Source of the DNA: Cristatella mucedo
Taxonomy: Eukaryota; Bryozoa; Phylactolaemata; Cristatellidae
Length of the DNA stretch: 64,000 nt
Reading direction: 5' to 3'
Assembly: GCA_009760855.2 (NCBI GenBank)
Contig: WPIO01000020.1
Span: forward strand, 3,807,501-3,871,500
Below the pieces are notes generated by a model. The model made no database searches. It was not told the DNA's origin and saw only the letters and a program-made list of their open reading frames with translations. The position numbers were made by a program, and so were the translations under genes. Of this stretch, positions 1-64,000 are shown in pieces (position 1 is the stretch's first letter; every line of letters begins with the position of its first letter).

Positions 1-208
1 AACCAGCTATCAGGGAGCAACTTTCAATGGTATGCCATCGGTGTGCCATCCAGTAGTATAATCTACCATCAAGCCGCTTCAGCAGCAACTGCAGCAAGTG
101 GCAATTGCAACACAGTAGTATCTAGTGTTGGTTGCAGAGATTTGATTTTTGTTTTATTCTGGCTATTTGGTACCAGTCACTGTTGCTGCAGCTGGCATGT
201 GCTAGCTC

Positions 209-340
209 CCATCTGGTTTGGCCCAGAGGTCAAGGTGCTTGCTCACCATTGAGGATCCAGGTCGAGGGCTTGAGCCCTGCGGCATATGCGAAGTGCCTGC
301 ATAGAGAGACTAAATTCTCTTAGGAGATTGTGCAGATGAG

Positions 341-346
<6 letters not shown>
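209..346 (+). mobile_element. SINE-A, tRNA-derived short interspersed element
   Basis: Non-autonomous retroposon. The head reads like a tRNA: an A-box-like stretch near TGGCCCAGAGG is followed about 55 bases later by a B-box-like GGGCTTGAGCCC. The body ends in the 3' module shared with LINE-1f (GTGCCTGCATAGAGAGA, then TTCTCT). It runs directly into a (TA)n tract. The same head and tail recur at 4108, 13141, 34365, 40728 and 43829, which is why I call a family. The A box is imperfect, so this copy is probably silent. Confidence 0.75.

Positions 347-388
<42 letters not shown>
346..388. repeat. (TA)n microsatellite
   Basis: About 20 TA units, placed exactly where the SINE-A tail ends. It probably grew from the A/T-rich tail of that element. 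Confidence 0.95.
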
Positions 389-390
<2 letters not shown>

Positions 391-504
391 CGGTCACGGA
401 GTGTTTTGATTGCTACTGAGCTGTGGCAGCACGAGGAGGCAGGCAGCTGCCCACGGCCATGGCCCAGCCCCTCCCACTGTGGGGCTGTGAGTACTGTGCA
501 AGGA

Positions 505-578
505 AATAACAACAATAATTACACCCAATTTTTATAGCACCCCGAGAGAGCTAAATCTCTTTCCAGGCACATTAAATA
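505..578 (-). mobile_element. Solo 3' tail of LINE-1f or SINE-A
   Basis: On the minus strand this reads GTGCCTGGAAAGAGATTTAG, then CTCTC, GGGGTGC and an A/T-rich end. That is the shared 3' hairpin module. No coding part is attached, so it is a strongly 5'-truncated insertion. Confidence 0.6.
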
Positions 579-908
579 TGCTGGGAAGGTTAGATAGTTG
601 AAGCGTACTTGATAAATACCTCAGATGGTGCAATCGCGACTGTGTAACACACCCGGACTGATTGGACTTAGCAGCGAGCACCGATCAATGCGCTGGCATC
701 GATTACTGTTGCTCTGATCGTTTCCGGTGTGTGCTCTTTTCAAGACGGGTGGGCGGGGGGGGGTGTGGGCTTCGGCTTCGTTCGAAATCACGATTTCACT
801 ACGAGCTCCCAATAAGGAAGTCCTAACTACCTATCTGGCCGCCAGCTGCTGTGGGCTGCTATGGGGTGCTGCAGATGCTGGCTAGGCCTCCAGCAGCAGC
901 AGATGCGT

Positions 909-1794
<886 letters not shown>

Positions 1795-1866
1795 TGAGAG
1801 AGAAAAAGAGAGAGAGAGAGAGAGGGAGGGAGGGAGGGAGGGAGGGGACAGAGAGGGTGAGAGAGT
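1795..1866. repeat. (GA)n-(GGGA)n microsatellite
   Basis: A GA tract passes into five GGGA units and then GA-rich DNA. Purines occupy the plus strand throughout. Confidence 0.9.
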
Positions 1867-2465
1867 GGCAGACAGGAGAGAGAAAAAGATGAGGGAGACA
1901 CAGCGTCTCACTAGCTCGGGAGTGCCTGGCATGCAATACGTTCCACTCTAGATCCAGCTCCTGATTTGAAACAGCCGCAGCCAAAAGTGCAGGTGGATGC
2001 AGGCAGCCCATCTCATTACTTCATTCTGCTACTCACCAAAGTAGGGCAGCAGGCTAGCAGACAGGTTCTAATTGCTAGCTGCCATCGCCAAGGAGGCTGC
2101 CAGACAGGCAGGCTGCTGCTGCTGTGTGAATTCTACATTGCCCAGAAAGGAGAGGATTGCCTACCAGGAGCCGTTGGCTTCACTGCCCAGCTGCAGCCGC
2201 TATCAGCAAGCTAGCAGGACCCTTTGCCGGAGCACACTCAGTATGTGGGTGGCTCTACCAAGAAATAACGTTTGTGGCACTCGTCACAGTGGCATTCGCA
2301 TGGCACAACGCAGTGGCACTCAGAGGGCAGTCAGTTCGGAGGGTGACGACCGTAAGTCAAGGCATCCTCCATACTATACCATAAAGCTACCATTAGACAT
2401 TCCCAGGGGTGGCTGACGTCACCCATTTGTGGAGGAGGGCATTTGAGAGGCAGGCTCCAGCCACC
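1867..2465. other. Unassigned DNA with short CTG runs
   Basis: No gene recognised. Short CTG/CAG runs (near 2119) and a cluster of GTGGCACTC/GTGGCATTC-like words near 2275-2325 suggest small local duplications. Confidence 0.4.
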
Positions 2466-2636
2466 GACAGTACGGGTAGCAGCAGCAGCAGCAGGGGTAG
2501 CAGCAGCAGCAGCAACCCCATGCCGGCAGCTCAGCAGAAGCCACCGCAGCTTCTGCTGCTGCTTGTTGAAAAAGACCTGGATTGTGCCTAGCAGCTTCTG
2601 CTGCTGCTTGTTGAAAAAGACCTGGATTGTGCCTAG
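2466..2636. repeat. CAG-rich run plus exact 45-bp tandem duplication
   Basis: Two (CAG)n blocks at 2476-2515 precede a perfect two-copy tandem repeat, 2547-2591 and 2592-2636. Each unit begins CAGCTTCTGCTGCTGC. The identity of the units indicates a recent event. Confidence 0.9.
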
Positions 2637-3269
2637 CAGTGAAATACCTTGGTAACTCGGCATCGTTACTGGGTCCAACCTTCACAACAGGTCGCCTTGT
2701 ATAGCAGATCTGCTGGTGCCGTGACACCGGGGGAGAGAGGGGTGGAGGCCTGACAAGAACGTCCGAGGCCAGATGCTCACAAATATGGTCTGGCTTCGTC
2801 GGACGCCGCCCAGAGGCCGGCAGCAGCAGCAGCAACTTGGTTCGCTGGACTTTGTACCCTTCCCTTTAGATGCGCAGATTCGCTCGGAGGCTATTTTTCT
2901 ATCTGCGCTACAATCCGGCAAGCAAGCGAAGCTTAACATCCGATGGATTCCCTGTTCACAGCAAAGGTGCCAACAACGTGCTCGGTATGCAGTTGCAATC
3001 ATCCCATCAGTTTGCAGCACAGGCTTCCATTAGCTACCACGGGTGCTGGCAGTGTCCAGGCCCTTCCAGCCTGGCCTAGTCACCACTGTGCTTGATGTCA
3101 CTCACTGTCCTTGATGCCGGCAGCTGTGCTACGGCTTCTGCAGTGCCTTCCACGGGCTCGAGACCGTCACGTTGGTAGTTAGTGGTAAGCAAATGATGCC
3201 TGAGCTACACTGGTCAGAGTATTTCAAAATTGTTATGGCAGACAAGCATTGCTTCTTGAGTTCTTTTCA
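2637..3269. other. Unassigned DNA
   Basis: No family signature is visible on either strand. It contains a short CAG run at 2819-2833. Confidence 0.4.
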
Positions 3270-3450
3270 TCTCCCTCTCTCTCTCTCTCCCTCCCCCTCT
3301 CTCTCCCTCTCTCCCACTCTCTCTCTCCCTCCCCCTCTCTCTCTCTTTCACTGTCTATTGTTATTCCTACCTAATTATTATTACCCACTCTCTCTCTCCC
3401 TCCCTCCCCCCTCTCTCTCTCTTTCACTGTCTATTATTATTCCTACCTAA
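3270..3450. repeat. CT-rich low-complexity DNA with a 71-bp-offset duplication
   Basis: Pyrimidine-rich tract. A segment from CACTCTCTCT to CCTACCTAA occurs at 3315-3374 and again at 3386-3450 with small length changes in the CT runs. The non-repetitive CACTGTCTATT part shows that this is a true duplication. Confidence 0.85.
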
Positions 3451-4107
3451 CTCTGTGCGGCTGTCCACCCGTTTGTACTCTTGTCTGTCTGTCTGTCTAG
3501 CTTTCTCTCCGTATTTGCCTGTCTGACTGCCCTGTCTCTACTTCTGGCAGCAGCTTTGACCATTTGTCCATCCAAAGTGCCAGCCTTAGAGATACGATGC
3601 CATCTACCACTGTGGTCCATTAAGGATGCGCTGAAGCAGTTCTTTGAATAGGGCCCATGAATGCCTCGTGAGGTTCCAAGCTTGGTTTGTTGCATTTGTG
3701 AGACCTGCCGTTGACCTGAACCAAGCTGTCAGGCGACGAAATCGACAGTAACTAAAAACCTAATCGTTGATCAGTGGGCATTCCTGTGTGCATTCGTGTT
3801 GTTGATGCTATGGTTGATTGCATAAATGGCATGTTACCAAGCCTAGGGAGGATGGCTGCACCACTGCCGGCTGCACCACTGTGGCCGGCTGACCTGTTTA
3901 CCGGTTGCCTATGCTTATCTTTCCAGGCACTGTTTTTATTCATTTATCTGCACCAAACGCCAGAGAGCCTCCGGGATAGCAGAGAGAAAATGGTAACAGC
4001 AGTATCACCTTCAAGTGGGCATGGCTGAATCTTAAAACCAGTCCCTTCCAGTCCCTGTCAATCAGTGCTAGCTGCCGGCATCCGGCGTCCTCTCCACGAG
4101 TGAATGT
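3451..4107. other. Unassigned DNA
   Basis: No supported feature apart from a short (CTGT)n at 3482-3499. Confidence 0.4.
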
Positions 4108-4245
4108 AATATATAATTCATCTGTATAGTGCCCAAAGAAAACTTAATCTTTATTCTGGCGCTTCATATGGCGCCACGGGGCTCGAGCCCACGACCTTGG
4201 TCATCAAATGCATTCATCGTTACAGCAAGTGAGTTCCCAGTCTTG
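4108..4245 (-). mobile_element. SINE-A copy
   Basis: Read on the minus strand it contains the B-box-like GGGCTCGAGCCC, then the tail GCGCCAGAATAAAGATTAAG with CTTTGGGC and an A/T-rich end. The A-box half is decayed. Confidence 0.7.
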
Positions 4246-5106
4246 TTGCTGCTTGCAGTTGCCGTTCTACCCTCTACGAAGATTGCACGACAGGTTGCAG
4301 CAGGGTTAATTTGAGTCACTCAACTGGAAGTCACGGAAGAAACTGTGGGTCACTCATGCTTAACTGCCCGGAGCTGACAAGCTGACGGATGCCTGCTGGG
4401 CTGTCGCTTTCAGTGAAGAGCATTACAAAGGTTCGACCATCTATCTGTAGGTGCCCTAAATGCACGACCCAACCAACGATCGCCCAGCTGTGCTGGAGTC
4501 GATGGGCTTGGGACGTTAGAGGAACAGAGAGGTATAAAGTACTGAGTGGCAGCAGCACATCAATGCCGTGCTTGGCAGTGGGAACTTCGGCAGGCAGCCG
4601 AATACCGAGCTGCATAGTTCACATCACAGGTTTGGGAGCATTCTTCTGCGTGAGGCCTCGCAAATGGTCCCTCGTTTCTTTCAACTATCAGCAATCTGAG
4701 ATGGGAGGCAATCGGATAGCTGATTGATATCCTGTGACTAGAGCCGGCGGACCGAGAGCTCTGACCGAGGCTCGGGAAATGGCTGCCTCAGCTAAGCACC
4801 GGCATAGCATCTATTACAAACTTTTTGATTAGACTTCATTTGCAGACTCTACTGCAATGGGATGTGCATGCGTCTCAAAAGTGGGTCAAAGTCTGCCTTT
4901 TCCACGAAGCTTGAAGAACTTTTGCAGCGCATACATCAAGAGAATCTGCTTACCTCGAATGGAATGTGATAAAGCTTTTGAAAGCATTTACAGAAATTTT
5001 TGATCATGGCTGCCCTTCTACCCTACCCACCGAGATCGAAGTGCCTTCTGGCTCGGTCACCGAAAGAGGCAACCATTGGCTTGCAGTTCTGCTTCAGCTA
5101 ATACGC
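4246..5106. other. Unassigned DNA
   Basis: No gene or known repeat recognised. The open frames are short and lack motifs. Confidence 0.4.
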
Positions 5107-5310
5107 CGGCATTTGTTCATAAAGCCAGCTCACTTTCGGCTATGGGCATTGTGCACATTGCAGGACGCCAGGAAAGGGAGCTGGCTCTTCGCCAAACAAC
5201 CTCCGAACTAACTGCACCGAATTAGCTGGTTTGGGCACAGTGCTCATAACCGAAAGTGCCCTCAATCTATAAATTGACGATGCCGAATTAGTTGGCTGCT
5301 TAGGTGGCTT
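5107..5310. repeat. Dispersed repeat R1, copy 1
   Basis: Homologous to 18408-18600. Both copies start TGTTCATA, continue into CTTTCGGC, and end CTCAATCTATAAAT. Inside, CTTTCGGCTATGGGCATTGT near 5133 is inverted as GCACAGTGCTCATAACCGAA near 5240. That suggests a small inverted-repeat (MITE-like) element. No transposase is present. Confidence 0.65.
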
Positions 5311-5811
5311 CAGGAAAGTTGGTACCATAATCTTACAACTGGCTGCAGCATCTGCCGTCAAGAATGGAAGATGGGGTGATTAGGTTCGAGCATAAACAGT
5401 AAATACATCCCTATGGCCAGGGTATAGAGAAGGAAGGCTGGGCTACAACCTCCTTAAGCCGGTCAGCCGGCCTTCAAAAAACCGCTTGCCACCTACTGAG
5501 ACTTCCTTGCTCAGGCAAGGTTCAAGGTTTAGCTTCACAGATGACCGCTTAGCCCTCTTGCTCTGCTCGTGACTTTTCTCGAGACGAGTTTTTGAGGCAG
5601 TACGTTGCTGCAGGCCCAGTTACTTTATAGCTTGGAGCACATGTCTCCAATACTTGGGTCAAGAGCACAGTCAAGCGTGACCTTGCCAGAGGCAAGATCA
5701 CGTTTGACCTGTCAGCCCTCTTCCCTATGCTTATGGCATCTAGTGGTGTGAGCATGAACTCTTGTAAAAGCTGCCGTATATACAGGTATATCTTAGATGC
5801 CACATTGCTGT
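5311..5811. other. Unassigned DNA
   Basis: No recognised feature. Confidence 0.35.
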
Positions 5812-5905
5812 AGTAAATAATAATAATGTTAATGATATAAAGCATTTTTAAAGCATCCAAAGAGTTCCAAATCTCTTTGCAGGTGTTTTGCTTAGCTTGG
5901 AAAGT
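5812..5905 (-). mobile_element. Solo LINE/SINE 3' tail
   Basis: On the minus strand: CACCTGCAAAGAGATTTGGA, a matching CTCTTTGG, then an (ATT)n end at 5815-5830. It is a diverged copy of the LINE-1f tail. Confidence 0.6.
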
Positions 5906-6046
5906 AAGCATATCAATTGATTCGTGATAATAACATGCAAACTTGCAGCATACAGACGTATATCAAGATTAATTTTTATGGACATAGCTCATGCTAGGAA
6001 GAACAGGTGGATTTCTAGTTTTCTTTTAAATGCTACCAACTCAAGG

Positions 6047-6342
6047 AGTGGCAGAGCGAGGCGGCAAATGCCCCCCCTGCATCGAGGCAGCAACCTTGGC
6101 TACTCCTATTCCTATGCGCCCCCCCCCCGACAGTCACCAACCAGGAAATTATATCTTTTCCACTCGATTAGCAGACGCTCAGTTCGCGTCGAATATACCC
6201 GGATGTTTTGCTACGATTTTTATTTTTTTCCATTAGTTTTGGATCTAGCCTCTCATACATAAAAACCTTTGGGGTTTTGACCCCTAAATGACACTTTTGT
6301 AGGGCTTGCAGTGCTATATGAAAATCCTTGCTCGGCCACTTA
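6047..6342. mobile_element. MITE-A copy 1 (non-autonomous DNA transposon candidate)
   Basis: The left end AGTGGCAGAGCGAGG is matched, inverted, by AGTGGCCGAGCAAGG at the right end. The flanks ACTCAAGG (6039-6046) and AATCAAGG (6343-6350) agree at 7 of 8 bases, like an 8-bp target duplication. The interior resembles 52737-52979 (G/C-rich GCAAATGCCCC, later ATGAAAATCCT). The 8-bp duplication would suit a hAT-type element, but two bases at the right junction are unresolved. Confidence 0.6.
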
Positions 6343-7149
6343 AATCAAGGATGTCACGATGTCAGCCAATAGAGAGCTCCAGGCTTAAAGTGTATTGGTG
6401 CTAAAGGCACGGTCGACACATGCATTTTTTGGATTGATACGCCAGGTTAGTATTAATGGCTACGTTACAGCAGCCGAAGCAAGAAGCAACAGAAAGCGGC
6501 AGCTGGCAGTGATACACCGAGCTAGCTAGCTAGCATTAGCCACACAACTAGATCCCATGGATCGCCGTGAATTACTTGAGAGAGTTGAGTGTGCACATTG
6601 TTCGAGTGATGGCCGTTCGAGCAATGCCTCGACAGGCCGAAGCTAGAATGATTGCCACAGCAGCATTAGCTTTTGCTACTCGTGACTGCTGCTGACATCA
6701 GTGCAGGCGGAGCTATGGGCACTCGTTTGTCTCCTCCAGTCGAGTGACACGAGACTCTGGTCGGCCTTCAGAGGTCATGCATGCCTATTACTTTGGGCTA
6801 GCAGCCAGATTGTGCTGGCCTCAGGCCACCGGCTGTGGCAAAAAAAGGCTGAGGAGCAGATGGCTGGCATCGGTGCACCGACCGGGTAGGCCAGTCATCA
6901 GCTGCAAAGGTTGTTTACCACGAAATTGGAAGCCAGTCAGAAGCGTGGGCTTGATGACGTCATCAACCGCCTGCTGGGGGCTCCCCCCCCCCCGAGGCAA
7001 AATCCGGGGCGCCAGGCCCCTCCCTCTCCGAGATAGTAGGTCCGGGGCAGGGGTGCTCGTGACACTGTTCTTCTGCACTTGTCCGATCTGTCGTCAGTGA
7101 AGTAGCTGCCACATTGCCCAACCACTCCGATCTTTCCGATATTTACTAA
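6343..7149. other. Unassigned DNA
   Basis: No family recognised. It includes a run of ten C at about 6985. Confidence 0.35.
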
Positions 7150-7740
7150 CTCTCTATCGAGCACTGAGTCGACTTTCAGATTCTTTGATCAGTGTCCTGC
7201 AGGTCACTTTCAGCTGGTTTCTGCCGGCCTGCCTGTCGGACCTCCTTGCTCCTTCACTGTACTCCTACACTGTACTTACGTCTTCCACTCATAACACCGT
7301 TCATTGGTGATCGGGCATTCAGCTCGCATGCCCCGACAGGTCTGGAACTCGCTCCTAGCTTCTGTCACCACGAGCGCTGGCATTGCATCATTTGGGTCTC
7401 GGCTAAAGGCACATCTGCTCAGCTGAGCTTTCCTTACACCTCAATTGAACTTGCCTTGTCTTGCCCGAGTTTCTGCTTCATGCTTCGTGTGCTTACCTGT
7501 GCATTATTCAGCGCACACTTCTTGCAAGGGGTTCTACTGCCCCGAGTTTTGTACGGTTGTCTAACTAAGCACGATATTTGTATGCTTGGCATTCTTGCTT
7601 AAGTGCCTAAGCTTGATAGCTTGCTCGTCAATAAGTTTTGGCTATTGCTTCCCTTGCAGCAAGTTTTAAAGCATCTGGATTGAGATTTTGGTTCTTTTAG
7701 GATGTCGTACGAAACTACTTGTCATTATTGTTGTTATCAT
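7150..7740 (+). mobile_element. CR1-like LINE, C-terminal and 3' fragment (third lineage)
   Basis: The frame encodes PFIGDRAFSSHAP and, after a frameshift in the ACAGG stretch near 7340, RQVWNSLLASV followed by SRLKAHLLS. This is the usual C-terminal signature of L2/CR1 LINEs (GDRAFS..AP..WNSLP..FKxxLKTHLF). The end near 7720-7740 is ATTATTGTTGTTATCAT. It is 5'-truncated and frameshifted, so inactive. It differs from LINE-1f in the 3' UTR. Confidence 0.7.
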
Positions 7741-9035
7741 CCGGCCGAGCTGGCAAGCAACCGGCCTGAACTGCCTGTTGCTGCAGCAGGCAAATGGAGG
7801 ACTAGTGAGCAGAGATGCCTTTAACCGCTTAGCTCCGGAATGCGGTACGGTACCGGGAGACTTATGCCCACCTGCTCTCTTTGCAGCTGGGTTCTCTGCT
7901 AAGTCGCACGTGAAGTGCATTCATTCAGCCTGCTGCTATGCTGGCTGCAGGACCCAGCTGTCTTTCTATCCGAGCTCTTACGGCTATCTGCCGATATTCC
8001 CCTCCTTGTGCTTCTCTCGAGCGCAGAAGTCGTCGTTCACGCAAATTTGCATTCTGGGGGTGAAGCCTACCTTGGCCGACGCCCTTCCTCCCACCCTGGT
8101 AGCACGGCACATGCCCACCTCAGGTCGGTCCGACCAACATTCAGCTGCCCTTGGACAACTCCTAATGCGAGCATTGCTCGGTTGCAAATGTGCTAGGTGG
8201 TTGGTGGCTCAGAGTACCGATTAGCACATTGCCGGCCTTAGGCAGGTCTCGCGGCAGTGGTGCCTTGCAATTAATGCTCGATGCCGAGGAGGAGGAGGAG
8301 AGGAGAATGGGTTGCCAAGGAATGCTGACGATGAGACCCGACCCGACGATGTGCCTGACATGTGGTGCAGGCATCTTGTCAACAAAAACCCCAAGCCACC
8401 AAGCACCGACTGCGATGCACAGCCGTGGCAGTTCCTGTCAGCTGGATGAGGCCAGCTGCCTGCTGACACTGTTGGGCTTAGGCCGAATACTGATCCGACT
8501 GCTGGCCCCATCACGAGCAGGTTGAGTGGAGGGGCAACGTCATCTCATTGGCAATCACATGTAAAAAAAAAAGCTGCAAGCAAGCAAGCTTTGGAAAGGA
8601 CCAAATTCTGGCCGTGTCCAGTGTTCAGACGGTGGGCAATGGCTACTGGATGCCTATGTCGACGCTGCTACTCTGAGCAGCAGCTCCAAGCACTTCGATA
8701 GCCTTCGGCCGATACTTCTGCAGTCAGTGGTTTTGTGCATAGGCGGCTGTAACATGTCCAGTGCCCCTGAAGGGCTAGACTGAAAATGCCCCCCTTAGCA
8801 CTAAGGTAATGACGACTGGTAGACCACAGGTGAAGCCAGGGCAGGATGCAAATGCTAATCATAATAGATTTACTGACCGATTCGTCCGGCACCCATGCCT
8901 GTGAGTGATCTTACTGTGTGCCAAGCTGGCTTGGGAGTTTTTCGACCGTCTTGATCCCATTGCTTGCTTTAAGGCACTTTACAATGGTGCTAACCCCAGC
9001 TCATCTAGGGTCTTAGCCCAGGGACGAGGCTCTAG
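7741..9035. other. Unassigned DNA
   Basis: The longest frame (7688-8224, 178 codons) has no recognisable domain and is rich in codons expected by chance. I see no splice or family evidence for a gene. Confidence 0.35.
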
Positions 9036-9130
9036 CACTTCTCAGCCCAGGTCCAGGCTTCGAATTCTGCTCTCTAAGGGCTATCCTTTATTGCCCACTG
9101 CAAGCAGCCGTGGTAGCCTCCAAGGCCTGC
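9036..9130 (+). mobile_element. SINE-B fragment
   Basis: Contains the B-box-like GGCTTCGAATTCTGC and the family body TTTATTGCCCACTGCAAGC seen at 41160-41210. The 3' end is lost at the following microsatellite. Confidence 0.6.
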
Positions 9131-9132
9131 CG

Positions 9133-9204
9133 CTAAATCTACAAGCACACGCGCGCACGGGTGTGCGCACACACACAGATATATACTACATGTGCATATA
9201 TACA

Positions 9205-9254
<50 letters not shown>

Positions 9255-9412
9255 CATACATATACGTGTATATATATATATATGTGTGTGTGTATATATA
9301 CATACATATCTGTGTGTGTGTGTATGTATATAGATGTATATATATATACATGCATATATATATATGTATATATATACATGCACACACACATATTTGTATG
9401 CATACATATTCA
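9133..9412. repeat. Compound (CA)n/(TA)n/(GT)n microsatellite
   Basis: Roughly 280 bases of mixed alternating purine-pyrimidine repeats, including a (TA)n block at 9208-9250. Several segments are mutually inverted and could form hairpins or Z-DNA. Confidence 0.95.
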
Positions 9413-9439
9413 AGTTAATTAAGGTAGGGGAAAAGCTAG

Positions 9440-10905
9440 ACTCAGGTAAAGGCTCTCTTCCTGTTTTGCTTGATCTTTCGGCAGCATTTGATACAGTTGA
9501 TCAAGTTCTTCTTTAGTGCCTCTCATCTCGCCTGGGCATCACTGGCGCTGCACTGCAATCGCTCAGGTTTTATTTCAGTGGGATACTCCAATGTATTGAT
9601 GTGAACGGACATGGGCCATCCACGGAACCACTGAAGTACATGGTACCTCAGGGCTCTGTGCTTGATCCCCTTCTTTTCACAGTTTATACTCCCCCTCTTT
9701 CCGATGGGACCGCCAAGCACAATCCAGGCTTTCATTTCTATCCAAATGACACTCAGTTGTACCTTTGCTTTGCGTTGATCTCTTCCAGCCCTCCAGCACA
9801 TCGAATTCTCTAAACTCTCTTGCTGAATGTATTGCTAACATTTGCACATACATGTCAGCAAATTTTCTCAAATTGACTGGCGATAAAGCCAAATTACTAG
9901 TTATGAGCAAACCAAGTGTGACTCGGAGACTAGAAAGCTTAATGCTCAAAATCGGTTCTCGAGCATATCTCTTGTTGCATCTGCACGAAATCTAGGTGTC
10001 CGCTTCCAAAGTGACTTTTCACTAAATGACCAATCCAGGTCTACAGCCAAGTCTGCCTACATTCAACTAAATACCATTGCTAAAATTCGGGCTTGCTTAG
10101 ACAGGGATACTCAATCCAAATTGGTCCATGGCTTTGTGGCATCCCGTTTCGACTTCTGTAACTCACCACCTGTTGACATACTGGTATGTGCAATCAGGGG
10201 CTTATAGTTGGTGCAAAACTCCGCAGCTAGGCTTATCTGTCGTGAGCTTGGCAGTTGCAAAATTACACCAATTATCACCGACATACACTGGCTCCCAATT
10301 ACGCAGCACATCGACTTCAAGGTTATTTTGCTCACTTTTAGGTGCCTTCATTCTCTGGCTCCAGCCAACCTATCAGATCTACTCTCCCACCAAGATAAGC
10401 ATAATACCACCTACTTATAGGAATCTTATCGTTTACCTATATGTCATATGAGCCTCAAATCCTGTGGAGACCGTGCCTTTAGTTCGTATGCTCCCAAAGC
10501 CTGGAACTCACTTCCGACTTGCATCACGACATTCCTGACTTGACGACATTTAAAAAGAAGCTTAAAGGGCACCTGATTATCACAGAATTTAGTGAGTTCC
10601 TGTGATTTGTCCTTTGTGTGCTTCTGTGGGTGGATACTGTGCATGCTACCACTAAACATATTTGTATTTTGACCCTGTGCATGTCAACTCTAACCATGTT
10701 ATGCTTGTTGACATTGTGTTTGCTACAGCTAATCATTTGATCATGCACTTCTTCTTCACCTCTAACCAAGTCATTCTTGATGACATTATGCATGCTACAA
10801 CTAATTATATGATCATGCTCTCTTTATAGCATATGCAAAGTGCCTAGAAAGAGATTAAGTTCTCTGAGAGTGCTATGCAAATATACTATTCTTATTATAT
10901 ATTAA
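9440..10905 (+). mobile_element. LINE-1f copy A, 5'-truncated and decayed
   Basis: Encodes a reverse transcriptase remnant: LLDLSAAFDTVD near 9466-9500, then VPQGSVLDPLLFTVYT, then FHFYPNDTQLYL. The catalytic YADD has become YPND. The downstream C-terminal region (LVHGFVASRFD; WLPI near 10300; FKKKLKG) lies in different frames, so there are several frameshifts and stops. The 3' UTR contains degenerate repeats of GACA-TGTGCATGCTAC-like units. The 3' hairpin (GTGCCTAGAAAGAGATTAAG, TTCTCTGAGAGTGC) lies at about 10835-10875, followed by an A/T-rich end. Clearly inactive. Confidence 0.9.
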
Positions 10906-11885
10906 ATTAGCCAGCCTTCACTTTTTGCTGTTCTGAGACGGTTTGGAATGCTTGCAGAGTGGTATTTGATGACCGTAATTTGCAACAGCTGGCCCTCCAG
11001 ACTGCAAAACCACAGGCTTTATGTCTCACCAGATACAACGGCTTACCAGCTGCCAACCTTGTCTGCAACACCAGAGCAAGCTGATTCAGCAACCTAGCCC
11101 TTACTTAATCACGTGAGTATCTGGGCACCAAAATGGCAGCTGTGCAATGAAGCCCGACTTTGAGGGTTCAGTTGAATTCGCCTTCACTACTGGTGCATTG
11201 TGGTGCACGACGATCACCGACTGAGGGGGTGCTCCATCTACTTCGAGGAGCCCTAGTGCTCTGCAGCAGAGCAGCCGTGAGTCGAGGCAGCCAGGCGGTC
11301 AGATATGCCCCGGCAGTGAGAGCTAGTAGCACTGAGCCAATCATTGCTATGGCCAGCCATGCCGGAGTTACCTGCCCCTGAGTGTGAGCCCCCCCCTCCC
11401 CCAGTATAGCAGAGTGAGTAATATTGGTGTGAGGGAAATTCTAGCATGGAAGAAATATCCTGAGCCCGAATCGTATTTATTTTAAGAGTCGTCACAGTAG
11501 CATGTATATCAAAATAATGCTGTCTGTGCCTAGCTTTGCTTAATAAGCTCATTCTCTTTACCGAACTCTGGCTAGTTTACTGCTAAAATTTCTTAGTTTG
11601 TGTAGATGCACCTGATGCCGGAGCAACCGAAAACCGGTCAGCTCGTCCCGACAGCTTCCTCTAGGCACGTGCTAGCGAAATTAAATGCAAGTATACAGCA
11701 TTAATTATGGAATAGTGGCTCAGAAATAAGGTTTACATCACTGCTGCTATGCTGACCCGTGAAATGAATTCAATTCTCGCTCGAGGAATTTCATCAGGAT
11801 ATGTATTTTTCGCTGCGGTTTATTGTAGTGCACAACTGGGGTATTTCGTCAAAGGCAATCTACAGCCATCTCTGGTCGAGCACCA
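10906..11885. other. Unassigned DNA
   Basis: No recognised gene or repeat. Confidence 0.35.
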
Positions 11886-11953
11886 GCTGTCCCAGCGGTC
11901 CCAGCAGTCCCAGCGGTCCCAGCAGTCCCAGCCTTCCCAGCAGTCCCAGCGTG
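11886..11953. repeat. 9/18-bp minisatellite
   Basis: About seven 9-base units of the form TCCCAGCGG alternating with TCCCAGCAG, so the higher-order period is 18. One unit reads CCTTCCCAG. Confidence 0.9.
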
Positions 11954-12639
11954 AGACCGGTTAGAGCACAGAGATCGAAGGACTGAATGTAGCTGCTGAG
12001 CTAGCCAGTGGCCTTCAGTGCGAGTTGTTCCAAGCTGAGAGTGATGCAGAGGCCTGAAGCCGACAAAGGTAGCTGCAGAGATCGGACCCTGGGGGCAGTA
12101 ACCGAAGCCGGCGGCACCTGCCGGTGGTGGTAGCACCTGACGCCCGCCTGGCGACCCTTAATGAGTGCAGCAACCAGCAAATAACAGGCAAACTACCGAC
12201 CAAATACGCAAGACTCCGGAATACCTTGAATTCCACAGGGGCCTCCTTTCTCAGCCGATCGCAACATAACTGTGACCCCTAAACAGCCGGGGGGGGGGGG
12301 AGCACACTTCGTGAGCTGAACCAACAGCCCTGGGCATGAGTCTCATTACTCTTTGACCTCTCACGTGCTTCCTCTGCCCTGCAATCACGGGTTGGGGTGG
12401 GTGTGTGTGTGTGTGTGTGTGTGTGTGAGGGGAGGGACTTCTCGATCGCTACTCAACAGTCGAGGGAGCCAGCTGGTCAGCCCCACACTTCATCTTCATC
12501 ATCATCAACACTTCTCTGGAGCTTCCTGGGTGATGCCTGATGGTCCTTCGTATTTACCACGTTTCATCTTTTGGCTACTGCATTGGTTCTGAACAGTAAA
12601 CAGGAAGCAAATAACCCAGAGTCTCGAAGCAGTGTCCTC
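11954..12639. other. Unassigned DNA with (GT)n and poly-G
   Basis: Holds a run of 11 G at about 12290 and a (GT)n of 14 units at 12399-12427. No gene recognised. Confidence 0.4.
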
Positions 12640-13390
12640 TGGGTTTTTGAATGTCTGTAACTACCACAAAGACAAAGTAGGTGCTATGCAGGAGAGTTTT
12701 CTATAGCGCACTCAATGCCTTAGAGGTTTTCGGTATGTATGCGGTAGCCAAAAGACTTCACGAAGTGACGAGAAAGTGAGTGGCAATCGCTGAATCAGCA
12801 GGCAATCGCAGAAGTGTGCAGCATGGAAGTGGCAGCTCAGGCCGGTTGAAAAGGATGTGCTGCAGTCGGTAGCAGGAGAGTAAATGCAGTTGCCTTAGAT
12901 TTGTGGAAGTGAGTTCCACAGTCAAGGACCTGCAGAGCAAAAGCTGCCACCAACGGTCTTTAAGTTTTCGAATGGAACAGCTAATTTATTCTCCATAGAG
13001 GACCTGAGAGGACGAGGAGGCTGAAACTGGTGCAGCAGTTCAGCTTCGTATGATAGAGCCAAGCCATGGTGGGCCTTGTGGGTCAGAGTAAGAATTTTAC
13101 TCTTTATCCATTGATTAACCGGAAGCCATAGAAGCTCCTTAAAATAAAAATAAAAAATTCATTTGTATAGCGCCCAAAGAGAACTTAATCACTGTTCAGG
13201 TGCTTCACATATGCCTCGGGGCTCGAGCCCACGACCTCAGCCAGACCTTGGTCGGGTGAGCACCTTAACCGCTGGACCAAACCAGCTCCTTCACCAGAGG
13301 AGACACATGGCTGAACCTCTGGGGTTCATTAACTAGCTTTGCATCTGTATTCATTATCAGCTAATGGCTATTTCGGTAACCCAGCCAGAA
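12640..13390 (-). mobile_element. LINE-2f 3' fragment, interrupted by a SINE
   Basis: Minus strand. The C-terminal part encodes LLHQFQPPRPLRSSMENKLA followed by VPFEKLKTVGG and WNSLP, close to the + copy at 23205. The 3' UTR, with the conserved stretch ACTTTGTCTTTGTGG, ends near 12650. A SINE-A lies inside (13141-13283) and splits the element. Stops are present, so it is inactive. Confidence 0.8.
13141..13283 (-). mobile_element. SINE-A, best copy, nested in LINE-2f
   Basis: Complete element. Reading the minus strand: A box TGGTCCAGCGG (one change from the tRNA consensus), B box GGCTCGAGCCC, then the LINE-1f-like tail GCACCTGAACAGTGATTAAG with TTCTCTTTGGGCGC and an ATTTTTTATTTTTATTTT end. 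It is flanked by the exact 8-base repeat AGCTCCTT at 13133-13140 and 13284-13291, a target-site duplication. The LINE-2f sequence resumes on the far side, so the insertion is younger than its host. Confidence 0.9.
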
Positions 13391-13614
13391 CAAATTATGC
13401 TAGTTCAGCTTAGACAGAACCACGGATCTAGTTAGATATTTAGCCAGTGACAGTGATAAACAGTCCCTAATCTTAGATAATGATCTGAAGGGATGGCTAG
13501 CTGTGGAGGGCACTTTCAAAATCCGAACTAGCTTCCTTGTTGGGGAGATTCGAGCTGCAAGAGGACAAAACTCAGTGCCCTCACCAGAACAGCAGCTACA
13601 GCAGAGAAGCTCAT

Positions 13615-13693
13615 GTGCAGCAATTGTAAAGTGCCTAGAAAGAGATTGAGTTCTCTGAGGGAGCTGTATCAAATGTATTTTTATTATTATTAC
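13615..13693 (+). mobile_element. Solo LINE-1f 3' tail
   Basis: GTGCCTAGAAAGAGATTGAG, TTCTCTGAGGGAGC, then TTTTTATTATTATTA. It is the hairpin module with (ATT)n and no coding sequence. Confidence 0.75.
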
Positions 13694-13758
13694 TAAAGCT
13701 CCCCGGGGTGGACTCGAGCAGTCTGTTTTTGAAATGGCTCGGAGCCTCGAGAAAGCGC

Positions 13759-14439
13759 GCACGCACGCACACACACACGCACATACACACAGAAGGGGGA
13801 AGGAAGTGGGTATAGAGAGTGAGAGGGAGAGGGGAAAGAGTGAGCAAGCAGCTGCAGCAGCTCACCCTCCAGACGTTTAGTCATTAGCACATTTGCATGT
13901 TAGCATGGCCCCTTGTCTGAGAGTTTGGTGGCCTCTAGCCGAGCATAGGCCACCAGGTCTCTCTCTCTCCAGCAGATCCTACCTCATCCTCACCCTTTTG
14001 CCTTGGGCCGCTGCTGCATCTAACAATTTTACCCTTGCTGCAACGCCTTATGCTTCGGTCTCATAAGCGACTTAAGGTACCCACATGCTTACCTGTGCGC
14101 ACGTGTGCGCACGCACGTGTGCACGTGTGTGCTTCACCTGTAGTCGGATGCAGGTTCGGTATGATCTTCAGCTCCAATGCTGGGAGAGGGAGGGTGGGAG
14201 AGAATGCATAGATGTAAACACTCTCGACAGATAACTGCAACTACGTTTAGATAAGGCTAGTCATGGTGTTGGTGCCAACCTAGTTCTCAATGCAATACTG
14301 CTTGCTGTGCTAGTGACAAAGCGACACAGCAGCAACTTTCTGTGCTTAGGTTAGCACATGATTCACGTGAAGCTAGCCCTCATCAGCGATACATAGGATA
14401 CACATGCACGTGCACGCATGCAAGTAAGTGCACACATAA
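13759..14439. other. Short (CA)n and unassigned DNA
   Basis: An alternating CA/CG tract at 13759-13790 is followed by unassigned DNA. A second alternating GTGCGCAC-rich stretch lies at 14095-14135. Confidence 0.5.
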
Positions 14440-14441
14440 AT

Positions 14442-14526
<85 letters not shown>

Positions 14527-14610
14527 CACGCACACACTAACACACACTAACACACACACACACACATACACACGTATACATATACATGCACGTATACATA
14601 TACGTATACA

Positions 14611-14709
<99 letters not shown>

Positions 14710-14712
14710 GTT
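14440..14712. repeat. Compound (CA)n-(TA)n microsatellite
   Basis: About 120 bases of (CA)n pass through mixed CATA/CGTA units into about 95 bases of pure (TA)n. The open frames reading Thr-His or Val-Cys are by-products. Confidence 0.97.
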
Positions 14713-15859
14713 GTAGGGAGAAAGAAGGTGATTGAGAGTGATTGAGATACAGAGAAAGAGTGATAGATGCAGAGGGACAGAGGACAGACGGACATCGACG
14801 GTGACAGAGCTGGAGAACTGCTAGAGAGCTAGCTTGCTTCTTGAACTAATAAGCTTACCCAAAAGTTTGCTCATTGACAGAGTTAAGACAAACTCCTGGT
14901 ATATGTAGCCATTCATATCTAGCATTGGTAGCCAGCTGCTTTTATAGCCACTGAATCAGAAGTTTATTCACACCAAAGTTTGATTCACTGGCATATATGC
15001 AACGACACGCAATCAACCTCTCTGTCTTCATGAGAGTTAATTCACACGGTAGCCGGCCAGCACACGACCAACCACTCTCTGTCGGACTGATCCGCCTGCT
15101 CGCCTCCTCCTGTCTCCGCGCTTGTCTTCACTCACCTGGGGGTGGGGTGGGGGGTGGGGGAAGCACCTAAGGCCGGCCGGCCTTTGGCTCGAAGCAGGTG
15201 ACTTTTCTCGTGCATTTACCGGTCGCTCGGCAGCGACGGCCGTCATAGGATCTGACGTCAGTCCTAGGATCTGACGTCTGTCCTAGGATCCTGCCTCCGC
15301 CTCCACTGCGACCTCGGGCTGCTCTACTGGCCAGCGTACTGGATGCACTGGGCCCTGCCTGCTGCCTGCACCTCGGTGCTTCAGGCATCGAGACAAATGT
15401 ATGGGGGGAAGGGGGCAACATTCGAGCTGGCAGCAATACTTCAGAGGCTCTGTACTCCTCAAGGCGCTCGAGAGGCTCGGCCATGGTCCGAGTTCTCGCT
15501 CACCTCCAGCTAGCTCTTTCCTTCTTCCTGAGTTCTAGCGATTCGAGGTTGAACTAGAAGCAAGTTGACAAAAGCAAAGCCTGAGCAGGCCTTTTATACA
15601 GGCACAGAGGAGACACACTTGTCTACAGCTGATGGGGATGTGGGGCCCCACAAGCTGCAGCTCAAACTTTGTCTCAAGCTCAAGAGCCTTGGCTGTGAAA
15701 CATCCGAAAAGACTACGAGGAAACCGGTTAGTTAGTATGGTGACTCTTTAAAAGCACTTCATAAAAAAATTTCCTTTAAAGTTTTCAGGTTGACCTTTGG
15801 GCTAATGGGCATGCGGTATGGACAAGTCTGACCGGGAAGTTTTTCTGACCAGTACTTAC
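14713..15859. other. Unassigned DNA with a 19-bp tandem repeat
   Basis: At 15242-15291 the unit TCCTAGGATCTGACGTCTG occurs about two and a half times with one or two changes per unit. Nothing else recognised. Confidence 0.5.
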
Positions 15860-15975
15860 CCGTGACCGGCAGCACATCATCTACCGGTGGAATTTTGGGG
15901 GTTGAGGCTGTCTGTCCTTTCTTGCATTCCTTGTGCAGTGGAAAGCAACATTTCAGGGCCAAAAGGCAAAAGTAT
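15860..15975 (-). other. Weak candidate host exon
   Basis: On the minus strand an open frame ends in KIPPVDDVLPVTG and is followed exactly by CGG|GTAAGT, a consensus 5' splice donor (exon end 15860). The frame contains a small Cys/His group (CCFPLHKEC). I see no convincing acceptor upstream and recognise no family, so this may be chance. Confidence 0.15.
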
Positions 15976-16125
15976 AAGTGTGCAAAAGCAAAGGGAGTAC
16001 GTGGTAGATTTTTTGTACCAAGTGAGAGTTGGTAAATGAACACCCCATCTGCAGGCCCCGTGCGGCAGGCCGCCTCTGCCTTCCGACGCATACCTTCCCA
16101 AGGTCTGACTGCAGACGGAAAAAAA

Positions 16126-16245
16126 CACATCGATTAGCAAGTGGACCACTCAGGAAAGGTCTGGAGAATAGCTTGCTCGTTTGGCAAGTGGACGTGCCGA
16201 ACAAGGAAAAAGCACATCGATTAGCAAGTGGACTACTCAGAAAAA
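16126..16245. repeat. 87-bp-offset direct repeat
   Basis: CACATCGATTAGCAAGTGGA begins at 16126 and again at 16213, each followed by CTACTCAG/CCACTCAG and an A-rich stretch. About 33 bases are near identical. Confidence 0.85.
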
Positions 16246-16574
16246 CTACTTTTGGGCTCTATCGACAAAGTGACGTCAAGCAGAAAGTGGGAAGGAGGAA
16301 GCCAAGCCAGGGTAGAGGGGTGAGGGGTGAGGGGCCTGCGAGTAAGGAAAAACGATTGCGAACAATCACTGCCTTTATTCGACAACAGGCGCTCAGCAGC
16401 TGCGAGTCGCCTGTAAGAGTGACATAATATCATCGTCGGTTCGGATCCGGACTTTTCCCTTCTGTGGGAGGGGGATTTTTCCCTTCTGGGGGTGGGCGTT
16501 TGCCCATCTGGGAAGGGAAAGGCCCCGATCACGCCACCGTCGCTGCATCTGCTGCTCGAGTGCGTCGTCGTTGT

Positions 16575-17082
16575 TCGGTCTACTGCAGCTAGGCTTGTCT
16601 GTCGTGAGCGTCGCAGTTGCCACATTACTCCACTTCTCGCCCACCTGCACAGGCTGCCAGTCAGGCAACGGATTGACTTCAAGGAACTGACTTTCGTACA
16701 AACCTCAAATCTTTTGGAGACCGTGCATTTAGTTCGTATGCTCCCAAAGCCTGGAACTCCCTCCCGACCTGCGTCAGAACATCCCCTGACCTGGCCACAT
16801 TTAAAAGGAACTTAAAAACACCTATTTAGGACAGCATTTAGTGGGTCCCTGTGATTCGTCCTTGATGTGCTTATGTGTGCTGACACTGCATGCTGCCACT
16901 AACCACATTTGCATGCCGACCCTGTGCATGTCCCCCCTTACCATGTTATTCATCTTGTCTGTTTTTCAAGCATGATTTTACTTACCATTCAATTGCATTT
17001 CACTTTACAGCAAGTGTAATGCGCCTAGAGAGAGATTAAGTTCTCTGAGGGCGCTTTATCAAGTACATTATTATTATTCGGT
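16575..17082 (+). mobile_element. LINE-1f copy B, 3' fragment with internal deletion
   Basis: Starts at CTGCAGCTAGGCTTGTCTGT (the ARLVCRE segment) and keeps the LINE-1f 3' UTR, hairpin (GCGCCTAGAGAGAGATTAAG) and ATTATTATT tail. After TTGACTTCAAGG it jumps to ACTTTCGTACAAACCTC, losing about 190 bases found in copies such as 53475-54205. Inactive. Confidence 0.88.
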
Positions 17083-18407
17083 CGACTGTGGGTGGATAGG
17101 GCCAGCCGTGGCCCTACATCGGCAGCAGTCTGAGCAGGACTTTGTCCTTGAGTCGCAGTCGCAGCAGCGCCCCCTGCTGGCCAGAGAAGCACGAGCCGAG
17201 CGGCCGACAGACCGATCTACGCAGCTTGTTACAAAGTTTGCATCGGCCAAGATGCACGTGCCTGTTGCCACCACCACCACTGATTCACCAATGCGGTCCA
17301 GGTCGTCACGAGTCTGCTGCCTTCTCCGGCTTGGGCAGAGATCGCTTGGTCGCAAGACAGCCCCCCCCCCTTTGGCCAATGCGTCTCTTCACTTGGGATG
17401 TGCTGTTCGAGCTTTCTGAATAGGCCCCTGTCCTCTCGAATGTGGATCTGGTTAACCACTGTGCCTGGCAAGCAGCCAGAAGTTAACTTGTCGAAGTCAA
17501 ACAGCCAACACAGAAGGCACCTTTTGTTTACCCCTGCTTTGCATGCCGGCCAGCTGCCTGGGCCTCTCATCGAGGTGCCCTCTAGCACCAGGGTGCTCCA
17601 GCCTCAGAGGGCAAGCCATCGCTGGCCTCCCCGGCGTCCGGTAGCTTCTCTCAGGCTTTCAAACGTGCAGCTCGTTGGCAAGCAGGCACTGTCAGCCACG
17701 GCACTATGGCCGCACGATGCCGGACTCGGCAGTTCAGTCCTAAGCATCACTACAACGTCAGCATAACGTTTAAGCATTCTACAGACCGATGAGGGTCAGG
17801 GCTCTAGCAGAGCTCAGATCTGCTTCGAGCCCCTGCCATGCAGGTGCTCCGGGCAGCAGCAGGCCGGGAGCAGGCAGCAGGAGATGCAGCCTGAATGATG
17901 GGAGCGATGCGAGCAGGGCACCGATCGCGTCGATCGCTTTTGTCGATGGCTACTCGGCAAGCGAGCTCTCATTCGGCAAGGGACGTCGAGTGAGTGCTGT
18001 GCAGGCCGCAAGGGCGCAGAGCCCTCGCTGCGGTCAAGTACTACCGAGCGACTGGCTAGACTCGCCTCCAGACTAATCATTCTCGACAGATTTCGAAGGA
18101 GAGCTCGAAACATAGGTAGATCACGTGAGAGCCTGGCAGTTGTACCGATCCTCGGGGGGGGGGGATAGGTCAAGCTTTTCCGAAGATCTTGTTCATTTGA
18201 TACGTTACTCTGTTTCACATGAGGCCTCTGAAAAATTCTGCAGCAACATGATTTTTGCAGTTGTCACCACAGACATCCCATCTTGTTAGCTCAGTGGCTG
18301 CTGCCTTAAATCAACGATCGGGTTGGAATATGATGGGACCGGCTTCTTTTTACCAGAATGACTCATAATGAAAACGACAGAATCAGTTAATACGCAGTCA
18401 TATGTTC
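17083..18407. other. Unassigned DNA
   Basis: GC-rich, with no recognised gene. Poly-C at about 17360 and poly-G at about 18154. Confidence 0.35.
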
Positions 18408-18600
18408 ATAGAGCCAGCGACCTTTCGGCCATGTGCATAGTGCCCATAGCAGGACGGGAGGAAAGTGAGCTGGCTTTGTGCTAAACGAAGATATACCGGC
18501 ACCGAATTAGCTGCTATGGGCACTGTGCTCATAGCCGAAAGTTTGCTCAATCTATAAATAAATGACGTCGTATTAGTTGATAGACTATGACCTGGGTAGG
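18408..18600. repeat. Dispersed repeat R1, copy 2
   Basis: Aligns by eye with 5107-5310: TGTTCATAGAGCCAGCGACC, then CTTTCGGCCATGTGCATAGT, and, inverted, GGGCACTGTGCTCATAGCCG, ending CTCAATCTATAAAT. The spacing is the same in both copies. Confidence 0.65.
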
Positions 18601-18846
18601 TGAACACACTTTGGTGGACAAAGTTTTCGGTGCCCAAACGTGAATGACCAACCATACGAGCTCAACATTGTGGTCAACTTTCTAGTCTCACCTTAATAAA
18701 AATGAAGGCCGTCTCCCTGCTCATGCCATCAAATATCACTCATGCACTCATGCTACTTGATAGTGCTGTTCCTGGGGACAAGCGAGCCACACCCATCCTT
18801 ACGTGCAAGCTCACTCGTGGGCACGTATGCTAGCTTGTGTGTTCAT

Positions 18847-18900
<54 letters not shown>
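18847..18900. repeat. (CA)n microsatellite
   Basis: About 27 uninterrupted CA units. Confidence 0.97.
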
Positions 18901-18902
<2 letters not shown>

Positions 18903-20453
18903 ATACATACAAGCTTGCTCATGGCACTCTGGCACGTATGTGCACACTTGCAAGCACTTGCATAGTCGGGTTCTCTTGCCTGAGCTCTCTCCTATGAGAA
19001 GAAGCAAGCAAGCAGAAAATTGAGGGAGTGATCAGGAACTGCTTCCAGATTTGTTCACTCGCCACGAGGCATCACTCTGCTAAAGAGACTTCCGCCTTCG
19101 CAGGCAATTTTTTTGTTAACAGCAACACAGTGGCAAAATCCTGCTCAGCTTTGTACAGTCACTCGGCTCTGGCAAGCAGGCCATAACATTGGGCGTGCCA
19201 CACATGTTTTGGACAGCCGGCAGCCTTTTCGTTGGCCTTCGTGGCACACCAGGTTTTTCAAGGCTTTATAGTCATTCGCAATGGTGCTAGCTAAGCCAGT
19301 TGACTACTATCGAGCCCTGCTTCAATCTGCAGCCTGCCACAGCCTCCCACTGTTCTGTGCTCGCTACTACCGATGTGCAGCAGCTGTGGGGGATGCAAAA
19401 TGGTCCCAACTCTAAATAGTGTGTGCAGATTGGCTGCCGGATTAGGTAGCAGCCATTTTGAGTGGCACATCGAAGGCACCTGCCACAGATGTACAGCTCC
19501 TGTGTGATATAAGCTGTGCTTATTGTCCGACGGTTAGAGCAGACAGCTTCATTGGAGCCGATTACAATTTTTCGGGATTAAAACAAGGCTGGAATGCAAG
19601 GGCAAAGAAGTGAAAGACGACAGCCGCAGCACAAAACGTGGCTGCTGCTGGGTCACGTGAGTGACTGACTGCGAGATGCTGAAGGAGCATTTGGAAATGG
19701 CAACACAAGGAGAGAAAGAGCAACCATTAACAGTGGGCACGAAAACGAAGGAAAGTGAGGGATAAAGAAAAGTTGAGAACAAACTTTTTAAAGGCTGAAT
19801 GAGCCAATGGCTGGACTCACGGCGCCCTAGCGGACGTCTAATGGTTGTTTACTTGTCTTCCGGTCGTGGAAATTAAGCCATGCCTCCGGTGCTGAAGTCA
19901 ACTGTCGTTTGCATGTGCCCTGGATAGGTACAAGGAAAAGATGGTGAGGTGCCACTGTATTTCGTAAGCCACCAGCCCAGAGGTAAGTCCCAAGCACATG
20001 AATAGTGGGGGGGGGCACACAGTATGACTGTTGGGGGGGGGGCAATGCACACAAGCTTGCAGCTGCCTCATTCCAACACACAAAGCTGCACGCTTTCTTC
20101 ATTCATTTCTGAATGTGGTGTGTGCTGTGCCATGTAGCAGGTCCTTCCCAATTACATGTCCGAATTGTATGAAGACTCTCACTGCAAAGAAAGTACTCAA
20201 GCAGAAACAAACATCGAGCTCGATATTCGGCTATATTATAGCAAATCTGCTGTATTCTAATTCCGTTACAGCTCTCTAAATGCACAGGGGCGTCGACAGT
20301 CGGATTCTACGGTATTAGGAAGTGCCTCATGTGATTGCAAAAGATAATGGCATACCGTGATGGTAGTGCCACTAAAGTTACTTCCTGGATGCTCGAACTG
20401 CTGCCATGATTGGCCCCCCTTCTTTTGTCCAGCTTAGCCATCGCATGCAGGCC
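18901..20453. other. Unassigned DNA
   Basis: Two poly-G runs (about 20007 and 20033) sit 25 bases apart. No gene recognised. Confidence 0.35.
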
Positions 20454-20496
20454 GAGCGTGCTTATTGGCCAAGACTATTGGCCAATAAGCACGCTC
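20454..20496. repeat. Perfect 19-bp hairpin, 5-base loop
   Basis: Left arm GAGCGTGCTTATTGGCCAA (20454-20472), loop GACTA, right arm its exact reverse complement (20478-20496). The arms contain CCAAT/ATTGG boxes. No poly-T follows it, and it does not lie at the edge of a recognised element. Confidence 0.95.
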
Positions 20497-22319
20497 CTCA
20501 GCGAGCAGCCAATAATGGGAATGCAGCCTGCTCATGGCTCGAGTTATTTTGCTGAGCTTGCATGCGAAACTATACAACGTCAGAGGCATGCAAGATCAGT
20601 CAGATTATGGATGACGAATTTTCTGCACAGTTTCTTAATTATAATGGCTAGAAAGGCTTTCTGTAATAATCTTTAGTTAAGGGGAATAAAAGCCGAAGTC
20701 GTATAATATGCCATGAATTGAGCTCTAGAGGCAGCAGTTTCGCTTGATTCAGTGGTGCCCTGGACGCCGAACGAGAGGTGTTGTACCCTACGGTCGATAC
20801 CGGAGGCCACCAGTGACCCTTCATCACTGCCGAATAGACTACTCCAAGCTATGAATGTGGACTTGTTATTTTAAGGTACGGGTTCCCTTTCAGTGCTGCT
20901 AAGGTAGTCCACTGCCTTTGGCATACCTGCGGTACCCATACCCATCGGTCGGCGCTGAGTAGTTAGACTTACTCCCAAAGCTCAGGGCTTCACCAGTGTT
21001 CCTCGCACCCACGTCGGCTTGGACTAGAACTGTTAGCAGTGCTGCGTTTGCAGCCTAATTCTCCTCGGACACAGAAGCTGCTAGATCACGTCTGTAGCAC
21101 ACGGGTAGCCGACTTCGAGCACCTGCTCGCTCGACAGATCTGTGCAGATAAAGCCAGTTTGAAAAGTCTGCACGGGCAGGCACACAGAATTGAAAGCTGT
21201 CACGAGGGCCAGACAACGTTGCCGATAGAGTCGCTGATGGGCAGTGCCAGCGTCAGTGGCCTCTCGGCAGCACCCAAGTGGCCTTGCACTTGCCGCTGCT
21301 CACAATGGCTCCACTGCTCTTTCTCTGCTGCAGGGTTATCTAATTGCACGGCTGATCATCGGCCGGCGTTCATGTGACTTATCGGTAATAACACATAAGC
21401 TGGGATTCAAGTGACACCATTCCACTGAAACTGCTCTCTTCGGCTGAGGGACGTGACATTCTAGGTGCTCCCATTTAGGTGCTCTCACTTTGATAACAAA
21501 TTAGCTGTACCAACCTTCCACTTGCAGACTGCCTGCTGCAGGAGCCAGAGAAACTGCCGGCAGCCATCTTTGCTGCTTGTCAGCATGATGGCATGCTCGC
21601 GCACTGTGTTCTCCTTCCTGACAGCCGAGCTACTCTGCCGACCCGTGCAGCCGCTGCCTTTCAAAAGGAGGCAAGTCAAGCAAGCGAGCAAGGGAAGTCA
21701 CGCATACGGTGGACATTTACTCCCACGGACTTTCGTACCTGGCATCACTGCTATGAGTGAGCAATGCTCTATGTCAGCAACTCTTAGATAGCCCAGGAAT
21801 TCTGTAGCAAAATCGCTTAGCCACAATCGCTTGGCACAGTCCTGCAAGTGGCCTGCGTCAACTTCGTCGTGAAGCATAAAGAAAAAAAACGAACGATAGA
21901 CCGGAGATTGATGGAGTAGATCCGACTAGCTGCAATGGGCTATGCATGCATAGATGCTGCTCTGCAATTCATAGAATTATTACCTATGCCACGTTCGCTT
22001 TTGCAGAAGCAGTTCAGGGTCCCCCTAGCAAAAGCCGTCGCTGTGGGCACAAATAAGTCATTTCTGGGGCCTATACATTGCTGTCAGGTCGATAGATGAT
22101 GTGCGCGATCGATCGGCATCGATACATCGTTATTATCGCAAAGATAAAGAAAGATTAAGAAGCAAAGATCCATCTTGTGATACATCCTGAAGGTCTCAAG
22201 GACCACTACGCTCTAGTAACAATGATAGGCATGAGTCATCTGTACAGCACCATAAGACAGTCAAGTCTCTATAAAGGCGCTTCTCAATTCACGACAAGAG
22301 AATCAATGTATGTATGTAT
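20497..22319. other. Unassigned DNA with a LINE-2f-like scrap
   Basis: Near 21490 the words GATAACAAATTAGCTGTACC resemble the NNKLAVP segment of LINE-2f (23310), so 21480-21560 may be an old fragment. The rest is unassigned. Confidence 0.35.
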
Positions 22320-22600
22320 GTATTTCCGTCTGTACCACCACAAATCCACAAGACGGTGGAGGTGTTATGCAAGAGAGCTTTGCATAGTGCACCCACAGCC
22401 TAAGCTGCTCTCGGTAGGCATTCGGTAGCCAACAGACTTCATCTCACGCGGCAAAGTGAGAAGCATAGCCGAGTCAGGAGAGCAGTTGAGGTAGTGAGTA
22501 ACACGAAAGTAGCAGCTCAGGACGGCTGGAAAGGATGTGCCATAGTCGCCAGCAGGAGAGTAGTTGTCGTTGCATAGGAAATAACCAATGGTTGATGACA
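22320..22600 (-). mobile_element. LINE-2f 3' end fragment
   Basis: The minus-strand 3' UTR matches the end of 12640-13390 (GTCCTGAGCTGC, GGAAAGGATGTG in plus view, TTCGGTAGCCAACAGACTTC). No intact coding. Confidence 0.65.
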
Positions 22601-22779
22601 CATGAGCAGACTTGCATGCAAAAGCACTCAAGAAGACACTCGAGGCCCCTGGCTTGTAGGACCCCCGGTTACTAACATGTACTGAGTCATACACAGGTAA
22701 GCATAGATGCCGACAAGAACAAGAAAGACATATTCACTGGGATACAGGGAAAGCTGAGCGGAATAGAGGCGTTTCTAGC

Positions 22780-23200
22780 TGACACTTATATAATGCAAGT
22801 CAATGCATATTGTGACAGAAGCCGAAAACGAGTTCCGTTCAAGACCGTCAGTGCAGTACATACGAGCTGAAGGTCCGATCGCCGAAAGATTTCACAATTT
22901 GATCTCTCGAGGACTGGCGAGGCGACCGGAAGCCGATGGGTGGATGGTTCGAGAGCGAGCATGAGGAACAAGAAGGCGGGATAGGTAGAGGCAGGTGCAA
23001 GCAAGTGCTGTGACCTGTAGGCCAGAGAGGATCTTGAAGAGACATCAGTGGAGTGATGTAGAAGCTACACCGTTGACAAAAGGCCAATCAAGCTGCTGAG
23101 TTTTGCACCAGTTACAGTCGATTAAGGGCACAAGCCACGAGTCAAGATTAATTGGAATTTTACTAATCCAGACTCGATGTTACAAACGCGTGAACTAGTT
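22780..23200 (-). mobile_element. L2/CR1-like LINE, C-terminal fragment
   Basis: Minus strand encodes KLVHAFVTSSLD near 23195, LVQNSAA, a decayed central part, and KSFGDRTFSSYV near 22870. These are the ordered C-terminal motifs of LINE-1f-type proteins. Stops and frameshifts interrupt it. Confidence 0.75.
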
Positions 23201-23204
23201 TGAC

Positions 23205-23680
23205 TAGTTCTTATGCTGACCCACAAGGCCTGCCACGGCTTGGCTCCTTCATACCTAGCTGAACTGCTGCACCAGTTTCAGCATCCTCGTGCCCTAAGGC
23301 CCTCTTTGAACAATAAATTAGCTGTTCCATTCCAATGCTTTAAGACCGTTGGCAACAGCAGCTTTCGCTCTGCAGCCTGCCGACCACGGGATATCCTTTC
23401 CATCTGCCCCGAGCTGCTGCTACTTCCCCATGCTACTCACTACCTCAACTGCTCGCCCCGACCGAGTTGGGCTTCTTGCTTTCTCTCTGCTGCATGAGAG
23501 GAAGTCAGTTGGCTACCACTTATGTACCGAAAGCCGCTAAGACTTTGAGTGAGCTATAAAACATTCTCCTCCTCAAACACCCTAAAAAAACACTCACTTT
23601 GTCTTTGTGGCTTTGTGGAATTACAGATGGAGATATGTCGCATTACATTGCAGGCCCTGATTTTTGCAATGTTCCTAAGC
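23205..23680 (+). mobile_element. LINE-2f 3' fragment
   Basis: Encodes LTHKACHGLAPSYLAELLHQ, then NNKLAVPFQCFKTVG and FRSAACRPRD, then the LINE-2f 3' UTR ending near ACTTTGTCTTTGTGG and TTACAGATGGAGATA. It abuts an opposite-strand LINE piece. Confidence 0.75.
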
Positions 23681-23754
23681 TAAAAGTTTGCGGACGTGAC
23701 CGTGGAGGCATCATACTAATCCAATGACTAGTCGTTATGGCTTTACACACCCAG

Positions 23755-24610
23755 ATTACTGGCAGACGTCAGTGGAGTGATGGTAGATCTTGAAGGAGGA
23801 GATCTTCCAACTTTAGGATGACACCAGGCTTACCCATAACTATAATGTTGGTCGTGTCACTGTTAAGCTCTAGAAAGCTTGTAGCCATCAAAGTGCGAAC
23901 GTCGTCGATGGGAAGGCTGCAAGGGAGGTTAGTGAGTCTGATACTGAGAGCAAGGCATAGACTGGTCAAAGGATAGGCAGAAGAGTCGAAGGATAGGTTG
24001 AGCTGAGTTTCTTTGACGTTAAAATTAAAGCCAACACTGTGTTTGGAGATGAGATACTTCAAACTCGAAGGCCTACCTGCTGACCAGCAGCCATTTACAT
24101 ATACACTCCCACATATCTCATTGAGGTAGGGCGGCGCCCAGTTTAACACTGTGCCAGTGATAATAAGGTGTTTCGCGAGGCGCTCTAAAAGAAAATGCAT
24201 CAGATGATGGTGAGAGATCTAAAAAGAACTAGCATAGAAGCTAGTCGTATCAACATCGTTCAGAAGGTGGTTGTAAACCCAAAGCAGAGCAGTTTCTTTG
24301 GAATGATTTACTTTGAATCTCTAATGGAACTTCCTAGAAAGATCTGACGGACATACGTAATCGTTTGGCTGCTGGGCCATCGCTCTCTCAACTGTCTTGG
24401 ATAAGAATGGGGGAAGCGAGACTGGATCAAAGTTACTCAGGTCCTCATAAGTCTAGGATCGGGTTTTCAAAGAGTGGCCCAAAGGCAGCTGTTCTCAGAG
24501 GGGAGGCACTTTGCTGGAAACTAGTGATGTATTTACAGTTCTTGTTATGGAGGCCTGCAACAGGTCTACGGGTCTCACCAGGAAAACTGATGTAGCATTG
24601 CCGAGAAAAC
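23755..24610 (-). mobile_element. L2/CR1-like LINE, RT-domain fragment
   Basis: Minus strand, reading in shifted frames: NFDPVSLPPFLSKTVERA (24430-24375), NHSKETALLWVYNHLL (24320-24270), LLERLAKHLIITGT, FNFNVKETQLNLSF, and FLELNSDTTNIIVMGKPG. The catalytic YADD position reads NVKE, so both aspartates are lost. The GVPQGSVLGP region is missing or unrecognisable. Dead copy of older age. Confidence 0.8.
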
Positions 24611-25319
24611 CTGAGTGGTCTTCTTAGCCTGTGAGGTAAATGTAGCCTTAAGTTCCAGTGAGTGTCGTGAAGGAGGAGTGAGGAGAACTGCATGAACGAA
24701 CCCATTTGTGTGGGGCTCCAATTCGGCACAAATGGCAGTGACTAGATAGAGTTTCTCAACCGTTGCATCTCTTACCTATGAAGAATTTGGAGAAACGCTC
24801 CAGCTAAGCTACCGTCGGGATCTCTGGGAAGCTCTGTTTGCCAGCGGTTGAGAATGTGGTCGATCTAGGACATTAAGATTTTTGGGTTATTGATTTTCGA
24901 GTCGGCTATTACTTACTCTATACAATTTGTACTTAGCCTTCACTGAAATGGATCCGTGCGACCGGCAATGATCCTCAAATGCCGAGCTGGGCTCCGCGAG
25001 CCATGGCTTTTTGGTAAAACCTGTTCACGCCTGCGTTAGGTATTCATTGCTCTATTTATAGAAGTTGGCCTTTTGGAAGGGGATCGAAGCTCAACAGGCT
25101 GAGAAAGCTTGAAGGTAGAGCTGTAACAATTGTAGTTCAGCAGCTGCTGCAGTAGCAAAGTGCTTTGGCAATTGTAGCTAGCGAAGTGCCACCACTAATT
25201 TGATGAAACAACGCACCCTTTTTTGGACCCTTTTTTGACCTCTACCTTTCTCGGTGGAGCCACCACAGGGCACATGGAAGCCGTGAGGCATTTCTTCTAA
25301 CTTATGACATGCAACTGAG
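24611..25319. other. Unassigned DNA, possibly decayed LINE
   Basis: It lies directly 5' (minus strand) of the RT fragment and could be its linker region, but I cannot support that from motifs. Confidence 0.3.
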
Positions 25320-25500
25320 TTCTTGAAGTTTGCATGCTCACCCTGTGCATGTCGCCCCTAACCATGTTATTCATTTTGTTTGCTTATCAAGCACGATATT
25401 ACTCACCATTCAATTGCATTTCCCTTTGCAGCAAATGTAAAGCGCATAGAGAGAGAGATTGAGTTCTCCGAGGGCGCTTTATCAAGTGCATTATTATTAT
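25320..25500 (+). mobile_element. Solo LINE-1f 3' UTR and tail
   Basis: Begins TTTGCATGCTCACCCTGTGC and continues through CACCATTCAATTGCATTTCC to the hairpin (GCGCATAGAGAGAGAGATTG, TTCTCCGAGGGCGC) and ATTATTATT. Over 150 bases match the 3' UTR of 47208-48022. Confidence 0.9.
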
Positions 25501-25924
25501 TGGAATACCAAGTCAAGGGATCATCCAGGGCTAGGCTTCCTTGTACCTATCTAAGCCAAGGTGGTTCTTGGCTGACGTATGCAGTTTTGTTGGAACCTTT
25601 CAAGACCTCAGATCAGCATCTGCGTTCTCAATAGATGGCTCAAACTCCTTGGCTTATTGCCGTTTCGAGGCTTTGCATATCGAGTCAGCTTCATTTAAGT
25701 GCTTCCCTACCCAGCAGGTTGTACCTGCTGGCAATGAGCTTAGCCAATGCCTGCTGGAGTTTTATTTTACAGGTATTCGATCATGAGGCAATGTATTAGT
25801 GTTTAAACAGCTATATAGTGCCAAGCCTCCTACAAGCAAATGTTGCTTTGGTGAAACAATCAAATATTGAGCGACAACTGTCGGCTAGCTTGTGGACAGT
25901 TTAAAACAACCGGAATCACCAACT

Positions 25925-26085
25925 ATGTAATAATTAATAATACACTTGATAAAGCCCTCCCAGAGAACTCAATCTCTTTCTAGGTGCCGTCTGCGTTTGC
26001 TGCAAACGAAACACGATCGAATGGTGAGTATGCTTAATCATATCATGCTTGATAAACAGCAAGAATAACACGATTAATCCGACAG
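25925..26085 (-). mobile_element. Solo LINE-1f 3' UTR and tail
   Basis: Minus strand: CACCATTCGATCGTGTTTCG, then the hairpin with TAGAAAGAGATTGAGTTCTC and an A/T-rich ATTATTAATTATT end. Confidence 0.8.
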
Positions 26086-26107
26086 GCTGCTTGTCATTGA
26101 CGACCGG

Positions 26108-26200
26108 CTGGCATAATAAATAAATAATAATACACTTGATAAAGCACCCTCAGAGAACTCAATCTCTTTCCAGGGGCTTTAAATTTGCTAGTAATCCCAT
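26108..26200 (-). mobile_element. Solo LINE-1f tail, second in tandem
   Basis: Minus strand: GGAAAGAGATTGAGTTCTCT, GAGGGTGCTTT, then ATTATTATTTATTTATTATG. Same orientation as the previous tail, about 20 bases away. Confidence 0.8.
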
Positions 26201-27061
26201 TGCTACAATGTTTCCCGAGCATTTGATCTGCCAAGTGGCATGGATAAAAAGATACTCGCGCCCCAACACAATCCTGTTTAGTTAGGCACCCAGTCACTCA
26301 GCATGTTGCTCCAATAGTGACATGAAGAGAGCAGCATTTGGTTTGCCCGAGTAAACAGCTCACAGTAATAGCTAGCACCTCCGATGGATCTTTTGCAGTC
26401 TCATCGGTGGACAACGAGAACGGTGGCTTCAGCTTACCCTAATTTTTTCATGGCTAACCAAAGTCATAGCTAAGACCTTCACATGCCCACTCGACTGGCA
26501 AGTGACGCAGTCTGGCAAGGACTGGGCACTCTTTTGTTTCGGCACGGCAAGTCAGTTGCTCACGATTACCTGTAAAAAGCATCTTGTTAATTCTTGCTAA
26601 GTAAAATAGTCAGCCTGGACCAGCTACCGATGTAGCGATCTTGCAGCGCTATTTCAATTTGTTTTTGGTCAACTTGCTAGTCTGCTAGACATGTTGCCTA
26701 TGCAGATTACGAAAATTAAAGTTTTGATCGTCGCAATGAGAACTTTTTAAATTAGTGAAAGCATCCGAAATGCTTTCTGTGAAAGCATCCAAATTGGGTG
26801 CTTTAATCGATATATTTCATCTCAAGGCTAGCAATAGAGACCGTGCTTATTTAATTTAATTCTTGACAGCTCACTAAATAAGCCATCTTACAGATCCTCA
26901 TGTTGGGCTAAACAAAATTAAGTGATGGCGTAAAATCCTCGAACTTTCTGCTGTGCTCCAACGTAACTATGAAAGTGTAAGCAAAAGCTGTGCAGCTGAT
27001 CTTTGGCTATTGCTGTTCACCGTTGGGTTGTTCTGGTTGTCAGTTGTGCGCTGGGGCACTC
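26201..27061. other. Unassigned DNA
   Basis: A/T-richer than average, with no recognised feature. AAAGCATCC-like words repeat near 26757-26800. Confidence 0.35.
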
Positions 27062-27346
27062 TCATCTCATCTGATGAGCGTCCGGCTGCTGGCTATTCCC
27101 CATCTGCTGCTTTAAAGTTTGGCCAATAGCATCACCATTTTTGTATAATTCACCAATGAGCATTCTAGATATGCCAGAATCATCTGCGATTGCAGCTAAT
27201 GCCGTGCAATACAAATGGAATGCAAATGCAATGGCAGTGTACTCTGAGCAGCTATACGGCCAGGGTGGCTCATCGTCTGAGGCACGACCAATTGCGACAT
27301 CTAGCCGAGGATAGAGTGAGAGATAAGAAGGCTCCACTGTGGTTCT
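27062..27346 (-). other. Candidate host coding exon, unrecognised
   Basis: The minus-strand open frame ends GNSQQPDAHQMR and a stop at 27062. At its 5' side a pyrimidine-rich CTGTTTCTTCGCAG precedes AGGTATTAGAACC, a good 3' splice acceptor (exon start about 27346-27348). The 95-residue product is compositionally protein-like, without the Ser/Leu/Cys bias of the repeat frames, and is not part of any repeat seen in this window. I recognise no domain. Donor-like GTGAAT and GTGATG inside are alternatives. It could still be chance. Confidence 0.25.
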
Positions 27347-27390
27347 AATACCTCTGCGAAGAAACAGCCAGTCCGTGCGAGTATCCATCC

Positions 27391-28429
27391 GTAAAATCCG
27401 ATGAGTGCCTATCGAGGTTCCGAGAATCTCATCAGCTCATCTAATTGTCACGAAGTGCTATGTAAATTGAATGGCAAGAGGGCAGCAAACTGAGAGGAAT
27501 AGTGCACTCGATAGTTTTGATTACTCGCAATAGACATTTGTAAGCCACCATGAACCCATTTAGCTTTCATTCCAAGTTACAAACCGCAAACCGGCACCAA
27601 TCGACCGACTGCTCTTGACACGCTGCTCTACACTGACCGAGTACAGAGCAGCAATCGACTCTTTCCGGTGCCTTGGAGGGTGACCTCAAGACGACACGTG
27701 TCTCTGGCCAAGTATTATGAGCAGCCATCCTCTGGAGTCGTGTGCAGCTGATCTCCAGCATGTTGGCGAGGGTTGGCGAGGGCGGGCGTGCAGGGCCGCT
27801 GCAACCAAGTCAGTTGACAGCATGCAGTTGAAAGGCGGCTCAGAATTGGCCAAGGCTCAACGACGGCCACGTGGCCGTTGTTATAGGTGGTCGGACCGCA
27901 ATCGGTCGCTTTCGCACTCCTTGTGACAGACAGAGCCTGCCGTTCCGGGTGCCGCTGTCTGCATGCACGTCCTCCCTCTCTTCATAGCATGCTCGATTGG
28001 CTGACCGACCTGCTCCCCCTCCCTCCTCCGGAGCTGGACTGATGCAACGGCCACGCAAGGCAAACCCTAGAGATCTGTGAGTGATTTCAGCCTGGCTCGG
28101 ATTAGTGGCAGCTTAAAACCTTAGTGCTTGGTCGTGCCTCTGCTGCTGCCACGGCTGCCACGGCTGCTGCTGGTGGCAGTGGATGACAGACAGCCGAAGA
28201 GTTATATTCAGGTAGCTGGCTAGGTCGGCTGCTGCTTGCCAAGGAGTTGAGCAATCCTCTCGCCTGCCACAGATCAATACCGTTATCAGCTACAGCTCGG
28301 CCACACCTATTGAGTAATGATATCATTAGGGAGGGCGGTATCTGGCTCGATTAAAATGGCAGGTCGGCTAGCATGGCCGGATCAATTTACAATTGCACCA
28401 GTTTGTGCCTTCCATTTTTCTTGCTCCCA
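27391..28429. other. Unassigned DNA
   Basis: GC-rich with short GCTGCTGC runs near 28140-28170. No gene recognised. Confidence 0.35.
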
Positions 28430-28890
28430 ATTGCTACATTACACCTCCGTCTCACCGACCTGCACTGGCTTCCCATGAAGCAGTGCTTCCACTTCCAGGT
28501 TTCTTTGCTCGAGGCTCTTCAAGGCTCTTCTGACTCAAGTCATTTAGCTGTGCCTCTTGCCAACTACAAATCCTGTGAAGATCGTGCCTCAAGTACTCAA
28601 GTACTCCCAAAAACCTGGAACTCACTCCTGACCCGACGTCACGCATCCCTGACTGACTTCACGAAATTTAAAAAGTAGCTGAAAACAAATGCACTCCTCA
28701 CAACTTTTGCCGGGTCCGTGAGATCTGTTCTTTGCGTGGTAATGTGTGCTGATACTGTGGATGTTATCACTAACCAACACTTAGGTTTGCATCCTATATA
28801 AATTCGTAGAAAGAGATTCAGTTCTCTTAGGGTGCTATACCAACATCCTACTTACTGCTATTCTTCTTCTTATTATTATTATTATTATTC
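28430..28890 (+). mobile_element. LINE-1f 3' fragment, diverged
   Basis: Encodes LHWLPMKQCFHFQVSLL near 28460-28510, then LANYKSCEDRASS, KTWNSLLTRR and FTKFKK. It ends with AGAAAGAGATTCAGTTCTCT, TAGGGTGC and a (CTT)n(ATT)n tail at 28862-28890. Part of the domain is deleted and a TAG stop cuts the end. Confidence 0.85.
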
Positions 28891-30139
28891 CCCGGGCTCC
28901 TCCTTGTTCTTCCTTCAGGAAACTCAGGGGACTCTAAATTCGGCTGTTTTGAAATGCAGCATAGAGGCTTTATTCGTGCTTCTGTTCTTTGTCGAGGGAA
29001 AGCTCAGTTGACAAGAGTTATGTGAGCCTGGATGATAGCTTGGTCTTATTTATTGGATTGTAATGAAATTCAAATTATTTTTAGCCAGGTGCTTCCAAAA
29101 ACTGTGAGTTATTCATATATGCTGTTGCTGTGCATCACATGCAACATTTTTTGCAGCAGGAAGTGTGACCTGTTGGTAGAGGCCAGTATACACGACGAAA
29201 AACCTGTACGAATGATTGTTCCAATGCCAGCCATAGGATGCACATGTTCCAATGCCAGCCATAGGATGCACACAGACTCGGTCAAAGGTGACTCTCAAGT
29301 CTCGTTTTTGCCGTGGCCTTAGATGCTCTTCCGACTGCGCTGCTGCCAGAAAGGTAGCTTGCTGTAGTAGCAGAGGCCGACGAAGAAATACTCAATGCTT
29401 CAAAAGCCAGCGACCGGAAGCCTGGAAAGGAGGGCCGGGTCGGTCTCGGATGCCGACAGTTTCGAGTAGCCTGCATACGGGCCTTCGATAAAGTGGGTGC
29501 GAATGCAGCTGGAAGAAAGCGACGGCAATTATGGTGGCAAACAGCTCCCAAAGATTTGGCAGTCAGGCATGCTGGCAATTTACAATCGGACAGCTCGGGA
29601 AATCGAGGCACTTCGCTGGCTTGGGAGGGGGATTAGGGTTTGCCCTCTCCTCCAGCTCACGTGCCGGAGTCGAGCTGCCGATGCCAGTACACTGCTCAGG
29701 GTTCGCAATGGCCGCCTGGCCTGCTGGAGCCGCTGCTGGCACCTGCTCCAGCAGGCTTGGCAGCCACAGGCTTAGCCGAGGCGAAGTCCTCAGGATGACA
29801 GAGGTCGACTGCGACTGAGCTCTTCCTCGGAGACACTCTGGTTGCCGGGCTGCCGTCGCCACCAGTTTTAGCGTTAGCATCTAGCATCTATTTCCGACAA
29901 GCCTGGTGGCAATGTCAGCAAGGGCATTTCGTAATCAGCACATCGACGGTCTCGCGCCAATGCAGTAGATCAGCTTGCATTGCTTATTCACTCTTATTCC
30001 TCTTCCCTCAATCCCCTTCACCAGGCCAGTCGAGTTTTGCCACTGATCTCGGCCACTCGACAGCATCAGCAGCCCCGAACCCCCAAAATGCTGTCTGCTT
30101 CCAGCAACCGTCTAGCTCGACCTGGCATCCGGTCTGTCC
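28891..30139. other. Unassigned DNA with a 28-bp tandem duplication
   Basis: GTTCCAATGCCAGCCATAGG starts at 29218 and 29246; the 28-base unit is identical over nearly its whole length. No gene recognised. GCTGGAGC/GCTCCAGC words near 29730 form a short hairpin. Confidence 0.5.
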
Positions 30140-31045
30140 TGTTTGATACTATTGATCATCAAGACTTTCTCGAGAACCTGCCATCTTGCCTGTGCATCGC
30201 TAGCACTGCAAAAAAACTTTTACGGTCCTACCTTAGTGGGAGATTGCAGAACACCGATGTAGCACGATGGGCAGCAGTCATCCGAGGAACCTCTAAAGAA
30301 GGGATTGAAACCTGCAATCTTTGTTCGGTTAACTTCTTTTCACAATTTATTTTCACTTTCGTGCTGATGTAATCGTAAAGCAACATTTAGACTTTTATTT
30401 CTATGCCGATGGCATAGCTGTACCTTTGCTTTAATTCCTTCCTGGTTTCCAGCATGTCGAACTCTCCCAGCTCTCTTGCCGAAAGTTTTGGGGACATTTG
30501 CACTTAAATGGCTACAAACTTTCTCAATTTGATTGACGATGAAACCACATTATTAGCTATGGACAGAACTAGGAAAACCTAACCCTCAAAACGGGATAGG
30601 CCAGGATATCCCCTGTAGCATCTGCACTAAATGTGAGTGACCTGTTTCAAAGTGACCTTTCACTAGACGACCACATAAGCTCCACAGTCAAGTCAGTTGT
30701 GACACCCTGTCTTGACTCTTGCAACCCAGATTTTGAAGGTCTTCCTGCCTGTGCAATAAGAGTCTTACATTTGGTGCACGACTCTGCAGCCAGGCTTGTC
30801 TGTCGTGAACGTCGAATTTGCTACATTGCACTGCTTCTCACCAACCTGCACTGGCTCCCCATCAAGCTGCATAGCCACTTTAAGATTGTGTCACTCACCT
30901 TATGGTCCCTCCATTCTCTTGTTCCAGCCTACCTGTGAGAACTACTCCCCAATTTGGTTGGGCATTCTACCACCCACTCTTCTGACTCAATTCGTTTAGC
31001 TGTGCCCTTAGCCAACCTCAAATCCTTTGCGAGATAACCACCGTT
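30140..31045 (+). mobile_element. LINE-1f copy F, decayed, lacking its 3' end
   Basis: Encodes VLFDTIDHQDFLENLPS, LLRSYLSGRLQNTDV, then (frameshift) DFYFYADG, DLFQSDLSLDDHISS, LHLVHDSAARLVCRERR and LHWLPIKLHSHFKIV. YADD reads YADG. The similarity stops at AATCCTTTGCGAGA (31020), with no C-terminal LKTHLF part and no tail. Either the 3' part was deleted or a later rearrangement cut it. Confidence 0.85.
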
Positions 31046-33639
31046 ATACCATGAAGAATTATTGTGGCCTCTCAAGTCTGCTAATCTTGCACAATACAGC
31101 TTTGCTTAGCCGTTGGCAATCGTGTTTAAGTGTCGGGCACTGTAGCAGTTGAGGCTTCGTGACAGACAAGCAGAGCACCTGCAGAACCTTGCCCCCAGAT
31201 GTTAGCAGTGCCCCAACTGACCGACAGCTTACGAAAATGGTCGGCCTAGATTTTTTCTAGATCTTCACCGGTTCTTGGCCCTGGTTTTTGCAGTCAGCAA
31301 CGGTGACAATCAATGCTACGTTGGACATTTGAGTAGACTGGCTCTTTAACCATCCGGCATTGGACTGGTCTAAAACCAAAACCTCGGGACTCCTCATTTC
31401 ACGGTGAGCCGGCTGGCAGGACTTGCTGTCAGCTTATGGGACCACGAGCTGACCACGAGGAGACTTCGTGCGAGAGACTTGCAGCAACACTTGCAGCTTC
31501 TTCTGGGCAGGCCTCTACTTACTAATGAATGCATTGCTTGGACCAGACAGTGGCATCCTTTGTTGAGGAGGCTGCTGCCATTATTAGCAGCTATCATTTG
31601 CTAAAGAACAAGGCTCGAGATGCTGTTTTTGCTGATAATTCTTGGCTAGACAGACCGATATTGAGGCCAGGCTCAGTGCAGGCCCCGAGCCTCGAGAGGC
31701 TCCGGGTAGCTCTCTCAGGCTGATCAGAACCTCATCAAGACCAGCAGTACATACAGCAGACTGTGATGATCCCATTGATTGTCGATCGTCCAGCTCGACA
31801 TTTCTGATGGTGTATGGATTATTGCTGCTGATGTCCCTCAGTTTGGACTTGCCTAAATCAGTCTGGGTCAACGGCTGCATCTTCGGTTTGATGGCGGCAC
31901 AGTCCACTCACTGCCTTCCTCCTAGCAAATCATGTTTCGTGTTTGTTCAAGGCATTGGCATTCTGGGGTGCCCTTGCAAGTCCACTGCCAGCAGCTGCAG
32001 CCATGACAGCCGAACCCTAGATGCCAGCCGAACTGCAGCCAAGACAATGCTAAATCGACAAGGACATTCTGCAGTGGCATTCGGATGCCCCTTTAGATCT
32101 AGGAACTTGGAGGACAGCTTGTATATTAACCCTTCAAAATGCAGCCCATAGCAGCTGATTGCTCCTTAAGTGCTAGCGCTGGCTTCGAGGCATCTGATAT
32201 CTAGGTGACACCTTCGAGAGCCATTGGTATGCTATATGCAATGTCATCCATCTTGGGCATTTCCTTCCTCCAAAATGACAGTTGCAGACCATCATTGAAT
32301 CGAAAGCCTGTTCGCTGCTGTCAAGAGTTATGTATTTTCAATGCCGTTAGTGATTCATCGCTATCTTTGGTGCTACAAATCTGGTTGTACTTACAGCTAT
32401 ACTTCAGCCAACATATCGCCAGGAATGACAGCCGTCGGCGCACTTGTTGGCTAATTGTGCCGGAAAACTTTGTGGGCATCGTCTGCACATCTAATTGTGT
32501 TGCTAGAGAAGCTCCAATCACCCAATTTTGGGAATGGTTGGCTGTCATTCACCAAGGCGATTGCAAGCGTCAATACTTCACTAGCCTGCAGCAAACTTCA
32601 CTCGAGGTGGCTCACGCGAGGTGTCTGGGCCAAGGGAGCTGGGATGTTTCGACAAGCTCCGAGAACTAATCAAGATTGACAGGGTGACAGTCATTGACAA
32701 GGCCCGAGTCTCACTTGCTAAACATTGTCATCGATCTTTGTCATTACCCATGCTTCCTTGCGGGTGCAAAACGGATGGTACTCGAATGAGCCGACAAAAC
32801 CGATGAGAGATTCGTCCATGCTTTTGCTAGTGGGTTGAACTAGACAAAGCTCTGCCATTGTTACGACTGGTTAGAAGTACCTTGGTTTGGGCATAGGCAA
32901 TGTGAGGTTCAAGCCAGCGAATATAAAATGCAAACCTTATCGTCTGTCGAATGTAGAACTCAGTGGTGTCATCCAGATGCCAAATCCAGGTGGTATCAGC
33001 AGGAGTTCTGTGAGAATGCACTGAACAGTGATCGTTAGAAGGTCGCTCAATCGGCTCAAGTGACCAACCAGGCTGCACTCAACACCCATTGTGAACGAGA
33101 TGATGCAGCTTGCTGCAACTCGCTGTTGCAAACAGTCGTTTTACATTGCCAGAAATATATTCCCAGAGTTTGCTAGCCGAGATGGCAGTGACTCATTAGC
33201 TCATTAGGTGAAGCACTGCACAAGCTCTGCAAGCTACCCAGCCTAGTTTAGCATCTACCAGAGCTTACCGAATTTGCACCGACATTATATTAAGGCATGT
33301 ACAAAGATAGACTAGTATGTCCATTTAGCGAGCATCGGAATGCACGTGCGAGCAGAGGCAGAGGAGTTTCCTTAGCCTCGCGCCCTTGCTGCACTACTGC
33401 ATGAATGGCAGGGGCTCCAGCATGGCTCCGAGAACATCGAGGGGAAATTGAAAAACTAAGACAACTCTGCTGACAACTGTGGCACAAGTTAATCGAGCAT
33501 CGCTGCATGTGCTTATGTCAAGCACTCCAAAACTCTATACCCTAGTGCAGTAATGCAGCAGCAAATGCCTGGAGCAACAACGGTTTACCCTGCACTCTGC
33601 CAGCTGGCTTTCGAGTTGGCTTTTGTATACATAAGCATT
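31046..33639. other. Unassigned DNA, 2.6 kb
   Basis: Largest stretch without any recognised repeat. Open frames of 169 (31642-32151, +) and 154 codons (32205-32669, +) lie end to end in different frames, but neither shows a domain I recognise and no splice pair is convincing. If a host gene exists in the window, this is a reasonable place to look. Confidence 0.3.
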
Positions 33640-34340
33640 AATAATAATAAGAATGCACTTGATAAAGCGCCCTCGGAGAACTTAATCTCTTTCTAGGTGC
33701 TTCACATTTGCCGCAAAAGGAAGCACGATTGAATGGTGAGTAAAATCATGCTTGAAAAACAAACGAAATGAATAATATGGTTAGGGTGACATGCACAGGG
33801 TCAGCATGCAAATGTGGTTAGTGGCAGCATGCACAGTGTCAGCACGCATAAGCACATCAAGGACGAATCACAGGGACCCACTAAGTGCTGTCCTAAATAG
33901 GTGTGTTTTTAAGTTCTTTTTAAATGTCAAGTCAGGGGATGTTCTGACGAAGTCGGGAGTGAGGTCCAGGCTTTGGGAGCATACGAACTAAATGCACGGT
34001 CTCCAGACGATTTGAGATTTGTAGGAGGTATTGGTAAACTGTTGGATTCCGAAAAGCGAGTGGTACGATGCTTGGTCTGGTGGGGAAGTAGATCTGAGAG
34101 ATATGCTGGAGCCAAATAATGGAGTGACCTAAAAGTGAGCAACAAAACCTTGAAGTCAATCTGTTGCTTGACTGGTAGCCAATGCAGGTCGGCAAGAAGT
34201 GTTGTGATGTGGCAACTTCGAGGCTCACGACAGACAAGCCTAGCTGCAGAGTTTTGAACCATCTGTAATCGCCTGATTGCACATGCCGGTAGGCCAGCAA
34301 GCAGTGAGTTGCAGAAGTCAAGATGGGATTTACTGCCCAA
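33640..34340 (-). mobile_element. LINE-1f copy G, 3' half
   Basis: Minus strand, uninterrupted over SHLDFCNSLLAGLPACAIRR to KAWTSLPTS and then the 3' UTR, the hairpin and an (ATT)n end at 33640. One long frame (139 codons) survives, so it is fairly young. Its 5' end at 34336 meets a SINE-A and then an opposite-strand LINE-1f piece. Confidence 0.92.
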
Positions 34341-34364
34341 ATACATATATATATATATGTGTGT

Positions 34365-34480
34365 GATTCATTTGTTTAGCGCCCTCAGAAAACCTAATAT
34401 CTATTCAGGTGCTTCACATATGCACCGGGGCTTGAGCCCACGACCTCAGCCAGACATTGGTCGGGCGAGCACCTTACACG
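34365..34480 (-). mobile_element. SINE-A copy
   Basis: Minus strand: GGTGCTCGCCCGACCAATGT, B-box-like GGGCTCAAGCCCC, tail GCACCTGAATAGATATTAGG. The A-box end (right) is decayed. Its (TA)n tail occupies 34345-34362. Confidence 0.8.
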
Positions 34481-34504
34481 AACTGGACAGACGGCTCACA
34501 CAAG

Positions 34505-34710
34505 TTGAATCTTGTTCCAAAGTGACAGACTCTCGTTAGACCACATCAGCTCCACAATCAAATCTGCTTACTTTTTTCGGATACATAACATTGCTAAAAC
34601 TCGGGATTGTTTAGATAAGGATACCACGTCTAAGTTGGTCCATGCATTTGTGACATCCCGTCTTGACTTCTGTAACTCACTGCTTGCTGGCCTACCGGCA
34701 TGTGCAGCTG
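34505..34710 (+). mobile_element. LINE-1f internal segment, inverted relative to copy G
   Basis: Plus strand reads CCAAAGTGACAGACTCTCGT through TTGGTCCATGCATTTGTGAC to GGCCTACCGGCATGTGCAG, that is QSD..DHISS..KLVHAFVTSRLDFCNSLLAGLPACA. It ends at a (CTG)n run. It overlaps the first about 50 bases of copy G in opposite orientation and supplies the sequence immediately upstream of it in a full element. Confidence 0.88.
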
Positions 34711-35284
34711 CTGCTGCTGCTGCTGGTCAGTGGCTGGAGGTCAGAGGCCCGGCGGCTGCCTCTCCTCGCTCCAGCTCCCCGTTTCGAAAACGAATGTGAG
34801 CTCACTTCTTCTACTTCTGGCTTTGTAGAGCCGCTTTTCGTCGCTAGTGATTGGTGGTCGCTGCAAGCTGCTGCTGCTGTATTGGTTGGTGGCCTCTTTT
34901 TGCTTCATTAATGGGTTGCTAGATGCAGACCCCTAACTTACCCTAAATAAGCCTTATTAATAATGGCATTTTTCGCATACTAGAGTGGTATTAGAGATAA
35001 ATTACAGACACCGACTACTACGAATTACTCAACACTGATTGGAAGTCAAATTACGTAATTATCAAATCCTCAAGTTTCATTACTTCGGAGAAGTTCAATT
35101 GGCTCTGAAGAAATGGGATGACAGGCGAACACTTGCGGCGAGGGAAACGCTAAAATGAACTTCCCAACCATAGTCTAAACCGCAGGAAAGTGGCGCGACT
35201 ATTTTCTTCTGCAACCTAAATCCTTGGCAAAATATCTAGCGCTTTGACCTCAGCTACTAGTTCTTCGGCTGCTCAATGGATTTG
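34711..35284. other. Unassigned DNA
   Basis: Starts with (CTG)n at 34708-34724. Nothing else recognised. Confidence 0.35.
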
Positions 35285-36168
35285 CAATGTAATGTATCTC
35301 CCTCTGTAACTCTACGAAGCCACAGCGACGCAGGATGAGTGTTATACAGGAGTAGAGTTTTCTGTAGCTCACTCAAAGCCTAAGCGGCTTTCGGTAAGCA
35401 TACGGAAACAAACAATTCATTTCACAAAGCAAAGAGACAGTGAGAAGCATCCCAAGTACACGAGAAGGCTCAAAACTGGTGCAGCAGTTCAGCTGGGTAT
35501 GAAGGAGCCAAGTCTCGTGGGTCAGCCTAGGAAATCAACGCAGCATTCTTTGATCAACCGAAAGCTATCGAAGGTCCATCAGCAAAGGAGACACGTGGCT
35601 GAACCTCTAAGATTTGTTAACAAGGCTTGCAGCCACACTATTTACCAACTGCAGAGGCCTAAAGGCTTTTTGCGGCAGCCCAGCTAAAATAGAATTGCAG
35701 TAGTCTAGCCTAGAAACAACCAGGGTGCAATCAGTTAATATTTTTAGCCAGCCAACACGGTACACAGTTCCTATTCTTACATTTGGATAGGAAGTGACGG
35801 TGGAAGCTGTGGAGTCAGTCTTCTTAATAATAAACTTTCAAAATGTAGGCATCTGTCAAAGACGTCCCCAATTCCGAGCTGATGGTCGTGAAACAGTACT
35901 TGTCTATTATTAGAAGAGCAAAGTCTTCTAGTCCGGCCGCACCACACGCTTGGGGTGTCCACTGAGAAGCAGTTTGGCTTTCTCGTCGTTAAGTTTAAGG
36001 AAATTTGCTGGCATCCACGATCAATTGCCTGCAAGGCAAGCACTCAGTCTGCCAGTCACTGTAGCACATTACAATGGTTAAAAGGAAAAATGCAGCTGTG
36101 TATCGTCAGCTTAGAAGTGACGATCGGTCCCATGGGTCACTTTTCCCAGAGGTTGAGTATAAATGAAG

Positions 36169-36234
36169 AGCGGAAGCAAAGGACCGAGAGCGGAAGCAAA
36201 GGACCGAGAGCGGAAGCAAAGGACCGAGAGCGGA
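36169..36234. repeat. 20-bp tandem repeat inside the RT gene
   Basis: Unit AGCGGAAGCAAAGGACCGAG repeated three times plus six bases, with no mismatches. On the LINE sense (minus) strand it encodes the LGPLL part of the conserved VPQGSVLGPLLF motif, so the motif was amplified and the frame lost. Confidence 0.95.
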
Positions 36235-37192
36235 CACTTATTGGACTCAGCAGATGACTGGTCTGGTGGAGATGAGACTTTACCTCTACGTGACCCGGAT
36301 TGAACGCGGTCGGACAAGTACGATTTGAAACACGCCAGCGCCTCGTCTGCTAGACCGACCGCTGTTCTCAATCGTTCGAGTAGGATATCGCGATCAATAA
36401 ATTTGAACGCCACCGATAGCCTCTAACAAGAGCAGGGCCATTCCTGTCGCCGTTGCTGCTTAGGATATTGTTGGTTACACGAGCAAAGCAGTTTCAGTGG
36501 CATGGTGTCATTTGAATTCCGACTACAAATTTATTCTGACAACTCATGCTACATTTGTGCTTAGCGACCATTTTTTCTGAGAATCTTTGGCATAAAAGGG
36601 TGAAGGGAAATTGGGCAATAACTTGCTAGGACCTCTGAATTCAATCGAGGCTTTGTAAGTATTAATCGAACGATTGTCGATTTGAAGGACTTTGAAACAA
36701 ATCCACTATCCAGAGAAACATTAAAAACCTGAGTTATGGCCGAACTAAGTTGTCTGCCAGTGAAAACCACAGAGCGGATGCTGTCGCGTCGCCAGGAGAT
36801 GATCTGTTTTTACCAGACTTCATTACGCTAGCCACTTCGAATGCAAAAACCTGGGAAAATCTCTGAAGGTCAAAGGTTACGACTCAGCAATTGCTTTAGT
36901 CTGTGGAGGCTTTAAAGAGGTAAGGCTATTAGCAATATTTTCAACGAGGAAGGCTGTAAACCTGTCGACTGAGCCATTAGTATCCAGTTAGTGAGACCTG
37001 TCAGAGTTGGCAAACAAAAGCAAGTTGTTGACCATCTTATAAATCTGGTTTGGGCCCGACTGGCAGGGCTTCAGTTTTCGAGTCTAAAGAGAAGCCCTGG
37101 GTTTTCTAGGCTTCCGGGCGCAGACTCGGAGGAAGTCTTTGAAATCGACTAGATCGTCGTCAGACCTAGACTTAAAAATAATAGCAACGGTA

Positions 37193-37257
37193 ATAATAAT
37201 AATACATTTGATATAGCGCCCTCAGAGAACTCGCCATCTTTCTAGGTGGCGGTCAAG
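37193..37257 (-). mobile_element. LINE-1f or SINE-A tail nested in LINE-2f
   Basis: Minus strand: CACCTAGAAAGATGGCGAGT, TCTCTGAGGGCGC, then ATTATTATTATT. LINE-2f coding similarity lies on both sides (linker at 37190, endonuclease end at 37280), so this is a short nested insertion of about 65 bases. Confidence 0.7.
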
Positions 37258-37924
37258 CCTCCGTTTTTTCGTAGAGCATATTTTGAAGTTCTTGTTAAGT
37301 TGAAAGGAGCCTCCACGGCTTTGCAGCGCACGAACAGAATGTACGGGAGGAATGTACGGAATGTACGGGATCCTTGGGGGCATGCTTAAGTTTAATGTTC
37401 GCTGCGTCAGTGAAGGTGTCTGGGCTGTCGGTAGAGTCTGGGTGCAAGTCAAGAAGATCTGCAACTGATAGATTTACAAAGCTGTTGAAGCTCAGGTGTC
37501 TCTTTAATTGAAGATTGACTGTTCACCTAATCTGGAAAGTTTCCATGAAGTAGATTCAATAATTGCCTGGACGGATCTTCAGGCGACATATCCAATGTGG
37601 TAGCGACGAGTTAGTGATCATTGTCTAGTATCCTACCTTTTTTCTTTCGCTCAAAATGGCTAAAAGAGGCATTGCTTTTGAGGGGATATATCACACTTGA
37701 AGAGTTTGACTTTTCCATAAACCTAGGAACGGCCGGTTTGGCTTGACAGAGATAAAGAAATTCTAGGACATGTAAAATTCATTCACTTAAGCGCTGCAAC
37801 AAAGTGTAAACAAAGAGCGTGATCGTGCTAGATATTTGATTATATTCCTGGGTAAAACACGCGCGTCTGAAGAAAATTCACAGCAGTGTTAAAACGTCGT
37901 AGTAGCGGCTTGTACTGTTCGTTA

Positions 37925-38115
37925 AATTATAAATTATGATTAGGTTATTTAACAGCCTCATTTGTAGAGCGGCAGAAGAGCCTTAACGGCCATCACTGCC
38001 ACTTGCAGTTGGCAATAGAGTACCACGCGCTGCAAAGTTCGAATTCTCGAACTCGGTCGCGAAGAGAGAGGGCACCTTGCCTCCTGGGCATCTTATCTCG
38101 GCCCAGGTAGCCGGC
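37925..38115 (-). mobile_element. SINE-B copy
   Basis: Minus strand: B-box-like GTTCGAGAATTCGAAC region, then TATTGCCAACTGCAAGTGGC, GCTCTTCTGCCGCT and the end GAGGCTGTTAAATAACC. The same body order occurs at 41095-41262. Confidence 0.75.
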
Positions 38116-38339
38116 AAACTTCAGGGCGTATCAGTAAATGTATAGAATCCCAGCCCGCGCACTCGGTTCTTGCGAGCGTAGGCCTAATTTATGTTCTCTG
38201 CAGTAACGACGCGGCACAATATATTTCGAAGGCTATCGCAAAGGCTTTCCGTAATCAAATATTGGTAAGCAACACGCGTGGCGGTAGCAATCGCGGCACT
38301 CCATCTTCAGCGGCACAAGAAAGCTGGCTAGCAAGTAGA

Positions 38340-38368
38340 AATTCCGTTTGCAGCAAATGTAAAGCGCC

Positions 38369-38428
<60 letters not shown>

Positions 38429-38475
38429 GTTATCTGAGGGCGCTTTATCAAGTACATTATTATTATTATTATTAA
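38340..38475 (+). mobile_element. LINE-1f tail with an internal GA expansion
   Basis: TTGCAGCAAATGTAAAGCGC and CTAGAGAGA pass into about 26 GA units (38369-38423), then GATTTAGTTATCTGAGGGCG and ATTATTATTATTATTA. Normal copies have only three or four GA units at that point. The microsatellite therefore grew inside the left arm of the inner stem. Confidence 0.93.
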
Positions 38476-38634
38476 ATGGACCCGAGACCCGAGCCAACCA
38501 TGGCGTCAAGTGACGCTTTAAATCGGCACGCTCGCCTGCTACTGGTGCGCCAGAAAACGACCAAGCAGCCTTGACAATTACTGGCATGCCAAGTCCAAAT
38601 GGAACTCGTATTTGTAAAAGAAAAAAGAGTCCTT

Positions 38635-38792
38635 GAAATCCGGTTGTAGGACATTTCCCCACCTGGACATTTCCCTCCGGACGTTTCCCTCCTGGTGGAC
38701 CCTGGGACTTTTCTATCCGGACATTCCCCCCCCCGGGGTAGGACATTTCCCCCTATGTTGATAAATGTATAACTAAGGATACATACACACAC

Positions 38793-38828
<36 letters not shown>

Positions 38829-39262
38829 CATAAAGTTAACGCTCTATTAAAATAAAAATCAACTCAGTATAATTAGAAGAAAGGATGGATTGGAAGGATG
38901 GTTTCTAATGGAGCGAGCGGCGGCGGCAGCGGCTGCGGCAGCGGCTGCGGCAGCGGCGGCGAGCTATACAGTTCGGTCCCGCTCGACGCCGCTAAGCACT
39001 TGTTCGTACCCGTCAAAGCTGGCACGCTCTATGGCGTGCCGCGCGTTCCTGAAAATGAGCGCCAAGCCTCAGAGGTCCACTGAGTATAACTCGAGCTCAA
39101 GAGATCTAGTTACGCCCTAATATGCACTAATTAAAGCGCTGGATACGAGCAAGGGTGGATTAAACTAAACCCTAAAACCTAAACCGTATACCGGGGGGGG
39201 GGAATGTCCTACCCCAGGGGGAAAGTCGGGGGCCCTCCCGAAATGTCCGTACCCCCGAAATC
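38635..39262. mobile_element. Foldback-like inverted-repeat element candidate
   Basis: The left side holds at least four degenerate copies of GGACATTTCCC (38650-38752). The right side holds the inverse (GGAATGTCCTACCCC and CGAAATGTCCG, 39195-39250). Arms built from short subrepeats are typical of foldback elements. Between them are a (TA)n tract at 38791-38826 and a GCGGCGGCAGC-rich run at 38918-38958. No transposase or clear target duplication was found. Confidence 0.45.
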
Positions 39263-39999
39263 CTTATCAGATGCTGCAGAATGTGAGTAGTACATAGCTT
39301 TCAAATGACCGAGTGCAAGCAATGAGTATATCGGCCAGAGAATACAAGTTGCAGTGAATTAAATGAAGCAAAATTAGGATTCGAGCGAGCGACTAGAGGA
39401 TAGCGACGACGACGATGCCGAGCAAGACGAGCGACGAAGGAGCAAGCGGAGCTCTCGGAAGTTTGCCTTCCAAACAAGAAGAAAGAAGAAAGCTTAGTTG
39501 TAGGCGAGAGCGTGCGCTCGATCGTACGTTGTAGGATCAGCCTACAACGTACGAGCGCTAAAAATGCTAAAAAGAGCTCGTGTGCAGGAGCAGTGACGAA
39601 ACAGACCCCAAAGGTGCTTGTTACTAGTCTGTTGTGAATATAGAAAGAATCTCTCCAACAGGCACGCTGCCTCCAACACACCCTTGCAGCCAGCCAGCCA
39701 GCCAGCGCCCTTGACTCATTGCCCAGCAATTGTTCAGCATTCTTACATTTCTACGTCGGGGGTGGTCGGGGGGGGGGGGTCCGGCTCACTCTAATTTGGC
39801 TAGCAGGCCCCTCCCCACCAGTCCATGGCATGCCAGTAAGCGAGTGTAAGGCGAGCACCCGTCCAACTGCTAAAATTGTCGCTAGCAGAGTGCAGGAGCG
39901 TAGGATCTACAAGTAAGGTGAGGGAAGAGCTTTCCCTTTGAAAAAGCCAGATCTGTCTGTCTGTTCCGAACAGCGTTTGCTCTGGCTGCGGTTTGAATC
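39263..39999. other. Unassigned DNA with a 17-bp hairpin
   Basis: CGCTCG-ATCG-TACGTTGTAGG (39515-39535), loop ATCAG, then CCTACAACGTACGAGCG (39541-39557): 17 paired bases with a 4-base bulge on the left arm. Poly-G at 39770. A (CCAG)n stretch at 39690-39705. Confidence 0.7.
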
Positions 40000-40195
40000 T
40001 TGTCCTTTGTGCCCTTATGCATGCTGCAATTGTGCATGCTGTCACTGATCAATATTAGCTAATCGATCACGAATCAATCAGTTTACATGCTTCCTCTCCA
40101 GCATTTGCTAAGCGCCTAGGAATATTTAGTTCTCTTTAGGCTTATATGCGCATGTGCTATTCTGATTATTACTGGTATTATTAGTATTAATGTCA
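40000..40195 (+). mobile_element. Solo LINE-1f 3' UTR and tail, diverged
   Basis: TTGTCCTTTGTGCCCTTATG and ATGCTGTCACTGATCA-type units, hairpin GCGCCTAGGAATATTTAGTT, then ATTATTACTGGTATTATTAG. Confidence 0.75.
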
Positions 40196-40727
40196 AAAAG
40201 AAAAGACACTGTCCGAGTCTTTCTGTGGACACCTGTCCAAAAACTTCGTCTGCCCAAAAAACTTCCTGTGGGTAGCTGGATCTGCTGCCCTCATTAGCTG
40301 GCTGTTGCATTAGCTGCAGGCAGCTGCAGCAGGACCTGCTGCAGCTGCCTGCCGCCAGCAAAGGACTGCAGAGGTGGCAACTGGCTGGAGGCCACCTGCC
40401 AACCAGTCATTAGCAGCCACCCTGGTGGCTGCCAATTCAAATTCAGTCGATTCAAAGAAAAAACCGTATTCAAATGAGACTTTGAAACCCCGACAGGTAC
40501 CGTCTGCTGCCAGAAACTTGGCAGGAGAATGCTTGTATGTAACACACGGCCAACTGTCCGTGCAAAAGATGGAGTGTTAAGCTCCGAGACCTACCTGACG
40601 CATCCTTCCTTTTGTAGGTGCAGAGTACAATGACGACCAAGCTAGGTTGTCTGCTAGGTTTGAGTAAAGACGTGTGAGCAGTTGCCCACACAGGAAGAAC
40701 CTACAGATATTAGGGCTATTAATTTAA
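40196..40727. other. Unassigned DNA
   Basis: Rich in GCTGCAG palindromes (40310-40350). No gene recognised. Confidence 0.35.
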
Positions 40728-40890
40728 TTGCCCACTGGTTAAGGTGCTCACCTTTAATGACCGAGGTCAAGATGGATGCATTGGCTGACCGAGGTCGAAG
40801 GGACTCGAGCCCCGTGGCATTTGTGAAGCCCCTGAATAGAGAGATTAAGTTCTCTTATCGTGCTATACAAATGAAACATATTTTTTTAAT
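40728..40890 (+). mobile_element. SINE-A copy
   Basis: CACTGGTTAAGGTGCTCACC (A-box region), a partial duplication of the GACCGAGGTC segment, B-box-like GGACTCGAGCCCC, tail CCCCTGAATAGAGAGATTAA with TTCTCTTATCGTGC and a T-rich end. Confidence 0.82.
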
Positions 40891-41094
40891 TACAAACAAA
40901 TCGAAGGAAGCCAAGCTGGAGCCAGTGGCCATGACAGGCGACCCCAGCCCATGAGAATATGAAAGTGCAATCGCCGGCTTGCTGTTCTCTGATGATGTGC
41001 CTACTGCCTTGAAACAGAGTCTCCTTCTCTGTGGTAGTTCAGGCTAAGACCCAAGATTTGAGCCACATGTGCTCAAAGCTGTCGGCTAGGCAGG

Positions 41095-41262
41095 GATACT
41101 GGACCGTGATAACCCAGAAGGTCAGGGGCTTGCTCTTCACGAGCGAAGGTCGTGGGTTCGAATCCTGCAGTGGACGATCCTTTATTGCCAACTGCAAGCG
41201 CTAGTGATAACCGATAAGGCTCTTCTGCCACTGAGCAAATGAGGCTGCTAAATCGGCTAAGA
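41095..41262 (+). mobile_element. SINE-B, best copy
   Basis: The B box GGTTCGAATCC is a perfect tRNA match (41155-41165). The body TTTATTGCCAACTGCAAGCG follows, then GGCTCTTCTGCCACTG and the end GAGGCTGCTAAATCGGC. The unrelated LINE-1f begins within about 15 bases. Confidence 0.82.
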
Positions 41263-41274
41263 TCTAAGATCTGT

Positions 41275-43263
41275 CACTCTCCAGGGCATCGAACATGCCA
41301 TAGCTGCTCGCACTGGAGCATGCTCGGCAAAAGAAGCAGCTGATGAGTGCCGATCGCTTCTCTCGATTCTTTGCGCAGAAGATAAACAAGATCAGGAAGT
41401 CCATCCCTGCGATGCTGTTGGCCAATTCCTGGCTGCACCACAATGTCTACATTTAAGCAGGTCACTAGTGATCTAGTCCTGAAGTTCGTATCTCAATCAA
41501 AGAAGACAACAAGTCCTCTGGACTCTATTCCCACTGTCCTGCTCCTACGTTGCATTGATCTGCTGCCACGCATAACTAACATCATAAATATGTCATTAGC
41601 CTCAGGTCATGTCCCAGCACCTTTCAAAAAAGCTGTAGTCAGGCCACTCCTCAAGAAAGCAACACTTGACCAAGAGAACTTGAGCAACTACCGCCCAGTC
41701 TCCCTTCTACCATTCTTATCAAAGACACTGGAACGGGTCGAGGCGGACCAGCTGAACTCATATATCGAAACCTCACACCTTGCTAGTAAGTTCCAGTCTG
41801 GCTTTAGAGCAAATCACTCCACAGAGTCAGCATTGCTTAGGGTATACAACGACCTACTTAGGAATGCAGACATGGGTAGAGTGTCTCTGCTTGTTTTGCT
41901 CGATCTTTCGGCAGCTTTTGATACCATTGATCACAAAGTTCTTCTAGAGCGCCTCTCATCTCGCCTGGGCATCACTGGCACTGCTCTGCAGTGGTTCAGG
42001 TCCTATCTCAGTGGGAGAATCCAGAGTACTGACGTGAATGGACAAAGATCATCTGAAGTACCTCTGAATTATGGAGTACCTCAGGGCTCTGTGCTAGGTC
42101 CGGTTCTGTTCACGGTTTATACTCTGCCTCTTGCTGATGTGATTGCCAAGCACAATCTAGGCTTTCACTTCTATGCGGATGACACTCAGTTGTACCTTTG
42201 CTTTGATCCCTCCCAGCCTTCGAGCACCTCAAATTCTCTCAACTCACTAGCTGCATGCATTGATGACATCCGCACATAGATGGCAGCAAATTTTCTAAAA
42301 CTTAACGATGATAAAAAACTAACTTACTAGTTATGGGCAAACCCAGTGTGGTTCAGAAATTGGAAAGGCTGACGCTCAAAATTGGTTCTGCCAGCATATC
42401 TTCTGTTGAATCAGCTCGAAATCTAGCTGTCATGTTCCAAAGTGACATCTCGTTAGACGACCACATCAGCTCCACAATCAAGTCTGCCTACTTTCAGCTA
42501 CATAGCATTGCTAAAACTCAGGCTTGTTTAGATAAGGATACCACGTCCAAGTTGGTCCATGCATTCGTGACATCCCGTCTCGACTTCTGCAACTCACTGC
42601 TTACTGGCCTACCGGCATGTGCGATCAGGCGATTGCAGCTGGTGCAAAACTCCGCAGCTAGGCTTGTCTGTCGTGAGCGTCGCAGTTGCCACATTACACC
42701 ACTTCTCGCCGACCTGCACTGGCTACCAGTCACGAAACGGATTGACTTCAAAGTTTTGTCACTCACTTTAGGTCACTTCATTCTTTGGCTCCAGCCTATC
42801 TCTCACATCTACTCCCCCACCAGGCCAAGCATCGTACCACCCGCTTTTCGGAATCCAACAGTCTACCAATACCTCGTACAAACCTCAAATCCTTTGGAGA
42901 CCGTGCATTTAGTTCATATGCTCCCAAAGCCTGGAACTCTCTCGCGACTTGTGTCAGAACATCCCCTGACTTGACCACATTTAAAAAGAACTTAAAAACA
43001 CACCTATTTAGGACAGCATTTAGTGGGTCCCTGTGATTCGTCCTTGATGTGCTTATGTGTGCTGACACTGTGCATGCTGCCACTAACCACACTTGCATGC
43101 TGACCCTGTGCATGTCATCCCTAACCATGTTATTCATGTTGTTTATGAAGCATGATATTACTCACCATTCAATAGCGTTTTCATTTGCAGCAAATGTAAA
43201 GCACCTAGAAAAAGATTAAGTTCTCTGAGGGTGCTTTATCAAGTGCATTATTATTATTATTCG
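41275..43263 (+). mobile_element. LINE-1f, most complete copy
   Basis: L2/CR1-clade non-LTR retrotransposon. It is 5'-truncated, with no endonuclease left, and starts in the linker (FFAQKINKIRKSI near 41370). RT, C-terminal domain, 3' UTR, hairpin and (ATT)n follow in order. The hairpin (43196-43240) has stem arms AAAGCACC and GGTGCTTT, where most copies have AAAGCGCC and GGCGCTTT. It moves by target-primed reverse transcription, inferred from family knowledge. Confidence 0.95.
41443..43036 (+). pseudogene. LINE-1f reverse transcriptase ORF, three lesions
   Basis: RT makes cDNA from its own RNA at the nicked target. First block 41443-42279 (278 codons): fingers at residues 60-100 (RPLLKKA, YRPVSLLPFLSKTLER), LDLSAAFD at 153-160, GVPQGSVLGP at 211-220, intact FYADD at 243-247. 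The start Met is only the first in frame; coding enters from upstream. Lesions: TAG at 42280 where other lineage members have Trp, a frameshift near 42315, and a one-base loss near 42768 (TTTA against TTTTA in sister copies). The final frame ends at 43036. The C-terminal half contains LVHAFVTSRLDFCNSLL, ADLHWLPV and FKKNLKTHLF. Confidence 0.92.
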
Positions 43264-43828
43264 TCGATGTAACTAACTTGGCACTTCTTCACAAACTTGA
43301 TTTGTCTGCCGCTGAAGTCTGTTTTTGGCCTGCCTTGCTGCTTCTCTCCTTGTCTCTGGAATTCCGCAGGCGTAGGTGCTCGTGTGATTGCAGCAAATCG
43401 ATGAATCTTAGAACCTTGGCCGTCCTATCAAACAGCCCCCGGAACCGAGGCTAAGATGCCGAGGCTGGGAAATGCCGCAGAAGGTAGTGATGCCCTCAAC
43501 GACGTGATCGTTTTCTCATTCTTCTGTTCAGGATTAGAAGCACGAAACTAATTACTTTAAAATGGTCATTTTCTTGAGACATACTAAATAGGATGACCCC
43601 CACTGTAAGAGCTGAGTGAGTAACATCGAACTTCGATTTAGAAAGCTTTGAATTTGAAGAGTCTATGCCAAAATCTGAATTGGCATGTCTGCAAATTTTT
43701 CAAGGGGGTCTAAACCTGGGATTTTGGCTGACCGTCGGGAGACTGCAGGTGTGGAAAGCCAAGCATCAGTTCAGAGTTGCATAGATAAACCCGTAATTCA
43801 CTCGAAAAGCACCCTAAGAGAAGCCACC
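43264..43828. other. Unassigned DNA
   Basis: No recognised feature. Confidence 0.35.
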
Positions 43829-43975
43829 CTGGTTCGGCCTAGGGGTTGAGATGCTCGTCTTTGGCGAGAGATTTTGGGCTCAAGCCCTGAGGTGTATGTG
43901 AAGAGCCTAGGCAGAGATACAGTTTTCTTAGGGTGCTGTACAAACGAATTATATTACGAATTATATTATTGTATA
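43829..43975 (+). mobile_element. SINE-A copy
   Basis: TGGTTCGGCCTAGGGGTTGA (A-box region), B-box-like GGGCTCAAGCCCTG, tail GAGCCTAGGCAGAGATACAG with TTCTTAGGGTGC and an ATTATATTACGAATTATATT end. Confidence 0.82.
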
Positions 43976-43976
43976 T

Positions 43977-44048
43977 GCCACTTGGCTACAACCCACGATC
44001 TTGGTCGTCAAAGGTGAGCTACCCAACCCCTGGGCCACACCGGGGCGG
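43977..44048 (-). mobile_element. SINE-A head fragment, opposite strand
   Basis: The minus strand reads the 5' half only: TGGCCCAGGGGTTGGGTAGC, then CCAAGATCGTGGGTTGTAGC. It lies tail-to-tail with the previous SINE-A, and its 3' half is absent. Confidence 0.6.
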
Positions 44049-44669
44049 CTCGGTCGAATGGAGCTGTTACCTCTCAGTTCCCTTGCCATCCACCGCAATG
44101 ATATCGATGCTGCCCTACTATGCTATCGCCTCACGTGTTCGCAAGAAGGGAATCGCTTAAAAGAGCCAATAGTAGCTCTTCCCCCCCCCCGAACTAGAGA
44201 GCAGCAGCCTTCGAGCGGTGTGGACCTTTACCTGACTTCTCCATAATACCTTCGATATTCCGCTACTAACTTTACTGTGACTGTTCATGAGCTGTCCTCG
44301 GATATGCTACTCAAAATGGAACCTATTTTTTAGCATAAGGTAGCGGCTTCCTCCCTCCCTCCCTCCCCCACCAAGATGTCGGGGTTGTACTGCCGGTCCC
44401 GGTTCACGAGGTCGATGCTCGAGAGTGAAAGGTGGCTGAAGTCTGACGCACTTTGAAGTGCCGCTCTCAGAGACCGAACCCACTTGACGGTTTTTTGGTA
44501 GCTGGCCAAGGTCTAGCTTTGCCTCGATCTGGGCCTGCTATCTCTCTTTATCAGACGGCTGGTTACAAGCGAGTGCCAGCCTTGCAACTGGGCAGATGCT
44601 AGCCAAGCCTTTTGGCCGGCAAGAAGTTGGTGCCAGAGTGCTGGGCAGATGAAACTGGGCAAAGTGCCT
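44049..44669. other. Unassigned DNA
   Basis: Poly-C at 44181 and (CCCT)n at 44352-44367. No gene recognised. Confidence 0.35.
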
Positions 44670-44803
44670 GCTGTGAGGGGATGTTGCCACTAATCATTTA
44701 GTGGTGCTTTCTATACAGCGTGTGCAAAGTGTCTAGAAAGGGATTCTCAGTTCTCTGAGGGTGCTATACACATGCATTATTATTATTATTATTATTATTA
44801 TTC
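44670..44803 (+). mobile_element. Solo LINE-1f tail
   Basis: TTGCCACTAATCATTTAGTG, GTGTCTAGAAAGGGATTCTC with TTCTCTGAGGGTGC, then eight ATT units ending at 44803. Confidence 0.8.
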
Positions 44804-46679
<1,876 letters not shown>

Positions 46680-47207
46680 CAAATACAAATACAAATCGTG
46701 AAAATAGAAAATAAAGTTTTTAACTATGTGCTGAAAGCCTTGCTATATTCTGTTCTTGCACCGTAGTAGCAATGTTAAATTTCAGACTAGACTGCTCTGC
46801 AACTTTTCGAGTGTATAGGAGGTCTTTTAGGTGAAAGAACATTGCAATAAGGTATAACAAATTCTTTACTTCTTGGTATGCATACAATGCCATTCAGTGT
46901 ATCACTTTTTAACAAAATGAACGCATGTTTCCTGTAGCACAGTCGAGGAATAGTGAGAGGAACCGGCAGTTGAGGCCATCTCACCTGAACGACTTGCAAT
47001 TACACTTGTAACATTACCACATGCCTGCGTCACCTATGCATTAACTACGAGCCACGCCCACTCTGCACTTGCTCCTCTCCCGGCAGCCGAGTCTTGACTG
47101 CTGCCAGAGAAATGTGTGCTCCTACTCTTGCTCACCGACACACGATGCCGATATTGGTCTCCCTGACTCAGGGCGCCAGTGCTGCAATGCCAATCTATGC
47201 CTGCATG
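46680..47207. other. Unassigned DNA
   Basis: No recognised feature. Confidence 0.35.
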
Positions 47208-48022
47208 ACCACAGTCAAATCTGCCTATTTTCAGCTTCATAACATTGCTAAAATTAGGGCTTGTTTAGAAAAGGATACCACGTCCAAATTGGTCCATGCA
47301 TTCGTGACATCCCGTCTCGACTTCTGAAACTCACTGCTTACTGGCCTACCAGCATGTTAGATCAGGCGATTGCAGCTGGTGCAAAACTCCGCAGCTAGGC
47401 TTGTCTGTCGTGAGCTTCGCTGTTGCCACATTACTCCACTTCTCACCGACCTGCACTGGCTACCAGTCAAGCAACGGATTGACTTCAAGGTTTTGCCGCT
47501 CACTTTTAGGTCACTTCATTCTTTGGCTCCAGCCTATCTCTCACATCTACTCCCCCATCAGGCCAAGCATCGTACCACCAGCTTTTCGGAATCCAACAGT
47601 CTACAAATACCTCGTGCAAACCTCAAATCCCTTGGAGACCGTGCATTTAGTTCGTATGCTCCCAAAGCCTGGAACTCCCTCCCAACTTGCGTCAGAACAT
47701 CCCCTGACTTGACCACATTTAAAAGAACTTAAAAACACAACTATTTAGGACAGCATTTAGTGGGTCCCTGTGATTCGTCCTTGATGTGCTTATGTGTGCT
47801 GACACTTTGCATGCTGACCCTCTGACATTTGCTGCCACTAACCACATTTGCATGCTGACCCTGTGCATGTCACCCCTAACCATGTTATCATTTTGTTTGT
47901 TTATTAAGCATGATGATACTCACCATTCAATTGCATTTCCCTTTGCAGCAAATGTAAAGCGCCTAGACAGAGAGATTAAGTTCTCTGAGGGCGCTTTATC
48001 AAGTGCATTATTATTGTTATCA
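47208..48022 (+). mobile_element. LINE-1f copy I, C-terminal half and 3' end
   Basis: Starts at CAGTCAAATCTGCCTATTTT (the IKSAYFQLHNIAK segment). A TGA at 47326 and a TAG just after are the clear breaks. The downstream frame 47370-47732 contains LVCRELRCCHITPLL, KAWNSLPTCVRT and LTTFKRT. The 3' UTR has an extra partial copy of GCTGACCCT-TGCTGCCACT (47800-47860). Hairpin GCGCCTAGACAGAGAGATTA, then ATTATTGTTATCA. A young copy. Confidence 0.93.
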
Positions 48023-49552
48023 TGTACACGTGCTGCTGATGTATTATGCATGGCTGCCACACTCGAACTCACGCACACACTTGTCTGTTGGTGGCTGCGT
48101 GTTCTTGTGAGTTCAGCCACTGTGTGCCTCATGCTTGTGCATGTGCCGCCACGCCCCTTTCCTGTCAGGAAGCTCACAGGATGCGCATCATTGACGCGAC
48201 GTTGTTGGCTGCCGGCATGACCAATGAAATGGAGAGATGGACGCAGGCGATTCGTGAATGAAGCAAATCGAGCTGATAGACTTCCTTGAACATTCCTAGA
48301 AGCCCGACCGGCTTGGCTGAGCTGGCAGCCACCCACTGCTATGCTGGCAGGAGGGGGGGGGGTAGTGGGCAGGCAGCCGGCGCAGGATTTGAAAACGCAT
48401 GACTGATTGCTTGGCTGCCCTGTGCTGTGTCGAGTTTAAGTGTTCAAGTGTTCAAGCTGTCCGGTGTTCAAGCCACTAATTTCGATGCTGCATGACCCTG
48501 GAAGGCCACGCCATGTTACCCGAGTGCTTTTTACATGGTCCAGAATGGCTGTATGATGCTCTAAGTTGTTGGAACTGGAGCAGGGTTGCACAAAGTGGGC
48601 ACACAGTGGCTTACGTACAGAGTGGCTTACGTACAGAGCCGATTGGACAAGCTCGACAACCTCAGCATGCTTCATCTAGCAGCAGCAGCAGCTACTGCAA
48701 TGGCAGCAGCAATGGCAGCAGCAGTACTGCCGCTGCCATTGCAGACAGTCATCAGACGGTCGCTAGGTGCAGACTGTCTGGTTTGCGGTCGGCTAGCCTT
48801 GCATTGCTGCAGCAGCTGCTAATCGCTAGGACCAGCTGGAGCAGGCAATCATTTGGTCTCGGCTCTCGGCTCTTGACCTCTTTCTCTCTACCTGGTCTGC
48901 TGCACAGCACCATGCCCGCCGTTGTTATTATTGGCAGACGTGGTGGCCTGGCAATCATGAAGATATTTATTGAGCTTTATCGACTGCTTAGCCAAGGTGC
49001 TGCCACTTCTCTCGCAGGCTCACCTCTCTGAACTCTCCACTGGAGCTTGCCAAGAGCTGCGCTTAAGCTCACCAGCAGCTGTTATAGGAAGGTTAAATAA
49101 AAAGTGCCTACATGCTTCAGGACCGGATGCAAGTACACTTTTGCAGGTCTTTGGCTGCACCCAGGCCTGCCGAGAGACGCCAGGGGCTAGTAGGTTTGCC
49201 TCCAGATTTGGACATCGTTAGCTCACATTCGGATGCCAACAACACGAGTTCTTACTTCTCTCTGTCTTCATGCTATGCAAGGCTGTGGCAGCATAGCATG
49301 CATGCAGTTACTCACGAGCTGTCAGTTGGGGGGTTGGCAGCACAACCGTGCCACAGCAGCATCACCACTGCTTCGATGCACTCGAACCCTTAATTACGTG
49401 TCATTGCCGGGTGACACTGTATCATTGAGTTCATTTACATGCTCGCCATAGGGTCTGGGTTACATCGTTAGTGCAACTGGGAAACTGCTACATCAATACC
49501 AAAATGGCAGTACGGTCACTGTCGGCTGATTAATCGGCATCATTTATGTCAC
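48023..49552. other. Unassigned DNA with small hairpins
   Basis: CTGCAATGGCAGC (48695-48707) pairs with GCTGCCATTGCAG (48732-48744), and CATGCTATGC (49269-49278) with GCATAGCATG (49291-49300). The 179-codon frame at 48492-49031 spans CAG-rich DNA and has no recognisable domain. Confidence 0.45.
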
Positions 49553-49554
49553 TG

Positions 49555-49660
49555 CAGGAGAACCTTAGCAGCCATCACCGGCTTTCGGCAGGCAATAAAG
49601 GATCGTCTGCTGCTGGACTCGATTCGGGTTGCAAAGTTCGAGCATCTGACCACCTGACTG
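49555..49660 (-). mobile_element. SINE-B fragment
   Basis: Minus strand: GGATCCTTTATTGCC-like CGATCCTTTATTGCCTGCCG, preceded by CTCGAACTTTGCAACCCGAA. The match is partial. Confidence 0.45.
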
Positions 49661-50779
49661 ATCCCCAGGCTAAGCAGAGAAGCGTTGATCTAAGAGTCAC
49701 GCAATGGAACCGGCAGCACCGGTCTAGCCCCACATTCGTAGCAGAGACACCTGGAGCAGCTTTGAACGAACATCAGCATGAATGCACGGGGGGGGGGGCA
49801 GTGGAGCACGAGCGTGTAGCTGTAGTTACTACGGAAAGCCATAGATAGCATGGAGATGCTCAGAGTTTAGAGATGAGAGAGGATTTCTGGCTGAGAGCGA
49901 GAGAGCAAGCGGTAAGACGAATCGCTGCCGATGGGGAAGTGCTGCGCAGAGGCGCTTGGCCACCGCCAGCCATCTCAGAGGAGACAGGAAGGTGGTGAAT
50001 AATTCGCAAGCACTGCTCGACACTCTATGCGGCAGCTCATCTATCTTCCGACTCACGTCGGCTGCCGACGCACAAAGACGGTGCATTTATTAGGCACTCG
50101 CAGGCACACACTCACACTTACTCACGGGCTCGAGTGCACACACCGTGAGGGAGCCACAGCGACCGAACTAGGTTTGACATTTTGTTGCTCTAAGGTGCCC
50201 CTGCCCAACAAAGGGAGACCAGCGAACGGTTGACTGGCTGAATTGTCTGCGAATTGATGCCCATTGATGAGAAAGTCCTCTCCCCTCTTGCCAGCTGGGT
50301 GGTTGGCCTAAGTGCTGGCGGAAAGCCAGAGAGAAAACAAGAACCTCTTTTCAAATGTGCAAGGCTGTGGAAATCTCGGCTTCATTCGTGAATTTGACTT
50401 TTCCTTCCAGACTCTTTCTCTTGTTTACACGTGTTCACTTTTTCGATACTGGAGCTAGAATCCGGCAGGTTTCAGGTCATCGATTCATTGGTTCGTCACC
50501 TAGTAAGATTTCATTTGACCTGGTATTTGCTTTGCTTAATTTTCTGTAAATTAGTGGGTTTTGTATCATTTAAAAGTTGTATAGCTTCCCTGAGGTTTTT
50601 GACGGCTTTTTAGGCAATCGCTCCGGTTAGTGCACAAATTCCTGCTTGTCAGACAATGGCTCGCCTGCACACTTCCGAAACAACTAATGGCAGCAGTCAG
50701 CTTTCTTCTTACGAGAATAGAGCAGTGCAATGCTGAGAGGAGCCGATAACCATACTAAGTGATCACAAATGGACATTGT
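49661..50779. other. Unassigned DNA
   Basis: Poly-G at 49789. No gene recognised. Confidence 0.35.
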
Positions 50780-51135
50780 TTGCAGTCCTAAAGAAAGAAG
50801 AGACAGAGAAAGAGAGACAGAGAAAGAGAGACAGACAGACAGAGTGACAGACAGACAAACAGACAGAAAGAGAGACAGACAGAAAGAGAGACCCAACCGA
50901 CAGACAGACTGAAAGAGAGACAGACTGACTGACAAGTTAGACAGACAGGCAGGCAGATAGACAGAAAGATAAAAAGACAGACAAGCAGATAGAAAAGTCA
51001 GACAGATAGACAAGACGATAGACATTTAGATAAACAAATCAGACATATTGATATGTCAGACAGATGTACAAGTCAGACAGACAGACACAGACAGACAGAC
51101 AGACAGACAAGCAGAGAGGAAAAAAGAGAGAGATG
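50780..51135. repeat. Degenerate GACA/CAGA satellite
   Basis: About 350 bases of AGACAGAC-type units with many substitutions, the same basic motif as 45526-46370. More diverged, so older. Confidence 0.9.
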
Positions 51136-51278
51136 AGACTCCAGTGCTGATTCAACTCAATGCTAAATGGCTAAATGGCTTGCAGGGAATACATTTCCAG
51201 GTCAGAAGGCTGGAATCAAGGGGAACTGTGTGACTATTACTGAACAGTCATATCGTCGCATTATCTAATCCTTTATTG

Positions 51279-51474
51279 CAGTGGTTCTCAGCCTGTGGGT
51301 CGCAACGCCTTTGACCCCTTTGGGGTTTGAATGACCCTTTCACAGGGGTCACCTAAGACAATCGGAAAACACTCGTTTCCACACTTTGCACACAATAATT
51401 TTATGGTTGGGGGTCGCCACAACACGAGGAACTGTTTTAAAGGGTCACGGCTTTAGGAAGATTGAAAACCACTG
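51279..51474. mobile_element. hAT-type MITE resembling the SPIN/URR1 family
   Basis: A 196-bp element. Terminal inverted repeats: CAGTGGTTCTCAGCCT at the left, CAGTGGTTTTCAATCT (reverse complement) at the right. The flanks CTTTATTG (51271-51278) and TTTTATTG (51475-51482) match at 7 of 8, the duplication length of hAT elements. The interior words (ACCCTTTCACAGGGGTCACC, ATCGGAAAACAC, ATAATTTTATGGTTGGGGGT, AGGAACTGTTTTAAAGGGTC) are those I remember from the SPIN family of vertebrates and some invertebrates. No transposase, so a non-autonomous deletion copy. Confidence 0.88.
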
Positions 51475-51754
51475 TTTTATTGCCTGGGAACTGCATGTCC
51501 CTTATCAGCGACCATCTTTAGCCTGGCTCTATAGAAGAGATTTGTAAGACGTGCTGAGCTTTGATCACATCTTAGCATAAAACCATTATGTGTCATTCAT
51601 CTTGGCTGATTGATTAGGGTGCCCCACATCAGATATTGAGCGATTGGTCATTGGCTCCCTGCAGCAATCAATGAAATGGCAGTGGTAGAAAAGGTGCCAC
51701 TAGATGGAAACCGGCCAAACCACAGTATTTACTTCCAAATAGAGCTGGTGTATC

Positions 51755-52580
51755 AATATTGATAATAATAATAATAATGCACTTTATAAAGCACCCTCAG
51801 AGAACTCAATCTCTCTCTAGGCGCTTTACATTTACTGCAAAGGGAAATGCAATTGAATGGTGAGTAATGTCATGCTTCATAAACAACATGAATAACATGG
51901 TTAGGGGTGACATGCACAGGGTCAGCATGCAAAAGTGGTTAGTGGCAGCATGCACAGTGTCAGCACACATAAGCACATCAGGGACGAATCACAGGGACCC
52001 ACTAAATGCTGTCCTAAATAGGTGTGTTTTTAAGTTCTTTTTAAATGTGGTCAGGGGATGTTCTGACGCAGGTCGGGAGGGAGTTCCAGGCTTTGGGAGC
52101 ATACGAACTAAATGCACGGTCTCCAAGGGATTTGAGGTTTGCACGAGGTATTGGTAGACTGTTGGATTCCGAAAAGCGGGTGGTACGATGCTTGGCCTGA
52201 TGGGGGAGTAGATGTGAGAGATAGGCTGGAGCCAAAGAATGAAGTGACCTAAAAGTGAGCGACAAAACCTTAAAGTCAATCCGTTGCTTGACTGGGAGCC
52301 AGTGCAGGTCGGCGAGAAGTGGTGTAATGGGGCAACTGCGACGCTTACGACAGACAAACCTAGCTGCAGAGTTTTGCACCAGCTGCAATCGCCTGATCAC
52401 ACATGCCGGTAGGCCAGTAAGCAGTGAGTTGCAGAAGTCGAGATGGGATGTCACGAATGCATGGACCAACTTGGACGTGGTATCCTTATCTAAACAAGCC
52501 CGAATTTTAGCAATGTTATGTAGCTGAAAGTAGGCAAATTTGACTGTGGAGCTTATGTGGTCGGCTAATGAGAAGTCACG
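51755..52580 (-). mobile_element. LINE-1f copy J, C-terminal half and 3' end
   Basis: Minus strand. The frame 52469-52041 reads VHAFVTSHLDFCNSLLTGLP to KAWNSLPTCVRTSPDHI with no stop. Upstream pieces reach the HISSTVK region at 52560. The 3' hairpin is AAAGCGCC with GGTGCTTT (one G-U pair) and an (ATT)n end at 51760. One of the youngest copies. Confidence 0.94.
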
Positions 52581-52736
52581 TGATGAATGAATATGCTATC
52601 GGTCTTCTAAGGAATCCTCAAACACGTAGTAAACTGCATTTGAATGATTAATGTGAACTTGAGGGCATCTTTTCCTTGTTGGAATGATAACTATTACAAG
52701 CTTTATTACAAGCCACAGCTCAGCCTTGTAGGCAGG

Positions 52737-52979
52737 CAGTGGTGGAGTCAGGAATGGGCCGGTGGCAATTGCCCCTCTCCCTGAACAGAGACAGGGATGG
52801 GACAGTGACCTGGGCGTCTCCTATACTTATGCCCCCTCGACCATCACAAGAGTGAAATTATGTCCTACTTCCATTCGATGAGCTTCCATCCGAGTTGAGG
52901 TGAATAAACACTTTGATGGCTATAGCTGTTCATTACTTATGGGTCGTGCCCTTACATGAAAATCCTGGCTCAGCCCCTG
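52737..52979. mobile_element. MITE-A copy 2
   Basis: The left end CAGTGGTGGAGTCAGGA and right end (inverted) CAGGGGCTGAGCCAGGA match at 13 of 17. TTGTAGG occurs just outside both ends (52726 and 52981) but with a three-base offset, so the duplication is uncertain. The interior shares GCAATTGCCCC, CTCCTAT-CTTATGCCCCC and ATGAAAATCCT with 6047-6342. Confidence 0.6.
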
Positions 52980-53474
52980 GTTGTAGGTGATGTGTGCTAA
53001 ATGCATGTCTTCAATATGTGTCTAGAAGACCTGCTCCAGCATAACACAAAACTTAACAGTGAAACATAAGTGGATCAATTTAAATTGCCAAATAACTCAT
53101 TAATTTCTGCTGACCGTGGTGCATGTGCCAGCCTGTTACTTTAATTCTTATTAGGGAGAGCTAGCGATTATCTCTCTAATGGTAGAGCCTGAGTACTTTG
53201 CATGCAGCCGACGGCTTATATAGCTCTCTGAATGCCTAATGAAACCAGCTCAAAGGGAGGTAATTTTGCATCTATAGGTTTGATGTTTGTTAGGTCCAAT
53301 GTATATCGTTTGATCTGCAAACTCTGTAGCTGTAGAGCCTGTATCAATTTACCACTACTATCAAGCTCACCTGGGGTCCTGCTGATAATTAGTTCCGGAA
53401 AAAAGCAGGAATTCGACTTGGGGAGCACGAACGCCACCCGGGGACACACTTATTATTATTCTTTTATTATTATT
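52980..53474. other. Unassigned DNA ending in a TTA-rich tract
   Basis: Nothing recognised until CTTATTATTATTCTTTTATT at 53449, immediately before the next LINE. Confidence 0.4.
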
Positions 53475-54205
53475 ATAATTCCACGTTTAAGTTGGTCCAT
53501 GCATTCGTGGAATCCCATCTCGACTTCTGCAACTCACTGCTTACTAGCATACCGGCATGTGTGATCAGGCGATTGCAGCTGGTGCAAAACTCTGCAGCTA
53601 GGCTTGTCTGTCGTGAGCGTCGCAGTTGCCATATCACACCACTTCTCGCCGACCTGCATTGGCTACCAGTCAAGCAACGGATCGACTTCAAGATTTTGTC
53701 ACTCACTTTTAGGTCACTTCATTCTTTGGCTCCAGCCTATCTCTCACATCTACTCCCCCATCAGGCCAAGCATCGTACCACCCGCTTTTCGGAATCCAAC
53801 AGTCTACCAATACCTCGTACAAACCTCAAATCCTTTGGAGACCGTGCATTTAGTTCATATGCTCCCAAAGCCTGGAACTCCCTCCCGACCTGCGTCAGAA
53901 CATCCCCTGACCACATTTAAAAAGAACTTAAAAACACACCTATTTAGGACAGCATTTAGTGGGTCCCTGTGATTCGTCCTTGATGTGCTTATGCGTGCTG
54001 ACACTGTGCATGCTGCCACTAACCACATTTGCATGCTGACCCTGTGCATGTCACCCCTAACCGTGTTATTCATGTTGTTTATGAAGCATGATATTACTCA
54101 CCATTAAATTGCATTTCCCTTTGCACTAAATGTAAAGCGCCTAGAGAGAGATTGAGATCTCTGAGGGCGCTTTATAAAGTGCATTATTATTGTTATTATC
54201 ATTTT
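53475..54205 (+). mobile_element. LINE-1f copy K, C-terminal half and 3' end
   Basis: Starts at CCACGTTTAAGTTGGTCCAT. The frame 53492-53920 (VHAFVESHLDFCNSLLTSIP to VRTSPDHI) is uninterrupted. Like copy J it lacks the CTTGAC bases present in copy H near 42968, so J and K form a subfamily. Hairpin AAAGCGCC/GGCGCTTT, tail ATTATTATTGTTATTATC. A TTA-rich tract also borders the 5' end. Confidence 0.95.
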
Positions 54206-55892
54206 TATTCTGGCTGCTGTTGCCACGTTCCCTTGTTCGGAGGTTGCCACTGGTTGGAGGGGAAGACCTAATGTTTCTGAAGGGCTCTACATCTGTTCCT
54301 TCCTGTAGATTATATCGCTCCTGGTCCTGCCCTACTTTGTCCGATGCAGGCAGCCTGCACGATGCACGAATGGGTAGGATCTCCAAAATGAAACGGTTGT
54401 CAGATCATGGGTCAACGGAGAGTCAAGTCACTTCTAGCCTCACCGACTATTAGCGATCGCATGTAGAAGCCCCCCCCCACCCCAACCCCCCTTCTTTCCC
54501 GAGCTCTGGGTATGGTCAGCTCTGTCAGCCCATTCCGAATTAGCAACATGCAGATAGCAGCAGATCCTTTTGAGCGTCCACTCAAAAAAGCTCTGGAAAT
54601 TTATGGTGAGCTTTGCGCTGGGGCGTATTCTCAGTCCCAATTTTAGGCCTAGCAAAGAGGACTCCTGGAGGAGGGAGATCTAGGGGCTTGGGAGGTGGGA
54701 GATCGCATAGCTTAGGAGGAGAGATATCCCAAATTTGTGGAAGAATGAGATCTCGGCCTCCCCCAATCAACCTGCAAGGTGCATGCATGCCCTTGAAGTA
54801 GCCGGCTGAGTCCGGAAATTTCAAACAGCTGACAAACCGAAGGCCGTCTGCCGTGGTAGCAGATATTGACAAATCTTGCCTCCGGCAGCAACTGAGCTGC
54901 AGGCTCTGGTTTTGCGGTCCTCTGCTCAACTGACTGAGTTATCGAGATCAGCGTTCCACAGTAGCCAGCACATTGCTTGAGGCCTCGACTTTAAAATGTT
55001 CACTCTCACGTTCGAGCTGAATCGTGAAGTATTGCACAGAGAATAAAAAAAGTCGTCACGTGACCAGCACAGTGTCCAGCTAACTGCCACAGCCAAGGAA
55101 ACCCAGCAAGAGGCTTAAGGGGAGGCCAGCGTGTGTCTATCTCCACTCGGACACAGCAGATGTGATGATCCCGAAGACAATCGATTGGCTACGATCGGCG
55201 GCGCTACACGAGCTGATTATTTCAGTGCCCGTGCCTGGCCAGCTTAAGATAACAAGATTGCAGGTGTTCAGCGAATGCTTTTTGGGCACCTTGCCATTTC
55301 CATTGACGAGTCCGGCATTTTTTTCCGGTGGCAGCAGCCAGGTGCAAGCCAGGTGCTTATTAATTCCGTGCTCCTCCTCCGAGCGCTCAGTCCGAGCAGG
55401 AGAGCTGCTGCTGCCGGGCAGCAGCTGTTGATATGAAGGGCATGCTGAGTGGCTGAAGACCGACACGATTTCGGCTTATGGCAAGCTGTCGAAACAATAA
55501 GCTCCGTTGGATCGTCGACTTAGCCGACATACCGAAGGATAGATCTACCCTCCAGGCGCTTCTGCCACCCTGCGGCTCTGCTTCGATGTACCGTTAGAGT
55601 TCCGAGAGGCAAAGGCAGCTTGAAAAGGCGTCAGCACCATACAATGAGCTGCCTGGATCATTTTTCGATAAGATTGAGCCTCTCTTTTGCAGCCAGACCC
55701 GAGAAGCAACACCGGGCGGCTTGAAGCATGAGCCACTGCTGATGTGCCATCTTGTACCTCGATGGTGCCATTGTCTGAAAGCTAAGTCAAGACAAGCTTG
55801 CTGCTCCTTTAACTACTCGTGGTAGCCCGGTGCCCGGCGATGAGGACTGGAATGCCGTCTGAAAGTGTCAAGCTGACAGAAGCTTCTGGAAC
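54206..55892. other. Unassigned DNA
   Basis: Poly-C at 54470. Short GGAGGTGGGAGAT-type repeats at 54665-54720. No gene recognised. Confidence 0.35.
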
Positions 55893-56042
55893 TTAGCACA
55901 GGGCAGCCCAGCGCCCACTCTTTTCACGACTCGGGTCGTGGGTTTGAGTCTTACATGCAATCCGTTATTGCCAGTTTCAGGAAGGGATGAAAGCCGCCAA
56001 GGCTCGTCAGGCTTTCTGTATAAATAAGGCTGTTTAATCAGC
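55893..56042 (+). mobile_element. SINE-B copy
   Basis: B box GGGTTTGAGTC, then CCGTTATTGCCAGTTTCAGG and the end AAGGCTGTTTAATCAGCC, which forms a 5-bp terminal stem (GGCTG/CAGCC). Confidence 0.72.
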
Positions 56043-56190
56043 CAATCTGACTTCCTCTGTCTTAGCTCAGGAGTGGCATTGCACTCACACTTCCCCATTA
56101 AGGGTTCGAGCCTTCATTTTTCTGCCACAGCCACTGATACTCTCCTATCGCTATATAAACGATGCTGCTAAATCAGTCGATCTATACTTT
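56043..56190 (+). mobile_element. SINE-B copy in tandem with the previous one
   Basis: B box GGGTTCGAGCC at 56102, then CTGCCACAGCCACTGATACT and the end GATGCTGCTAAATCAGTC. Same orientation and directly adjacent. Confidence 0.65.
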
Positions 56191-56404
56191 TATATTTTTG
56201 CTTCTTGGCACTAGTAGCCAAACGAACCAACTGGCTCTGTCGAGGAAGCCGAATAAAATCCATTCGGACGTCGAGAATTCTCTTTGTAAACTAAACTCTA
56301 ACCTAACCTCTAACTTCTCTGATGCTGCTTAAAGCGATTTCATACCTGGTTCCCCGTAGAGCATCCGAGCTCCGACAATGCACCCGGGATTATGTCAAGG
56401 AATA

Positions 56405-56535
56405 ATAAATTAATCTTAGCTGATTAAACAGCCTTTTTTGTATAGTGACAGAAGAGCCTTTACGGCTATCACCACCGCTTGTAGTGGTGATAAAGAATCG
56501 CCCACCACAGGAATTGAAAGCAACCACCTTACCTA
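56405..56535 (-). mobile_element. SINE-B copy
   Basis: Minus strand: CTTTATCACCACTACAAGCG, GGCTCTTCTGTCACT and the end AGGCTGTTTAATCAGC, followed by a TTTATTATTCC tail. Confidence 0.72.
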
Positions 56536-56754
56536 GTGTGCCATCACGGCTCACCAAGGAATGCGCTCAGCCACGACCCTTTGGGCTAGCCGATCATTTT
56601 TATAGGGTGTCCAACGACTTTCGCAATGGGGTGGGTTAGTATAGTAGGGGCTGCGAGGTGCACTGGCCTCGTTCGACGGGCCTACACCCGGAACAAAATC
56701 ACAAAAGCAAACAAAGCAGCGAAAGGCTTGAAGCCTTGATTCGCTTTGAGCCGT

Positions 56755-57016
<262 letters not shown>

Positions 57017-57280
57017 GTGTGTGTGATGACGCAGCGCTGCTTCTACTGATGCGAGGCTGCTAGCAGGCTGCTTCTCGAAGGTTCTAGAGCCTCCATCTGG
57101 CTGGATCTTCGGTGTCGGCAGCTGCTGCAGATCTAGAGCAGCATAAGAAGAAGAAGCGTTGGAATGGAGGCCACTACGATCGACCGGTCGCGTCGCCTCG
57201 CGTCGCAGAAGGTTACAGTGATCAACCCACGTTACCATGATCGGTGGAGCAACTATCCTGGTTCGATGGGCGTTCTGGGG

Positions 57281-57362
57281 CTGCCGCCACCTGCCTGCAC
57301 GGCTGCTGACCTCTGCTGCCGAGCGTCAGGCAGGTGGCGGCAGCAGAGGTCAGCAGCCGTGC
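57281..57362. repeat. Circularly permuted inverted repeat
   Basis: Arm A (57281-57297, CTGCCGCCACCTGCCTG) pairs with 57327-57343. Arm B (57297-57320) pairs with 57339-57362. All pairs are exact. The order is A-B-spacer-A'-B', not the A-B-B'-A' of a simple hairpin, so the two halves are permuted inverted copies and could form an H-type pseudoknot in RNA. Confidence 0.9.
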
Positions 57363-58189
57363 AGACACTACCGGTGTGAGAGAGTACAAGGGCAACACCT
57401 AATTTGAAGTGGGAACTTGGATTTCCGAGGCTCTGCACCGGATGCACCGTTTGTCTCGGTGCACATGGCAAGTGTAGCCGTGCTCATGGTAAATGTAGCA
57501 GCGATCGGCTAATTGGGCACAGCGAATTGATAGGGAGCTGCAGGTCGACCGCATTCGGGCTCTTCTGAGAATTCTCCTTAATTGGGAATGGTCAACCCCC
57601 CCTTCCCCCCATAATCTTGCTGCTGGGCACCTTGCCAACACCGACAAAGGACGGTGAGTAATGTCAATACGAAATCCCCCCACCCAGGAAAGAGCGAGAC
57701 CAAAGAGCTCCTTACTGGAGGGATCCAATCAAATTAGCCTACAGATGATGAGCAGGATTGCCAGCCAGCCATCTGCGGTGCTTCAGTGGGCTGTCGGCCG
57801 CACCTAGCGCCATACAATCCATTCATGGCGTAAGCACGGCTGGACGTGGGATGGTGTATCCAGATTACTCCCTCCCACCCAGGCAGCGTGGCTAGGCTTC
57901 GACTGAGTCAGCCGGAGCTCAAATTAATGCGGCTAGACCTGTAATTGCCAGGCGGAGGAGAGCAATCTGCTCGCCAGCATGGTTCTCATTTGGTGCGAAT
58001 AGCAAGCCTGCCCTGCTGTGTTTAGTCCAAGGCTTAGGCTAACAGGAAATTGCACTCTGCTCGGGATAAATCGATCTCAGCCCAAGCTCTTCTCCGGATG
58101 CCATCAAGCTATGCTGTCCAGCCGAACTCGGCCCAGAGGCAAGTGTAGTCGGCAAAGAAAGAAAGAGAGAGGCAGACAGACCGACAGAC
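57363..58189. other. Unassigned DNA
   Basis: No recognised gene or repeat. Confidence 0.35.
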
Positions 58190-58400
<211 letters not shown>

Positions 58401-59849
58401 CAGAGAAACGTAGACAGTGAGAGACAGAGAGGTCGAGGAATAACACACTAACAAGCGATACAAAACTAGATCGGTCTGAATTGAATACTCATGTTGAAAT
58501 GGTATGTGCTACTGTCACAAATCAGTTTATATATTGTTATTTAAACAGATGTAAGTTGCCTAGAAACAGGTCTGGTGCCTTTGCATTTCTATAGAAATGT
58601 AGTATTGTTAATACTAATATTATTGCAGTAGTGTTCAGTCGTTCCGCCCCACTCTACGCTTAGACTTTCGCAGCTTCACTCTATCGCGATCTTTTCGAAA
58701 ATACATTCGTTAAAAAGTTTATCTAGATAGTGAAAATGGTATTGCACGCTTGGTTGTCTGAGTCAATTATACACCCATCTATCACAATTAAAATTACTCA
58801 GCATAAGGACTGTAGGCCTATGTATTCGAGCACACACCCCCTCCCCCGCAGATCCTCCAAAGCCAGGCATGCAGCCACTCGATCAATCCTTGTGTGTGGG
58901 CAAGAACAAAAATCCGAAATTCGCTTTCATCACTTCATCATCGAACAAAATGCACTATTTCATAAGTTTAGTAGTTGTGTGTAGGAACTGTGTGTGTGTG
59001 CGTGCGCGAGCGCGTGCTCGCGTGTAAAATTAAATGCCCAATAATAATAATAATAATAATAATATGATATTTGGTAGCGTCTACTATGTCTTATTTTCTT
59101 TGATTTTGTCTAATATATTGGGTAATACGAGTGTAGTGGTAACTAAACGGGTGCGTTTTCATGTTCAGAAGGCTCCAATAACATTAAAAATGTATTAAGA
59201 GGGTCATGAACAGGTTTTCAAATGCTCTAACTACAAAAATATCGGTTTATAAATAAATAATCCTACTTCGCGGAAATTCACCTATGTCGGTAGAGTCTAG
59301 GGCTAATTCACCGAGATAAATGAGGGACGACTGCATAACGTTGAGACAACAAGCAATATGCCCGGTGAACCACTTGTAGGTCACTTTCTGCTGGAAAAGG
59401 GGCCAACGACTTCTGCCACCATTCGCCAGCAGCCCAGCACGACACGCTATTCTGTCTTTCTAATTCAACAGGATATTTTCGGGATGTCACAGTGCTTTTC
59501 GAGCGCTACTGAGAGTCGATCGAACATTTTATTTGGGGAACTCATGCTATGCTACTAAAGTACCACTGACTATGTCAACCCTTAAATAAGTTAGGTTTAT
59601 TAGTCCATTTGTCCCGGTTTTCCATTTGTCAATTTTCAGTCCCTTACGTCTGTCACATTTACATTGTGGCCGTCGGGATTTTAATATAGACAAGCAACGG
59701 AGGGGATAGAGCAACAAGGAGTGTCAAAGAGGGGAATTAACTAATTTGCATGTGAAGCTGCAGCATGTGCTTTCCTTGTTAACACAGTAGAATAATATGC
59801 TGTCGCTTAAAACACTTAAACGGGTTAGAACTCATAAGGGTGTTTCAGA
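58401..59849. other. Unassigned DNA with (AAT)n
   Basis: (AAT)n of eight units at 59041-59065 may be a bare LINE tail on the minus strand, but the hairpin is not visible next to it. An alternating GTGCGCGAGCGCG stretch lies at 58990-59022. Confidence 0.45.
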
Positions 59850-61845
59850 GGGTGGACAAGGCATCCTGAAATTCATCTCCAAGTCAAAGAAGTCTACTAG
59901 CCCTCTAGACCGCTAATTCCACTGTCCTACTTTTACGATGCTTAGATCTGCTGCTGCCATGAACAGATAACATAATAAATGTGTCATTAGCCTCAGGCCG
60001 TGTCCCCGAACTCTTCAAAAAAGCCGCTGTTAAGCCACTAATTAAGGAAGCAACACTAGACCAAGAGTACCTAAGCAACTTTCTCCCAGTCCTCTCTACT
60101 GCCGTCGTTATCAAAGACACTGGAACCGGTAATGGCAGATTAACTAACTCTTGAATTGAAACTTTGAACCTAGCAAGTAAGTTGCACTCTGTTTTTAGAG
60201 CTCATCGCTCCGCAGATTACAGCGTTGCTTCAATGTTTAACGAACTTCTCTCAGGAATGCATACTTGCGTACGGTCTCAGCTGGTTTCACTCGATATTTT
60301 GGCAGCCTTTGATACTATCAATCACCTAGTTCACTTCGAGTGTCTCTGTCTCGCCTGGGCATGCACTGCCACTGCACTGCAATGGTTCAGGTCCTATCTC
60401 AGTTGGAGATTCCAGAGTGTTGATGTAAGATCGCAAAGATCATCCGAGGAACTGCTCAAGTATGGGGTAAAGTACCTCGGGGCCCTGGTGGTTCTTTTCA
60501 TGGTTTTTACCCTCCCTCTTGCCGATGTGATTGCCAAGCACAATCTAGACTTTCACTTCTATGCACATGACACTGTCATACCTATGCTTTAATACCTTCC
60601 AGCCTCCACCATGTCAAACTCTCTCTACTCTATAGCTGGATGTATTGCTGACATCGCACATGGATGGCAGCAAAATTTCTCAAGTTGAATGACAACAGAG
60701 CCAGCTTACTATTATATTTAATATAATATAATATTATATAAATATATTATGTAGCATTAATATAATATTAGCCAACTAGTTACGAGTAAACCAAATATGA
60801 CTATGAAATTTGAAAGCTTAACCGCGAAATCGCCCATGCAAGCATATCTCGTGTAGAATATGCACGAAATCTAAGTGCCCTGTCCCAAAGTAAACTTTCA
60901 CAAGACGACCACATCAGCTCCACCATTAAGTCGGCCTACTTTCAGCCATGTAACTTGGCAAAAATTCGGGCTTGCTTAGAGAGGGATACTATATCTAGAT
61001 TATTCCATGCATTCGTGACATCCTGTCTCGACTTTAAAAAAAAGTGAAACTCACTACTTGTTGGTGTACGGGCCTGTGCAATCAGGCGCTTACAGTTGGT
61101 GCAAATCTCTACAGCTAGGCTTTCTGTCGTGAGCGCTATTATTGCCCAGTCACGTCCCTTCTCGCCGACCTGCACTGGCTTCCAATCAAGCAGCTTATCG
61201 ACTGCAAGGATTATACACTCAATTTTAGGTCTCTTCATTTTCTGGCTCCAGCGTACCCATCAGACTATTCCCACACCTTGCTAGGCATTGTAATACCTGC
61301 TCTTCTGATTTGAATCGCTTAGCTATGTCTCAGACAGACCCGAAATCCTTAGGAGTCTGTGCCTTTAGTTCGTCGGCTCCCAAAGTCTGGAAGTAACTCC
61401 CGAAGGATGTCATGACAACCCTAACTTGATAACTTTTAAAATAAGCTTAAAACGTACCTGTTTTTCACAGCACTCGCTGGGTCCTTGAGACGTGTCCTAT
61501 GTGTGCTGACACTGTGCATACTGCCACTAATGGTATTTACATGTTCACACTGTGCGTATCACCTCTAACCATATTAAGCTTGTTGACAGTGTGCTTCTGA
61601 CCACTAACCATTTGATCACACTTTCTTTACAGCATATACAACGTGTCTCGGAAAAGATAATGCGTTCTGACACTGTGCATGCTACCACTAACCATGTTTT
61701 GCTTGATGACACTGTGCATGCTATCAGTAACCATGCGATCACACTTTGTTTACAGCATATGTAAAGTACCTATAAAGAGATTCAGTTCTCTTAGAGTGCT
61801 ATAAAAATTTATTTTTATATTTATTATTGTTATTGTTATTCCAGC
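59850..61845 (+). mobile_element. LINE-1f copy L, long but old
   Basis: Runs from the pre-RT region (KFISKSKKSTSPLD, 59872) through FDTINHLVHFECL and FHFYAHDT (YADD now YAHD) to the C-terminal motifs and a 3' UTR with repeated ACTGTGCATGCTACCACTAA units. The end hairpin is GTACCTATAAAGAGATTCAG with TTCTCTTAGAGTGC, then an ATTATTGTTATTG tail. An A/T-only block at 60712-60768 interrupts it. Many stops and shifts. Confidence 0.92.
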
Positions 61846-62595
61846 TGCTTTTGCTTCCTATATTACACCCAAAGTGACGACTGGTGCTTCTGGTGCCACC
61901 CAGCATACGCTTGGCGTAGCTGAGTTGGCATATTTGAAAGCGGCCCGATTTGTGTAAAGTGTGCACTTTACTAATTTTTTTGAATAGCTGCAAATTAATG
62001 GCAGACTTTAAATTCCTATCTAGTAAATTTGTAGAATAAGATCCAGCATGCACAGAAGCTAAAAAGAGAAGGCATTCTCGCCAGCAGCAACGGGCCCCTG
62101 GGAGAATGGGGAGAATTCAGAAGCGAACGACGAATCCGAGTCGCATCTCAACCATTCGTCAGTCGTACCTGCAGCGATGCGTCGGAGACACCCTGAGTTC
62201 TTTCTGAGCTGACTACGTGGTTGACTGTTCTTTTTGGTTTTTTAAATACATTTTGATATCTTAACGGCATCAGAGCACTGAATAAATTGGAACATACAGT
62301 CAATTTCAACATACAGTTCGTGCACTGCGTTAAATGAATGCATTAACGTGTTCCAACAGGTGTGTCGTTCCATTTGCAGACGGCAGGCACTTCGTAAGGA
62401 AGATTTTAGCCGCAGAGCACAAATAAATAAAATAAAAGAAGAATTGAAGTCCAACATAGTCTCATGGTCGATCGGTCACGCGAGTGTGATTTCATGGCAT
62501 ATTATCTTATTTATGCACAAATAAAGATGCATATCTAGGTGCGTACATTCGAGTGGTATATTAACATACAGAGAAACACAACACAGACGCATAGA
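61846..62595. other. Unassigned DNA
   Basis: No recognised feature. Confidence 0.35.
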
Positions 62596-62603
62596 CGCAC
62601 AGA

Positions 62604-62644
<41 letters not shown>

Positions 62645-62705
62645 ACATGCGCACACGCATCCACACATGCACACATACATGCATGCACATGCATATACAC
62701 ACTTA
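62596..62705. repeat. (CA)n with CATG/CGCA edge
   Basis: Pure (CA)n at 62604-62638, passing into mixed CACATGCG and CATGCATG units. Confidence 0.93.
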
Positions 62706-63714
62706 TGCCGGCTAGAGTATTTGCATGTGCACATACACCTGTATTATCTATGTGTTTCCAAGTGCACATTCAGACATAAGCTTGGAGTCGCCGCTAGAGG
62801 CTCACGCCCTCTGCAGGTGGAAATTTTCACACAATCCTTTTTCATAAGAATGTAATTGACGGCATCGTCCTAATCACACCCCCTGACAAAGCTGGAAAAG
62901 ACATGTTAAGCTAGCCTAAATCTCCAAAGACCTTGCCAGCATGCAGACAGATGTGCAGTAGACTGTGTTGCTGTTTGAAGCTGGATCTCTGTTTATCTAC
63001 TGTTCTCTGTATCTCTGTTTGCTCTTAAAAACACACCAATCCTCAGACCTGCAAACAGCTTCCCAGCCCAAGATGCTACTGTATAACGCTAGGAGTCCAG
63101 ATAGATGGTCTCTGGCCGGGGGGGGGGGGGGTACTGCACACCTCTACTCCTACTTATGTAAAAATAGCGAGAAAAATATCGGGGTTGAGCAAAGAATATA
63201 GCAGCATGCAGGCATGACCATAATTGCTGTGATTAGATTATCCCACAATTTAAAACTTTCGAGAGGCTGTATTTTTACCACTAGAAACATAGCGAACAGC
63301 TGATGACTTTAAAAAATGATCGCAGCTTGTTACAGGTGTCTCAGATAACATTGTTACTATAGCACATTACGTTTCTCTACAGACTATCTTTGGATAGTAA
63401 CACAAGTATGTCTAGCATAGTATATAGCCCTTTGCGTGCTTACCTACGCATGATTCAGCGTATGCAACTAACCAGGCGTTCTACTAACCGGTCGCCCTGA
63501 GTGTCTTCTTGTTTGTCATGCGCATGCTGGCCTCAACATAATATATGTACGCTCAGGCATGCTTGTGCATAAAGTACATGACATTAAATCTTAGCTGTTG
63601 GTTATCTTGAGGCGGCAAATTTTAAAGAACCGGGACTGAGATTTGAATCACTTGGGGAACTAAACAAGCGATCTTTTAAAATTATAACTATGATTCTACA
63701 CTAAAACTAAAATC
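62706..63714. other. Unassigned DNA
   Basis: A run of 13 G at about 63118, the longest in the window. No gene recognised. Confidence 0.35.
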
Positions 63715-63815
63715 GACCCTTTTCTTTTACGGCATATAAAACATGCCTCGAATGAGATTTATTTCTCTTAAGGCATTACACAGCGTATCGTTAAATGTTA
63801 TTATTTTATAATATA
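63715..63815 (+). mobile_element. Solo LINE-1f/SINE tail, diverged
   Basis: GGCATATAAAACATGCCTCG, AATGAGATTTATTTCTCTTA, AGGCATTACAC, then ATTATTTTATAATA. The hairpin is preserved in outline. Confidence 0.55.
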
Positions 63816-63839
63816 TCTAAATGCATAGTAAAAAAATGT

Positions 63840-64000
63840 ACACGACGGCATTTAAAAGGAGGCTACACACCCACGTGTTCTCCACTATTTGCTCCATCAT
63901 GTACATTGTCTTTTAAGTGCTCATGTACGCTGAAATCGCGATTGCTATCACTAGCCAATGGATATGCTTCTTGTTCTGCTTAGGCAAAGTTTGCGGCAAA
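63840..64000 (+). mobile_element. LINE-1f C-terminal end, running off the window
   Basis: Encodes TAFKRRLHTHVFSTI (compare TTFKKNLKTHLFRTA in copy H) and then a 3' UTR with GTGCTCATGTACGCTGAAAT and GCTATCACTAGCCA. Truncated by the window edge and 5'-truncated. Confidence 0.7.

Follow-up and report, generated by a model that had tools for sequence, protein, structure and literature searches.

Is the short hAT-like element at 51279 to 51474 of this sequence a member of the SPIN lineage, and how did it come to lie in this genome? The window, by which we mean the whole 64,000-nucleotide stretch analyzed, corresponds to positions 3807501 to 3871500 of contig C122 in an assembly of 572,011,866 bases (572 Mb) in 688 contigs. 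An initial annotation, made from the letters alone, had proposed a SPIN-like miniature element whose lineage this genome received or shares. We find it very probable that the element is the inactive remnant of a SPIN (Space Invaders) non-autonomous hAT transposon, with a history of horizontal entry, internal deletion, mobilization in trans, a burst of copies, and subsequent drift. The comparisons below address first the element and its sister copies, then their relationship to SPIN, their likely source, and the host.

The window element and its sister copies

The 196-bp hAT MITE with terminal repeats that had been proposed proved exact in its coordinates, with ends matching at 11 of 12 positions, and the accompanying 8-bp target-site duplication was confirmed as CTTTATTG and TTTTATTG, which agree at 7 of 8 bases (Table 1). 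When the window was scanned for 8-bp inverted ends lying 60 to 600 bp apart, with an end match of at least 11/12 and a flank match of at least 7/8, 159 end-plus-duplication pairs were returned; a filter on low-complexity end words reduced these to 2, including the element at 51279 to 51474, and ten windows shuffled in 500-base blocks yielded 0 pairs. None of the six reading frames within the 196 bp reaches transposase length, and the element combines the short terminal inverted repeats and absence of coding capacity that characterize non-autonomous hAT elements. A peptide search from the element returned no candidate, and no second copy was found in the 64-kb window, where the remaining blastn matches were of 21 bases or fewer. 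Rfam gave nothing at the gathering cutoff for the window or for one further locus (L102), and Pfam gave two weak matches, both below cutoff, for 20 further window frames.

Table 1. Coordinates and parts of the window element (positions in the window)
Feature	Positions	Strand	Details
Worn single copy of a SPIN-type non-autonomous hAT element (MITE)	51279..51474	+	196 bp, CAGTGGTTCTCA to TGAAAACCACTG
5' terminal inverted repeat CAGTGGTTCTCA	51279..51290	+	11/12 versus reverse complement of 3' end; family consensus CAGCGGTTCTCA
3' terminal inverted repeat TGAAAACCACTG	51463..51474	-	family consensus TGAGAACCACTG
Left target-site duplication CTTTATTG	51271..51278	.	7/8 versus right copy; TA at positions 4-5
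Right target-site duplication TTTTATTG	51475..51482	.	7/8 versus left copy
9 bp extra in window copy (AACGCCTTT)	51304..51312	+	gap in alignment to genome consensus
Middle of the genome's short form, probable internal-deletion site	51373..51398	+	consensus here GCATTTCCACATTTTGCACACAATAA; 121-152 bp in four longer copies

Other features lie elsewhere in the window. A 473-bp stretch at 38739 to 39211, with inverted ends TAGGACATTTCC and TAGGACATTCCC and flanks CCCCGGGG and CCCCAGGG, is perhaps another MITE. LINE reverse transcriptase frames occupy 41443 to 42974, with RVT_1 in the first; their nearest match (P0001) is 95% identical over 62%, and fish, at ∼50 to 60%, make up most of the named entries in the best 120. 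LINE-like fragments that appear alike by eye occur at 10101, 30600, 33930, 47308, 52044, 53393, and 60155.

Sister copies of the element are present at hundreds to over a thousand places in the genome. The 40 matches scored in a whole-genome DNA search, from 1923 first-look candidates, are the window copy and 39 others that are 83 to 86% identical to it, each spanning 182 or more of the 196 bases of the query. With up to 2 mismatches allowed, the interior word TTTTATGGTTGGGGGTCRCCACAAC is present at 779 places (backward control, 0). A pattern made of CTAAGACCATCGGAAAACAC, 13 free positions, and then a non-G is present at 1200 places (backward control, 1), and the 100 of these that were listed are spread over dozens of contigs. 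On one strand of G000:C155, two SPIN 5' words stand 69 bp apart at 5285870 and 5285939, perhaps reflecting a tandem or nested copy.

Seventy places were examined, of which 63 had both ends and 7 lacked one or both; two of the loci (L095 and L046) were the same place, and dropping one left 62 copies. Three were excluded from the consensus for length: by blastn, L007 and L085 each contain two copies, and the copy in L090 is split. The remaining 59 (38 selected for their resemblance to the window copy, 21 found through an interior word) span 184 to 198 bp, mostly 186 to 189 bp, and yield a consensus of 187 bp with which the window copy aligns end to end. Judged by eye, the extra AACGCCTTT in the window copy looks like a worn tandem duplication of the adjoining downstream GACCCCTTT.

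The flanks of the 62 copies match at 7 or more of 8 bases in 40 cases and at 6 or more in 46, while controls with swapped flanks gave a mean of 0.74 and a maximum of 5 in 1000 trials. In all 40 good duplications, TA stands at positions 4 and 5 in at least one flank, and 13 of the 40 carry a T2/A7 pattern. The initial annotation had looked for many genomic copies with 8-bp duplications, and this is what the genome contains: hundreds to more than 1000 copies, with TA-centered 8-bp duplications at those examined.

Identity with SPIN and the longer forms

Our SPIN/URR1 reference, URR1 being the mouse and rat name for SPIN non-autonomous elements, is a provisional sequence, written down after the window copy had been seen, and is not a Repbase or Dfam consensus. 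Aligned to this provisional sequence, the genome consensus agrees at 178 of the 186 aligned bases and leaves 40 gap positions in the middle; for the window copy, the agreement is 168 of 186, with 49 gap positions. There are 13 end-block sites at which the window copy differs from the provisional SPIN, and at 12 of them the genome consensus sides with the provisional sequence, which indicates that the latter was not copied from the window. SPIN/URR1 gave an interior score of 178; two further hAT MITEs, with references that are likewise provisional, scored 21 and 15, the level of shuffled sequence. Identity to the provisional SPIN/URR1 reference extends through the interior (178/186) and is clearly better than that to the two other hAT MITEs (178 versus 21 and 15).

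Published vertebrate DNA was represented by one mouse copy and three mouse primers. The mouse genomic copy printed in PMC8376875 is identical at 67 of 81 columns (83%) over the element's last 81 columns, with a score of 90, or 55 once the last 20 bp of the element are excluded (controls, ≤32 for both). Two mouse Ate1 primers in PMC2767504 correspond to element positions 1 to 19 (18/19) and 56 to 75 (18/20), and a mouse Kcnq1ot1 primer in PMC6221546 matches over 18 consecutive bases. Given the interior score of 178 and the alignment of the mouse copy beyond the terminal 20 bp, we rejected a match limited to termini of 15 to 20 bases. Most of the sequence words had no occurrence in the literature text searched; one occurs in PMC2837401, and a 14-letter match in an octopus paper, which lay inside a synthesized sequence labeled SYT1, was taken as chance.

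Some copies retain more of the element. Five of the 100 listed CTAAGACCATCGGAAAACAC-pattern places run on into ...TTCCGA; a fold-back or inverted-dimer reading of these was set aside, as the four that were measured are longer SPIN forms. A word specific to such longer forms is present at 46 sites in the genome (backward control, 7). Ten longer-type loci were taken (L114 to L123) and nine measured, and the middles of these nine align with the provisional vertebrate SPIN middle at 100/111 columns in L115, 90/111 in L116, 86/111 in L117, 89/110 in L118, 113/133 in L119, 116/134 in L120, 92/113 in L121, 156/182 in L122, and 89/106 in L123. The corresponding scores are 107 to 234, versus shuffle maxima of 25 to 37. 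Five were measured from end to end, at 295 bp (L117), 305 bp (L121), 321 bp (L120), 484 bp (L123), and 553 bp (L122), and target-site duplications match at 8/8 in L123 and at 6/8 in L122 and L117. These forms of 295 to 553 bp are rarer than the 187-bp form.

Since the SPIN middle persists in the longer copies, the 187-bp form most plausibly arose from a longer SPIN by internal deletion. The junction word of the provisional vertebrate short form was found nowhere in the genome at up to 3 mismatches, while the vertebrate SPIN middle does occur in the longer copies, so that only the junction word is missing. Its absence suggests that short forms arose by separate deletions in vertebrates and here.

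The missing junction could also be taken to mean that the copies belong to a different invertebrate hAT MITE family having only the generic CAGTGGTTCTCA end in common with SPIN, and such termini are common to many hAT MITEs. We consider this very unlikely, since the provisional SPIN is matched almost completely except across the deleted middle, the interiors of the two other hAT MITEs, which have these same ends, score at shuffle level, the alignment to the mouse copy holds when the terminal 20 bp are disregarded, and the SPIN middle is present in the long copies. That the genome holds a member of the SPIN lineage, as first proposed, is supported by the interior identity to the provisional sequence and by the mouse copy; receipt of that member by horizontal transfer is what we infer from the arguments that follow.

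Source, age, and proposed mode of entry

SPIN has been placed in the Buster family, and the target duplication of TcBuster is nnnTAnnn (PMC3499496). All 40 good duplications in this genome agree with that Buster target consensus, and the central TA of the 8-bp duplication fits the Buster subfamily, which holds SPIN. The SPIN copies here resemble TcBuster in their TA-centered 8-bp duplications, but TcBuster is an autonomous insect element, whereas no transposase was found for this family in the loci examined.

In searches for a source, the hAT C-terminal dimerization domain matched 138 of 150 candidates scored, and DUF4371 matched 46 of 150, many of them interrupted by stops. Blastn with the consensus found no SPIN ends in L009 to L038, L058, or L108 to L113, as far as these loci reach; L109 contains a single 17-base internal consensus match. 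No transposase with SPIN ends was found in the loci examined, which include 7 of the 46 longer-form places, none read past ∼800 bases. Six loci with Buster-type domain remnants (L108 to L113) were considered as autonomous SPIN but showed no SPIN ends over the stretches examined.

A young hAT family (L009 to L038 and L058) accounts for 63 of the 138 domain matches, at 69 to 78 bits, with the next match at 45. Sixteen of the 63 lie in open frames of 635 to 642 amino acids, and the loci compared are mostly >99% identical. This family was probably active recently. Its ends (approximately TTAGGGCTGTACCGG) are not those of SPIN, and it was rejected as the driver of the SPIN copies.

The mean Kimura two-parameter (K2P) distance to the consensus is 0.071 over all copies, 0.085 for the 21 copies chosen by an interior word, and 0.064 for the 38 chosen by likeness; the window copy stands at 0.098, or 0.063 without CpG. 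The burst is old, its copies lying ∼7 to 8.5% off the consensus, in keeping with the initial impression of a worn copy, for which a transfer would not be very recent. With assumed neutral rates of 1 to 3 × 10^-9 per site per year, from which the host's own rate may differ, this drift would correspond to an age of tens of millions of years.

We propose that a SPIN element entered an invertebrate lineage by horizontal transfer and that internal deletion then gave rise to short forms keeping both ends, mainly of ∼187 bp and rarely of ∼295 to 553 bp. A SPIN-type (Buster subfamily) hAT transposase would have cut and pasted these short forms in trans into TA-centered 8-bp targets, the signature of which the copies display. 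With the source presumably extinct and the burst over, the copies have drifted by ∼7 to 8.5% from the consensus, and the window copy has additionally gained 9 bp. No match to SPIN words or DNA was found in viral contigs, prokaryote genome contigs, plasmids, phages, or Escherichia coli.

Vertical inheritance of SPIN from the common ancestor of vertebrates and the host invertebrate would accord with the occurrence of hAT elements of this set in chordates, arthropods, molluscs, and flatworms (PMC4344730, PMC5440852). However, the copies have drifted by 7 to 8.5% from a consensus that nearly equals the provisional vertebrate sequence, and unselected noncoding DNA would not be expected to stay alike for more than 500 million years. 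We therefore regard vertical descent as highly improbable and favor horizontal entry.

The host and SPIN in other animals

COX1 on the mitochondrial contig (C688; 21,008 bp) contains TGA 11 times and TAA and TAG never, and the vertebrate code would turn the 8 AGA/AGG codons of this gene into stops. Several of these AGA/AGG codons fall where other animals have Ser, in agreement with the invertebrate mitochondrial code. There is next to no chance that vertebrate DNA (e.g., from mouse) contaminating the assembly is the source of the copies: although SPIN is found in several mammals, including murine rodents (PMC5857283), one interior word lies at 1200 places, the 100 listed falling on dozens of contigs, the copies are individually diverged and have their own deletion form and a C at consensus position 4, the provisional vertebrate short-form junction is missing from the genome, and COX1 would have 8 stops under the vertebrate mitochondrial code.

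Among the best 120 of at least 8000 COX1 matches scored, the closest is 96% identical; of the named entries, molluscs are nearest, followed closely by nemerteans, an annelid, and insects, at 81 to 85%. In a single-gene COX1 tree of 35 rows, the query and the 96% match lie apart from the molluscs, nemerteans, and Owenia that were included, with support that is modest (SH-aLRT, 83). The order nad1-nad6-cob-nad4L-nad4-nad5, read from frames on one strand of C688, also occurs in chitons and phoronids. The host is probably a lophotrochozoan. A search of the genome for the mollusc hemocyanin domain gave no match, and its control likewise gave none. Within C688, the same frames appear in both orientations (L106:3075-3365; L107:1632-1922 and 3747-4037), and nad2 and cox2, as read from frames, lie on the strand opposite the other genes read.

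The host may, at less than even odds, come from a lophotrochozoan phylum other than Mollusca and Platyhelminthes, such as brachiopods, phoronids, nemerteans, or annelids. We know of no SPIN report for such a phylum, and if true, this placement would widen the known range of a horizontally spreading element. SPIN is among the foremost cases of a transposon moving between phyla, and few invertebrate hosts appear in the literature consulted. Approximately 1000 datable copies, together with several deletion forms, offer a fresh point for tracing its timing and origin, and a short form that does not have the provisional vertebrate junction suggests that such MITEs are born separately in different hosts.

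Compared with tetrapod SPIN non-autonomous elements, including URR1, for which our reference is mostly provisional, the copies here have the same ends and both interior flanking blocks, and the longer forms share the SPIN middle. They differ at element position 4, which is C in the genome consensus and T in the provisional SPIN and the mouse primer, and in their dominant form of 187 bp, which has an internal deletion of its own; the junction of the provisional vertebrate short form is absent. SPIN entered several mammals 15 to 46 million years ago (PMC5857283). Related hAT elements are described in Rhodnius and Lymnaea (PMC4344730, PMC11614815), and in Biomphalaria glabrata a hAT that shows significant identity to SPIN is present in ∼1,000 copies, with no intact transposases detected (PMC5440852). 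Since SPIN-like elements have already been reported in Lymnaea, Biomphalaria, and Rhodnius, the conclusion that this genome is a further host of a known element, not the source of a new kind, is well supported. By description, a close parallel is the SPIN-like hAT of B. glabrata, likewise in an invertebrate host, with ∼1,000 copies and DNA transposons that are not recent (PMC5440852). Rhodnius prolixus, with SPIN_NA (PMC11614815; fewer than 5 SPIN copies in piRNA clusters, which is not a genome count), and Lymnaea stagnalis, with its hAT (PMC4344730), are, again by description, comparable invertebrate hosts of horizontally transferred hAT elements.
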